A stretch of 44,050 nt of DNA from NCBI GenBank assembly GCA_019459485.1, contig JAIBEZ010000055.1, positions 1 to 44,050 on the forward strand, given 5' to 3'. Position numbers and translations under genes: made by a program. How positions within the stretch are numbered: position 1 is the first letter of the stretch; each line of letters starts with the position of its first letter. Positions 1-44,050 of this stretch are shown piece by piece. This DNA comes from Prolixibacteraceae bacterium (lineage in GTDB: Bacteria; Bacteroidota; Bacteroidia; Bacteroidales; Prolixibacteraceae). The notes under the pieces were generated by a model. That model was given only the letters and a program-made list of their open reading frames with translations. It did no database searches and was not told the DNA's origin.

Positions 1-82
1 GTGAGGAATGGCTCCCTTTGCTTATTACTTTATCAAGATCTTCAATCTCAGATTTGCTTAGTTTGATTGTGTAAAGTACCAT
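1..82 (-). CDS. IS630-family transposase, N-terminal fragment (runs off left edge)
   Basis: Reading leftwards from an ATG at 82, 27 codons are open to the window edge. The peptide begins MVLYTIKLSKSEIEDL and continues into ISKGSHSS. This resembles the start of IS630-type transposases of Bacteroidota, where a 'YTIKL..' strand and a '.ISKG.HSSQ..R.AYILL' helix open the N-terminal helix-turn-helix DNA-binding region. No catalytic DDE residues are inside the window, so intactness cannot be judged. The call rests on 27 residues only; another small helix-turn-helix protein is possible. Confidence 0.5.
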   Translation of the reverse strand, partial: MVLYTIKLSKSEIEDLDKVISKGSHSS

Positions 83-416
83 AGTTTTTCTAGCAAAGCT
101 ACACAATTAAACCGTCATATCAAAACTAACTTAACACTAGAGCACAATATTAAAACTATTAACGCTTTCTTTTCTGAATATGAATGTAGATATGGAACGG
201 ATGATATTGATTTGCAATCTGCACCTCTTAACTTTGGATCTGCAATCCATAAAAACTTAAGCCATCACAATTTGGTTCGCCTCTGATTTGATCAAAGCTG
301 CAAGAAGGATTATCTATTTCACGTTTCTCACCCACCCAACACCCAACTCTTTCCCTTTTTTGAACAAAAACGATCCTCATAAGTTTTACTAATTTATTGG
401 ATGTAAATTAGCTATC
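83..416. other. Non-coding spacer between the transposase start and the first gene
   Basis: No supported gene. The inserted element's terminal inverted repeat should lie within the first 100 bases or so to the right of 82, but the matching end is outside the window and no boundary can be fixed. A near-consensus -7 element (TAAATTAG, 404-411) lies so close to the ATG at 417 that a transcript from it would be almost leaderless; it is noted but not called. Confidence 0.5.
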
Positions 417-1340
417 ATGGAAACGTTGAATTTAAACCGAAGAAAATTTCTTACAGCCCTTTCGCTTGGAACCGCGCACGTTTTATTTTCGAATCCGCTT
501 TTGGCAAATACATTTCAAAGCGCCTCATTAAATCCGCTTCAAAAGGTAAAACTTGGAAATTCAGGAATTGAAACTACTTTGCTGGGTATTGGAACGGGTG
601 TTCATGCTTCAAACCGCTCTTCATTTCTCACCAAGCAGGAAAAAAATAAAAGTCTGGGATTGTTGAGGTACGCGTACGATAAAGGATTTCGAAATTTCGA
701 TTGTGCCGACACTTACGGAACGCATTGGATGATGGCCGATGTTCTGCCACACATGAACCGTGAAGAACTTACCATTACTTCAAAAATTTGGGTTCGGAGC
801 GGCGGTATTCCCGATGCCGACAGACCTGATGCGAATATTGTTGTCGATCGTTTCAGGAAAGAAATGAAAACTGATTACATCGATTTGGTTCAGATACATT
901 GTATGGTGGATGCCGACTGGACAGAATCCCAAAAACGGCAGATGGATATTCTGGAAAATTTGAAATCGAAGGGAATTGTCAAGGCACATGGTGTTTCGGT
1001 TCATTCGCTGGAAGCCATGAAAGCTGCGGTAGAAAGTCCGTGGGTTGATGTTATTCATGTGCGGATCAATCCGTATGGAATTGCCATGGACAAGCCGGAG
1101 CCGGAAGAAGTTGTTAAAGTGATCAAACAATTGCACGATTCGGGAAAAGGTGTGATTGGAATGAAAGTAATTGGCGATGGGAAATATAGCGGTGACAGCG
1201 AAAAAATAGACAACACTTTGCGTTTTGTAATGGGTTTGGGAACTGTAAACATGATGATCGTCGGGTTTGAAAATACAGCGCAAATTGACAATTATCTTGG
1301 GCGTGTTGAAAAAGCGCTTGGTGAATTGAACCGGGGATAA
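417..1340 (+). CDS. Aldo/keto reductase with Tat-type signal peptide
   Basis: This is an NAD(P)H-linked oxidoreductase of the aldo/keto reductase (AKR) superfamily, 307 residues. The N-terminus NRRKFLTALSLGTA (residues 7-20) is a twin-arginine export signal, so the folded enzyme is probably moved to the periplasm. The AKR tetrad is visible: D95 and Y100 in FDCADTYG, K123 in TSK, and H161 in DLVQIH. The conserved GIGTG near residue 57 opens the barrel. The substrate cannot be told; exported AKRs of Bacteroidota often sit near sugar genes, but the neighbours here are unrelated housekeeping genes. The ATG at 417 is chosen because the Tat motif follows directly. It is followed after 67 bases by trmN6 on the same strand, which has its own promoter. 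Confidence 0.85.
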   Translation: METLNLNRRKFLTALSLGTAHVLFSNPLLANTFQSASLNPLQKVKLGNSGIETTLLGIGTGVHASNRSSFLTKQEKNKSLGLLRYAYDKGFRNFDCADTYGTHWMMADVLPHMNREELTITSKIWVRSGGIPDADRPDANIVVDRFRKEMKTDYIDLVQIHCMVDADWTESQKRQMDILENLKSKGIVKAHGVSVHSLEAMKAAVESPWVDVIHVRINPYGIAMDKPEPEEVVKVIKQLHDSGKGVIGMKVIGDGKYSGDSEKIDNTLRFVMGLGTVNMMIVGFENTAQIDNYLGRVEKALGELNRG

Positions 1341-1384
1341 ATACAGAAAATATTTCAGGCAATTCGGAACTGAACAATTTCCAT

Positions 1385-1392
1385 TATTTTTG
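1385..1392 (+). promoter_or_regulatory. Promoter -7 element of trmN6
   Basis: TATTTTTG is a perfect match to the Bacteroidota -7 consensus TAnnTTTG and lies 15 bases before the ATG at 1408. It overlaps an in-frame TTG (1390-1392) that would otherwise look like an upstream start, which argues for starting the protein at 1408. Confidence 0.6.
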
Positions 1393-1407
1393 TATGACTT
1401 AACAATT

Positions 1408-2127
1408 ATGCCTCGAAACAATTATTTTCAGTTTAAACAATTCCGGATTATTCAGGAGCAATCAGCCATGAAAGTGGGTGTCGATGGTGTTTTGCTGGGT
1501 GCCTGGGCAGATGTTTCAGGAGCAAAACGGATATTGGATATTGGAGCCGGAACCGGATTGATCGCCCTGATGATGGCGCAGCGAAATCCCGATGCGCAAA
1601 TTGATGCTTTGGAAATTGAACCGGAAGCTTTTCGGGAAGCTGTTTTTAATGCTGAACAATCTCCCTGGAATGCTCGGATTCTGATTGAATTGTGTTCGTT
1701 TCAGGAATTTGCAGAAAAGTCAGTTCAAAAATATGATCTGATTGTGAGCAATCCGCCATATTTCACCAACGGGCACAAAGCGCCACTCGAAAATCGGGCA
1801 ATTGCGCGGCATTCCGATTCGTTGCCACTGAGTGTATTAATTTCAGGAGCAATTGGTTTGCTAAATGAAACAGGCAAAATTGCTTTGGTTTTGCCTGTTG
1901 ATGGCTTGCCGCAATTAACACAACTGGCCGATTCTAATAACCTGCACATTTCCCGAATCTGCCATGTCAAGCCAAATCCTCAAAAGCCGGTTTTTCGGAT
2001 ACTGGCAGAATTAGCCAAATCAGAATGTATTTTTCAGGAAGAAACTCTGATGATTGAATTTGAGAAGCACCACGATTACACCCCGGAATACAAGGAATTG
2101 ACAAAGGATTTTTATTTGAAATTCTGA
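1408..2127 (+). CDS. trmN6: tRNA1(Val) (adenine(37)-N6)-methyltransferase
   Basis: A SAM-dependent methyltransferase of the YfiC/TrmN6 family that makes m6A37 in tRNA-Val(UAC). From the ATG at 1408 the protein is 239 residues, close to the E. coli enzyme, and starts in the family manner with 'FQFKQF..IQEQ..MKVGVDGVLLGAW'. Motif I (ILDIGAGTGLIAL) binds SAM and the N6-adenine signature NPPY lies in LIVSNPPYFTNG. An in-frame TTG six codons upstream sits inside the promoter -7 element and is rejected as start. The 3' end converges with the flavodoxin-like gene, leaving 6 bases between the stop codons. Confidence 0.93.
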   Translation: MPRNNYFQFKQFRIIQEQSAMKVGVDGVLLGAWADVSGAKRILDIGAGTGLIALMMAQRNPDAQIDALEIEPEAFREAVFNAEQSPWNARILIELCSFQEFAEKSVQKYDLIVSNPPYFTNGHKAPLENRAIARHSDSLPLSVLISGAIGLLNETGKIALVLPVDGLPQLTQLADSNNLHISRICHVKPNPQKPVFRILAELAKSECIFQEETLMIEFEKHHDYTPEYKELTKDFYLKF

Positions 2128-2133
2128 CTTGAG

Positions 2134-2637
2134 TCACACAAGAAACATAAACGGACTGTATGTTTTTTCCATTCTGGTAGCAAACCGGTCGATTGAGTTG
2201 TGGTCAATTTTCGAAACACTCTCGTTCACTTTTGCAATTTTCCTAACCAGCATCCGCTCAATGATATTCATTTTTTCGAAGTTAAATTCCCCTCCAAAAA
2301 TCGCTTCCGTTTTTGCCATTTGGTGCAACTCTTCCGGAAACGCGTTTTTGATCTGTTCACGGGCAACTTCAGGCTCGTACATACAACAAATAAAAAGGCC
2401 TATTTCTTTGTTTTCCAAAGCTTCCAGATTGGCTGTGCAAAAATCTCTGACCCTTTTCTGAATTTGTCCGGCATGAATGGATCCTCCAATAATAACCCTG
2501 TCGGAATCGGCAACTGAAGGTGATGGATCTTTCCGCAAATTAATGATTGCGACCTCACCTGATAGTTTTTGGGAAAGTTCCTGCACTACTTTTTCGGTGC
2601 ATCCGTGCGAAGTGCTGTAAATAATTGTTGTTTTCAT
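2134..2637 (-). CDS. Flavodoxin-domain protein, HemG-like protoporphyrinogen oxidase candidate
   Basis: A 167-residue flavodoxin-fold protein. The N-terminal FMN phosphate loop reads IIYSTSHGCTEKVV (residues 5-18) in place of the classical T/S-x-T-G-x-T. GGSIHAGQIQKRVRDFC around residue 51 matches the family of menaquinone-dependent protoporphyrinogen IX dehydrogenase (HemG), as do the length and the late basic segment IIERMLVRKIAKVNE, which corresponds to the extra loop that distinguishes HemG from electron-carrier flavodoxins. If HemG-like, it would oxidise protoporphyrinogen at the membrane in haem synthesis. A general flavodoxin role cannot be excluded because no other haem gene is nearby. 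It has its own promoter. Confidence 0.7.
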   Translation of the reverse strand: MKTTIIYSTSHGCTEKVVQELSQKLSGEVAIINLRKDPSPSVADSDRVIIGGSIHAGQIQKRVRDFCTANLEALENKEIGLFICCMYEPEVAREQIKNAFPEELHQMAKTEAIFGGEFNFEKMNIIERMLVRKIAKVNESVSKIDHNSIDRFATRMEKTYSPFMFLV

Positions 2638-2660
2638 GTGTTTCTGTTTTTGTTTCTTCC

Positions 2661-2668
2661 CAAATTTA
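2661..2668 (-). promoter_or_regulatory. Promoter -7 element of the HemG-like gene
   Basis: On the minus strand the sequence is TAAATTTG, a perfect TAnnTTTG, 23 bases upstream of the ATG at 2637. The -33 element is not clear. Confidence 0.5.
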
Positions 2669-2822
2669 CGGAAACAAGATCAATCAATCAGGTAAGTTTA
2701 GTCATAATTTTCGATGTTTTTTGTTAAAAAACCCAAACAATAAATTAGCTGACCGGTTAATTGCAATGTTATCTTTCAGACAATAAACAAAAGACTTAGT
2801 TGTCTGAAATAAAAATAAATAG

Positions 2823-2830
2823 TATTTTTG
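2823..2830 (+). promoter_or_regulatory. Promoter of the FNR-type reductase gene
   Basis: TATTTTTG (2823-2830) matches TAnnTTTG. A TTG at 2800-2802 sits 20 bases upstream, the spacing expected of the Bacteroidota -33 element. The ATG is at 2850. Confidence 0.6.
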
Positions 2831-2849
2831 GCCTCCAAATTTTAAAAGC

Positions 2850-3530
2850 ATGATGAGTTTAATTAAGCACGATATAAAGATTGACGAAAGTTTTTATAAG
2901 ATTGAAGAAATCAGGCATTTGACAGGCGAAACATTTTCGCTGAAATTACCACGGGCACGGTTTCGTTTTCAGGCAGGACAGCATCTTTCGCTGGGTATTC
3001 ACGGCGATTACCAAAGCAGGGAATACTCGATTTACAGCGGCGAAAAGGACACCAACCTCGAAGTTTTGGTAAAAGAAGTTGACAACGGCTATTTCACTCC
3101 CAAACTCCGCAAGTTGAAAGCAGGCGATTTGGTAGAGATTCACGGTCCCTTCGGAAAATTCGGGATGGAAGCGAAAGCTGCCGGAACCGGAAAATTTGTT
3201 TTCATTGCCAGTGGCACCGGTATCGCGCCTTTCAGGAGCATGGTTCGTACTTATCCTGAAATTGATTACATGCTCATTCACGGTGTTCGCCTTGCAACAG
3301 AAGCCTACGACCGGCATGAATATGCAAGCGATCGCTATGTTTTATGCACAAGCCGCGACACGAATGGAACTTATCAGGGTAGGGTTACTGGTTATTTAAA
3401 AAACTGTACTTTCGCTCCCGAAACGGATTTTTACCTTTGCGGCAATAGTGACATGATTTTCGACGCGCTTGAAATCCTGAAAGAAAAGGGTTTTGAACGC
3501 GACCAAATCCACTGCGAAGTCTATTTTTAG
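2850..3530 (+). CDS. Ferredoxin-NADP reductase-type FAD oxidoreductase
   Basis: A 226-residue stand-alone flavoprotein reductase. The N-terminal FAD-binding barrel carries the RxYS motif (REYSIYS near residue 57), which contacts the isoalloxazine ring. The C-terminal NAD(P)-binding half shows GTGIAPFRSM (near 126-135) and CGNSDMI (near 198). There is no iron-sulphur or globin domain, so it must pass electrons to or from a separate partner such as ferredoxin or the flavodoxin-like protein encoded divergently next to it; that partnership is inference. Two adjacent ATG codons (2850, 2853) are equally possible starts. A GC-rich heptamer repeat tract follows the stop. Confidence 0.85.
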   Translation: MMSLIKHDIKIDESFYKIEEIRHLTGETFSLKLPRARFRFQAGQHLSLGIHGDYQSREYSIYSGEKDTNLEVLVKEVDNGYFTPKLRKLKAGDLVEIHGPFGKFGMEAKAAGTGKFVFIASGTGIAPFRSMVRTYPEIDYMLIHGVRLATEAYDRHEYASDRYVLCTSRDTNGTYQGRVTGYLKNCTFAPETDFYLCGNSDMIFDALEILKEKGFERDQIHCEVYF

Positions 3531-3564
3531 CAAGCTGCTGGCTGCTAGCCGCTAGCAACTTGCC
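3531..3564. repeat. Heptamer short tandem repeat, GC-rich type
   Basis: Four consecutive 7-base units of the form GCnnCTn (GCTGCTG, GCTGCTA, GCCGCTA, GCAACTT) fill the junction between the reductase gene and miaB. The tract at 13672-13704 is built the same way on the opposite strand. Confidence 0.6.
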
Positions 3565-3588
3565 ATTCAAAATAAAAATGTTCTATAA

Positions 3589-4932
3589 ATGAAATACCAC
3601 CTGATTACATTGGGTTGCCAGATGAACCTTTCGGACAGCGAGCGCGTGAGTGCCGTGCTCGAAAATATGGGTTACGAAAGAACTGAAAACGAGGAAGAAG
3701 CCAATTTACTTGGAATGCTGGCTTGTTCGGTGAGGCAAAAACCCATCGATAAAGTTTACAATAAAATCGCCCAGTGGAACCGGTGGAAGAACAAGCGCAA
3801 CCTGATCACTTTTGTTTCAGGATGTTTGTTGCCTGCCGACAAAGAAAAATTCCTGAAAACGTTTGACCTGACATTTCAGATGAGCGAACTGGCGCAATTG
3901 CCGGAAATGATTCGCGGATACGGAGTTGTGACTCCTGCCGGACTACAGTCGCCACAACCGGTGATGCCTAAAAACGAGCACATTGCCGAAATGTGGCACA
4001 TTAAACCCAAATACCAATCGAGCTACGAAGCTTTTGTGCCGATTCAAAACGGATGCGATAAATTCTGCACTTTTTGTGCGGTTCCATATACCCGTGGACG
4101 CGAAGTTTCCCGTCCATCCGCTGAAATCATCGAAGAAGTCCGCCATTTGGTGAATCAGGGCTATAAATCGATCACGCTTTTGGGGCAGAATGTAAATTCT
4201 TACGGACTGGATAAAAATGGCCAGGAAATCAATTTTGCGGAATTACTTCGTCAGATTGGCGAATACGGCATCACTTCCGGCGAAGAATTTTGGGTGTATT
4301 TTACCTCGCCACATCCGCAGGACATGAACCGCGAAGTAATTGAAGTAATTGCTTCGTACGATTGTCTGGCCAAACAAGTTCACCTGCCCATGCAAAGTGG
4401 CGACGAGCGTGTTCTGATAAAGATGAACCGCCGGCATTCGATGGACAAATACCGCCGGATTGTGGCCGACATTCGCGAACTGATTCCGCAGGCCACTTTG
4501 TTTACCGACATTATTGTTGGATTTTCAAGCGAAGGCGAACCCGAATTTCAGAACACAGTGACTGCCATGAACGAATTCCAGTATAACATGGCCTACATTG
4601 CAATGTATTCGCCACGACCCGGAGCCGCCAGTTTCAGATGGGACAACGAGGTTTCTGCGGAAGATAAAAAGGACCGTCTGCACCGTCTCACCGAAATACT
4701 GAAAATTCATTCAAAAGAATACAACCAAACAATGGTTGGCAGAACTATGCGCGTTTTGATCAACGGAACCGACCGTAAAACGGGCTTTTCAACCGGCCTG
4801 ACCGAAGGGAAATTGATTGTCCGGCTCGATCGCAACGACGCATCATTGATGGGGAAAATTGTGGATGTGAAAATTACTTCGGCAGCCGATTTTTCTATGA
4901 GTGGCGAAATGTTGGTTTTAGATAACCATTAA
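3589..4932 (+). CDS. miaB: tRNA-2-methylthio-N6-dimethylallyladenosine synthase, divergent
   Basis: A radical-SAM methylthiotransferase that adds the 2-methylthio group to i6A37 of tRNAs reading UNN codons. The N-terminal MTTase domain has its three cluster cysteines C10 (LGCQMN), C46 (ACSVR) and C79 (SGCLL). The radical-SAM cluster is C156-x3-C160-x2-C163 in CDKFCTFC. A TRAM RNA-binding domain ends the 447 residues. Several stretches differ from usual Bacteroidota MiaB: LLGMLACSVRQKP instead of '..VNTCSVR', and IVGFSSEGEPEFQNT instead of 'GFPGET...F'. The layout with PKYQSSYEAFVPIQNGC looks to me like proteins from candidate-phyla bacteria. The 3' end overlaps the convergent mevalonate kinase gene by 15 bases. 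Confidence 0.88.
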   Translation: MKYHLITLGCQMNLSDSERVSAVLENMGYERTENEEEANLLGMLACSVRQKPIDKVYNKIAQWNRWKNKRNLITFVSGCLLPADKEKFLKTFDLTFQMSELAQLPEMIRGYGVVTPAGLQSPQPVMPKNEHIAEMWHIKPKYQSSYEAFVPIQNGCDKFCTFCAVPYTRGREVSRPSAEIIEEVRHLVNQGYKSITLLGQNVNSYGLDKNGQEINFAELLRQIGEYGITSGEEFWVYFTSPHPQDMNREVIEVIASYDCLAKQVHLPMQSGDERVLIKMNRRHSMDKYRRIVADIRELIPQATLFTDIIVGFSSEGEPEFQNTVTAMNEFQYNMAYIAMYSPRPGAASFRWDNEVSAEDKKDRLHRLTEILKIHSKEYNQTMVGRTMRVLINGTDRKTGFSTGLTEGKLIVRLDRNDASLMGKIVDVKITSAADFSMSGEMLVLDNH

Positions 4933-5835
4933 CAATTCAATTTGATTCTTGCCGGCCCAGTTTTTTAGCCCATTTTTAGTTTCTGAAATGGCCAGTAAAA
5001 AGCCGCCACCGCCCGATCCCAAAAGTTTTATAAAAACCTTTTCGGTTAGCGCTGCTGAAATTATACCATGAAAATCTCCGGGTATCATTCGCCGAAAATG
5101 CTGTAACTGAAAGTGAATCAGTTGTTCCAGAAAAAGAAAAAAGTTTTGATGATTACCGCTCAGCAATGATTCGATGCAACCGTTGTTGGCCGGAATAAAC
5201 TGTTTATCGAAGGCCAGTTTAAACTCCGGAAAGTTAAGCTGACCGATAAAATGCTGAACCAGCGGGCCGGTCGGTCCGGTTGTTCCGGTATCAATTAACG
5301 CAAACGATAAATCAGTTTCAGCCAAATTTATTTTTGCCTGGTGGATCATTTTTTTTGAATCGATCAGCAAAGGACAGTTCAAAAATGAAATTAGCGGATC
5401 AATCCCCGAACTTTTGCCATGAAAATAGCTTTCCAGCATTGAAAAATCAACTTTCAGCAATTCAGGTGTAAGTTCTTTCTCAGGAACAAAAGCAGCAGCA
5501 TACCGGCTGAAAAGCGCCGCCACCAATGCGCCAGAACTTCCAACTCCATATTGCTGCGGAATATTGGAATTGAAATACAATCCTCTTTCAAGATCCTTTT
5601 TCAAACTTTCAAGATCGAACGGGAAATGCAGTTTATGGCTGTCAGCGCCGGTTTTCAGATGTTCATAAAACTTTCGGATTTCGTCCGAACTTTCCTGGTG
5701 GGAATGATCTGCGTCAAAATCGAGACAGCCGGAAAACCGGTCGAAGGGCACAGAAAGCGCCTTTGCACCGAACATCAATCCGTATTCGCCAAAGAGCAGG
5801 AGTTTTGAGTTGAAGAATTCCGGTTTAAAGTTCAA
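4918..5835 (-). CDS. mvk: Mevalonate kinase (GHMP kinase family)
   Basis: The enzyme phosphorylates mevalonate to 5-phosphomevalonate with ATP; 305 residues. GHMP motif 1 is KLLLFGEYGLMFGAKAL (11-27). Motif 2, the phosphate loop, is PQQYGVGSSGAL (93-104). FHGKSSGIDP is the mevalonate-kinase-type segment carrying the catalytic Asp, and motif 3 is LLGSGGGGFLL near the C-terminus. No ATG precedes motif 1. The only sensible start is TTG at 5835, which lies inside a heptamer repeat (5831-5858), so the repeat supplies the start codon. It is the last gene of the minus-strand cluster, 64 bases after mvaD. Phosphomevalonate kinase is the alternative reading, but the second kinase gene at 6961 is the better candidate for that step. 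Confidence 0.82.
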   Translation of the reverse strand: MNFKPEFFNSKLLLFGEYGLMFGAKALSVPFDRFSGCLDFDADHSHQESSDEIRKFYEHLKTGADSHKLHFPFDLESLKKDLERGLYFNSNIPQQYGVGSSGALVAALFSRYAAAFVPEKELTPELLKVDFSMLESYFHGKSSGIDPLISFLNCPLLIDSKKMIHQAKINLAETDLSFALIDTGTTGPTGPLVQHFIGQLNFPEFKLAFDKQFIPANNGCIESLLSGNHQNFFLFLEQLIHFQLQHFRRMIPGDFHGIISAALTEKVFIKLLGSGGGGFLLAISETKNGLKNWAGKNQIELLMVI

Positions 5836-5858
5836 TGTTCAAAGTTTAAAGTTAGCAA
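5831..5858. repeat. Heptamer short tandem repeat across the mvk start
   Basis: The units are TTCAATG, TTCAAAG, TTTAAAG and TTAGCAA. The TTG start codon of mvk (minus strand, 5833-5835) lies inside the first unit. Confidence 0.6.
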
Positions 5859-5899
5859 CAGGCCTTTTGACTTATTTACAAACCCAGTAATTCAGGCCT

Positions 5900-6964
5900 T
5901 CAATAATTCAGTCCTTCAGTTATTCTCACCGGCCCTTTTCCTATCCGGTCGTCAATCCAATTTCCGTCTTCGCAGAATTCCAGTAATTCACGTTCAATAA
6001 AAGCTTTCACATCCAGCTCATTCTTTTTGAAATAGAGCAAATGAATATTTGGCCCCGCATCAATCGTAAATAAAACCGGTATTTTCGATCTTTCACGAAA
6101 CCTTCTGATTCGGCTGATCAATTCAAGGCTATTCGGTTTCAGCAATATAAACGACGGATTGGAAGTCATCATCATGGCATGTAAACTCAATGCTTCGTTT
6201 TCAACTACCTCAATAAAGCTTTCCAGATTTCCGGTAAGCATAGCAAGATATAACTCGTTGATATTCTGATGTGCCTGCCCAATACGTGCGCGTTGAAAAA
6301 CGTGATCGTTCATTAACTCGTGCCCAACAGAACTTGAAACCTGTTTGGTTCCTGAATCAACCATCAGAATGGCATCGCGAAGGCCGTAAAAAGCGGGGTG
6401 AATTCCTTCAAACATCATTATTGCATGTTCGTCGCTGCACGATTCAAACAATTGTGTCTGACCCCAAATGGCGAATCCGGGATACACCGACCGGCAGGCG
6501 CTTCCACTTCCCAGCCGCGCCAGTTCCGACGCTTTTATCCATAAATCGGGGTGGTCAGGTTCTCTTCCTGAAATAGCAAAATCGATTTCAGTGATACACA
6601 ACGCCAATGCGCCGAACGACGATGCCGACGAAGCAATTCCGGCCGAATGCGGGAAGCTGTTGTGACTGTGAATCCTGAAATTGTATTTGTGAATCCACGG
6701 CATTTGATTGGAAATGGTATAAAGATATTTTTCAATCCGTTCTCCAAAAGCGCTGGGCGCACCTTCAAAATAAAACTCCACTTTCCGGTCGCCTTCCTTC
6801 AGTAACTCCACCGATGTTTCGGTAAAAGCATTCTGAAGCACAAAACTCAACGATGGGTTCATTGGTTTCTGAAAATCACGTTTGCCCCAGTATTTCACCA
6901 GCGCAATGTTCGACGGACATCGCCATTTACTTGCCCAATGGACATGCTTTGTTGTTCCGGTCAT
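5900..6964 (-). CDS. mvaD: Diphosphomevalonate decarboxylase
   Basis: ATP-dependent decarboxylation of 5-diphosphomevalonate to isopentenyl diphosphate, the last kinase-fold step of the mevalonate pathway; 354 residues, slightly longer than the usual ~330. Signature segments are CPSNIALVKYWGKRD (16-30), HSAGIASSASSFGAL (106-120, phosphate loop), GSGSACRSVYPGF, and FTIDAGPNIHLLY near residue 300, which carries the catalytic aspartate. Its ATG overlaps the stop of the upstream GYDIA kinase by 4 bases (ATGA), showing translational coupling. The presence of this gene commits the cluster to isoprenoid synthesis rather than mevalonate breakdown. Confidence 0.93.
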   Translation of the reverse strand: MTGTTKHVHWASKWRCPSNIALVKYWGKRDFQKPMNPSLSFVLQNAFTETSVELLKEGDRKVEFYFEGAPSAFGERIEKYLYTISNQMPWIHKYNFRIHSHNSFPHSAGIASSASSFGALALCITEIDFAISGREPDHPDLWIKASELARLGSGSACRSVYPGFAIWGQTQLFESCSDEHAIMMFEGIHPAFYGLRDAILMVDSGTKQVSSSVGHELMNDHVFQRARIGQAHQNINELYLAMLTGNLESFIEVVENEALSLHAMMMTSNPSFILLKPNSLELISRIRRFRERSKIPVLFTIDAGPNIHLLYFKKNELDVKAFIERELLEFCEDGNWIDDRIGKGPVRITEGLNY

Positions 6965-7887
6965 TGGTTCTTCCGTTTTAAGATCAGTTCATTCCAGCTA
7001 AAAATAGTGGTTAATCCTCTATTATCAAAATATTTTTTTACTCCTGAAAAAGGCTGTGCTGTCGAAATCAGGTAGAAATCGCCACCCCATGCCCCCAACG
7101 ATTTTATCGCGCCATCAAAGTCATTGAAAAGCTGCTCTTTCACAGGTATTTGCCCGATCAGCCTGCCAACTATTCCTTCGTGCTGCTTTATTAATTGATT
7201 GAATTTATTTTGATCGCGGCAGCCTGCAAACTCGTCCGATAAAGCCGAAACTTCCTGAATCAGCCGATCCGAAACTTTCTTTTCTTTCAGAAATGTGCTG
7301 ACTTCGGAACTTGTTTTTTTCTTTTTTCCTGAATACACCAGAAACAGTTGTTCTGAAAACGGATAATCCAGCACAATTGGTTGCGCTGGATTATTCCTGA
7401 CATAGAAAATCGGTCCGTCAGCATTTGCGCAGGCAATGTCAAATCCGGAGCCTTTAAATGCCATTTCATTCAGGATAAAAGGATCGACACCTGCCAATTG
7501 CGAAAGAAGGAGGATCAATGTGCTGCTGCTGCCAAAACCCCATTCAGGATTGGCATCCAGCGAAGTTTCAATTTTTGTCCCGGCTTTTGGCTGAAAAGTT
7601 GGGTTCAGTATTTTGATGGTTTGAAATATTTTGCTGAGTGTTTCTGCTTTCTCCGGATGATTGGTTGCAATTACCGAAAAATTAATCGGATTTAGTCCGC
7701 ACGAAAACCAAATTTCTCCTTCAAAGAAAGCCTGCCAAATTATGTTTTCAGAATTCAATCCGTCATGAACTGTTAATTGCTGACCCAATTTTAGCGGCAA
7801 TGCTAAAGCCTTTGCCCCATGAAGAACGAAATATTCTCCGGTGAGGAGAAGTTTTCCGTTGGCGCGATATGTTGTGGAAGAAGACAA
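6961..7887 (-). CDS. GYDIA-family GHMP kinase, candidate phosphomevalonate kinase
   Basis: A 308-residue GHMP kinase-like protein of the Bacteroidota group named for the motif GYDIA, here GFDIA (148-152) within GSGFDIACANADGP. Motif 1 is NGKLLLTGEYFVLHGAKAL (10-28) and the phosphate loop is WGFGSSSTL (116-124). The third GHMP motif is weak. The family has no settled function. Its place between HMG-CoA reductase and mvaD, with a separate mevalonate kinase present, makes phosphomevalonate kinase the step left for it (inference). No ATG is available: an in-frame stop lies just upstream, so TTG at 7887 is taken as start. It overlaps mvaD by 4 bases. Confidence 0.8.
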   Translation of the reverse strand: MSSSTTYRANGKLLLTGEYFVLHGAKALALPLKLGQQLTVHDGLNSENIIWQAFFEGEIWFSCGLNPINFSVIATNHPEKAETLSKIFQTIKILNPTFQPKAGTKIETSLDANPEWGFGSSSTLILLLSQLAGVDPFILNEMAFKGSGFDIACANADGPIFYVRNNPAQPIVLDYPFSEQLFLVYSGKKKKTSSEVSTFLKEKKVSDRLIQEVSALSDEFAGCRDQNKFNQLIKQHEGIVGRLIGQIPVKEQLFNDFDGAIKSLGAWGGDFYLISTAQPFSGVKKYFDNRGLTTIFSWNELILKRKNQ

Positions 7888-7915
7888 TAGATGTTAGATT
7901 TTAGACCAAAAAATA

Positions 7916-7943
7916 TTCAATGTAGAATGATCAATACTCAATA
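7916..7943. repeat. Heptamer short tandem repeat upstream of the GYDIA kinase
   Basis: The units are TTCAATG, TAGAATG, ATCAATA and CTCAATA. The tract lies about 30 bases 5' of the TTG start of the GYDIA kinase, in the spacer to HMG-CoA reductase. Confidence 0.5.
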
Positions 7944-7970
7944 TCCAGAAAAAGTAGAATGAAGCATTAC

Positions 7971-8005
7971 TCAAGGTTCGAAATTCAAGATTCAAGATTC
8001 TTCCA
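7971..8005. repeat. Heptamer short tandem repeat spanning the HMG-CoA reductase stop codon
   Basis: Five units: TCAAGGT, TCGAAAT, TCAAGAT, TCAAGAT, TCTTCCA. The TGA stop of HMG-CoA reductase (minus strand, 7985-7987) is the start of the third unit, so the last residues of the protein are encoded by the repeat. Confidence 0.65.
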
Positions 8006-9304
8006 GTACTCTTCAACCGCCGAAAAACTCACGGTTTTATCCTGAAAATATTGCTGTATTTCAGTCCTTTTTTCTTCCGGAATATTTAGTTGATTCAGGA
8101 TATTGCTCAAATGCATTTTCATGTGTCCCTGCTGAATTCCGACAGAAACCAGCGCTTTGACTGCACCAAAATTGGATGCCAGTCCGGCCACAGCCAGATA
8201 CGTCATTAATTCAGATGCAGACGGATTATCCAATATTCGCATCGCCAGTTTCGAAAGTGGATGAACCGCTGTTATGCCGCCAACCACCCCAACAGCCATC
8301 GCAATCTCGATGCTGAACCGAAACACTCCATCCTGGATCCGAACATCGGTCAGTCCGCTGTAATGGCCATTTCTGGCGGCAAAAGCGTGTCCGCAAGCTT
8401 CAATGGCCCGAAAATCGTTTCCGGTTGCCACAGCCAGCGCGTCAATCCCGTTAAAAATACCTTTGTTGTGGGTTACTGCGCGCGAAACATCTGCCTGCGA
8501 AATACGGATTGCCTGCTCAAATTTTTCAGCAAAATGTATTTTTTCTTCCATCGATTTTCCCTCAAGCAAGTCAGAAACCGGACATTCCACCCAGGCGCGA
8601 ACCCGACTTTCAGGAGTATAATTCGACAAAATTGCCATGATGATTTCACAATCGCGCTGGCCGGTTGAAACCTTTTCGCTGGTCATAAAATAATCCTGAA
8701 GGCTTTTCCCGAACTGCTCCAGACACGAATTTATAAAGTTGGCGCCCATTGCATTGCAGGTTTCAAAACCGGCATCCAACTGGAAATAGTTAGGCAAAAT
8801 ATGGGGCAATGATTTAAGTTCAACGTGGGTAATTCCGCCTCCGCGCGCTTCCATTTTTGCTGTCAGAAAATTACTTTCAGCAAGTAGCTTCAACTTGATT
8901 TCAGGAAAAAGCGATTGTAAATACTCCGGATTTCCATTCCATTTGAAATGAACCTGTCCCTTTTTCTCTGTAACCAAAACTTCGGCATGAAAACCGCCCC
9001 GTTTCGCCCAAAAACCGGCTGCATTTGCCAGCGCTGCAACGACTGAACTTTCTTCGGAAACCAATGGGAAGAACAAATTCTTGCCATTCACTACAAAGTT
9101 GGGAACAAGGGAAAAGGGAAAAGGGAAAATGGAAACCGGATTTTCGCTTAGGTCGTCGATGATTTTTTGTACCGATTCATCAGGAATTTCAAAGGATTTT
9201 AGCCATTGTTTCAAATCCGGATCAAAACCATATTTATGAATCAGCGCGTCAATCCGCTGTTGTTTCGTATATTTTGAAAACCCTTGTATGATGGAATTAT
9301 CCAT
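7985..9304 (-). CDS. mvaA: Hydroxymethylglutaryl-CoA reductase, class II type
   Basis: Interconverts HMG-CoA and mevalonate with NAD(P)H; 439 residues with no membrane anchor, as in class II (bacterial, 'degradative-type') enzymes. Catalytic residues are placed by motif: Glu in EESSVVAA (84/85), K281 in THNKG, D297 in TGND, and H394 in GHMKMH on the C-terminal flap. The ENVIGxF..PLG..TNF segment of the family is replaced by ENPVSIFPFPFSLVPNF (54-70) at equal length; this stretch is encoded by a 7-base tandem repeat. Class II enzymes can run either way, but the kinases and mvaD downstream favour mevalonate synthesis. Its ATG overlaps the fni stop by 8 bases. Confidence 0.92.
   Translation of the reverse strand: MDNSIIQGFSKYTKQQRIDALIHKYGFDPDLKQWLKSFEIPDESVQKIIDDLSENPVSIFPFPFSLVPNFVVNGKNLFFPLVSEESSVVAALANAAGFWAKRGGFHAEVLVTEKKGQVHFKWNGNPEYLQSLFPEIKLKLLAESNFLTAKMEARGGGITHVELKSLPHILPNYFQLDAGFETCNAMGANFINSCLEQFGKSLQDYFMTSEKVSTGQRDCEIIMAILSNYTPESRVRAWVECPVSDLLEGKSMEEKIHFAEKFEQAIRISQADVSRAVTHNKGIFNGIDALAVATGNDFRAIEACGHAFAARNGHYSGLTDVRIQDGVFRFSIEIAMAVGVVGGITAVHPLSKLAMRILDNPSASELMTYLAVAGLASNFGAVKALVSVGIQQGHMKMHLSNILNQLNIPEEKRTEIQQYFQDKTVSFSAVEEYWKNLES
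9101..9135. repeat. Heptamer tandem repeat inside the HMG-CoA reductase gene
   Basis: Units GGGAACA, AGGGAAA three times exactly, then ATGGAAA. They lie within the reductase coding sequence (residues 57-68). Because 7 is not a multiple of 3, gain or loss of one unit would shift the frame. Confidence 0.7.
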
Positions 9305-10307
9305 GATAATCGGGATTGATTGTCAAAAAAGCATTTGCAAGTTGAAGTGCCTGAATTTGATTTTCGAGGAAAGCAGACAGCGATTCGTAACTTACCGAAG
9401 CATGTTTCAAAACGGCAGAAGCCATTCCGAAAACAGCAGGCAACTGGCTTTTGGAAGTCAGGTAATAACCGTCGAGTGCGTTTTGAATGCCGCCCGAAAT
9501 GATCAATTGGCGACAAGCAGGATGTGGATTTTTCTTCAGAATTTGATTGACAGAATCAACCATTTGACTGGCCGACTGGCCGACAAAAGCAAACGGCAAA
9601 CTGGCTTCGAGTTTTTGTGGATCGTCGCGCAACATTTCAAGTTTGGCAAAGTTGGTTCCTCCGTAAGCGCCAAATTCGATTGCTTCGAGCGGAAGAGCCA
9701 GCAATTGCCGCATACTTTCAGGGCCAAAACCCTGACCAACTTCTTTCACGATCACTTTTAAATGAACCTGATCCAAAAGCTGCTGAACGGTTTGTAATGG
9801 GGACTGTTTCAGGCGGTTTCCTTCGGGCTGAAACCATTCCTGCAAGGGATTGACATGTACGATTAATCCGTCGGCGCGCAATTCGCCAACCATATCAACC
9901 ACCGCCTGAATATTTTTTGATACCAGCAATTCTTCTACCTGTGCAATTCCCAAATTGGCCCAAAATGGCAACTCGTCGCCAATTTCGTCCCTGAAATTAA
10001 AATCGTCCCAATGGGTTTTGTCGAATATTATTTTGCGACACGAACCCAATCCCATTCCCATTCCGAATTCGCGGCAGGCGCGAGCAATGTTTCTGTTGAT
10101 TGTTTGCGCGACACCGGTTCCGCCAGTCATGCTCGAAACCCAAATCGGGGTTTGCATGGTTTTGCCAAGAAACTGAATACTCAAATCCAGATTTTCAGGA
10201 TGGGCAGCCAGCATGGGTTCGTAGTTGAAACGTAGGTCTTGCTCCGTCAGTTTGGTCTGCGAATCGAGCGCAAGTTTGATGTGTTCGAGTTTTCGGTCGG
10301 AAGCCAT
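9297..10307 (-). CDS. fni: Type 2 isopentenyl-diphosphate delta-isomerase
   Basis: FMN- and NADPH-dependent isomerase converting isopentenyl to dimethylallyl diphosphate; 336 residues, the usual size. Recognised from RKLEHIKLAL at the start, the TIM-barrel motif SSMTGGT (58-64), HVNPLQEW (the substrate-binding HxNxxQE of type 2 enzymes), VKEVGQGF, EFGAYGGTNFAK and the late FMN-phosphate segment ISGGIQNALDG. It is unrelated to the Nudix type 1 isomerase. First gene of the mevalonate half of the cluster, 129 bases after the acyl-CoA dehydrogenase gene and overlapping mvaA by 8 bases. Confidence 0.93.
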   Translation of the reverse strand: MASDRKLEHIKLALDSQTKLTEQDLRFNYEPMLAAHPENLDLSIQFLGKTMQTPIWVSSMTGGTGVAQTINRNIARACREFGMGMGLGSCRKIIFDKTHWDDFNFRDEIGDELPFWANLGIAQVEELLVSKNIQAVVDMVGELRADGLIVHVNPLQEWFQPEGNRLKQSPLQTVQQLLDQVHLKVIVKEVGQGFGPESMRQLLALPLEAIEFGAYGGTNFAKLEMLRDDPQKLEASLPFAFVGQSASQMVDSVNQILKKNPHPACRQLIISGGIQNALDGYYLTSKSQLPAVFGMASAVLKHASVSYESLSAFLENQIQALQLANAFLTINPDYHG

Positions 10308-10310
10308 TTC

Positions 10311-10338
10311 GAATGTTGAATTTTGAATGATGAATTAT
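10311..10338. repeat. Heptamer short tandem repeat upstream of fni
   Basis: The units are GAATGTT, GAATTTT, GAATGAT and GAATTAT, starting 3 bases 5' of the fni ATG on the minus strand. Confidence 0.6.
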
Positions 10339-10436
10339 AAATGCCTATACTTCCGGCAAATTACAGATTTTTTCGGTTATGATTGGTAAAATGAATCAAC
10401 TTTAGGCACTCCGAATTTTAGTTCACTCCGAACTTT

Positions 10437-11591
10437 TTACTCTTTCAGAATATTTCGTGAAATTACCATCCGGAGAATTTCTGAAGTTCCTTCGCCAATC
10501 TGGAGTAAACGCTGATCGCGGTAGAAACGCTCGATGGGCCATTCACGGTTTTTAAACAATCCGGCGCCACCCAGAATCTGAACTGCTTCGTCGGCCACTT
10601 CGCGGGCAATTTCAGAACAATACAGTTTCGACATGGCAGCTTGTTGCGCGTATGAATGGCCATTGTCTTTCAGCCAACAGGCATTGTACAACGAGTTTCG
10701 TGCATTTTCAATTTTCACGGCCATATCTGCCAGTTTAAAGGCGATGACCTGAAATTCGCTCAACGATTTTCCGAATTGTTTGCGTTGTTTTGAATAGGCA
10801 AGGGCGATTTCGTAGGCTCCCTGTGCCAATCCAAGTCCGATGGCCGCAATCGACAACCGACCCGAGTCCAGTGTTTTCAGCATTATTTTAAAACCATAAC
10901 CACGCTCTCCCAACTGGTTTTCGAGCGGAACCCGGCAATCGTTGAAATACAACATCCCGTTGTCCGCGGCACGCCAAACCAACTTGTTTTTCATGGTTTC
11001 GCGAATGAAACCTTCGCGTTCTTTTTCGATCAGAATAGCAGTAAATTCTTTACGGCCATCCTTTTCGCCTGTGAGAGCCAAAGTGGTCATTCCGGCTGAT
11101 ATTTCTGAAGTTCCGTTGGTAATATATTTTTTTGAGCCGTTTACGATAAATTCATTTTCGGAAATTTCTGCAGTAGTTTCAACGCCCTGGGCATCAGAAC
11201 CAGCATTTTCTTCAGTCAGTCCGAAAGCCCAAAGTTTTTCGCCGGTGCAAAATGCAGGAAGAAACTTTTCTTTTTGCTGATGTGTGCCGAATTCAAGGAT
11301 CGGGCCAACACCCAGCGAGTTATGTGCCGCAAGCGTTGCAGCCATCGAACTGTCAATCCGGGCCACTTCCTCTATAGCAATAATGTACGAAAGATAATCT
11401 GCTCCCTGTCCGCCGAATTCTTCAGGAACCTGCATCCCCAATACGCCTGTTTTACCCATTTCGCGAACCAGTTCAACCGGAAATATCTCCTTTTCGTCAA
11501 AATCATCGATCACCGGTTTTATGAACTTCTCGGCAAAATGACGAACCTTCGCCCTGATTTGATGATGTTTCTCTTTTAATAATGCATTCAT
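10437..11591 (-). CDS. Acyl-CoA dehydrogenase of a branched-chain (leucine-type) cluster
   Basis: FAD-dependent desaturation of a short or branched acyl-CoA to the 2-enoyl-CoA; 384 residues from the ATG at 11591. A TTG seven codons further up lies in a heptamer repeat and is rejected. Family signatures are LTEENAGSDAQG (FAD), KLADMAVKIENAR and QIGEGTSEILR near the C-terminus. Position beside carboxylase and LiuC genes suggests isovaleryl-CoA dehydrogenase (LiuA). However, the catalytic Glu appears at the general position (GEGTSE); true isovaleryl-CoA dehydrogenases have GAGTSE there and a Glu in the helix corresponding to LDSGRLSIAA, which is absent here. Substrate is therefore open. Confidence 0.85.
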   Translation of the reverse strand: MNALLKEKHHQIRAKVRHFAEKFIKPVIDDFDEKEIFPVELVREMGKTGVLGMQVPEEFGGQGADYLSYIIAIEEVARIDSSMAATLAAHNSLGVGPILEFGTHQQKEKFLPAFCTGEKLWAFGLTEENAGSDAQGVETTAEISENEFIVNGSKKYITNGTSEISAGMTTLALTGEKDGRKEFTAILIEKEREGFIRETMKNKLVWRAADNGMLYFNDCRVPLENQLGERGYGFKIMLKTLDSGRLSIAAIGLGLAQGAYEIALAYSKQRKQFGKSLSEFQVIAFKLADMAVKIENARNSLYNACWLKDNGHSYAQQAAMSKLYCSEIAREVADEAVQILGGAGLFKNREWPIERFYRDQRLLQIGEGTSEILRMVISRNILKE

Positions 11592-11594
11592 ATG

Positions 11595-11622
11595 AAAAGT
11601 TCCAAATTTCAAATTTCAAGTT
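11595..11622. repeat. Heptamer short tandem repeat before the acyl-CoA dehydrogenase
   Basis: The units are AAAAGTT, CCAAATT, TCAAATT and TCAAGTT, directly 5' of the ATG at 11591 on the minus strand. Confidence 0.6.
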
Positions 11623-11648
11623 TTTGCAGCTACTTTTCTGAAGCCTGA

Positions 11649-13649
11649 TTACTGCGACTGAACACTATTTTCTTCCAGCTCCACCAGTAATTGCTTTTCA
11701 ATCACTGTATTCCCTTCTTTAATGTGAATTTTTTTAATCTGCGCATCCACCGCACAAAGTACATGAATTTCAGTTTTCATCGATTCCAGTGTCAGTAAAT
11801 TTTGTCCCGAACACACTATATCTCCCTCACATACATTTATTTTCAATACCCTACCAAACAAATCGGCGCAAATAAGGTTCTGAAAAATATTTATTGTTTC
11901 CTGATTTTTACGGTCAACTTTTGCCTGCTGAAGCAAACTATTGCTTTGCAATTCATACGTGAACCCGTTTGTTCCGATCAGTGTTTTTCCAATTTCCTCA
12001 AATATATAGAACTTTTCTGCTTGCTGATCAATTTGAATCTCAAGTTTTTTGCCAATTAAATCCCAGTCAGTAATCAAATATTCCTGAACGTTGATTTTGA
12101 AAACATGTCCGGTTTCTGTCTTTTCAATCTGACATTTGTATTTTTCTTCTTCAATCGAAACCTCAAATTGGGGCATCATTCTCCAGAAACCGATCTGATT
12201 CCAAACTGAATTTTCGGGTTGTTCTTTTTGCTGAAAATGAAAAGTCAGGTAGGCAATCACCAACTTGTGCTTGTTCAGATTATCTCTTTTCTTCTGAACC
12301 TGCTGGTTGATCAACTCCAGATTCTCATCAATGTATCGTGTATAAATTTTATTCTCCTGAAATGCATCGCTTTCGACCAAGCCAGCTAAAAACGGAAGGT
12401 TGGTGTGAATTCCTGAAATGCAGGTTTCTGACAGCAAATGCTGCATTTTGCAAATTGCCTTTTCACGGTTTTCTCCCCTGACAATTATTTTCGCAAGCAG
12501 CGAATCGTAATTGGGCGAAACTGTAATTCCTTCTGAAACAAAAGTTTCAAGCCGAATATTCTGATCTTCCGGAAAATTCCAAACTTTGAGTTTCCCTGCT
12601 GATGGAAGAAAATTGTGACTGGCATCTTCCGCACAAAGCCGCACTTCGACAGCATGTCCGGATATCTGAATATCTTCCTGAGTCATTGGTAATGGATTTC
12701 CGGCAGCCACCAGCAGCTGCAACGAAACCAAATCAGTATTGGTAATCATTTCGGTTACCGGATGCTCCACCTGGATGCGGGTATTCATTTCCAGAAAATA
12801 AAAATGGCCGGTTTCATCCAACAAAAATTCGATGGTTCCAGCATTCCGGTAATTCATCGACCGGGCAATTTTTACTGCTGCTGAAGTCAGTTCAACCCGC
12901 AGATCTTTGCCGATCGAAGGGGAAGGCGCTTCCTCGATAATCTTCTGAAAGTTGCGCTGAACAGAGCATTCGCGCTCGAAAAAGTGCAGAACATTTCCAT
13001 GATGGTCGGCCAAAAGTTGCACTTCAAGGTGACGTGCTCTTGGCAAATATTTTTCGACAAACAATTCTCCGTTTCCAAAATAGCTGATTGCCTGCCGTTC
13101 TGCCTTTTCGAGCGCAGGAAACAATTCTTCCGGCGATTCACAAATTACCATTCCTTTTCCACCGCCGCCGCCGGAAGCTTTTACCATCACCGGAAATTCC
13201 ATTTCAGAACTCTGCTGCACCAATTCTTCAACGGTTCCGCGAAAAGAAGGTAAAACGGGTATTCCCAGGGATTCAACATATTTGAAAGCCTGATTTTTTT
13301 CGCCCATCAGGCGGATATTTTCAGGAGAAGGACCAATAAAAATGAGTCCTGAATCGGCCGCTTTTTGAGCAAAAGCGGCATTCTCGGAAAAAAATCCGTA
13401 ACCGGGATGAATCGCTTCAACACCAGATTCCAAAGCAATTTGAATGATTTTATCCTGATTCAGGTACGTTTCGTTCAAGGTTTTCCCTGAAAGCAAAACC
13501 GCTTCATCAGCCAGCGAAACGTGCAGTGAGTCAGCATCGTCGGCGGCATAAACTGCCACAGTACGAATGCCGTTCTTTTGTGCTGCCCGGATGATCCGAA
13601 CTGCAATCTCGCCACGGTTGGCGATGAGAATTTTTCTGAAATACTTCAC
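11649..13649 (-). CDS. liuD: Acyl-CoA carboxylase biotin-carboxylase/carrier subunit (methylcrotonyl-CoA type)
   Basis: Alpha subunit that carboxylates biotin with ATP and bicarbonate and carries the carboxybiotin; 666 residues, as in 3-methylcrotonyl-, propionyl- and geranyl-CoA carboxylases. The biotin carboxylase N-terminal domain starts KILIANRGEIAVRII. The ATP-grasp glycine loop is KASGGGGGKGM, and FLEMNTRIQVEHPVTE carries the catalytic metal site. A C-terminal biotinyl domain has the acceptor Lys in LESMKTEI; the usual A-M-K-M is S-M-K-T here. GTG at 13649 is the start; it sits in a 16-base context shared with liuC. The beta-subunit gene in the same cluster is its partner. Confidence 0.88.
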   Translation of the reverse strand: MKYFRKILIANRGEIAVRIIRAAQKNGIRTVAVYAADDADSLHVSLADEAVLLSGKTLNETYLNQDKIIQIALESGVEAIHPGYGFFSENAAFAQKAADSGLIFIGPSPENIRLMGEKNQAFKYVESLGIPVLPSFRGTVEELVQQSSEMEFPVMVKASGGGGGKGMVICESPEELFPALEKAERQAISYFGNGELFVEKYLPRARHLEVQLLADHHGNVLHFFERECSVQRNFQKIIEEAPSPSIGKDLRVELTSAAVKIARSMNYRNAGTIEFLLDETGHFYFLEMNTRIQVEHPVTEMITNTDLVSLQLLVAAGNPLPMTQEDIQISGHAVEVRLCAEDASHNFLPSAGKLKVWNFPEDQNIRLETFVSEGITVSPNYDSLLAKIIVRGENREKAICKMQHLLSETCISGIHTNLPFLAGLVESDAFQENKIYTRYIDENLELINQQVQKKRDNLNKHKLVIAYLTFHFQQKEQPENSVWNQIGFWRMMPQFEVSIEEEKYKCQIEKTETGHVFKINVQEYLITDWDLIGKKLEIQIDQQAEKFYIFEEIGKTLIGTNGFTYELQSNSLLQQAKVDRKNQETINIFQNLICADLFGRVLKINVCEGDIVCSGQNLLTLESMKTEIHVLCAVDAQIKKIHIKEGNTVIEKQLLVELEENSVQSQ

Positions 13650-13660
13650 GCTTATGTATT
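13645..13660 (-). promoter_or_regulatory. Start-codon context of liuD shared with liuC
   Basis: On the minus strand the GTG start is embedded in AATACATAAGCGTGAA. The liuC start at 14528 lies in the same 16 bases with one change (AATACATAAGTGTGAA). This supports GTG as the start of both genes and may be a translation-initiation element. Confidence 0.45.
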
Positions 13661-13671
13661 GTTGTTGTTTT

Positions 13672-13706
13672 GCCAGCAGCCAGTTACCAGCCGCAAGCCG
13701 CTTGTT
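13672..13706. repeat. Heptamer short tandem repeat upstream of liuD, GC-rich type
   Basis: The units are GCCAGCA, GCCAGTT, ACCAGCC, GCAAGCC and GCTTGTT. They are related in composition to the reverse complement of the tract at 3531-3564. Confidence 0.55.
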
Positions 13707-13736
13707 TTTTATCTGAAAACTGATTCCTGCGACTGC

Positions 13737-14528
13737 CTACTTTCCCCACTCCGGTTTCCGTTTTTCCAGAAATGCCCGGATTCCCTCCTGTCCATCAGGC
13801 GAGGAAAGCGCTTCCGCCAAAATGACTGCAGTCAAGTCAGTGTCATTTACATCGATACCCCCGGATGTTACCTGATTGATCATGTTTTTCGCCCGTTTTA
13901 CTGCCGAAGGTGCTGCCGAATCGAAAGAGGTCATGAATTCTGACAATGTTTTTCCCAACTGTTCATCTTCGTATAAAATGTCCACCAATCCTGCCTGATC
14001 TGCTTCCGGAGCATAGAATAAACTTCCTGTCAAAATCCATTTCCGCAGATTTTGAACTGACAATCTTTTGGCAACAAACGGCAAAATTGTAGCAGGCAAA
14101 AGGCCCAGTTTTACTTCACTGAACATGAAACGGGTGTTCGATTCGGCCAGCACAAAATCACAGGCAGCCATCAGTCCAATGCCTCCGCCAAACACGTTTC
14201 CACGAACACAAGCAATGGTTACCAATGGCAATTGGTATAATTTCAATAACAGATCTGCCAAGTGTTTATAGCGTGCCGCATTTTCCTCCTGGTTGTTTTC
14301 GTCTGATCCGTAAAACCAGTTCAAATCGGCTCCGGCACAAAACGAACGTCCATTTCCGGAAAGAACCATAAAAAGCAGGTCATTTCTGCCGGAGACCTCA
14401 TCCAGCGCCTGATCCAATTCTGCTATCATCTCCAAAATCAAGGCATTGTGCCTTTCCGGACGAGTTAATGATATCCGGGCAACGGCTTTCTCAATCTTAA
14501 CTTCAATATATTTATATCCGTTTTTCAC
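13737..14528 (-). CDS. liuC: Enoyl-CoA hydratase, LiuC/methylglutaconyl-CoA hydratase type
   Basis: Crotonase-fold hydratase; 263 residues from GTG at 14528. A TTG eight codons upstream is less likely because the GTG shares its context with liuD and fits family length. In the oxyanion-hole region RGNVFGGGIGLMAACD the first crotonase glutamate (GGGxEL) is Gly, while the second is kept in FSEVKLGLLPATI. This combination, with the SEVxLGLxPA..xPFV run, is how Pseudomonas-type LiuC/AtuE hydratases look. LiuC hydrates 3-methylglutaconyl-CoA to HMG-CoA, the same metabolite used by HMG-CoA reductase in the downstream half of the cluster. Confidence 0.83.
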   Translation of the reverse strand: MKNGYKYIEVKIEKAVARISLTRPERHNALILEMIAELDQALDEVSGRNDLLFMVLSGNGRSFCAGADLNWFYGSDENNQEENAARYKHLADLLLKLYQLPLVTIACVRGNVFGGGIGLMAACDFVLAESNTRFMFSEVKLGLLPATILPFVAKRLSVQNLRKWILTGSLFYAPEADQAGLVDILYEDEQLGKTLSEFMTSFDSAAPSAVKRAKNMINQVTSGGIDVNDTDLTAVILAEALSSPDGQEGIRAFLEKRKPEWGK

Positions 14529-14539
14529 ACTTATGTATT
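14524..14539 (-). promoter_or_regulatory. Start-codon context of liuC shared with liuD
   Basis: Minus strand AATACATAAGTGTGAA, with the GTG start at 14526-14528. It matches the liuD context in 15 of 16 positions. Confidence 0.45.
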
Positions 14540-14627
14540 TTTGTTTAATCAATAAATCAATTTCTTCGCAATATTCATGTTCCTCAAATGTGGTGGACGG
14601 TTAATGCTCCGAAATGTGATGCCAATC

Positions 14628-14648
14628 TGGAACTTGGAACCAGGACAT
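14628..14648. repeat. Heptamer short tandem repeat between liuB and liuC
   Basis: The units are TGGAACT, TGGAACC and AGGACAT. It is shorter and less regular than the other tracts and lies just 5' of the liuB stop in window coordinates. Confidence 0.4.
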
Positions 14649-14658
14649 GAAACTCTCA

Positions 14659-16227
14659 TCACATCCGGAACACTCCATATCCCGGTTCTCCAAACGGTCG
14701 GTTCAGCGAAACCGAAATGGCCATGGCCAGTACTTTTCGGGTGTCAGCCGGGTCGATGATCCCATCATCCCACAAACGTGACGAGCTGTAATATGCTGAA
14801 CTTTCCTCATTAAACTGTTCAAGTAATTTATCTCCCGATCCGTTGCTGCCAATACTTTTCAAAACTCCGGAAGCCTGCTCTCCGCCCATCACCGAAATAC
14901 GCGAATGCGGCCACATAAAAAGAAAGTGAGGATCGAATGAACGTCCGGCCATGGCGTAATTTCCGGCGCCAAATGAACCGCCAATTACTACCGTAAACTT
15001 TGGAACTGATGCGTTTGCAACGGCATTTATCAGTTTTGCACCATCGCGGGCAATTCCTCCGTGTTCGTATTTTTTACCCACAATAAATCCGGTAATATTT
15101 TGCAGAAAAAGCAACGGAATTTTTCGCTGCACGCACAACTGAATAAAATGGGCGCCTTTCAGCGAACTTTCAGAAGTTAAAAAACTATTGTTGGCGATAA
15201 TGCCAACCGGAAATCCATAGATTCGGGCAAAACCCGTCACCAGTGTTTTTCCGTAGTTGGCCTTGAATTCCTGAAACTCACTTCCATCAACCAAACGATC
15301 GATGATAGCGTGGGCATTGATCGGTTTTTTCAGATCAGCAGACAGTAATCCATACAATTCTTCCGAAGGGAAAAGCGGCTCATTTACTGGTTGCATGTCG
15401 ATTTTTTGCTTCTCCGGAACGGGTAATCCTGCCACAATAGTACGGCAGGCCCTGATCGCGTCAACATCGTCTTCTGCAATGTGATCGGCTACTCCTGAAA
15501 CTGAAGTATGAACCTCGGCACCACCCAACTCTTCAGGAGTCACTTCTTCACCGGTTGCTGCGAGAACCAACGGTGGCCCGCCAATAAAAATGGTTCCCTG
15601 ATTGCGCACCATGATGGTTTCGTCGCTCATGGCCGGAACGTAAGCGCCCCCGGCAGTGCACGAGCCCATCACCACCGAAATCTGCGGAATTCCTTCAGCC
15701 GACATTCTGGTCTGATTGTAAAAAACCCGGCCAAAATCGAATCGGTCGGGAAAAACGTTGGCTTGCTCAGGCAGAAAAATTCCGCCCGAATCTACTAAAT
15801 AGATACAGATCAGCTTATTTTGACGGGCAATTTCCTGGGCCCGAACGTGTTTTTTGATGGTTTCGCGAATGTAAGTTCCGCCTTTGACGGTGGCATCGTT
15901 GGCAATAATCAGGCATTCGCGCCCCTGAACGACACCGATTCCGGTTATAATTCCGGCGGAAGGAAATGCGTTATCGTATTGATTGTATGCTGCAAATGAT
16001 GAAAGCTCAAGAAACGGTGTTTGCTGATCGACCAACAAATTAATGCGTTCGCGGGCAAGCAACTTTCCACGTTCGCGATGCTTTTCAACAGCAGTTTCGG
16101 AACCGTGCGAACTTACCTCTGCGAGCTTTTCACGGAAGGTTTTTAATACTTCTTCGTAATTCCTGAAATTCTCCTGAAACTCGGGAGATTTGATTCGTGC
16201 TACGTTTTGTTTAATTTTTACCGTCAT
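14659..16227 (-). CDS. liuB: Acyl-CoA carboxylase beta subunit (3-methylcrotonyl-CoA carboxylase type)
   Basis: Carboxyltransferase subunit moving the carboxyl group from carboxybiotin to an acyl-CoA; 522 residues, close to the usual 535. The run [50 protein letters not shown] and IFIGGPPLV is that of methylcrotonyl-CoA carboxylase beta rather than propionyl-CoA carboxylase. Geranyl-CoA carboxylase (AtuC) is the nearest alternative and cannot be excluded by eye. It is the first gene of the nine-gene minus-strand series; the 214-base spacer upstream should hold the main promoter, although no perfect -7 element is visible there. Its partner is the biotin-carrying subunit at 11649. Confidence 0.88.
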
Positions 16228-16441
16228 CTGATTAAACAGAAAAGTTTAAATCACTTAGACAAAGAACTGATTCATTTAGTTCACCGGGTATGATAATTTA
16301 TTAGAATTGAAGGTAGTTTCATGGTGAAAATAGGTAATTTAACCTTATTTTTTTCAATCAGTCAATCATTAATCAAACAATTTGTCGAATGCATCTGACA
16401 AATAATTGTCTTTTTTGTCGAACCAATCCAACAAAATAGGT

Positions 16442-17776
16442 TTAGTCTGTAACCAATTCTCCCACCAACACCAACTTTTCTCCTTCACCGGATAGTCCGG
16501 TTATTTTTACGGCGTGGATGGTATTTTTCTGAACGTTGTTAGCTTGAAATTCAACAGGAACAAATAAATCGCCATATCCGGAAGCTTTGGTTTTGGTAGC
16601 CTTTTCAACCAAAACATTTTGGGTTTTTCCAATCAGGCTTTGGTAGTATCGGAGTTTATTTTCTTCGGAAAGCTCTCTGATTTGCGATGACCGTGCAGTT
16701 TTTATCTTCTCTGGAACATGATTTTCCATGCGTTCGGCCCGTGTCCCTTTCCGGACAGAATATTTAAATGTATGCACATGGCTGAAGTTGAATTCACCAA
16801 CGGCATCCAGTGTTTGCTGAAATTCCTCGTCGGTTTCGCCGGGGAATCCAACAATGATGTCAGTAGTGAAATTAAAATCAGGATAAACAGACCGGAATTG
16901 ATTGATCGTTTTGCGGAATTGCTCCACGTCGTACATGCGTCGCATTCGGAGCAGTGTTTTTTCGGAGCCACTTTGAAGGCAAAGGTGCAGGTGCGGCATC
17001 AGTTTGGGATGACTAAAAAGTTCCACAAACCGGTCGCCAAAACCATCGGGTTCGAGCGACGAAATGCGTACCCTGAAATCGCCCGGCACATCAAGTATTT
17101 GTGCTAGCAGATCTTCGAACTTCGATTCTCCGTCTTCGTAACGGCCAATGTTGACACCGGTAACCACAATTTCCTTGAATCCGTTTTCGATGGTTTTGCG
17201 CACGCTTTCCAGCACATCGGCAACCGGTCTAGATACAGCCCGGCCTCGGACTGTGGGGATGATACAAAAAGTACAGAAATTGTCGCATCCGTCCTGAACT
17301 TTTACGGCACTGCGGGTATGAAGGCTTTTGCGAACCGGTTCGTACCGGAATACATCCTGCGGCAATTGTTCAGGATGAAGTATTTCTCCTGAAAAATGGG
17401 CATCCACCAATGAAAGAATCGAGCTCTTCCGGTTGTTTTCGACCACAAAAGTGATGTTGTCCTGACTTTCGAGCTTTTCTTTGAAATTGTTGGCCATGCA
17501 ACCAGTCACCACCACAACGGCGTTGTTGTTAGCGCGGGCGGCCTGACTAATGGTTGTTCTGGATTTTTGGTCACTTTGGTTGGTTACAGTGCAGGTGTTA
17601 ATAACCACAACATCGGGCGATTCGTCAGCCCTGACTAGTTGGTAACCGGCCTTGTCAAAATCAGTCACCAGCGCATCTGTTTCGTATTGATTGAGGCGAC
17701 AGCCAAGAGTTTTGAAGGCCACTTTCAGCCCTTTTTCATCTGCTCCAACCTTTTCATTAATATTTTCGTTGCTCAT
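16442..17776 (-). CDS. mtaB: tRNA (N6-L-threonylcarbamoyladenosine(37)-C2)-methylthiotransferase
   Basis: Radical-SAM methylthiotransferase converting t6A37 to ms2t6A37 in tRNAs reading ANN codons. The MTTase cysteines are C26 (GCRLNQYETDAL, the MtaB version), C62 (NTCTVT) and C93 (TGCMAN). The radical-SAM cluster is C164, C168, C171 in CDNFCTFC, and a TRAM domain ends the protein. Starting at ATG 17776 gives 444 residues; an in-frame TTG ten codons upstream adds only non-conserved sequence and is rejected. It lies 46 bases after ricT and probably shares its transcript. With miaB at 3589 the window carries both common tRNA-37 methylthiotransferases. Confidence 0.92.
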   Translation of the reverse strand: MSNENINEKVGADEKGLKVAFKTLGCRLNQYETDALVTDFDKAGYQLVRADESPDVVVINTCTVTNQSDQKSRTTISQAARANNNAVVVVTGCMANNFKEKLESQDNITFVVENNRKSSILSLVDAHFSGEILHPEQLPQDVFRYEPVRKSLHTRSAVKVQDGCDNFCTFCIIPTVRGRAVSRPVADVLESVRKTIENGFKEIVVTGVNIGRYEDGESKFEDLLAQILDVPGDFRVRISSLEPDGFGDRFVELFSHPKLMPHLHLCLQSGSEKTLLRMRRMYDVEQFRKTINQFRSVYPDFNFTTDIIVGFPGETDEEFQQTLDAVGEFNFSHVHTFKYSVRKGTRAERMENHVPEKIKTARSSQIRELSEENKLRYYQSLIGKTQNVLVEKATKTKASGYGDLFVPVEFQANNVQKNTIHAVKITGLSGEGEKLVLVGELVTD

Positions 17777-17822
17777 AAAAATCTGAGGTGATTTTTCTTC
17801 TGTCAATCAATGGATTAATAAT

Positions 17823-18941
17823 TTATTCCTTCGGTCCCGGTTTTTCCTGATTGCGGTTTACCTGCGGTCTTCTTCTTTGTTTGTTGTGCTTTTTGACCAC
17901 ACTTGGCTTGGTAAAGAATTTCTGATCCAATTCGCCCACGTTCATCATGTTTTCCTTTTTCGCTTCGGGTTCGTTGTATCCTTCAAACGAAGGTTTTTGC
18001 CCGCGTTTGTTCATGTTCAGGAATTTTTTGACGTCTTCCAGGTCAAGTATAAAAACACGCCCGCCATCGGATTGGGAATAACTGTACCAAACTTTTTTCT
18101 GAAGGATATCTGTTTTGAAATGTCGGGCAAGTCCTTTGTCAGTTTCAATTGCCAGCAATTCATTCGGAAAATCTTCCAGTGCCTCGAGGTAATGATCGAG
18201 TTCGTAGGTGAGGCAACATTTAAGTTTGCCACATCGTCCGGCCATTTTTTCGGCATTTGGCGATAAACCCTGCTTGATGGCAGCATCCGAAGTTACGCTT
18301 GTGAAGTCGGTCCGCCAGGTTGAGCAGCACAGAGCGCGTCCGCAAGAACCAATTCCGCCAATGCGGCCGGCTTCCTGACGCACACCAATCTGTTTCATCT
18401 CTATTTTGATACTGAATTCGCGTGCGTATTGTTTGATCAGTTCACGGAAATCGACCCGGTCGTCGGCAATGTAAAAGAAGATGGCCTTATTGTTGTCGCC
18501 ACGAAATTCGACATCACCGATTTTCATTTCAAGGTTCAAATCGTTGGCTATTTGCCTTGCCCGGATCATCACTTTGTTTTCGCGCGCTTTGGCTTCTTCC
18601 CATTTAACAACGTCAGCCGGAGTGGCTTTGCGGTAAATCTTGTGCCATTCGTAACGTTCCGGTTTTTTTACTTTGCGTTTAAACTGAAGTTCGGCCAGTT
18701 TGCCAGTAAGCGAAACCGCACCGATATCGTGTCCAGGCGAACACGACACAACCACCAGCTCGTCGCGCTTTAATTGTATGCCTTCTTCGTTCCTGAAAAA
18801 CTCTTTTCTCGTTCCTTTGAACCGGATTTCTACAATGTTCGATTCGTTGGTGGTATCAGGTATATCGTTGAGCCAGTCATATGTGCCAAGCATGGCTGGA
18901 CGGTCTAAATCAGTATTTGTGTTGCATCCGCTGCATCCCAT
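17823..18941 (-). CDS. ricT: PSP1-domain protein RicT (YaaT-like)
   Basis: A 372-residue member of the PSP1/YaaT family. From ATG 18941 the protein begins MGCSGC; a TTG seven codons upstream is rejected. The family cysteines are at C200/C205/C206 (CGRALCC) and C237/C242/C243 (CGKLKCCL). In Bacillus, RicT works with RicA and RicF as an iron-sulphur-bearing complex that aids RNase Y-dependent mRNA maturation. Bacteroidota have the protein without clear Ric partners, so its role here is unknown. The C-terminal 80 residues are basic and low in complexity (KKHNKQRRRPQ). It lies upstream of mtaB. Confidence 0.85.
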   Translation of the reverse strand: MGCSGCNTNTDLDRPAMLGTYDWLNDIPDTTNESNIVEIRFKGTRKEFFRNEEGIQLKRDELVVVSCSPGHDIGAVSLTGKLAELQFKRKVKKPERYEWHKIYRKATPADVVKWEEAKARENKVMIRARQIANDLNLEMKIGDVEFRGDNNKAIFFYIADDRVDFRELIKQYAREFSIKIEMKQIGVRQEAGRIGGIGSCGRALCCSTWRTDFTSVTSDAAIKQGLSPNAEKMAGRCGKLKCCLTYELDHYLEALEDFPNELLAIETDKGLARHFKTDILQKKVWYSYSQSDGGRVFILDLEDVKKFLNMNKRGQKPSFEGYNEPEAKKENMMNVGELDQKFFTKPSVVKKHNKQRRRPQVNRNQEKPGPKE

Positions 18942-19072
18942 ATCTCTCTTTTTTAATAACAAATGGCAATATTATCAATTTTTGGCCGGATTTGCTATTT
19001 TTATTCGTTCTAAATAACGGAAGAGGAACAGGCTCTGCTAATTGTGAAATGCCTCAATCCTTTCAATATGGT

Positions 19073-21703
19073 TTACCTCAAACCTGCAATTTGTTCTTCC
19101 AACACTTTTATTTTGGCTTCGGCATCAGCTTGTTTGGCTCGTTCGATGGCGACTACCGCTTCAGGAGCGCTGCCAACAAAACGTTCGTTGCTCAGCTTTT
19201 TCATTACTGAATTCAGGAAGCCTTTGGTATAATCCAATTCAACCTGAAGTTTTTTCAGTTCTTCTTCCACATCAATAGCTCCGCCGATCGGCACAAAGAA
19301 AGTGGTTGATTTCACCAGAAACGAAGCGGCTAATTTTGCTTCTTCAGAAACCAGATTTAAAGCTGAAAGGTTACCCATTTTTACCAATACACTATTGAAT
19401 TCAGGAGCATAACCTTTGTCGCCAAGCATGATGGACAGTTCGAGCTGATCTTTGTTTGGAATGTTATTCTTGGTGCGGATGGTGCGTAATCCGGCAATGG
19501 CTTCTTTCACATCTTCAAACTGTGCGATCAGCGTTTCGTCGTATCCGGTCGATTTTGGCCAGGAACTGATCGTGATGCTGTCGCCTTGCTTGCGTTCTTT
19601 CAGCAACTGCCAAACCTCTTCGCTCACGAAAGGCATAAACGGATGCAGGAACCGCAAAACTTCGTCGAAAATATCAATCAGTTCCTCGTATGTTTTTCCA
19701 TCGATAGGTTGCTGATAGGCAGGTTTCACCATTTCGAGCAACCATCCGGAGAATTCGTCGCGAACAGTGGTGTAAACGTTCATCAACGCATCCGAAATGC
19801 GGAATTTATCGAAATGATCGTCGGTTTGCTCAACAATCTGGCTGAACTTTTCGTGGAACCAGCTGATCGCTAATTTTGAATGCTCCGGCTGCGAAATCTT
19901 TGAATCCACTTCCCAGCCTTTCACCAACCGGAAGGAATTCCAGATTTTAGTTACAAAACCGGAGCCTTGCTGTGGCAAACTCTCGTCGAACATCAAATCG
20001 CCCCCGGCAGGTGAACAAAGCAACATGCCAACACGAACGCCATCGGCACCGTAAGTGTCAATCAGGTCGAGCGGATCGGGCGAATTACCCAGCGATTTCG
20101 ACATTTTACGGCGCTGTTTGTCGCGCACCATTCCGGTAAAATATACATTTTTGAACGGAAACAGATCGCGGTATTCGTAACCGGCAATAATCATTCGGGC
20201 TACCCAGAAGAAAATAATATCCGGCCCGGTTACCAAGTCATTGGTTGGGTAATAGTAGTTAATTTCCTTGTTATCAGGGTTGCTGATTCCATCGAAAACC
20301 GAAATCGGCCACAACCAGCTTGAGAACCAGGTATCGAGCACATCTTCGTCCTGATGCAAATCAGTCATGCTTAAATCGGCGTTTCCGGTTTTGGCCTGAG
20401 CCAATGCCAATGCCTTTTCATCACTTTCAGCTACTACAAAACCACCATCGGTAAGGTAATAAACAGGAATCCGGTGACCCCACCACAACTGACGGCTGAT
20501 ACACCAGTCTTTGATGTTTTCCATCCAGTGGCGGTAGGTATTTTTAAATTTCGGCGGATAAAACTGAATGGTATCGTTCAGCACATTTTCAGTGGCTGGC
20601 TTAATAAGTGTATCCATTTTCAGGAACCATTGAGCAGATAATTTCGGCTCTATTGGAACATGTGTACGTTCCGAGAAACCAACTTTATTGTTGTAGTCTT
20701 CCACTTTAGCAACATTTCCGGCAGACTCCAGATCGACCATAATCTTATCGCGAACAGCAAAACGATCTTCTCCAACAAACATTCCGGCGGCTTCGCTCAT
20801 GGTGCCGTCTTCGTTGAAAATATCGATGCTTGGCAAATTGAAGCGAAGACCAATTTCATAGTCGTTCACATCGTGTGATGGCGTGATTTTAAGGCAGCCT
20901 GTACCAAATTCCATATCCACATATTCGTCTTCGATAATCGGGATGGAACGGTTGATCAAAGGAACCAGAACGCGTTTGCCTTTCAGGTGAGTGAAACGCG
21001 GATCATTCGGATTGACACAAACGGCAGTATCGCCGAGAATAGTCTCCGGACGGGTAGTTGCAATAGTCACAAATTCGCCATTGCTGCCTTCTATCTGGTA
21101 TTTCAGGTAATACAGTTTCGATTGTACTTCTTTGTAAATCACTTCCTCGTCAGACAAAGCAGTTTTAGCAGCGGGATCCCAGTTTACCATACGAACACCA
21201 CGGTAGATCAGTCCTTTATCGTACAAATCAACAAAAGTTTTAATTACCGATTCGCTGCGAACTTCGTCCATGGTAAAAGCGGTGCGGTCCCAATCACAAG
21301 AACATCCCAGTTTTTTTAACTGTTCCAGAATGATTCCGCCGTGTTTGTTGGTCCATTCCCAGGCATGACCGAGAAATTCATCGCGACTTAAATCGAACTT
21401 CGAAATTCCTTCGTTTTTTAGTTTGTTCACCACACGGGCTTCAGTAGCAATCGAGGCATGGTCGGTTCCCGGAACCCAACATGCATTTTTACCAAGCATC
21501 CGGGCGCGACGGGTCAAAATATCCTGAATGGTATTGTTGAGCATGTGCCCCATGTGCAGCACCCCGGTGACGTTTGGAGGTGGAATGACGATCGTATATG
21601 GTTCACGTTCATCGGGTTCGGAGTGGAAGAACTTATTTTCCATCCAATACTGATACCATTTGTCTTCTACTTCGGCGGGGTTGTATTTGCTTGGGATTTC
21701 CAT
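19073..21703 (-). CDS. valS: Valyl-tRNA synthetase
   Basis: Class I aminoacyl-tRNA synthetase charging tRNA-Val; 876 residues, full length. The HIGH motif is HMGH at 50-53 within [29 protein letters not shown] follows, a large editing (CP1) domain is in the middle, and the KMSKS loop reads [18 protein letters not shown]. The C-terminal stretch forms the ValRS tRNA-binding coiled coil ([22 protein letters not shown]). It has its own promoter and stands apart from the toxin/antitoxin-like pair upstream, from which it is separated by a terminator hairpin. Confidence 0.97.
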
Positions 21704-21734
21704 GATCTAATTTTTATGCTTTTTAACGAAGGTG

Positions 21735-21742
21735 CAAAAATA
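21735..21742 (-). promoter_or_regulatory. Promoter -7 element of valS
   Basis: Minus strand TATTTTTG, a perfect TAnnTTTG, 31 bases 5' of the valS ATG at 21703. Confidence 0.55.
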
Positions 21743-21786
21743 GAAAAATAAGTTCGTTGATAGATAAAACCTTCAGGCATAAACGA

Positions 21787-21819
21787 AAAAAGGCCGGAAT
21801 TGAATATTCCAGCCTTTTT
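21787..21819 (-). terminator. Intrinsic terminator after the PIN/antitoxin pair
   Basis: AAAAAGGC (21787-21794) pairs with GCCTTTTT (21812-21819), and an inner GGAAT/ATTCC stem forms after one mismatch, closed by a 5-base loop. Read on the minus strand the hairpin follows the antitoxin-like gene by 22 bases and ends in a T-run. It could act in both directions. Confidence 0.65.
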
Positions 21820-21841
21820 GCAAAACCATTCAGGATTGGTT

Positions 21842-22006
21842 TTATTTTACTGGCTGATGGCCAGCCATTATCTTTTCATAATCAATTCGTCCTTTTTTTA
21901 TATATTCCAATATTTGCGCAGGAGTCATATTGATAATTTCAGAATCAATTTTTTCTCTGATGTCTCTCATCATTTTTACGCTATCATATTTCTTTTGAGT
22001 TTTCAT
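21842..22006 (-). CDS. Small antitoxin-like protein, partner of the PIN protein
   Basis: A 54-residue reading frame from ATG 22006 to TAA 21842. It begins MKTQKKYDSVKMMRDIREK and continues with IINMTPAQILEYIKK. The 'MMR.IR.KI...I.NMT..QI.EYI' pattern is typical of small helical proteins paired with PIN-domain toxins in Bacteroidota and cyanobacteria. The start overlaps the end of the PIN gene by 23 bases, so the two are translationally coupled, with the toxin first. It is assumed to neutralise the PIN nuclease by binding it. No DNA-binding motif is obvious. A terminator hairpin follows. Confidence 0.65.
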   Translation of the reverse strand: MKTQKKYDSVKMMRDIREKIDSEIINMTPAQILEYIKKGRIDYEKIMAGHQPVK

Positions 22007-22457
22007 AACTAATCAAATCTTTAGGTGAACGTATCTCTAATAAAGGATATCCATTTTTTAAATTTATCGAGTTATATCCTCTGATTCTCTGGATGTTTAC
22101 AATGTGTTTAAAATTCCAACTTACCAGTAAATCTACCCGATTAATAGTTGCAGTTGCAATGTGGATGCAGTCGTCAAAACTTGTTTGCCCAATAACCTTT
22201 TCCTTGACATATCCAGAGGCTAAATTAATAGATTCTTCTGTTACATAAACCAATTCAAAATCAACCTTCAAATCATTAAGCAAAGTCTTAACTTTTTCAG
22301 GTGCATTTAATAATTCCTTTTGAGTTAAATCAGAGATTACCAATTGATAACCACCACGTAAGATCTCACCAAAAAGCAATTTTGTATCATTCGAAAACTC
22401 TTCATCAAAATATCCTCCAATGAAAGATGTATCTACATAAATTGATAGCTTTCTCAT
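21984..22457 (-). CDS. PIN-domain protein, VapC-like toxin candidate
   Basis: A 157-residue PIN-fold nuclease. The acidic metal-binding residues are D9 in YVDTSFIGG, E48 in LTQKELLN, D95/D96 in TSFDDCIHIATA, and an acidic/polar position near VDLLVSWNFKHI (D109, N115). This is the layout of VapC-type RNases, which cut tRNA or mRNA. The ATG at 22457 follows a clear promoter. It overlaps the small partner gene by 23 bases, with gene order toxin then antitoxin, the reverse of classical vapBC. Function as a toxin is inferred from fold and partner. Confidence 0.75.
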   Translation of the reverse strand: MRKLSIYVDTSFIGGYFDEEFSNDTKLLFGEILRGGYQLVISDLTQKELLNAPEKVKTLLNDLKVDFELVYVTEESINLASGYVKEKVIGQTSFDDCIHIATATINRVDLLVSWNFKHIVNIQRIRGYNSINLKNGYPLLEIRSPKDLISYENSKEI

Positions 22458-22476
22458 TTAGCATCCTTTGTTTCAA

Positions 22477-22513
22477 CAAAATTAGTAAAAAAATCTCTGC
22501 ATTTGCCGCAAAT
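22477..22513 (-). promoter_or_regulatory. Promoter and candidate operator of the PIN/antitoxin pair
   Basis: Minus strand TAATTTTG (22477-22484) is a perfect -7 element 20 bases 5' of the PIN ATG. Upstream lies a perfect palindrome with central base, ATTTGC-C-GCAAAT (22501-22513), in the -17 to -29 region relative to the -7 element. Autoregulated toxin pairs usually have such a site; operator function is inference. Confidence 0.45.
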
Positions 22514-22591
22514 ATTTTGACATTACAACAAAGCAAATATTCAAATTACGCTCAATCCCGGATGTTTGGAAGTATGCCTGACTTAACATGA

Positions 22592-22627
22592 AAAATCCCG
22601 TTCTGATACCTTTCAGAACGGGATTTT
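22592..22627 (-). terminator. Intrinsic terminator of ald
   Basis: AAAATCCCGTTCTGA (22592-22606) pairs perfectly over 15 bases with TCAGAACGGGATTTT (22613-22627), leaving a 6-base loop. It follows the ald stop by 19 bases on the minus strand, with a run of Ts at the exit. Confidence 0.85.
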
Positions 22628-22646
22628 ATTCAGCATTTATACCGGA

Positions 22647-23759
22647 TTACAATACAGTCTGCACGTCTTGGTAAGGAAGACCAAAAGCATCGGCAACACC
22701 CTGATAAACAACTTTTCCATCCACCACATTCAAACCTTTTCTCAAAGGTTCACTGTCGATACAGGCTTTTCTCCATCCTTTGTTGGCGATATCCAAAGCA
22801 TAAGGCAGTGTTGCGTTGGTTAATGCAAGGGTTGAAGTGCGTGGCACTGCTCCTGGCATATTGGCAACACAATAATGAATCACATGGTCGATCACAAAAG
22901 TAGGATGATCGTGGGTTGTTGGCACGGTAGTTTCGAAACATCCGCCCTGATCAACAGCCACATCAACCAAAACAGTTCCCGGTCTCATGGTTGGAAGCAT
23001 ATCGCGGGTAACCAGTTTGGGAGCAACAGCTCCGGGAATAAGCACTGCACCAATGATCACATCAGAATGCTGAACCATCTCGCGAATGTTGTATTCGTTG
23101 CTCATCATTGTTTTTACATTGGCTGGCATAATATCGTCGAGATAACGCAAGCGTTTCAGGCTTACGTCAGTGATTGTTACATCAGCGCCCAAACCTCCGG
23201 CCATTTTAGCTGCCTCGGTTCCAACAATTCCACCGCCAATAATCAGCACTTTTGCAGGAGGCACCCCAGGAACACCACCCAGCAAAACACCATATCCGCC
23301 ATAAGTTTTTTCAAGGTATTTGGCGCCTTCCTGAATTGACATACGTCCGGCCACTTCCGACATCGGAATTAACAATGGCAATGAGCGGTCAGCCATTTCA
23401 ACAGTTTCGTATGCCAGACAGATAGATTTGTTTTCAATCATGGCCATCGTCAGTGGCTCGCCTGATGCAAAATGGAAATAAGTAAATAAAATCTGGCCTT
23501 TTTTAATCAGTTTGTATTCCGACTCGATCGGTTCTTTCACTTTGATGATCATTTCAGCAATTGCATACACTTCTTCAATGGTTGGAAGTATGGCTGCGTG
23601 TGCGTGTATGTAATCTTCATCGGTAAACCCGCTTCCCATACCGGCAGTTGCCTGCACATAAACAGTATGACCATTTTTAACCATTTCGGCTGCGCCAGCC
23701 GGAGTTAAAGCAACCCTGTTTTCGTTGTTTTTAATTTCTTTTGGAACTCCTATAATCAT
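22647..23759 (-). CDS. ald: Alanine dehydrogenase
   Basis: NAD-dependent interconversion of L-alanine and pyruvate plus ammonia; 370 residues, the standard length. The N-terminal domain opens with IGVPKEIKNNENRVALTPAG. The Rossmann nucleotide-binding loop is VLIIGGGIVGTEAAKMA. YFHFASGEPLTMAMI and VDQGGCFETTVPTTHDHPTF match the family. It has its own promoter and terminator, so it is probably monocistronic. It is transcribed divergently from an aminotransferase gene, a plausible functional pairing for amino-acid nitrogen and pyruvate. Confidence 0.95.
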   Translation of the reverse strand: MIIGVPKEIKNNENRVALTPAGAAEMVKNGHTVYVQATAGMGSGFTDEDYIHAHAAILPTIEEVYAIAEMIIKVKEPIESEYKLIKKGQILFTYFHFASGEPLTMAMIENKSICLAYETVEMADRSLPLLIPMSEVAGRMSIQEGAKYLEKTYGGYGVLLGGVPGVPPAKVLIIGGGIVGTEAAKMAGGLGADVTITDVSLKRLRYLDDIMPANVKTMMSNEYNIREMVQHSDVIIGAVLIPGAVAPKLVTRDMLPTMRPGTVLVDVAVDQGGCFETTVPTTHDHPTFVIDHVIHYCVANMPGAVPRTSTLALTNATLPYALDIANKGWRKACIDSEPLRKGLNVVDGKVVYQGVADAFGLPYQDVQTVL

Positions 23760-23792
23760 CGTCGTAGTTTTTTTATTGTTATCGAAGGCCTC

Positions 23793-23800
23793 AAAATTAG
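23793..23800 (-). promoter_or_regulatory. Promoter -7 element of ald
   Basis: Minus strand TAATTTTG, perfect TAnnTTTG, 33 bases 5' of the ATG. A near-palindrome around GATCCGGATATCGG (23804-23817) lies in the spacer to the -33 position. Confidence 0.55.
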
Positions 23801-23983
23801 GCGATCCGGATATCGGAAAACATGATAAAAGACAATGAATTTAGGCGCTCTCAAAGATCTGTTATACAGATTATACACAGATCTCTTATTTTACTTCCCG
23901 GAACTATTAATTTGAAAGTTATTGTGCTGTTAAGATTTCACATTAAACCAAAATCTAAAATTTTTATTTAGAATTGATAATCG

Positions 23984-23991
23984 TATATTTG
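23984..23991 (+). promoter_or_regulatory. Promoter -7 element of the aminotransferase gene
   Basis: TATATTTG, perfect TAnnTTTG, 28 bases before the ATG at 24020. Confidence 0.6.
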
Positions 23992-24019
23992 CCGCCTCAT
24001 TGATAATATTTTTTACAAC

Positions 24020-25246
24020 ATGCCTATTACATCGGAACGCGGTAATTTGATGCCGGATTCGCCTATCCGGAAGTTGGTTCCTTTGGCTGACAAAGCAAAG
24101 GAAAAGGGACGAAAAGTGTTTCATCTGAATATCGGGCAACCGGATTTGCCGGCGCCTCAAAATGCGATTGATGCCATTCGGAACATCGACCGGAAAATTC
24201 TGGAGTATTCTCCAAGCGAAGGAATAAAATCATTCCGTGAAAAGCTCGCGGCGTACTATCATACTTTTAAAATTGATGTTTCTGCAGAAGATATCATCAT
24301 TACTACCGGAGGTTCAGAAGCGGTTACCTTTGCTTTTCTTGCATGTTTGGATCCGGGGGATGAAATTATCGTTCCTGAACCGGCTTATGCCAACTATACA
24401 GCTTTTGCCATATTGGCCGGCGCAATTATCAAATCAATACCATCAAAGATTGATGAAGGTTTTGCTTTGCCTCCCGTTGCTGAATTTGAAAAACTGATCA
24501 CTCCGCGTACCAAAGGAATCATGATCTGCAATCCGAATAACCCAACCGGCTATTTGTATAACCGCACTGAAATGAACCAGATACGCGACCTTGTAAAAAA
24601 ATACGATTTATACCTTTTCTCCGACGAAGTTTACCGCGAATTCTGCTACACCGGTGCACCTTATATTTCAGCTTTTCACCTTCAGGGAATTGAGCAAAAT
24701 GTGGTGCTGATTGACTCTGTTTCTAAACGTTACAGTGAATGTGGCTTGCGGATTGGCGCTTTGATTACCAAGAACAAAGCACTGAAAAAGAATGTGATGA
24801 AGTTTTGTCAGGCACGTTTGAGTCCGCCACTTATCGGACAAATTGCCGCCGAAGCTTCGCTTGAAAACAACAAGGAATACATGCACGACATCTACGACGA
24901 ATATGTTGAGCGTCGTAAATTCCTGATCGACGGGCTGAACCGCATTAACGGCGTTTATTCACCAATACCGATGGGCGCATTTTACACCGTTGCCCGCCTT
25001 CCGGTTGACGATGCCGATGTATTTTGTGCATGGTTACTGAGCGATTTCGAATACGAAAACCAAACCATCTTCATGGCTCCGGCTTCAGGTTTTTATACTA
25101 CGCCAGGCTATGGAAAAGATGAAGTCCGCATTGCATACGTGCTGAAAAAGGAAGATTTGGCCATTTCGCTGAAAATTCTGGAGGAGGCACTTAAAGTTTA
25201 CCCGGGAAGTAAAGTTCGACAAATGGTAGAAGTGGCAGCAGAATAA
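24020..25246 (+). CDS. PLP-dependent class I/II aminotransferase (AspC-like)
   Basis: Fold-type I aminotransferase of 408 residues. Seen: the N-terminal HLNIGQPDLPAP, the PLP-phosphate loop TTGGSEAV (95-102), the cofactor-binding Asn in CNPNNPTGYLY (170-180), the Asp/Tyr of FSDEVYREF, the Schiff-base lysine K236 in DSVSKRYSECGLRIG, and the substrate-carboxylate Arg near KDEVRIAYV. Aspartate, alanine or aromatic amino acids are all possible substrates; the subgroup resembles aspartate aminotransferases of the Bacillus type. The divergent alanine dehydrogenase suggests a role in amino-nitrogen exchange. It converges with the helicase gene, leaving 9 bases. Confidence 0.88.
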   Translation: MPITSERGNLMPDSPIRKLVPLADKAKEKGRKVFHLNIGQPDLPAPQNAIDAIRNIDRKILEYSPSEGIKSFREKLAAYYHTFKIDVSAEDIIITTGGSEAVTFAFLACLDPGDEIIVPEPAYANYTAFAILAGAIIKSIPSKIDEGFALPPVAEFEKLITPRTKGIMICNPNNPTGYLYNRTEMNQIRDLVKKYDLYLFSDEVYREFCYTGAPYISAFHLQGIEQNVVLIDSVSKRYSECGLRIGALITKNKALKKNVMKFCQARLSPPLIGQIAAEASLENNKEYMHDIYDEYVERRKFLIDGLNRINGVYSPIPMGAFYTVARLPVDDADVFCAWLLSDFEYENQTIFMAPASGFYTTPGYGKDEVRIAYVLKKEDLAISLKILEEALKVYPGSKVRQMVEVAAE

Positions 25247-25255
25247 TAGTTTCTA

Positions 25256-26491
25256 TTACTTTTTCTTTTTCTTCTTGATCGGTTTTTTCATATTCGCTTC
25301 TTCAACCATAAGTGATTTCCAATCGTTCGGATTATCTTCCGAAAGATCAATGGTTGCAGTATATTCTTCCTTGTCGATGATCAGAACTTTTACTTTTTGG
25401 TCGAGGAAAGTCTCTATTTCATCCAGAACAGGTTTTTCTTCGGGACTGCAAAATGATACAGCCAATCCTTTTTTTACACCACGTCCGGTTCGTCCAACAC
25501 GGTGAACGTAGTTTTCAGCCACTTCAGGCAAATCGTAATTAATAACGTAGTCCACGTCCGGAATGTCAATTCCCCTTGCGCTTACATCGGTAGCAATTAA
25601 AACCTTCACATCGCCTGTCTTAAATCTGTTCAAAACATCAATCCGGTCTTTTTGTTCTTTGTCTCCATGAATGGTAAGGCTTTTTATTTCCACCCTTTCC
25701 ATGGCTTTGAATACCCTTTCTGCCCTGACTTTGGTTCTGACAAAAACCAGAATCTTTGAATCAGGCTTTTCCTTCACCAAACGTTCCAGAAAAAAACGTT
25801 TGTCATCCATGTCAATCATTGCTACTGAGTGGGTAACATTTTTTGCAACCGGATTCTTGGGCGAAATTTCTATCCTGATTGGATTTGTTACCAGCGAATA
25901 AGCCAGTTCTTTGATTTCAGGATTGATGGTTGCCGAAAAGAAAAGGGTTTGCCTGTTCTTTGGCAGATTGTGAATCAGTTGCCGGATGTCTTTTATGAAT
26001 CCGAGCGCCAGCATGTGGTCCGCTTCATCCAATACCAGAATCTGTATTTTGTCGAGCAGAACGTGTCCCTGACTGACCAGGTCAAACATTCGGCCGGGTG
26101 TTGCCACCAGAATATCAATTCCATGTTTCAATGCCGAAATCTGTGGATCCTGATCAACGCCACCAAATACGCAGGCTGTTTTGACTTTTGTATGTTGACC
26201 CAGTGTCTGGAAAACTTCGGTGATCTGCAAGGCTAATTCACGCGTTGGAACCATCACCAAACAGTAAATATAATCGCTTCGGCTGCTGCTTTTCAGTTGA
26301 TGGATAATGTCGATGACAGGAATGGCAAAAGCGGCTGTTTTTCCTGTTCCTGTCTGGGCAATTGCCAATACGTCATCACCTTTTAGAATCGGGGTGATGG
26401 CTTTGTATTGAATATCGGTGGGGCGGCGAAAGCCTGAATCCGAGAGGTTTCTCTTTAATTCAGGAGAAATGCGGTAATCATCAAATTTCAT
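25256..26491 (-). CDS. DEAD-box ATP-dependent RNA helicase (RhlE/CsdA type)
   Basis: A 411-residue RNA helicase with all core motifs: Q motif GFRRPTDIQY, Walker A AQTGTGKT (45-52), PTREL, TPGR, DEAD at 155-158, SAT, ARGID and HRVGRTGR. The tail is short and ends in a Lys run (KKPIKKKKKK), a likely RNA-binding extension. Roles of the group are ribosome assembly, mRNA turnover and cold adaptation. The gene is preceded by about 270 transcribed bases if the promoter at 26771-26801 is right; a long structured leader is a feature of cold-induced helicase genes. Confidence 0.93.
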   Translation of the reverse strand: MKFDDYRISPELKRNLSDSGFRRPTDIQYKAITPILKGDDVLAIAQTGTGKTAAFAIPVIDIIHQLKSSSRSDYIYCLVMVPTRELALQITEVFQTLGQHTKVKTACVFGGVDQDPQISALKHGIDILVATPGRMFDLVSQGHVLLDKIQILVLDEADHMLALGFIKDIRQLIHNLPKNRQTLFFSATINPEIKELAYSLVTNPIRIEISPKNPVAKNVTHSVAMIDMDDKRFFLERLVKEKPDSKILVFVRTKVRAERVFKAMERVEIKSLTIHGDKEQKDRIDVLNRFKTGDVKVLIATDVSARGIDIPDVDYVINYDLPEVAENYVHRVGRTGRGVKKGLAVSFCSPEEKPVLDEIETFLDQKVKVLIIDKEEYTATIDLSEDNPNDWKSLMVEEANMKKPIKKKKKK

Positions 26492-26672
26492 TCGAAAACA
26501 ACGGTATTAATTAATTGATTATTAAGTGTTCTCATGGAACTCACACGCCAGAAAGCGGTCACTTTGAACATTGATTTTCATTTTCTTTTTGTGCCGCCAC
26601 CGATGAAATAATTATCACCGGCATGTTCGTTTCATGTGTTTATAATTTGTTTTTTAATTGCCACATGGCCTG

Positions 26673-26690
26673 TCCCGATGAATATCGGGA
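26673..26690. repeat. Short extragenic palindrome CCCGAT-ATCGGG
   Basis: TCCCGAT, loop GAAT, ATCGGGA: a perfect 7-bp stem. Palindromes of this form recur between genes in Bacteroidota genomes (recollection, not searched). Here it would lie in the helicase leader RNA. Confidence 0.5.
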
Positions 26691-26770
26691 GAACTCCCAA
26701 ATAATCATTCCTCATGTGTGAGAAAGATTTTCTCATGGTCGTTTCATAAAACGAATAAATTGTAACGGTA

Positions 26771-26801
26771 CAAAGGAACACATTTTTAAACTACCTGCAA
26801 A
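26771..26801 (-). promoter_or_regulatory. Candidate promoter of the DEAD-box helicase gene
   Basis: On the minus strand TTTG (26798-26801) is followed after 19 bases by TTCCTTTG (26771-26778), one mismatch from TAnnTTTG. Spacing fits the Bacteroidota -33/-7 arrangement. The start codon is 280 bases downstream. Confidence 0.45.
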
Positions 26802-26876
26802 GTATTCCGGGGTTTGGAAACTGTTGATTATAATGAGATTACTTTCAGCTTAGAAGTTTTAGCGAAAGGCAAAAAT

Positions 26877-26904
26877 AAAGGGAAGCCATTGCTGACTCCC
26901 CTTT
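26877..26904 (-). terminator. Intrinsic terminator of the exbB-exbD operon
   Basis: AAAGGGAAG (26877-26885) pairs with CTCCCCTTT (26896-26904) with one mismatch. On the minus strand it follows the last exbD gene by about 20 bases and runs into ATTTTTG. Confidence 0.6.
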
Positions 26905-26925
26905 AAAAATAAGAATTAATAGTTT

Positions 26926-27399
26926 CTATTTATTTTCAACAGCTTTCCTTGCTGAGTAGTTGATATGCAAAGCAGCAGCTTTACGCAATTCTTGCTTAAT
27001 ATCGCCAACAATCTGCATTTTGGTGAACTCATCCACTTTTAAAGAAGTAATCATGAAAGGAATTTCGGATTCATCTCTGGAAGCACGTTCAGCAATAATG
27101 TAGTTAGCTATATCAGAAGGTTTTGCAAACTGATCGTTTAACTGAATACGAGGTTCAGTCCCAAAAACTTTTGTATATTGTTTCTGAGGAGTTCCTACAT
27201 AAATATAACTTACCAAAGATTTCTTCTCCAGTTTAGAAAGTTCTGTTGCAGTTGGTATCTTAACCTGTACTTTCAAACTTACATCTCTGATGGTGGTAGT
27301 AACCATGAAGAAAAACAATAGCATGAATACAATGTCAGGTAATGAAGCAGTTGATATTGCAGGTGTTTCTTTATCTGCACTTTTTCTGAATTTTGACAT
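26926..27399 (-). CDS. ExbD/TolR-family biopolymer transport protein, second copy
   Basis: A 157-residue inner-membrane protein with one N-terminal transmembrane helix (about residues 20-42, FMLLFFFMVTTT) and a periplasmic domain. D22 in SLPDIVFMLL is the proton-carrying aspartate of ExbD. With ExbB it makes the proton channel that energises TonB-dependent uptake across the outer membrane. Last gene of a four-gene operon; its ATG shares one base with the stop of the first exbD (TAATG). Two different ExbD proteins in tandem are usual in Bacteroidota and may form a mixed dimer inside the ExbB pentamer. Confidence 0.88.
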   Translation of the reverse strand: MSKFRKSADKETPAISTASLPDIVFMLLFFFMVTTTIRDVSLKVQVKIPTATELSKLEKKSLVSYIYVGTPQKQYTKVFGTEPRIQLNDQFAKPSDIANYIIAERASRDESEIPFMITSLKVDEFTKMQIVGDIKQELRKAAALHINYSARKAVENK

Positions 27400-27977
27400 T
27401 ATTTAGTTCCTCCTACTTTTTTAGGTTCAGCTTCTGAGATTCTTGACGGAATTGCTGCACGGATGGCTTCCTGTTGTTCACTGGTACAATTAGCGTACTT
27501 TTTGCCAAATTTAGCAGATGAAAGCTCATCTCTAACTTCATTAACAGCAGCTACCAATTCATTTTGAACAGCAAGGTACATTCCATATTGAGTTCCATGA
27601 TCGTTTCGAAGAGAAATTACTCCTTTAGATACATCAAAATTTCCCAGTAATGGAATTTCTGTTGGTTTCGATTCCGGTAAAGACTCAATATTGGATGGAT
27701 TCAACAAGAATTCTTTGGTCTTTAAACGAAGATCTTCAACACGGATGATTTCTCCTTCGACCATTAACCGGTTGCTTGCATCCAATAACACGGAGAAAAC
27801 ATTTCGTTCTTTGATTGGAGGGGTATCATCCTGCTCCTGATTTTCAGGCGGCATCTGTGGCAAAACACGCTCTAACCCACTATCCACGTCCATTGATGTT
27901 GCCGTAATGAAGAAGATAAGTAGCATGAAAGCAATGTCGGCCATTGATGCAGATGGTACTTCTGGTGTTTTTCTCAT
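27399..27977 (-). CDS. ExbD/TolR-family biopolymer transport protein, first copy
   Basis: A 192-residue ExbD-type protein. A single helix (about residues 12-30, MADIAFMLLIFFITATSM) carries the conserved D14, followed by a long periplasmic part containing a Pro/Glu-rich linker (VLPQMPPENQEQDDTPP) and a charged C-terminus. It is longer than the second ExbD mainly in the region between residues 35 and 100. It lies 29 bases after the four-helix membrane protein gene. TonB itself is not in the window. Confidence 0.88.
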   Translation of the reverse strand: MRKTPEVPSASMADIAFMLLIFFITATSMDVDSGLERVLPQMPPENQEQDDTPPIKERNVFSVLLDASNRLMVEGEIIRVEDLRLKTKEFLLNPSNIESLPESKPTEIPLLGNFDVSKGVISLRNDHGTQYGMYLAVQNELVAAVNEVRDELSSAKFGKKYANCTSEQQEAIRAAIPSRISEAEPKKVGGTK

Positions 27978-28006
27978 TTTAGTATTTTTAGTTTTTAAAC
28001 CAGAGA

Positions 28007-28462
28007 TTATTTAAAAATACTAGTAATTGAAGACCAGACAATTGCTATTACTGAAATTGCACTCAAAATGTAAGTTGCAATAAGTCCGGTTCCAATCCAA
28101 CGCATACTAGATGGGGTTATAGTACCATCCTCAATAAATTTATTGGCACCAAAGAATTTTGGCATCTCATCGTTAGCTAAAAGATAGGAGATCCCAATTA
28201 CAGCGACAGAAAATCCTAGAGCAACTAATGCGCTTTTTGTAGCTTTTTTATCAGAAATTGTATTTACAAATTCTAATACCAAAGCAGCTATAGTGGCAAT
28301 ACCTAGTAAAACATAGGCCCAATATAAATTCGTCGTAATCCATGTTGACATACCTTCGTCGGCCATGTTTGCATCAAGATTGGATAACAACGATATAATC
28401 AGGAACAATGATATACCCAGAATTACGTATAACATTATGTTTGTTATCTTAGTAAATTTCAT
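28007..28462 (-). CDS. Small multi-pass membrane protein of the ExbB-ExbD operon
   Basis: A 151-residue protein with four predicted membrane helices: about residues 8-28 (IMLYVILGISLFLIISLL), 45-68, 76-96 and 123-148. No known domain is recognised. A protein of this size and topology commonly stands between ExbB and the two ExbD genes in Bacteroidota, so it probably belongs to the TonB-energising complex or helps its assembly; that is inference from position. It follows exbB by 8 bases. Confidence 0.75.
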   Translation of the reverse strand: MKFTKITNIMLYVILGISLFLIISLLSNLDANMADEGMSTWITTNLYWAYVLLGIATIAALVLEFVNTISDKKATKSALVALGFSVAVIGISYLLANDEMPKFFGANKFIEDGTITPSSMRWIGTGLIATYILSAISVIAIVWSSITSIFK

Positions 28463-28470
28463 AGGGCAAA

Positions 28471-29286
28471 TTATTTTTTAGTGTTGTATTTTACCAAAAG
28501 GTCAATCAATGAAATTGATGCATCTTCCATACTGGTTACAATGCTCTCGATTTTAGAGCTACTGTAGTTATAGAATACCTGCAGAATCATAGCTACAATC
28601 AAACCACCAATGGTTGTGATCAAAGCAACTTTGATACCACCGGCAACCAATGAAGGACTGATATCACCGGCAACTTCGATAGCATCGAATGCTGCAACCA
28701 TCCCGATTACTGTTCCAAGGAATCCAAGCATAGGACCAAGGGCAATAAACAATGCGATCCAGATTAATCCTTTTTCTAATAAACTTGTTTGAACACCTCC
28801 GTATGCAACAACAGTTTTTTCAACTACGTCCAAACCTTCGTGCGAACGATCTAAGCCCTGATAGAAAATGCTTGCAACAGGACCACGGGTATTGCGGCAA
28901 ACTTCTTTTGCTGCTTCAATTCCGCCTGTATTAAGAGCTTCTTCAATCTTTTCGAGTAATTTTTTGTTGTTGGTTGTAGCCAGATTCAGGTAAATTACTC
29001 TTTCAATCGAAATTGCAAGACCTAAGATCAAACAGATAAGGATTGAAGTCATGAAGCCCGGGCCCCCTTCGATAAATTTCTGTTTCAATGCACTGTGAAA
29101 TGATTGTCCGCTTTCTGTCTGAACTGCTGCCTTTTCTTCAGCATCGACAACTACAGCCGGAGCTGCTGGTTCAGCTTTTTGTACCTCAGTTGCTGCCGGG
29201 GCTGCATTGTCCTGAGCGACTACACTGGTTGATGCTGTAACGAACAGCATACATAGAACTGCTATTAACGCAAATAGTTTTTTCAT
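28471..29286 (-). CDS. exbB: MotA/TolQ/ExbB proton channel family protein
   Basis: A 271-residue ExbB-type channel subunit. It starts with a signal-like hydrophobic segment (KLFALIAVLCMLFVTAS) and an Ala/Glu/Pro-rich periplasmic stretch (residues 25-60). Three membrane helices follow, with the core helices around FIALGPMLGFLGTVIGMVAAF and GGIKVALITTIGGLIVAMI. The conserved small-residue/Thr pattern lining the proton path is present in these helices. It is the first gene of the operon. A weak promoter-like pair (TTTTG, then TATTTAGG after 19 bases, minus strand near 29360-29391) precedes it. Confidence 0.92.
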   Translation of the reverse strand: MKKLFALIAVLCMLFVTASTSVVAQDNAAPAATEVQKAEPAAPAVVVDAEEKAAVQTESGQSFHSALKQKFIEGGPGFMTSILICLILGLAISIERVIYLNLATTNNKKLLEKIEEALNTGGIEAAKEVCRNTRGPVASIFYQGLDRSHEGLDVVEKTVVAYGGVQTSLLEKGLIWIALFIALGPMLGFLGTVIGMVAAFDAIEVAGDISPSLVAGGIKVALITTIGGLIVAMILQVFYNYSSSKIESIVTSMEDASISLIDLLVKYNTKK

Positions 29287-29441
29287 CTTGGTTTTAAATT
29301 TTAATTAGTAAATCTTTTGAATTTTTAAGTTGTTTTTATTGATGTTCTTTAATATTTAGCCTAAATATTTGATTATATGTTTATTTCAAAAGGAAAATGA
29401 ACCTAAAACTTTCAATATTAATAAGAACTAATTTTAGAAAG

Positions 29442-29529
29442 CGGAGAGAGAGGGATTCGAACCCTCGGTACCCTTTTGAGGTACACACGCTTTCCAGGCG
29501 TGCCAGTTAAGCCGCTCCTGCATCTCTCC
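29442..29529 (-). tRNA. tRNA-Ser (GGA anticodon)
   Basis: On the minus strand an 88-base class II tRNA. The acceptor stem GGAGAGA (29523-29529) pairs with TCTCTCC (29443-29449) and the discriminator is G. The anticodon arm is CACGC-CTGGAAA-GCGTG with anticodon GGA, a long variable arm of the serine type follows, and the T-arm contains GGTTCGAATCC. CCA is not encoded. It lies between ansA and the exbB operon on the same strand. Confidence 0.96.
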
Positions 29530-29597
29530 AATACTTCTTCTGGCACTCTATTTTTCAGGGCTGCAAATTACGAAAAAAAATACAACAACAATAAAAG

Positions 29598-30629
29598 CTA
29601 TTCACTAATTTCTCCAATCAAACTTTTATTTAAATGGATCTTGATTTCTTCATGTTCCAACCCTTGTCCCAACAGGAACATCAGCTTGGTTATAGCCGCT
29701 TCTGTGGTCATATCCTTACCGCTTACCACTCCCGCATTTAACAGTTCAGAACTGGTCTCATATTGGCCCATTTTAACTGCACCACCCTGACATTGAGTGA
29801 CATTCAGGAATATTATTTTTCGTTTAATCGCATTTTTTATCTGGCTGATCATCCATCGGGAAGTCGGAATATTGCCTGATCCAAACGATTCTAATACGAC
29901 TCCTTTCAAGTCTGGAATATTCAGTATATTTTCAAAAACCATTCGTCCGATGCCCGGAAAAATTTTCAGAATGACAACATTTTCATCAAAATGAGTCCTC
30001 ACTTTCAGTATTCCTTTGAGCACTGAACGGTGAATATTCTCCTGAAAATATTTTATTTCAACTCCGGCGTTTGCCAGAGAAGGGTAATTGACGGAGGAAA
30101 AAGCACTGAAGTCATCTGCATGACGTTTCGAAATCCGGTTGCCTCTGAATAGTTGTGAATTGAAATATACGCAGACTTCAGGAACAATGGCTTTCCCGTT
30201 TTTTTTTGCGGCTGCAATTTGAATGGAGGTTATCAGGTTTTCCTTTCCGTCTGTCCTCAGGATTCCAATCGGAAGTTGTGATCCAGTCAGAACAATGGGT
30301 TTGTCGAGGTTTTCAAACATGTAACTGAGTGCTGAAGCAGTGTAGGCCATTGTGTCGGTACCGTGCAAAATTACAAATCCATCGTATTTGCTGTAATTCC
30401 GTTCGATGGTGTTGGCGATTTTCACCCAGATGGCCGGAGTCATGTTTGAAGAATCGATGGGAGGCGTGAATGTAACCACCTGAAGATTGTATCCCAAACG
30501 GTTGAGATCCGGAACTTCTTCCTGAATCTGGTCAAATTTAACCGGAACGAGAATTCCGTTGTTGGCCTTTTGAACCATTCCGATGGTACCACCGGTATAG
30601 ATTATGAGAATTGAAGGCTTATTTTCCAC
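29598..30629 (-). CDS. ansA: Type I (cytoplasmic) L-asparaginase
   Basis: Hydrolyses L-asparagine to aspartate and ammonia; 343 residues without signal peptide, as in the low-affinity AnsA enzymes. The first catalytic threonine is in IIYTGGTIGM (T12/T15) and the second in LHGTDTMAYTAS (T91 D92), with the following IVLTGSQLP. A basic segment near KNAIKRKIIFLNVTQC precedes the C-terminal domain. It lies 30 bases downstream of tatD on the same strand, a frequent neighbour pair in Bacteroidota, and is probably co-transcribed with it. Confidence 0.95.
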   Translation of the reverse strand: MENKPSILIIYTGGTIGMVQKANNGILVPVKFDQIQEEVPDLNRLGYNLQVVTFTPPIDSSNMTPAIWVKIANTIERNYSKYDGFVILHGTDTMAYTASALSYMFENLDKPIVLTGSQLPIGILRTDGKENLITSIQIAAAKKNGKAIVPEVCVYFNSQLFRGNRISKRHADDFSAFSSVNYPSLANAGVEIKYFQENIHRSVLKGILKVRTHFDENVVILKIFPGIGRMVFENILNIPDLKGVVLESFGSGNIPTSRWMISQIKNAIKRKIIFLNVTQCQGGAVKMGQYETSSELLNAGVVSGKDMTTEAAITKLMFLLGQGLEHEEIKIHLNKSLIGEISE

Positions 30630-30659
30630 TTTGTAATGTGCTTATTGACTGATGGATAA

Positions 30660-31424
30660 TTATATCCCAAATAGTTTGCGGGCGTTCTCGGTGGTAATTT
30701 TTGCTATCTCACCAACTGTCATTTGGTGAAGATCGGCAATTTTTTGCGCAATATGCACAAGATAGGAACTTTCATTTCGTTTTCCCCGAAAAGGGACAGG
30801 TGTTAAATATGGCGAATCAGTTTCCAGTAAAAGGTTTGATGGATCTATTTTGCTAATTACCTCGTCCAACCCGCTTTTTTTAAAGGTTATAATTCCATTG
30901 ACACCAATTTTAAAGCCAAGATCAATCACCAGTTGTGCCTGTTCAAGTGTTCCTGAGAAACTATGAAATACCCCTGTCAGGTTTTTATCTTTTTCTTCAA
31001 GCAATACATTATATACCTGCTCAAAAGAATCGCGTACATGAATTACTACCGGCAACTGATATTCGCGGGCGAGATTAAGTTGAAAACGGAATGCGTGTGT
31101 TTGCTCTTGCAGAAAAGCGGTTTCCCAGTATAAATCGATCCCTATTTCGCCTATACCATAAAACTTTCGTTTTTTCAGCCAGTATTCAACCACCTGTAAT
31201 TCCTCCTGATAATCGTGATTCACAGAAGTTGGATGCAGACCCATCAGCGGAAAACAAATGTGAGGGTAGCTGTCAACCATATCGAGCAGGTTTTTTACCG
31301 ACGAACTGTCAATATTGGGAAGTATAATTTTCCTGACATCGTTGGAATAAGCCCGCTGAATGATTTCATCACGGTCGTGAATGAAGTCGGTTGAATAAAT
31401 ATGAGAATGGGTATCAATCAACAT
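30660..31424 (-). CDS. TatD-family metal-dependent hydrolase
   Basis: A 254-residue TIM-barrel metallo-hydrolase of the TatD family (3'-5' DNA exonuclease or related phosphoesterase). Metal ligands are visible as H6 and H8 in IDTHSHIY, Glu in GIGEIGIDLYW, His in VVIHVRD, His in FHSFSG, and Asp in ETDSPYLTP. ATG at 31424 is used; a TTG three codons upstream is less likely. First gene of the tatD-ansA pair. E. coli TatD is involved in DNA repair after oxidative damage; the exact substrate here is open. Confidence 0.9.
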   Translation of the reverse strand: MLIDTHSHIYSTDFIHDRDEIIQRAYSNDVRKIILPNIDSSSVKNLLDMVDSYPHICFPLMGLHPTSVNHDYQEELQVVEYWLKKRKFYGIGEIGIDLYWETAFLQEQTHAFRFQLNLAREYQLPVVIHVRDSFEQVYNVLLEEKDKNLTGVFHSFSGTLEQAQLVIDLGFKIGVNGIITFKKSGLDEVISKIDPSNLLLETDSPYLTPVPFRGKRNESSYLVHIAQKIADLHQMTVGEIAKITTENARKLFGI

Positions 31425-31606
31425 TTTTCGCAAAATTTGACCAAAATAAGAGAAAATTAGTCACCTGAATATGAAGCTAATATTATTTTATTGTGTGTCA
31501 GCACGAATTTATTTTGTTTCGGGCCAGATTCTGTTGTCGGGTTGTCAGCATTCGATAGGTTGGTTTGTTCAATAAGTAACAATAAATACATGCTAATACT
31601 AAAAAG

Positions 31607-31647
31607 GGTGTCAGGCAATACATTTTTTGAAATAATTGCCTGACACC
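31607..31647 (-). terminator. Terminator hairpin of gdhA, TGTCAGGC-type
   Basis: GGTGTCAGGCAAT (31607-31619) is a perfect 13-base inverted repeat of ATTGCCTGACACC (31635-31647) with a 15-base loop. On the minus strand it lies 26 bases after the gdhA stop and is followed by CCCTTTTTAG, so it can terminate gdhA. The GTGTCAGGC stem resembles palindromes I recall being linked to REP-type mobile hairpins in many bacteria. Confidence 0.7.
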
Positions 31648-31672
31648 GCACAATATATATTGAATTGATTGA

Positions 31673-33007
31673 TTAAACGACTCCCTGAGCGAGCATTGCA
31701 TCGGCCACTTTTACAAAGCCACCAATATTGGCACCTACTACATAGTTTACTTTATCTCCGTTTTTACCATACTTCACACAAGTATCATGAATTTCCTTCA
31801 TAATCCGGTGCAGATACATATCAACTTCTTCTTTCGGCCAGTTCATCCGAATCGAGTTTTGCGACATTTCCAATCCTGACACAGCCACACCACCTGCATT
31901 CACCGCTTTTCCGGGGGCAAAAGTAATTGCTTCGGTCAGATAAGTTACAGCTTCGGCTGTACAACCCATGTTCGAGGTTTCTGCAACAAGGAAGCATCCG
32001 TTTTTGACCAGCATTTTGGCATCTTCCAGATTAACTTCATTTTCGGTGGCACAAGGGATGGCGATATCGACTGCACATTCCCAAGGTTTTTTACCGGCAA
32101 TAAACTGAGCGCCGAATTCTTCGGCATACGGCTGAACTACATCGTTGTTTGACGCCCGAAGTTCGAGCAAATAGTCCACTTTATCGCCTTTGATTCCGTC
32201 GGCATCGTAAATGTATCCGTCCGGCCCTGAAATGGTAACCACTTTTCCGCCCAGTTCGTTAATTTTCGTGATAGCTCCCCAGGCAACATTGCCAAAACCG
32301 GAAACGCTGAATGTTTTTCCTAGAACTTCCTTCCCAAGTGTATTGAGCATGTGCTGAACGAAATAAACAGATCCGAAACCGGTTGCTTCCGGACGAATTA
32401 AACTTCCGCCCCAGCCAATTCCTTTGCCGGTCAACACGCCGGTGAATTCGTTTTTAAGTCTTTTGTACTGACCAAAGAGAAACCCAATTTCGCGGCCACC
32501 AACGCCGATATCTCCAGCGGGAACGTCGGTATTCGGACCAATGTGACGGTAAAGTTCACTCATAAAAGACTGGCAGAAACGCATGATTTCGTTGTCAGAC
32601 TTGCCTTTTGTACTAAAATCAGATCCGCCTTTTCCTCCGCCCATCGGAAGAGTGGTTAGGCTATTTTTAAATGTTTGTTCAAATCCCAGAAATTTCAGCA
32701 CGCTCAATGTTACAGTCGGGTGAAAACGCAACCCACCTTTGTACGGGCCAATGGCCGAATTAAATTCTACACGGAAGCCACGGTTGACCTGAACTTCACC
32801 TCTGTCGTCGATCCATGGTACGCGGAAAATAATGGTGCGTTCCGGTTCTACAATTCGTTCCAGAATCTTGGCTTTTTTGTATCGCGGATTTTTCTGGTAA
32901 ACATCCCAGACCGATTCCACCACTTCCTGAACTGCCTGATGAAACTCGCGTTCGCCCGGAGTGCGGACTTTCAGAGCCTCCAAAAATTCATTTATTTCTG
33001 CTTTCAT
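31673..33007 (-). CDS. gdhA: NADP-type glutamate dehydrogenase
   Basis: Reductive amination of 2-oxoglutarate to glutamate, the ammonium-assimilation reaction; 444 residues, the length of the hexameric bacterial enzymes (E. coli 447). The catalytic lysine is K126 in TTLPMGGGKGGSDF. The substrate site IGPYKGGLRFHPTV is complete and the nucleotide domain has VSGFGNVAWGAI. Cofactor preference is called NADP from overall type, not from a decisive residue. It is monocistronic, with its own promoter and terminator. Confidence 0.95.
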   Translation of the reverse strand: MKAEINEFLEALKVRTPGEREFHQAVQEVVESVWDVYQKNPRYKKAKILERIVEPERTIIFRVPWIDDRGEVQVNRGFRVEFNSAIGPYKGGLRFHPTVTLSVLKFLGFEQTFKNSLTTLPMGGGKGGSDFSTKGKSDNEIMRFCQSFMSELYRHIGPNTDVPAGDIGVGGREIGFLFGQYKRLKNEFTGVLTGKGIGWGGSLIRPEATGFGSVYFVQHMLNTLGKEVLGKTFSVSGFGNVAWGAITKINELGGKVVTISGPDGYIYDADGIKGDKVDYLLELRASNNDVVQPYAEEFGAQFIAGKKPWECAVDIAIPCATENEVNLEDAKMLVKNGCFLVAETSNMGCTAEAVTYLTEAITFAPGKAVNAGGVAVSGLEMSQNSIRMNWPKEEVDMYLHRIMKEIHDTCVKYGKNGDKVNYVVGANIGGFVKVADAMLAQGVV

Positions 33008-33035
33008 AAGTGCTTTAATTTTTAATAATAATAGC

Positions 33036-33043
33036 CAAAGTTA
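33036..33043 (-). promoter_or_regulatory. Promoter -7 element of gdhA
   Basis: Minus strand TAACTTTG, perfect TAnnTTTG, 28 bases 5' of the gdhA ATG. Confidence 0.6.
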
Positions 33044-33195
33044 TGACATTCACGTGTCGGATATTCCGATTCAGCAAAAACAAATAAATATTTATATAGC
33101 TGATTGTGTGTTGGTTGAAGTGGTTCAAATGAATGTTTAATAACATTGGTTGACTTTCGTCAGTATTTCAAACGCCCACAAATAGCCATAAATAG

Positions 33196-33233
33196 AAAAT
33201 CCGGAGAACATCGGTGAGTCCTTCGGATTTTTT
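33196..33233. terminator. Candidate bidirectional terminator between manC and gdhA
   Basis: AAAATCCG (33196-33203) pairs with CGGATTTT (33224-33231) around a 20-base loop; T-rich tracts flank it on both strands. It is about 110 bases past the manC stop, which is far for an intrinsic terminator. Confidence 0.35.
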
Positions 33234-33340
33234 GAGTTTTAGTCCTTTTGTAATTATTTCTGAAATTCGATTTTGAAGTGTCTTTGTGAACAAGCACATT
33301 CACGTTCCACCAGAATCCGCGAATCTCGTCATAATTATTA

Positions 33341-34420
33341 CTATAAATACTGATCCAATTTTCGTTTCGTGATTTCTCCCACTACAGCCTTTATGTCTTC
33401 TGCGCGGTCGCGTTTACAAACCAGAATGGTATCACCTTCCTGAACAACAATTACATCGTCGAGTCCAACCACGGCAACCAGGCTGTTTGGAGCATATACG
33501 TAGGAGTTTTTGCTGTCCAGAAATACGACTTCGCCAACCTGGGCATTCTGGTTTTCATCTTTTTTGTCGTATTTATAAACTTCTTCCCAGCTCCCCAAAT
33601 CGTTCCAGACAAAGTCGCCCTGCACCAGAAATACGTTCGATGCTTTTTCCAGAATTCCGTAGTCGATTGAAATGGATTTTACCTCATTGTAAATCCGATC
33701 GACAGCTTCTTCGTAGCTATCGGCGCCAATGTGTTCTTTTATTCGTATCAAATCGGCATACAATTCAGGAGCATATTTCTGAACCGATTCAAGAAAAACG
33801 GAAACTTTGAAAATGAAGATGCCGCTGTTCCAGAAGAATCCGCCATCTTTGAGGTAGCCGGTTGCGACTTCCACGTTGGGTTTTTCGACAAACTGGTTTA
33901 CCGCAAACGATTTAATGGTCTGCCCAATTTGAATTTCACCGGCAGTTTGCACATATCCGTAGCCGGTCGCCGGAAACTTCGGTGTAATTCCGATGGTTAC
34001 AATTCCATCTTTTTTGTCTGCAATCAAAACTGCCGATTCAATGGTTTGTTTGAAAAGTTCGGCATTCTGAATGAGATGATCGGAAGGCGAAACTATCATG
34101 ATTCCCTCGGGATCTTTTTCAGCAATAAACAATGCTGCCAGACCAATTGCCGGAAGTGTATTTTTACCGACAGGCTCATATATCATGTTCTGTTTTGGTA
34201 AATTGGTTGTTTGCGATTCCAGAACTTCCTTTTGACTTTTCGCTGAAACAACGTAAATACACTCTTCAGGAATAAAATCTGCGAACCGCTGTACCGACTC
34301 CTGAATTAGCGATTGATCGCCAAAAAGGCTGAGATATTGTTTCGGTTTTGCAACGCGGCTGCGCGGCCAGAAACGTGTTCCGGAGCCTCCGGCCATAATC
34401 AGGCAATAATTTTTGCTCAT
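33341..34420 (-). CDS. manC: Mannose-1-phosphate guanylyltransferase
   Basis: Makes GDP-mannose from mannose-1-phosphate and GTP, the precursor of GDP-fucose and surface polysaccharides; 359 residues, i.e. the single-domain form without the phosphomannose isomerase fusion. The nucleotidyltransferase signature is MAGGSGTRFWPRSR (10-23) with KPKQYL after it. FVEKP is the sugar-nucleotide loop, and the left-handed helix part follows near residue 260. It stands alone between gdhA and the fucose-type operon, with its own promoter. Confidence 0.93.
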   Translation of the reverse strand: MSKNYCLIMAGGSGTRFWPRSRVAKPKQYLSLFGDQSLIQESVQRFADFIPEECIYVVSAKSQKEVLESQTTNLPKQNMIYEPVGKNTLPAIGLAALFIAEKDPEGIMIVSPSDHLIQNAELFKQTIESAVLIADKKDGIVTIGITPKFPATGYGYVQTAGEIQIGQTIKSFAVNQFVEKPNVEVATGYLKDGGFFWNSGIFIFKVSVFLESVQKYAPELYADLIRIKEHIGADSYEEAVDRIYNEVKSISIDYGILEKASNVFLVQGDFVWNDLGSWEEVYKYDKKDENQNAQVGEVVFLDSKNSYVYAPNSLVAVVGLDDVIVVQEGDTILVCKRDRAEDIKAVVGEITKRKLDQYL

Positions 34421-34429
34421 GTCAAAATA

Positions 34430-34457
34430 GTTTAAAGTTCAAAGTTCAAAGTTATGG
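34430..34457. repeat. Heptamer short tandem repeat carrying the manC -7 element
   Basis: The units are GTTTAAA, GTTCAAA, GTTCAAA and GTTATGG. The last junction creates the minus-strand -7 element TAACTTTG used for manC. Confidence 0.65.
34447..34454 (-). promoter_or_regulatory. Promoter -7 element of manC inside a heptamer repeat
   Basis: Minus strand TAACTTTG, perfect TAnnTTTG, 26 bases 5' of the ATG at 34420. Repeats of TTTGAAC follow it downstream. Confidence 0.5.
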
Positions 34458-34632
34458 TTTTAAATGATTGTCCGTTTGCGTTCCTATTTGGTATCTTGCA
34501 TCAGTCAATTATGGTTCATTTGTAGCCATTTTGTTGTCATTTTCTGGCAACTTAATGACTACAATTGAATGACTTTCAATGACATTGGGGTAAATTATCG
34601 GATTCATAAGTTTTAACTTTCCCGGCTATGTT

Positions 34633-35649
34633 TTAAAACTGAACCAGAATTTTCATCACCTGCCCCGGATTGGCAGCCCATTCAACAACTGCATTGGCAG
34701 CTTCTTCAGGTTGTATGATGTGGGTGATCATTTCGTCGAGCGGGAAATTGCCTTGTTTCAGGTAATGGATTACGGCCTCAAAGTCAGATGGCGTCGCATT
34801 CCGGGAACCCAAAATATCGATTTCTTTCTGTACCCAGAGTTTGGTGGCGAAACTGACATCGTTTTTGGCGTATCCAATGCAAACCACGCGAGAGGCGAAC
34901 GCGGCCTCTTCCAAAGCTGCCTGGTAAGTGAACGGATTCCCGGCCGCTTCGATAATTACATCGGGACCATGTCCGCCGGTGATTTCCTGCAATGCGTCGT
35001 GCAGATTGGTGTTTTTTGAATTGATACAGTGGTTGGCGCCAATCTTTCGGGCCAGGTCCAGTTTTTGATCGTCGATGTCAACAGCAATCACTTTTGCGCC
35101 GCGCAAAGCAGCCCGGATAATTGCTCCTGAACCGATCATTCCGCAGCCAAAAACCATCACGGTGTCGATGTCGGTTACCCGTCCGCGGTCAATGGCATGG
35201 AATCCAACTGTCAGCGGCTCAACCATTGCCAGTTCTTTGGCTGAAAGCTGGTCGTCGATAATCAGTTTTTGCCATGGAACGGTAATGAATTCCTGCATGG
35301 CTCCATCACGCTGAACGCCAAGTGTCTGGTTATAGCGGCAGGCGTTTACACGGCCTTTCCGGCACGATGAACACTGGCCACAATTGGTATAAGGAACGAC
35401 GGTTACCGCCTGTCCGGTTTTGAAATTTGCCGGAACTTCTTCGCCAATAGCGGCAATCACTGCCGAGATTTCGTGTCCCGGAACACGGGGATAATCCACC
35501 ATCGGGTTTTTTCCCAAAAATGTGCTGAGGTCGGAACCGCAGAACCCAACGTAGTTGATTTTTAACAGCACTTCGCTTTTTCCTGCAACCGGCACAGGGC
35601 GTTCAGTAATCTGAATATTTTCCGGAGTTATTATTTGAATTGATTTCAT
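34633..35649 (-). CDS. Zinc-dependent medium-chain alcohol/polyol dehydrogenase
   Basis: A 338-residue MDR-superfamily dehydrogenase. Catalytic zinc ligands are Cys in FCGSD (near 38) and His/Glu in PGHE (near 60). The structural zinc loop has four cysteines in CGQCSSCRKGRVNAC. The NAD-binding loop is VFGCGMIGSGAI. It resembles RspB/L-galactonate oxidoreductase-type enzymes. In this operon it may oxidise a hydroxy-acid intermediate of 6-deoxyhexose breakdown such as L-fuconate or 2-keto-3-deoxy-L-fuconate, but the substrate is not shown by the sequence. Last gene of the operon, 2 bases after the amidohydrolase gene. Confidence 0.85.
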   Translation of the reverse strand: MKSIQIITPENIQITERPVPVAGKSEVLLKINYVGFCGSDLSTFLGKNPMVDYPRVPGHEISAVIAAIGEEVPANFKTGQAVTVVPYTNCGQCSSCRKGRVNACRYNQTLGVQRDGAMQEFITVPWQKLIIDDQLSAKELAMVEPLTVGFHAIDRGRVTDIDTVMVFGCGMIGSGAIIRAALRGAKVIAVDIDDQKLDLARKIGANHCINSKNTNLHDALQEITGGHGPDVIIEAAGNPFTYQAALEEAAFASRVVCIGYAKNDVSFATKLWVQKEIDILGSRNATPSDFEAVIHYLKQGNFPLDEMITHIIQPEEAANAVVEWAANPGQVMKILVQF

Positions 35650-35651
35650 AG

Positions 35652-36479
35652 TTATAGTTTATATATCCTCACCGCGTTTTCGCCCATTATTTTTGCCTGT
35701 TCTGTTTCCGAAAAGGTTGAAATGGTTTTTCTTACCAGATCGGCCCAGTTTTTATACGATGTGGCAACCAGACAAACCGGCCAGTCGGAACCAAAAAGCA
35801 ATCGGTCAGGCCCAAATGCATTAAGAATAACATCGAAATAGGGTAGAAGTTGTTCTGGTGTCCAGTTGGTAAAATCGGCTTCGGTAACCATTCCTGAAAT
35901 TTTGCAGCTCACGTTTTTGCGTTTTGCAAGTTCCTGAATGTTTTCTTTCCACGGCGACAATTCGTTTTTCAGGATGAGCGGTTTGGCAATGTGGTCGAGC
36001 ACAAAAACCTGATCGGGATGCTGATCAACAAATTTGATGGTGTTTGGTAACTGCCGCTCCACAATCAGGATGTCGTAAACAAGCGAATATTTTTTCAGCA
36101 ACGAAATGCCACGGTTAAAATCATTTCGGAGGATAAATTCAGGATCGGCTTCGCCCTGAACGACGTGACGAAGTCCTTTCAGAATATTTTCGCCGGAATA
36201 TTTTTCCAGGTAAGTTTCAATTTCATCCTGAACCAAAGGCAGCCAGCCGACCACGCCTTTTATGAACTTATTCTGATGAGCCAAACTGATGAGCCAGTCG
36301 GTTTCTTCGACCGATTGGCGGGCATGAACCGAAATTACCCCATCGATTCCGGCATCCCGGATGGTTGGCTCCAGCTTTTCGGGAAGGAAATCGGTACGGA
36401 TAACTTTCATCGAATCATCAATCCAGTCGTATTCCACCGGATTGTACTGCCAGTAATGATGGTGTGAATCAATGATCAT
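35652..36479 (-). CDS. Amidohydrolase-2 family sugar lactonase (L-fuconolactonase-like)
   Basis: A 275-residue TIM-barrel hydrolase of the amidohydrolase 2 group. The opening motif is [40 protein letters not shown] and [10 protein letters not shown] follow as in L-fucono-1,5-lactonase and L-rhamnono-lactonase. The expected reaction opens the lactone made by the aldose 1-dehydrogenase encoded one base upstream, giving the aldonic acid. The pairing of these two genes is the strongest functional evidence. 4-Sulphomuconolactone hydrolase relatives are the alternative. Confidence 0.85.
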
Positions 36480-36480
36480 T

Positions 36481-37536
36481 TTAGAGGTATTGAAAATGTT
36501 CGCCTATTATCTTTTGTTCTTTCAGTTCTTTCCAGAATCCGGAAGGTAATTCAGTTGCCAGCACATCCACATTGCGGCGGATGCGTTCGGGTTTGCTTGG
36601 ATTGAGCGCCACTGCGTTTACCTGCGGCATTGCCAGTGCAAACTTTAGGCAGGCATCGCCGGGTGAAACATCGTATTTTTTGCAGACGGCAAAGAACGTT
36701 TCGCGCCATGCCAGTAAATTTTGGTCTTCAGCCGAATCCGGATTAATTTTCCGGTAATCGAAAAACTCGCCTCCGGTGAGAAAACCGGCATTAAAAATGG
36801 CCGAGTTGATGATTCCAACGCCATCAGCATTGATTCGCTCAACAAATTCGACGATTTCAGGCGGATGGTGGTAAATCGTTAGTTTGTTTGCAAACATCAC
36901 CCAGTCGAATTTTACCTGCTCGTACAATTCTTTGATCGTCAGCCAGTCTTTGGCGCCAATGCCAACGGCTTTCACTTCGCCCTTTTCTTTCAGTGCGAAA
37001 AGCGCTTTGTAGGCTTCCAGAATGTCGTTTACTCTTTTTGTGCGGTCGGCAGTATCGGTTGCAGCGAATAAATATTCATCCGGATCGTGCACGGAAACTA
37101 CCTTTGGTTTGTAATAACCGCCAAGTAATTCGCAGCCTTGTTCCCAGCATTCCAAAATTCCGGAGTAACTTATTTTTTGAACGGCATCGTATTTCAGGTT
37201 CACCCAGGCGCCGGGTTCAAAAGTGGGTTCGTTGGTGGTTAATGGAATTCGGTACCAGCCCAGTTTGTTGCTGATGATGATGTCTTCTTTGTCAACTCCC
37301 AGCTTTTTAAGGCCGGCGCCAATCACTTCCAGAGCCAGTCCTGCACCATATTTTCCGGCGCAATCAATCATTGGGGTCGATTCGGAAACTTCGAACCATT
37401 GCTGCATGATTTGCAGTTTCACTTCTTCGGGTAATTCCTGATAAAGGTTGCCCATAAAACTCGTTCCGTAGATGATTGACGGAACTGTAATTCCGGTTTT
37501 TCCAAACGGTTTACGGGGTGATTTTGTATTGTCCAT
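36481..37536 (-). CDS. Aldo/keto reductase, aldose 1-dehydrogenase type (L-fucose dehydrogenase-like)
   Basis: A 351-residue AKR. The tetrad is D58 and Y63 in IDCAGKYG, K91 in ISNKLGW, and H150 in VVSVHDPDE. The overall form, with [10 protein letters not shown] and the long region before the SVHDPDEY strand, matches D-threo-aldose 1-dehydrogenase/L-fucose dehydrogenase, which oxidise L-fucose, L-galactose or D-arabinose at C1 to the lactone with NAD(P). Genes on both sides (mutarotase 6 bases upstream, lactonase 1 base downstream) fit that first step. Confidence 0.85.
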
Positions 37537-37542
37537 TTACTA

Positions 37543-37896
37543 TTATTTGTCCATCTTATAAATGCGCTCCATCAATTGCCACTTTTCGTCGGCAGTTGCT
37601 TCGGCTGATGTTTGCTGAAACCTTGAAACATAGGCTTCCCATTCGCTTTGCCGTGGTTTCCCTGCCAGTTGATCCATGGCGCGGTCGTGATCGAAATCGG
37701 GAACCGTGTCCATAATCATAAACAGCCGCGTGCCGAGAATGTAAATTTCCATGTCGATGATCCCCACTTCGCGCATTCCCTGTGTGATTTCGGGCCAGGC
37801 AGCGCCGGGCGCATGTACTTTTTTGTAATCTTCGATTAGTTGAAGGTCGTCTTTCAGCGACAAGGTTTTGCAGTATCGTTTTGTTTCTGTTTGCAT
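37543..37896 (-). CDS. L-rhamnose/L-fucose mutarotase (RhaM family)
   Basis: A 117-residue ferredoxin-like mutarotase from ATG 37896; the open frame extends 32 codons further upstream into repeat-like sequence and that part is not counted. Family features are KRYCKTLSLKDD at the start, the catalytic Tyr/His region DYKKVHAPGAAWPEI, MEIYILGTRLFMIMD and EWEAYVSRFQ. It interconverts alpha and beta anomers of a 6-deoxyhexose, supplying the form taken by the dehydrogenase. RhaM-type proteins of Bacteroidota often serve fucose operons, and the FucP gene upstream supports fucose. Confidence 0.88.
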   Translation of the reverse strand: MQTETKRYCKTLSLKDDLQLIEDYKKVHAPGAAWPEITQGMREVGIIDMEIYILGTRLFMIMDTVPDFDHDRAMDQLAGKPRQSEWEAYVSRFQQTSAEATADEKWQLMERIYKMDK

Positions 37897-37924
37897 AATT
37901 TTGAGATTAAAGATTTTACAATCA

Positions 37925-38110
37925 AATGTAATTTTTGTTGAAGGCCTGGTCTGTTCCGTCCGAAAGATTGAAAATGCTCTGTTCAATTTCATTCGCGGAC
38001 GGATGCCTCTTTATTTCGTTAATCCCGGGCGACATTCGTTCCTCACTTACCCGGGGCTACGAATATTTCGCCCATTCTGGGCTGAAACCCAACTGCATGC
38101 AATTGCAGTT
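37925..38110. repeat. Extragenic GC-rich palindromic element between fucP and the mutarotase
   Basis: This 244-base gap inside an otherwise tightly packed operon holds nested inverted motifs: CCCGGG (38026 region), CCCGGGG (38052 region) and GCCCATTCTGGGC (38080-38092, a near-perfect palindrome), plus CGGAC/GTCCG pairs. The phrase around GGGCTACGAATATTTCGCCC resembles extragenic elements dispersed in Bacteroidota genomes. It may insulate or attenuate the enzyme genes relative to fucP. Confidence 0.45.
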
Positions 38111-38140
38111 GTTCGTTTGTGGGCTTTTTTTTTTGACTGA

Positions 38141-39436
38141 CTACAAATGAACTTTCAGGGTTCGGTAGCCATAAATGGCAATTACAACAAAACAAATGAG
38201 CGGTAAAATGAACGAGAAATTTACGGCAGGAATACCTGCAACTGTTCCCAGATCAATGATTGCCCCTTGCAGTGGTGGCATTAATGCGCCTCCAACAATG
38301 GCCATTACCAAACCGGCTGCGCCAAGCGTGGCATCTTCGCCAAGTCCTTCCAGCGCAATGCCGTAAATAGTTGGAAACATGAGCGACATAAACGCTGAAA
38401 CGCCAATCAGGCAATACAAACCGGCCATTCCCTGAATCAGGATAACGCCCAGTGTCAGCACAAAACCGCCGATAGCAAAGGCTGTTAAAAGAACTCTCGA
38501 ATTCAGGTATTTCATCAGCATGGTGCTGATAAACCGGCTCGACAGGAAAATAGCCATTGCTACAATATTATAGTTTTGTGCCTGAGCTTTTGTGAGCCCC
38601 AGATTTTCAGCATACTGAATGATGAATGTCCAGCACATAATTTGAGCGGCCACATAAAAAACCTGCGCGATTACACCTTCGCGGTATTTCACGTTGGCAA
38701 TCAGTCTTCTGAAAGTATCCATTGCATGAATGGTATGATCGGGATCTTTCCGTTTGGGCATCTTGAAAAAGAAAATGACCAGAAGCATGGCGATCACCAC
38801 AAAGCCAAGCATTACATACGGATCGCGGATCACCGCCAGGTCGTGTGTTCGGATGGCTGCTTTTTCGGCAGCGCTCAGCGTTGTGAAAATCAGGTCTCCT
38901 GCCTCATTTCTTACATCTGATTGAAGCGAAGTCAGGATAAAATTTGAAGCCACAAACATGCCAAGCAAAGAGCCCATCGGATTAAACGACTGAGCCAGGT
39001 TTAGCCTTCTCGTTGCGGTTTCTTCATCGCCCATCGACAGAATGTAAGGATTGGCGGTAGTTTCCAGAAATGCCAGTCCGAAAGTTAGAATGTACAACGA
39101 CAAAAGGAAGAACTCGAAAACTTCGTACTTGGCAGCAGGGTAGAACAGGAGCGCCCCCAGGGCATACAATCCCAATCCAACCAGAATTCCTTTTTTGTAA
39201 CTGTACCTTTTTACATACAGTGCCGCCGGAATGGCCATCGTGGCATATCCGCCGTAAAATGCGAACTGTATCAATGCGGCTTTTGCATTCGAAATCTCCA
39301 TGACGGTTTTAAACGCGGCCACCATCGGATTGGTAATGTCGTTTGCAAATCCCCATAAGGAAAACAGGCTGGTAATCAGAATGAAAGGAACCAGCAATTC
39401 CCTTGAAACAACTTTTGCTTTGGTTTTAGTATCCAC
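38141..39436 (-). CDS. fucP: L-fucose:H+ symporter, MFS type
   Basis: A 431-residue major-facilitator sugar importer with twelve hydrophobic helices. The FucP signature LFSLWGFANDITNPMV (24-39) contains the conserved D33, and the helix-4 glutamate E126 lies in FGLAFLETTANPY; these match the two acidic residues that couple protons to sugar in E. coli FucP. Glucose/galactose relatives (GluP) are possible, but the downstream genes favour L-fucose or a related 6-deoxy sugar. GTG at 39436 is the only start near the family N-terminus. First gene of the operon. Confidence 0.88.
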   Translation of the reverse strand: MDTKTKAKVVSRELLVPFILITSLFSLWGFANDITNPMVAAFKTVMEISNAKAALIQFAFYGGYATMAIPAALYVKRYSYKKGILVGLGLYALGALLFYPAAKYEVFEFFLLSLYILTFGLAFLETTANPYILSMGDEETATRRLNLAQSFNPMGSLLGMFVASNFILTSLQSDVRNEAGDLIFTTLSAAEKAAIRTHDLAVIRDPYVMLGFVVIAMLLVIFFFKMPKRKDPDHTIHAMDTFRRLIANVKYREGVIAQVFYVAAQIMCWTFIIQYAENLGLTKAQAQNYNIVAMAIFLSSRFISTMLMKYLNSRVLLTAFAIGGFVLTLGVILIQGMAGLYCLIGVSAFMSLMFPTIYGIALEGLGEDATLGAAGLVMAIVGGALMPPLQGAIIDLGTVAGIPAVNFSFILPLICFVVIAIYGYRTLKVHL

Positions 39437-39449
39437 AATTCAGATCGTT

Positions 39450-39498
39450 TAGTTTATTTACTGATTCAAAAATCAATAAACTAATCCGAATTGCCAAA
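39450..39498 (-). promoter_or_regulatory. fucP operon promoter with candidate LacI-type operator
   Basis: On the minus strand TTTG (39495-39498), a 20-base spacer and GATTTTTG (39467-39474, one mismatch from TAnnTTTG) form a promoter. The -7 box is bracketed by a 9-base inverted repeat TAGTTTATT/AATAAACTA (39450-39458 and 39475-39483), and an inner TGATT/AATCA pair lies within it. The position over the -7 element suits repression by the divergently encoded LacI-family protein. Operator function is inference. Confidence 0.5.
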
Positions 39499-39600
39499 TT
39501 CAATTTCGAAATGGTCACTTCGCAAAGCTTTGCACTTTAAAAAATGTGTTGAGGAACATTTTATTGAGGGTGTGACTAAGCACATTTTAGAATCAAAAAT

Positions 39601-39664
39601 TCACCACAGATTACTCAAATTTTCACAGATTAAAATCCGTGTTAATCTGTGAAATCTGTGGTGA
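39601..39664. repeat. 64-base nested palindrome in the fucP-lacI spacer
   Basis: The outer arms TCACCACAGAT/ATCTGTGGTGA (39601-39611, 39654-39664) pair over 11 bases. The inner arms TTTCACAGATTAA/TTAATCTGTGAAA (39621-39633, 39642-39654) pair over 13 bases around an 8-base loop. The 'CACAGATTA...TAATCTGTG' wording is one I recall as an extragenic repeat in Bacteroidota; a partial relative occurs near 23862-23885. It sits just upstream of the LacI gene's -7 element. Confidence 0.6.
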
Positions 39665-39676
39665 GTAAAAATCATT

Positions 39677-39684
39677 TAGATTTG
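39677..39684 (+). promoter_or_regulatory. Promoter -7 element of the LacI-family regulator gene
   Basis: TAGATTTG, perfect TAnnTTTG, 33 bases before the ATG at 39718. The -33 region falls in the right arm of the 64-base palindrome. Confidence 0.55.
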
Positions 39685-39717
39685 TAATTTCAGCCATTGT
39701 TTTAATAACCTGAATTT

Positions 39718-40740
39718 ATGGCCAAAAGGCATGTTTCGTTGAAGGACCTGGCAACAGAACTGAACGTTTCCATTTCAACCGTTTCGAGGGCGTTGAAGAA
39801 CCATCCGGATATCAGTTGTGAAATGACCCGGAAGGTTCAGGAATTGGCACGCGCCAGAAACTACACGCCCAATCCGCTAGCCATGGGTTTGCTGAGGCAG
39901 GAAACGCGTATGATCGGTGTGATTGTTCCGGATTTGGTAACCCATTTTTTTTCGTCGGTCATCTCCGGAATTGAGTATGTTGCCAAACAAAACGGTTATT
40001 ACATCCTGATTTCATCTTCCAGCGAATCGTATGGGAAAGAAGTTGAGTCGGTGAGGAATTTGCTGAATACACGCGTGGAAGGGCTGATTGTTTGCCTGAG
40101 TCAGGAAACCAAAACTTTCGATCATTTTGACGTACTGATCAACAACGAAATACCGCTGGTGTTTTTCGACCGGGTTTGCCGTACCGACCAGGTTCCGAGT
40201 GTGGTTGCCGACAATGCCGAAGCAGCGCGGCAGGTTACCCGGCACTTTTACGAAAACGGATGCCGCCGGATTGCGTACATCAACGGGCCGGAGCAACTGA
40301 GCATTTCGAAACTTAGGTATGAAGGATATTTGCAGGGATTAAAGGATTGTAACCTGCCCTTTGAACCCGAATTGGTAGGAAGTTGCAACCTGAGTCCCGA
40401 AGATGCTTCGGTGGCCACCCGAAAACTGTTGCGCCTGAAGAACCATCCCGACGCCATTTTCGGAATCAACGATACCGTTATTTTCGCGGCGATGCGGGAA
40501 ATTAAACAATTCGGGCTGACAATTCCGACCGACATTTCGCTTGTTGGGTTTACGGGCGAGTTCCATTCAACGGTGGTCGAGCCTTCACTGACTTCCATTA
40601 CGCATCCAACTTTTGAAATGGGAAAAGAAGCCGCCCGGTTGTTCTTCGAACGCATTCAACATCCAACCGCGCCCCCGCAGCAAATAGAGATGAAAACCAG
40701 TCTGGTGATCCGAAATTCTTCGAAGAAGAAAGCGTTGTAG
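39718..40740 (+). CDS. LacI-family transcriptional regulator
   Basis: A 340-residue repressor-type regulator. The N-terminal helix-turn-helix and hinge run from VSLKDLATELNVSISTVSRAL (6-26) to NPLAMGLLRQ. A periplasmic-binding-protein-like sensor domain follows (GVIVPDLVTHFFSSVISGIE onward), with the ligand-pocket segments FFDRV, VVADN and GFTGEFHS. It is divergent from the fucP operon and is the natural candidate for its sugar-responsive control; a palindrome over the fucP -7 element is the suggested site. The 21-bp array begins 15 bases after its stop codon and stays in its reading frame. Confidence 0.92.
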   Translation: MAKRHVSLKDLATELNVSISTVSRALKNHPDISCEMTRKVQELARARNYTPNPLAMGLLRQETRMIGVIVPDLVTHFFSSVISGIEYVAKQNGYYILISSSSESYGKEVESVRNLLNTRVEGLIVCLSQETKTFDHFDVLINNEIPLVFFDRVCRTDQVPSVVADNAEAARQVTRHFYENGCRRIAYINGPEQLSISKLRYEGYLQGLKDCNLPFEPELVGSCNLSPEDASVATRKLLRLKNHPDAIFGINDTVIFAAMREIKQFGLTIPTDISLVGFTGEFHSTVVEPSLTSITHPTFEMGKEAARLFFERIQHPTAPPQQIEMKTSLVIRNSSKKKAL

Positions 40741-40755
40741 TTCAAGTTGCTCTTC

Positions 40756-41112
40756 AAAAAAACTATTTTACTCTTCAAAAAAACTACTTCGCAACGTAAA
40801 AAAACAAAAGTACGCCTCAGAATAATAGAATTACAATGCAAAAAAACAAAAATACGCCTCGAAATAATAGGATTACAATGCAAAAAAACAAAAGTGCGCT
40901 ATGAAATAATAGAATTGCAATCCAAAAAAACAACTTTGTAATTCAAAAAAACAAAAGTGTACTGCAAAAAAATAGAATTGTACTGTGAAAAAACAAAAGT
41001 GTACTGCAAAAAAATAGAATTGTGCTGTGAAAAAACAAAAGTGTACTGCAAAAAAATAAAAGTGTACCACAAAATAATAGAATTGGAATTCAAAAAAAAC
41101 ACTTTGAATTTG
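40756..41112. repeat. Array of seventeen 21-bp units with phased A-tracts
   Basis: Seventeen consecutive units of exactly 21 bases run from 40756 to 41112 without a single insertion or deletion. The commonest unit is AAAAAAACAAAAGTGTACTG followed by C; a second form begins AAAAAAATAGAATTG or GAAATAATAGAATTG. In much of the array the two forms alternate, giving a 42-base higher order. Units differ at many positions yet keep length. A-tracts recur every 21 bases, i.e. about every two helical turns. There is no spacer/repeat division as in CRISPR. Function is unknown. Confidence 0.9.
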
Positions 41113-41270
41113 ACCTTCTGACCTTCCCTAAAATAGCTTTTGACAAGATTTATGTATCAATATTTTGCCCCAAAGGAATTTAAAAAATTAAGTTAGTAAA
41201 AAACAATAAATAGTTTTGAATTATAAACATAACTACTTACATTTAACCCACCCAAAAGCAAAACATAAAT
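41113..41270. other. AT-rich spacer after the 21-bp array
   Basis: About 160 AT-rich bases. No gene, promoter consensus or repeat could be supported. Confidence 0.5.
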
Positions 41271-41352
41271 AAAAAGGGAATGCGCATAGAAAATACTAAA
41301 CGCTTATGGAAAAGTAAGGGGAGTTTTGCGCTGTTTTTTTAGTTATGCGCCA
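41271..41352. other. Cassette-boundary-like site, left of the EEP gene
   Basis: It begins AAAAAGGGAATGCGCATAG and ends AGTTATGCGCC. GCGCATA (41282-41288) is an exact inverted repeat of TATGCGC (41344-41350), 69 bases end to end, ending in GTTATGC. Size and GTTR-type end recall attC recombination sites, though the left arm lacks the matching AAC. Compare the site at 42112. Confidence 0.4.
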
Positions 41353-41390
41353 CAAAAAAGGACAGTGAAACTAACAACTTGAGAGATAAA

Positions 41391-42104
41391 ATGAGATTAA
41401 TAACCTGGAATTGCCAAGGAGCATTTAGAAAAAAGGTAGATATTATACTGACCCAACGACCAGACATTTTGGTTGTACAAGAATGTGAGCATCCAGACAA
41501 ATTGGTTTTTAGTTCGACAACTCACCGCCCCAATGACTTTTTGTGGTTTGGCGACAATAAGCATAAGGGACTTGGAATTTTTTCATACAGCGACTTTCGG
41601 TTTCAACTTCTTGACAGGCACAACGAAGACATAAAGATAATTTCACCAGTTTCTGTTACTGGAGGACAACTTGATTTTACACTTTTTGCGATTTGGGCGA
41701 ACAACTGCAAAGACCCCGACGGACGATACATTGAACAAGTTTGGAAAGCAGTAAATCATTACGATCAAATTTTAGAAAGTAAGCTGACTATTTTGACTGG
41801 AGATTTTAACAGTAATAAAATCTGGGACAGAGTGCATCGAATAGGAAATCATTCTGCTGTGGTTGAGAAGTTAGCTGAGAAAAATATTTTTAGTGTTTAC
41901 CACAAGCTTTTAAATCAAGAACAAGGTAAAGAAAATCATCCGACTTTTTTTTTGCAACGCAACAAGGACAAGCCTTATCACATTGACTATTGCTTCGCAT
42001 CTGCAGAACTTTATGACAAGGTGAAAAATATTGAAATTGGAACATACGAAAACTGGATTGCTCATAGTGACCACACACCTTTAATTATGAACTTTGACTT
42101 ATGA
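41391..42104 (+). CDS. Endonuclease/exonuclease/phosphatase-fold protein
   Basis: A 237-residue protein of the EEP superfamily (DNase I / exonuclease III fold). Motifs: N7 in LITWNCQGAF, E31 in ILVVQECEHPD, D138 and N140 in LTGDFNSNKIWD, and the C-terminal D227-H228 in AHSDHTPLIM, i.e. a complete Mg-dependent phosphodiesterase active site. It is shorter than exonuclease III and lacks a signal peptide. The target may be DNA, RNA or a phospho-lipid/sugar. ATG 41391 is chosen; a TTG four codons upstream is less likely. Its AT-richer composition and flanking boundary-like sequences suggest it was acquired as a module. Confidence 0.82.
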   Translation: MRLITWNCQGAFRKKVDIILTQRPDILVVQECEHPDKLVFSSTTHRPNDFLWFGDNKHKGLGIFSYSDFRFQLLDRHNEDIKIISPVSVTGGQLDFTLFAIWANNCKDPDGRYIEQVWKAVNHYDQILESKLTILTGDFNSNKIWDRVHRIGNHSAVVEKLAEKNIFSVYHKLLNQEQGKENHPTFFLQRNKDKPYHIDYCFASAELYDKVKNIEIGTYENWIAHSDHTPLIMNFDL

Positions 42105-42111
42105 CAGAAAA

Positions 42112-42252
42112 TAAAGGGCGAACGCATAGCAGCTACCTGCAAATTCGGTAGCAGTGGCTTCCGGCGTGTATCTTTTCGCTCAAGCAGCTTATCGGCTCGA
42201 TAGGAAATTGCCTGCAATCCTCAATATTTCATGCACGTACCGTTAGCAGGCA
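42112..42252. other. Cassette-boundary-like site, right of the EEP gene
   Basis: It begins AAAGGGCGAACGCATAGC, close to the opening of the left site, and ends CCGTTAGCAGGC. It contains a stem GCTACC/GGTAGC (42132-42137, 42147-42152). It starts 7 bases after the EEP stop codon and ends about 20 bases before the next gene, as expected of a gene-plus-site cassette. Confidence 0.4.
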
Positions 42253-42272
42253 TTAAAATTGAAACTTGAATT

Positions 42273-43208
42273 ATGAGAAAACTTTTAATATTGGCAGTAT
42301 TTGCTTTGAAATTAATGGTAGCCAATTCGCAGGTTGATTCTGTCAAATCAACAATTACAACCAAAACAATTGGTCAGTTCTTAATTACTACTCATGATTC
42401 AGTGGAAGTAATTGTCAAGGTAGATAAGGTGAAATATTTAGACAAGCAGAAATTTAGTTTTGACGAGGCTGACGTTTCGATTCGAATTGAGGATAAAAAC
42501 GGGAAAACATACTATTTAAGGAATCTTTCGACTGTTGAAAATGAATTGAATGGTGTTAAAAGTATCGACTTGCCCGGTGTTGGTAAGGCATTGATTTTAG
42601 TCTATGATCAGTTTCCATGCTATGGGACAGGATGTTGCAGTTTTCAGATTTTTGGATTCAATGGATTGGGTTATTTTGTTCCTTTTACCGGAATTATTGA
42701 TTTGGGAAATTGTGGAAATCCGGATTTAGTCGCTAATTTCAAATTAAAGTGGATGGATAAACATGGGAATGAAGTTTCTGTATCGAAAAATACATCATTT
42801 GATCAGTCGTATTACCCGGATGGAGATCAATTATATATTGAAGTAATTACTGATTTTGTATTATTTGAGGTTCAGTCTTTAAATTATTTCCCAATTTATA
42901 GGGGCGGTGTGTGGTATGATAAAGCTTATGACCAAAACACTTTTGAGAAAGGGCCTATTTTTAATAATAACTCCAATATTATTGTAATGAAGGATACGAA
43001 TGAAGATTATAAGGAACCCAAAGCTTTATATACTATTCCCAACACTTTGGGTGATTATAAATTGGTGATTTTTAAACTCAATACAAAGGTTAAACTAATA
43101 GATATGAAACTTAATTCTGAATCATGGATTCATTTAGAGATTGATGGGGTTGAAGGTTACATGACTTATTCTGATTTTTCTATGTCAGGTTTTTCGCTTT
43201 GTGAGTAA
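42273..43208 (+). CDS. Secreted protein of unknown function with C-terminal SH3-like segment
   Basis: Not recognised as a known family. The first 20 residues (KLLILAVFALKLMVANSQ) are a Sec signal peptide. The body is 311 residues, rich in beta-type alternation, with a cysteine cluster FPCYGTGCCSFQIFG (about 114-128) and a further Cys in DLGNCGNPD. The last 50 residues (VKLIDMKLNSESWIHLEIDG, then VEGYMTYSDF) have the W-x-x-V/L-x2-DG-x-EGY pattern of bacterial SH3-like domains, often used for binding wall peptides. Low GC content compared with the metabolic genes suggests transfer. A second unrelated secreted orphan follows. Confidence 0.65.
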   Translation: MRKLLILAVFALKLMVANSQVDSVKSTITTKTIGQFLITTHDSVEVIVKVDKVKYLDKQKFSFDEADVSIRIEDKNGKTYYLRNLSTVENELNGVKSIDLPGVGKALILVYDQFPCYGTGCCSFQIFGFNGLGYFVPFTGIIDLGNCGNPDLVANFKLKWMDKHGNEVSVSKNTSFDQSYYPDGDQLYIEVITDFVLFEVQSLNYFPIYRGGVWYDKAYDQNTFEKGPIFNNNSNIIVMKDTNEDYKEPKALYTIPNTLGDYKLVIFKLNTKVKLIDMKLNSESWIHLEIDGVEGYMTYSDFSMSGFSLCE

Positions 43209-43350
43209 GATAATTTCGGTTACCTATAGAGATGAAAAGAGTGGATTAGAAAGAAGCTGTACTTAGTAGGATGTTTTTCTGGAAAAATTCCTACCTGATT
43301 GGTTTTTCGGAACGTTCCCAACAATATTAAATGCATTAAGAACCAAACTC

Positions 43351-43914
43351 ATGAAAACAATAATAATAACAATAATTACACTTTTAATCTTGTCATTGAC
43401 AACTTTTGGACAGGGTTATTTTCAGGTAAATAGTGAGGTAAAATTAACTGAGCTCAACAGAAAACTTGAAGTTGGCAGATTGATACCGAAAAATCATGAA
43501 CTTATTCGTGACGGGAAAGGTAAAATGTTTATTAAAAGCACCTTACATGTCAACGATTCATTACCATCTCATGTACTGGTGAGAATTTCAGAGCTTGATG
43601 GAAATCTAATTAAGGAAATTGACACAAAATATGTTTGGGATGATCTGGACTTTTTCTTTAGTACGAGTTATATAAATAATCGAAAGTTTATTATCATGGC
43701 CCGAAGGGGAGCCTTTTATATTATAAATCTATCTACCAATATCCTTATCGGACCGATTCATTTAATCTCCAGAATAGAATGTGCACAAGATGGACAAAGT
43801 GGATTAATCTGGACTCAAGAAGTATTTAACGATGGACAATATTTGATTTTAAGTGCTATTGATGAAGGAATTTATTGTTTCAATCTGGATGATATTTATA
43901 ATCCTTTTGACTAA
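43351..43914 (+). CDS. Secreted protein of unknown function
   Basis: 187 residues with a clear Sec signal peptide (TIIITIITLLILSLTTFG, cleavage probably after residue 20). The mature part is predicted mostly beta: strands such as VLVRISELDGNLIKEID and GAFYIINLSTNILIGPIHL repeat a 'value reporting' pattern seen in beta-propeller-like proteins, but no motif is decisive. No family is recognised. AT-rich like its neighbour. Whether it forms a unit with the gene at 42273, 142 bases upstream, is unclear. Confidence 0.55.
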   Translation: MKTIIITIITLLILSLTTFGQGYFQVNSEVKLTELNRKLEVGRLIPKNHELIRDGKGKMFIKSTLHVNDSLPSHVLVRISELDGNLIKEIDTKYVWDDLDFFFSTSYINNRKFIIMARRGAFYIINLSTNILIGPIHLISRIECAQDGQSGLIWTQEVFNDGQYLILSAIDEGIYCFNLDDIYNPFD

Positions 43915-44050
43915 GTACATGACAAAAATTTAAAAATTCCTATATCATCTTGGAACAAAGCGTTTAACAGCACTGAAGCTATATAAGTTAATCCATATTT
44001 GAACAAACTTTTGGCTTTTTTCCCATGCTTTTTGACCTTGATTGGTTTAA

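Follow-up and report, generated by a model that had tools for sequence, protein, structure and literature searches.

Organization of the locus

The window, by which we mean the whole stretch of DNA analyzed here, is one entire contig of 44,050 bp. As summarized in Table 1, a LacI-family regulator gene is followed therein by a tandem array of 21-bp units, a spacer, a conserved sequence designated block A, and a first gene cassette ending in an attC-like site. The LacI-family gene is a chromosomal gene in front of a platform, and the array very probably constitutes the upstream (left-hand) border of this integron-type platform, which here comprises block A, the cassette, and the attC-like site, and has no recombinase gene. 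The original prediction had placed the array at a boundary to accessory DNA. This placement was borne out, and the acquired DNA appears to be an integron-type cassette platform.

Table 1. Features of the lacI-platform region of the window
Feature	Position	Strand	Evidence
LacI-family regulator gene	39718..40740	+	Pfam LacI and Peripla_BP matches; same-genus orthologs
21-bp tandem array of 17 units with higher-order 42-bp alternation	40756..41112	+	TRF and lag identity; 20-unit ortholog in G002
Spacer between array and block A; possible recombinase-gene remnant	41113..41192	+	Weak match to last recombinase codons
Block A (about 160 bp), conserved, attI/Pc-like	41193..41353	+	Sequence-only model R1; alignments
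First gene cassette, from TTATGCG up to the next GTT	41343..42242	+	Start pairs at 7 of 9 positions with start of the attC-like site at the cassette end
Cassette gene, endonuclease/exonuclease/phosphatase family	41379..42104	+	Pfam PF03372, E = 2.6e-8
attC-like site	42115..42241	+	E = 1.3e-19 with a profile built on seven attC-like sites from other platforms

Elsewhere in the window, three short tandem repeats of 7 bp were observed (5823-5853, 9101-9135, and 34429-34453). The contig breaks inside a repeat (43911-44050) that has several copies both in this genome and in others of the genus, frequently where contigs end. An Rfam search of 39000-44050 returned one sub-threshold match, alpha_tmRNA at 39650-39768 (20.7 bits, gathering threshold 50), which is probably due to chance, and gave no match to the array at E values up to 1.

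Structure of the array and the same site in relatives

All 17 units of the array were shown to be exactly 21 bp long. Both segmentation and TRF, in which indels amounted to 0% for the periods 21, 42, and 63 and to 4% in a single period-84 row, agree with the predicted seventeen exact units without any change of length over 357 bp. The self-identity of the array was 0.64 at a lag of 21, exceeding that of all 5000 mononucleotide shuffles (maximum 0.45), and was higher still, 0.73, at a lag of 42; the predicted alternation of two unit types is thus real. The non-repeat parts of the array were nearly invariant. As had also been predicted, the LacI frame in the window's genome (G000) continues past its TAG, with one more stop within the array.

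Orthologs of lacI are present in the genus, some of them without the array or the block. In G002, the nearest relative with an array, lacI is followed by 20 units, of which 19 are 21 bp and one is 22 bp, and the last unit carries one more single-base length difference. The original prediction had called the array indel-free and regarded frequent non-21-bp changes in related strains as counting against it. The description holds for the window copy and nearly so for the G002 ortholog, which differs mainly by whole units and additionally by these two single-base changes, so that the objection applies in part. Over 182 bases at the array start (40741-40923), G000 and G002 differed by 18 substitutions and one clear internal gap, compared with 25 substitutions and six internal gaps over 217 aligned bases of the flank, which is suggestive of small indels being rarer in the array than in the flank.

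In G009 and G007, block A follows lacI within tens of bases and the array is absent, while in G015 and G012, lacI is accompanied by neither block nor array in the stretch shown. As for the wider distribution of the unit, to which the original prediction had drawn attention, BLAST with the array sequence among 140 family genomes gave clear matches only in G000 and G002, the next-best match spanning 33 bases (E = 4.2e-6), with only about five candidates scored per genome. Look-alike units in G040 and G097 were attributed to chance: those in G040 are, by eye, coding heptads, and those in G097, a genome in which the family search detected no block, are intergenic with a possible heptad frame.

Block A and the platform recombinase

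Block A recurs at many loci, mostly with different genes behind it, and its strong conservation stops around the GTT at 41342. The sequence-only model detected it in 19 of the 140 family genomes and in 18 of the 23 genomes of the genus, counts that are lower bounds, as the filters were stricter and the candidates limited to 20 in each genome. A pattern for the core of the block matched 19 stretches of a genome collection, all in records named Prolixibacteraceae or Bacteroidota/Bacteroidetes bacterium, records very close to the window's genome possibly being absent from that collection. The genomes compared were mostly drafts. A search for conserved RNA structure in block A found none, and its promoter is one that we presume only from likeness to the Bacteroidota TTTG/TAnnTTTG pattern. 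In its behavior, block A resembles the attI/Pc end of an integron-type platform.

In G018:C73 (579 residues), G022:C62 (597 residues, TTG start), and G094:C135 (seen in part), the end of a tyrosine recombinase gene directly abuts the block, as does that of a broken one in G012:C30. The recombinase match stops 0-2 bp before the block profile at L195 (G018), L219 (G022), L223 (G094), and the broken L211 (G012). Only pieces of the gene were found within 400 bp of five more block copies (L180, L198, L203, L208, and L222), one of which (L198) is a fragment adjoining the block on C111 of the window's genome. No clear block adjoined other full-length recombinases of the family, those of G017:C25, G011, and G018:C104, where scores reached 8-10 bits at most. 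In the window's genome, which carries eight blocks at 39 bits or more, no intact platform recombinase was detected, its two matches being other tyrosine recombinases (33% and 30% identity).

The platform recombinase is nearest to the integron integrases and is without the extra segment of IntI; among solved chains, IntI4 (2a3v) is closest to it in sequence. Against TIGR02249, the G018 enzyme scored 217.7 bits, under the cut-off of 265, in two stretches separated by a gap at about 177-233. The platform recombinase (L195:2797-4536, L244:142-1878, and L229:2170-3951) has an additional N-terminal part of about 290 residues that contains three similar predicted strand-strand-helix stretches, the first with a weak DUF5710 match, in a structure model of low confidence (mean pLDDT 46.9). 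At L229 (G014:C57) and L215/L245 (G007:C269), block A immediately precedes a divergent recombinase gene, an arrangement suggestive of recombinase expression from the promoter of the block. G000, G006, G012, G018, G009, and G007 have 5 to 10 attI-like block matches each, most without an adjoining recombinase, that is, many entry sites and at most a few recombinases.

Just upstream of many blocks, there is a stretch resembling the last codons of the recombinase: 36 of 54 copies scored at least 12, compared with 25% of shuffles, and the strongest scores (28-44) were those of L165, L184, L185, L169, L189, and L205. On account of such remnants upstream of solo blocks, these loci look like decayed platforms. 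The remnant in the window is weak, with a score of 18, compared with up to 17 in 20 shuffles of the stretch.

Cassettes and attC-like sites

Downstream of blocks at eight loci, nine stretches were found to have an attC-like sequence of about 140 bp in common. Its start pairs with the nine bases that directly follow the block at a mean of 7.5 of 9 positions over 12 cassettes. These cassettes were drawn from 41 of 58 copies, namely those in which the GTT pattern was present; the remaining copies gave no site by the pattern used. Individually, five cassettes scored 9, two scored 8, two, including that of the window, scored 7, and three scored 5. Shuffled partners, in contrast, gave 5.62 ± 0.36, with a maximum of 6.92 in 2000 shuffles. 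The first attC arm thus pairs with the first bases of its own cassette as in integrons, while an IntI-type integrase with the extra domain is lacking; on these sequence comparisons, the platform would be integron-type by mechanism, with this one defining feature missing. The window contains only one attC-like site, and its single-strand hairpin fold was not significant (z of -1.19 and -0.82).

Arrays upstream of block copies

An array was called when the best lag equaled 20-22 bp or a multiple thereof and 38 or more of 63 positions matched. Of the 54 block copies tested, 20 had an array so defined within 500 bp on the upstream side; these 54 were the ones among 64 distinct block matches that reached 45 bits and had 300 bp or more of upstream sequence, the dropped matches including L218, which has a clear array. 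No such array was present in 50 downstream flanks, one of which repeats at a lag of 71, and among the controls, 27 of 2000 random windows and 5 of 165 block-free long intergenic windows had one (Fisher p = 6e-10 for the latter against the upstream regions). Three more upstream regions passed at other lags (two at 36 and one at 12). The count depended on the threshold, being 23, 20, 15, and 13 at 36, 38, 40, and 42, respectively, and 34 of the 54 copies had no array at the threshold used. The block copies are not independent, forming 31 upstream-flank groups, 18 of which have at least one array.

The pattern was first noticed in the window's own genome, which accounts for six of the 20 arrays and seven of the 54 copies; the remainder, 14 of 47, come from nine other genomes. 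Six clear arrays occur in the window's genome, on C69 (21/42 bp), C110 (41 bp), C43 (42 bp), C17 (41 bp), C29 (41 bp), and C106 (20/41 bp). C8 has a weak 41-bp signal only, and C111 passes the upstream test at lag 41 (39/63) with no array in a separate look. Noncoding arrays of 7, 11, 13, 14, and 21/22 bp were frequent in a sample of the same genome, and two loci of the G000:C17 sample (L149 and L150) have long 63/189-bp repeats within large open reading frames.

Of nine block copies that had a whole or partial recombinase within 400 bp, one had an array, compared with 19 of the 45 other copies, a difference that was not significant (p = 0.13). At L291, where the recombinase gene is cut by the contig edge, a 41-bp array lies 261 bp upstream of its start. 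The idea of a terminator or insulator was rejected, as arrays were equally present at co-directed (11/27) and opposed (8/18) nearest open frames, these being frames of 80 codons or more, some of which are probably not genes.

Conservation of spacing and turnover of units

The pooled spacings in 13 arrays were 20 bp in 45 cases, 21 bp in 38, and 22 bp in one, so that 83 of 84 were 20 or 21 bp; the anchors were picked by eye, spacings outside 14-27 were excluded, and some of the 13 arrays are orthologous. The other four of the 17 arrays examined were L159 (41 bp, five times), L164 (42 bp, five times), L109 (mostly 21 bp), and L204 (alternating 18-23, with a 41-bp sum). Units of different loci were mostly unrelated in sequence, one larger family, the GACGGC type, being recognized by eye in eleven copies at several loci.

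The seven-unit array of L186 (G002), L200 (G009), and L218 (G000) has no indels across the three species despite its divergence, although two of these copies score 37 and 36 of 63 and count as without an array in the upstream test. At the orthologous site in G012 (L185), AACATGACGGC-type units replace the CCCGGGACGGC-type ones. Arrays were also gained or lost between close relatives: at the lacI site (G009 and G007), between L164, with its 42-bp array, and L189 and L205, with none, and between L167, with about seven units, and L165, with two or three. Spacing rather than sequence seems to be kept in these arrays. The preservation of register proposed for the window array extends to a whole class of arrays whose units are mostly unrelated.

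Possible causes of the conserved spacing

One cause originally proposed for the 21-bp register was reading frame, the array extending LacI or encoding a heptad-repeat peptide. Compatible with this are the divisibility of 21 by 3, stop-free runs of up to 79 codons in G000 and 101 in G002, and the 21-bp array of G040 that reads as heptad codons by eye; however, the LacI frame of G002 is shifted and has several stops, the arrays of G000 and G002 both contain stops in all six frames, and related arrays of 41 bp or mixed 20 and 21 bp rule out reading frame as the cause. Coding is therefore refuted as a general cause and hardly credible in any form. The special curvature likewise suggested was not supported: the window array scored 0.830, permuted units averaging 0.810 and 46% of 100 permutations equaling or exceeding it, while the G002 ortholog gave 0.830 and seven other long, non-orthologous arrays 0.87-0.97. 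Also extremely improbable is a guide-RNA array of the TIGR-Tas type, a unit of which consists of two short repeats and two short spacers (PMC12045711). The dimeric 41-42-bp unit and the locus-specific repeats do resemble that description, but a Nop-domain match was found in none of the 23 genus genomes, compared with four of 14 control genomes, all four archaeal, and the window array has hardly variable non-repeat parts and no Rfam match. CRISPR arrays have variable spacers of about 30 bp, which 21-bp units are too short to house.

The arrays occupy the border of the platform, recur before block A at many sites, and combine a rigid spacing of 20-21 bp (41-42 bp) with units that differ between loci. 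Our tentative best guess is a phased protein array at this border that is read by shape or composition. The property kept would be a spacing of two helical turns, by which each unit presents the same DNA face; a nucleoid-type protein reading shape or base composition more than sequence may coat the array cooperatively, the coated array might isolate the promoter and attI of the platform from the upstream gene or tune them against it, and unequal exchange, in steps of whole units, would account for unit turnover. The upstream excess over all controls, the rigid spacings, the diverging yet indel-free array of three species, the exchange of unit type at an orthologous site, and the reality of the platform, as judged from the recombinase ending at the block and the cassette-start pairing, argue for this phased array, whereas the arrayless majority of copies, the large share of the window's genome among the arrays, their coming and going among close relatives, and the ordinary curvature argue against it, and unit copying alone keeps lengths alike inside one array. 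In a close rival, also quite possible, the arrays are a neutral, platform-linked satellite, a by-product of platform events whereby DNA is copied in steps of about 20-21 bp, for example by template switching when attI recombination resolves by replication, or by decay of the recombinase region, and persists only where the upstream DNA is dispensable. Such a satellite is consistent with the gain and loss between relatives, the lower (non-significant) frequency of arrays near recombinases, the recombinase-tail remnants at solo blocks, and the short 21/22-bp noncoding arrays elsewhere in the window's genome; on the other hand, we know of no mechanism that makes 20-21-bp steps with unrelated sequences, the units diverge strongly while the spacing stays, and the few small indels between the G000 and G002 arrays are suggestive against it. 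Ranking third and rather improbable are sequence-specific sites, either arm-type sites for the platform recombinase or operators of a regulator with locus-changing specificity. The three predicted strand-strand-helix-strand-strand-helix stretches before the recombinase core in the low-confidence model, the GACGGC-type family, and the array upstream of the recombinase at L291 point to such sites; against them, the remaining unit families look unrelated, the window's genome has arrays and no intact family recombinase, and palindromy was not general among the units of 18 arrays, only L159, L155, L174, and L101 reaching about 0.03-0.05 against permuted units. The sequence-specific iterons of the original prediction are disfavored because units differ between loci. 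Returning to the phased array, it is doubtful that integron-type platforms of this Prolixibacteraceae genus carry a functional upstream array set by spacing and not by sequence; such an array would be a sequence-free, satellite-like bacterial element that builds a nucleoprotein border, controls cassette expression or capture, and outlasts the recombinase.

Comparison with known systems

The platform resembles chromosomal integrons and CALINs in its single-gene cassettes, in the pairing of the attC-like first arm with its own cassette start, and in a putative fixed entry site beside a tyrosine recombinase in a few relatives. Integrase loss is one proposed origin of CALINs (PMC8618304), and the missing recombinase of the window's genome matches it. 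Unlike integrons, the recombinase here falls short of the integrase profile, positions of about 177-233 being absent, and several attI-like blocks are dispersed per genome, most of them recombinase-less and many preceded by arrays. By the default of IntegronFinder 2.0 (PMC9024848), a CALIN has at least two attC sites without an integrase, whereas the window has one attC-like site and its contig ends at 44050.

Among repeats, bacterial minisatellites (VNTR) likewise gain and lose whole units and have 42-bp higher-order repeats, but the arrays here recur at one kind of site with constant spacing and mostly unrelated sequence. Class 1 attI holds tandem repeats, short direct repeats upstream of the crossover, and is alike in this respect; the present arrays differ in lying upstream of a promoter-like block, in having more units, and in their locus-specific sequence. 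TIGR arrays also have dimeric, locus-specific units of similar size, but the genus has no Nop-domain match, and variable spacers are absent from the window array. Searches of the open PubMed Central set returned no description of arrays like those in front of block A.

The arrays represent an odd repeat tied to gene capture. If the spacing is selected, they would be a bacterial element inherited by length and not by sequence, a mode of inheritance proposed for eukaryotic satellites; if they are neutral, they would record a mutational process with a 20-21-bp step beside recombination sites. In both cases, Bacteroidota harbor an integron-like system in which a genome has several dispersed attI-like blocks, and because its recombinase scores under the cut-off of the integron-integrase model, routine integron searches may miss it.
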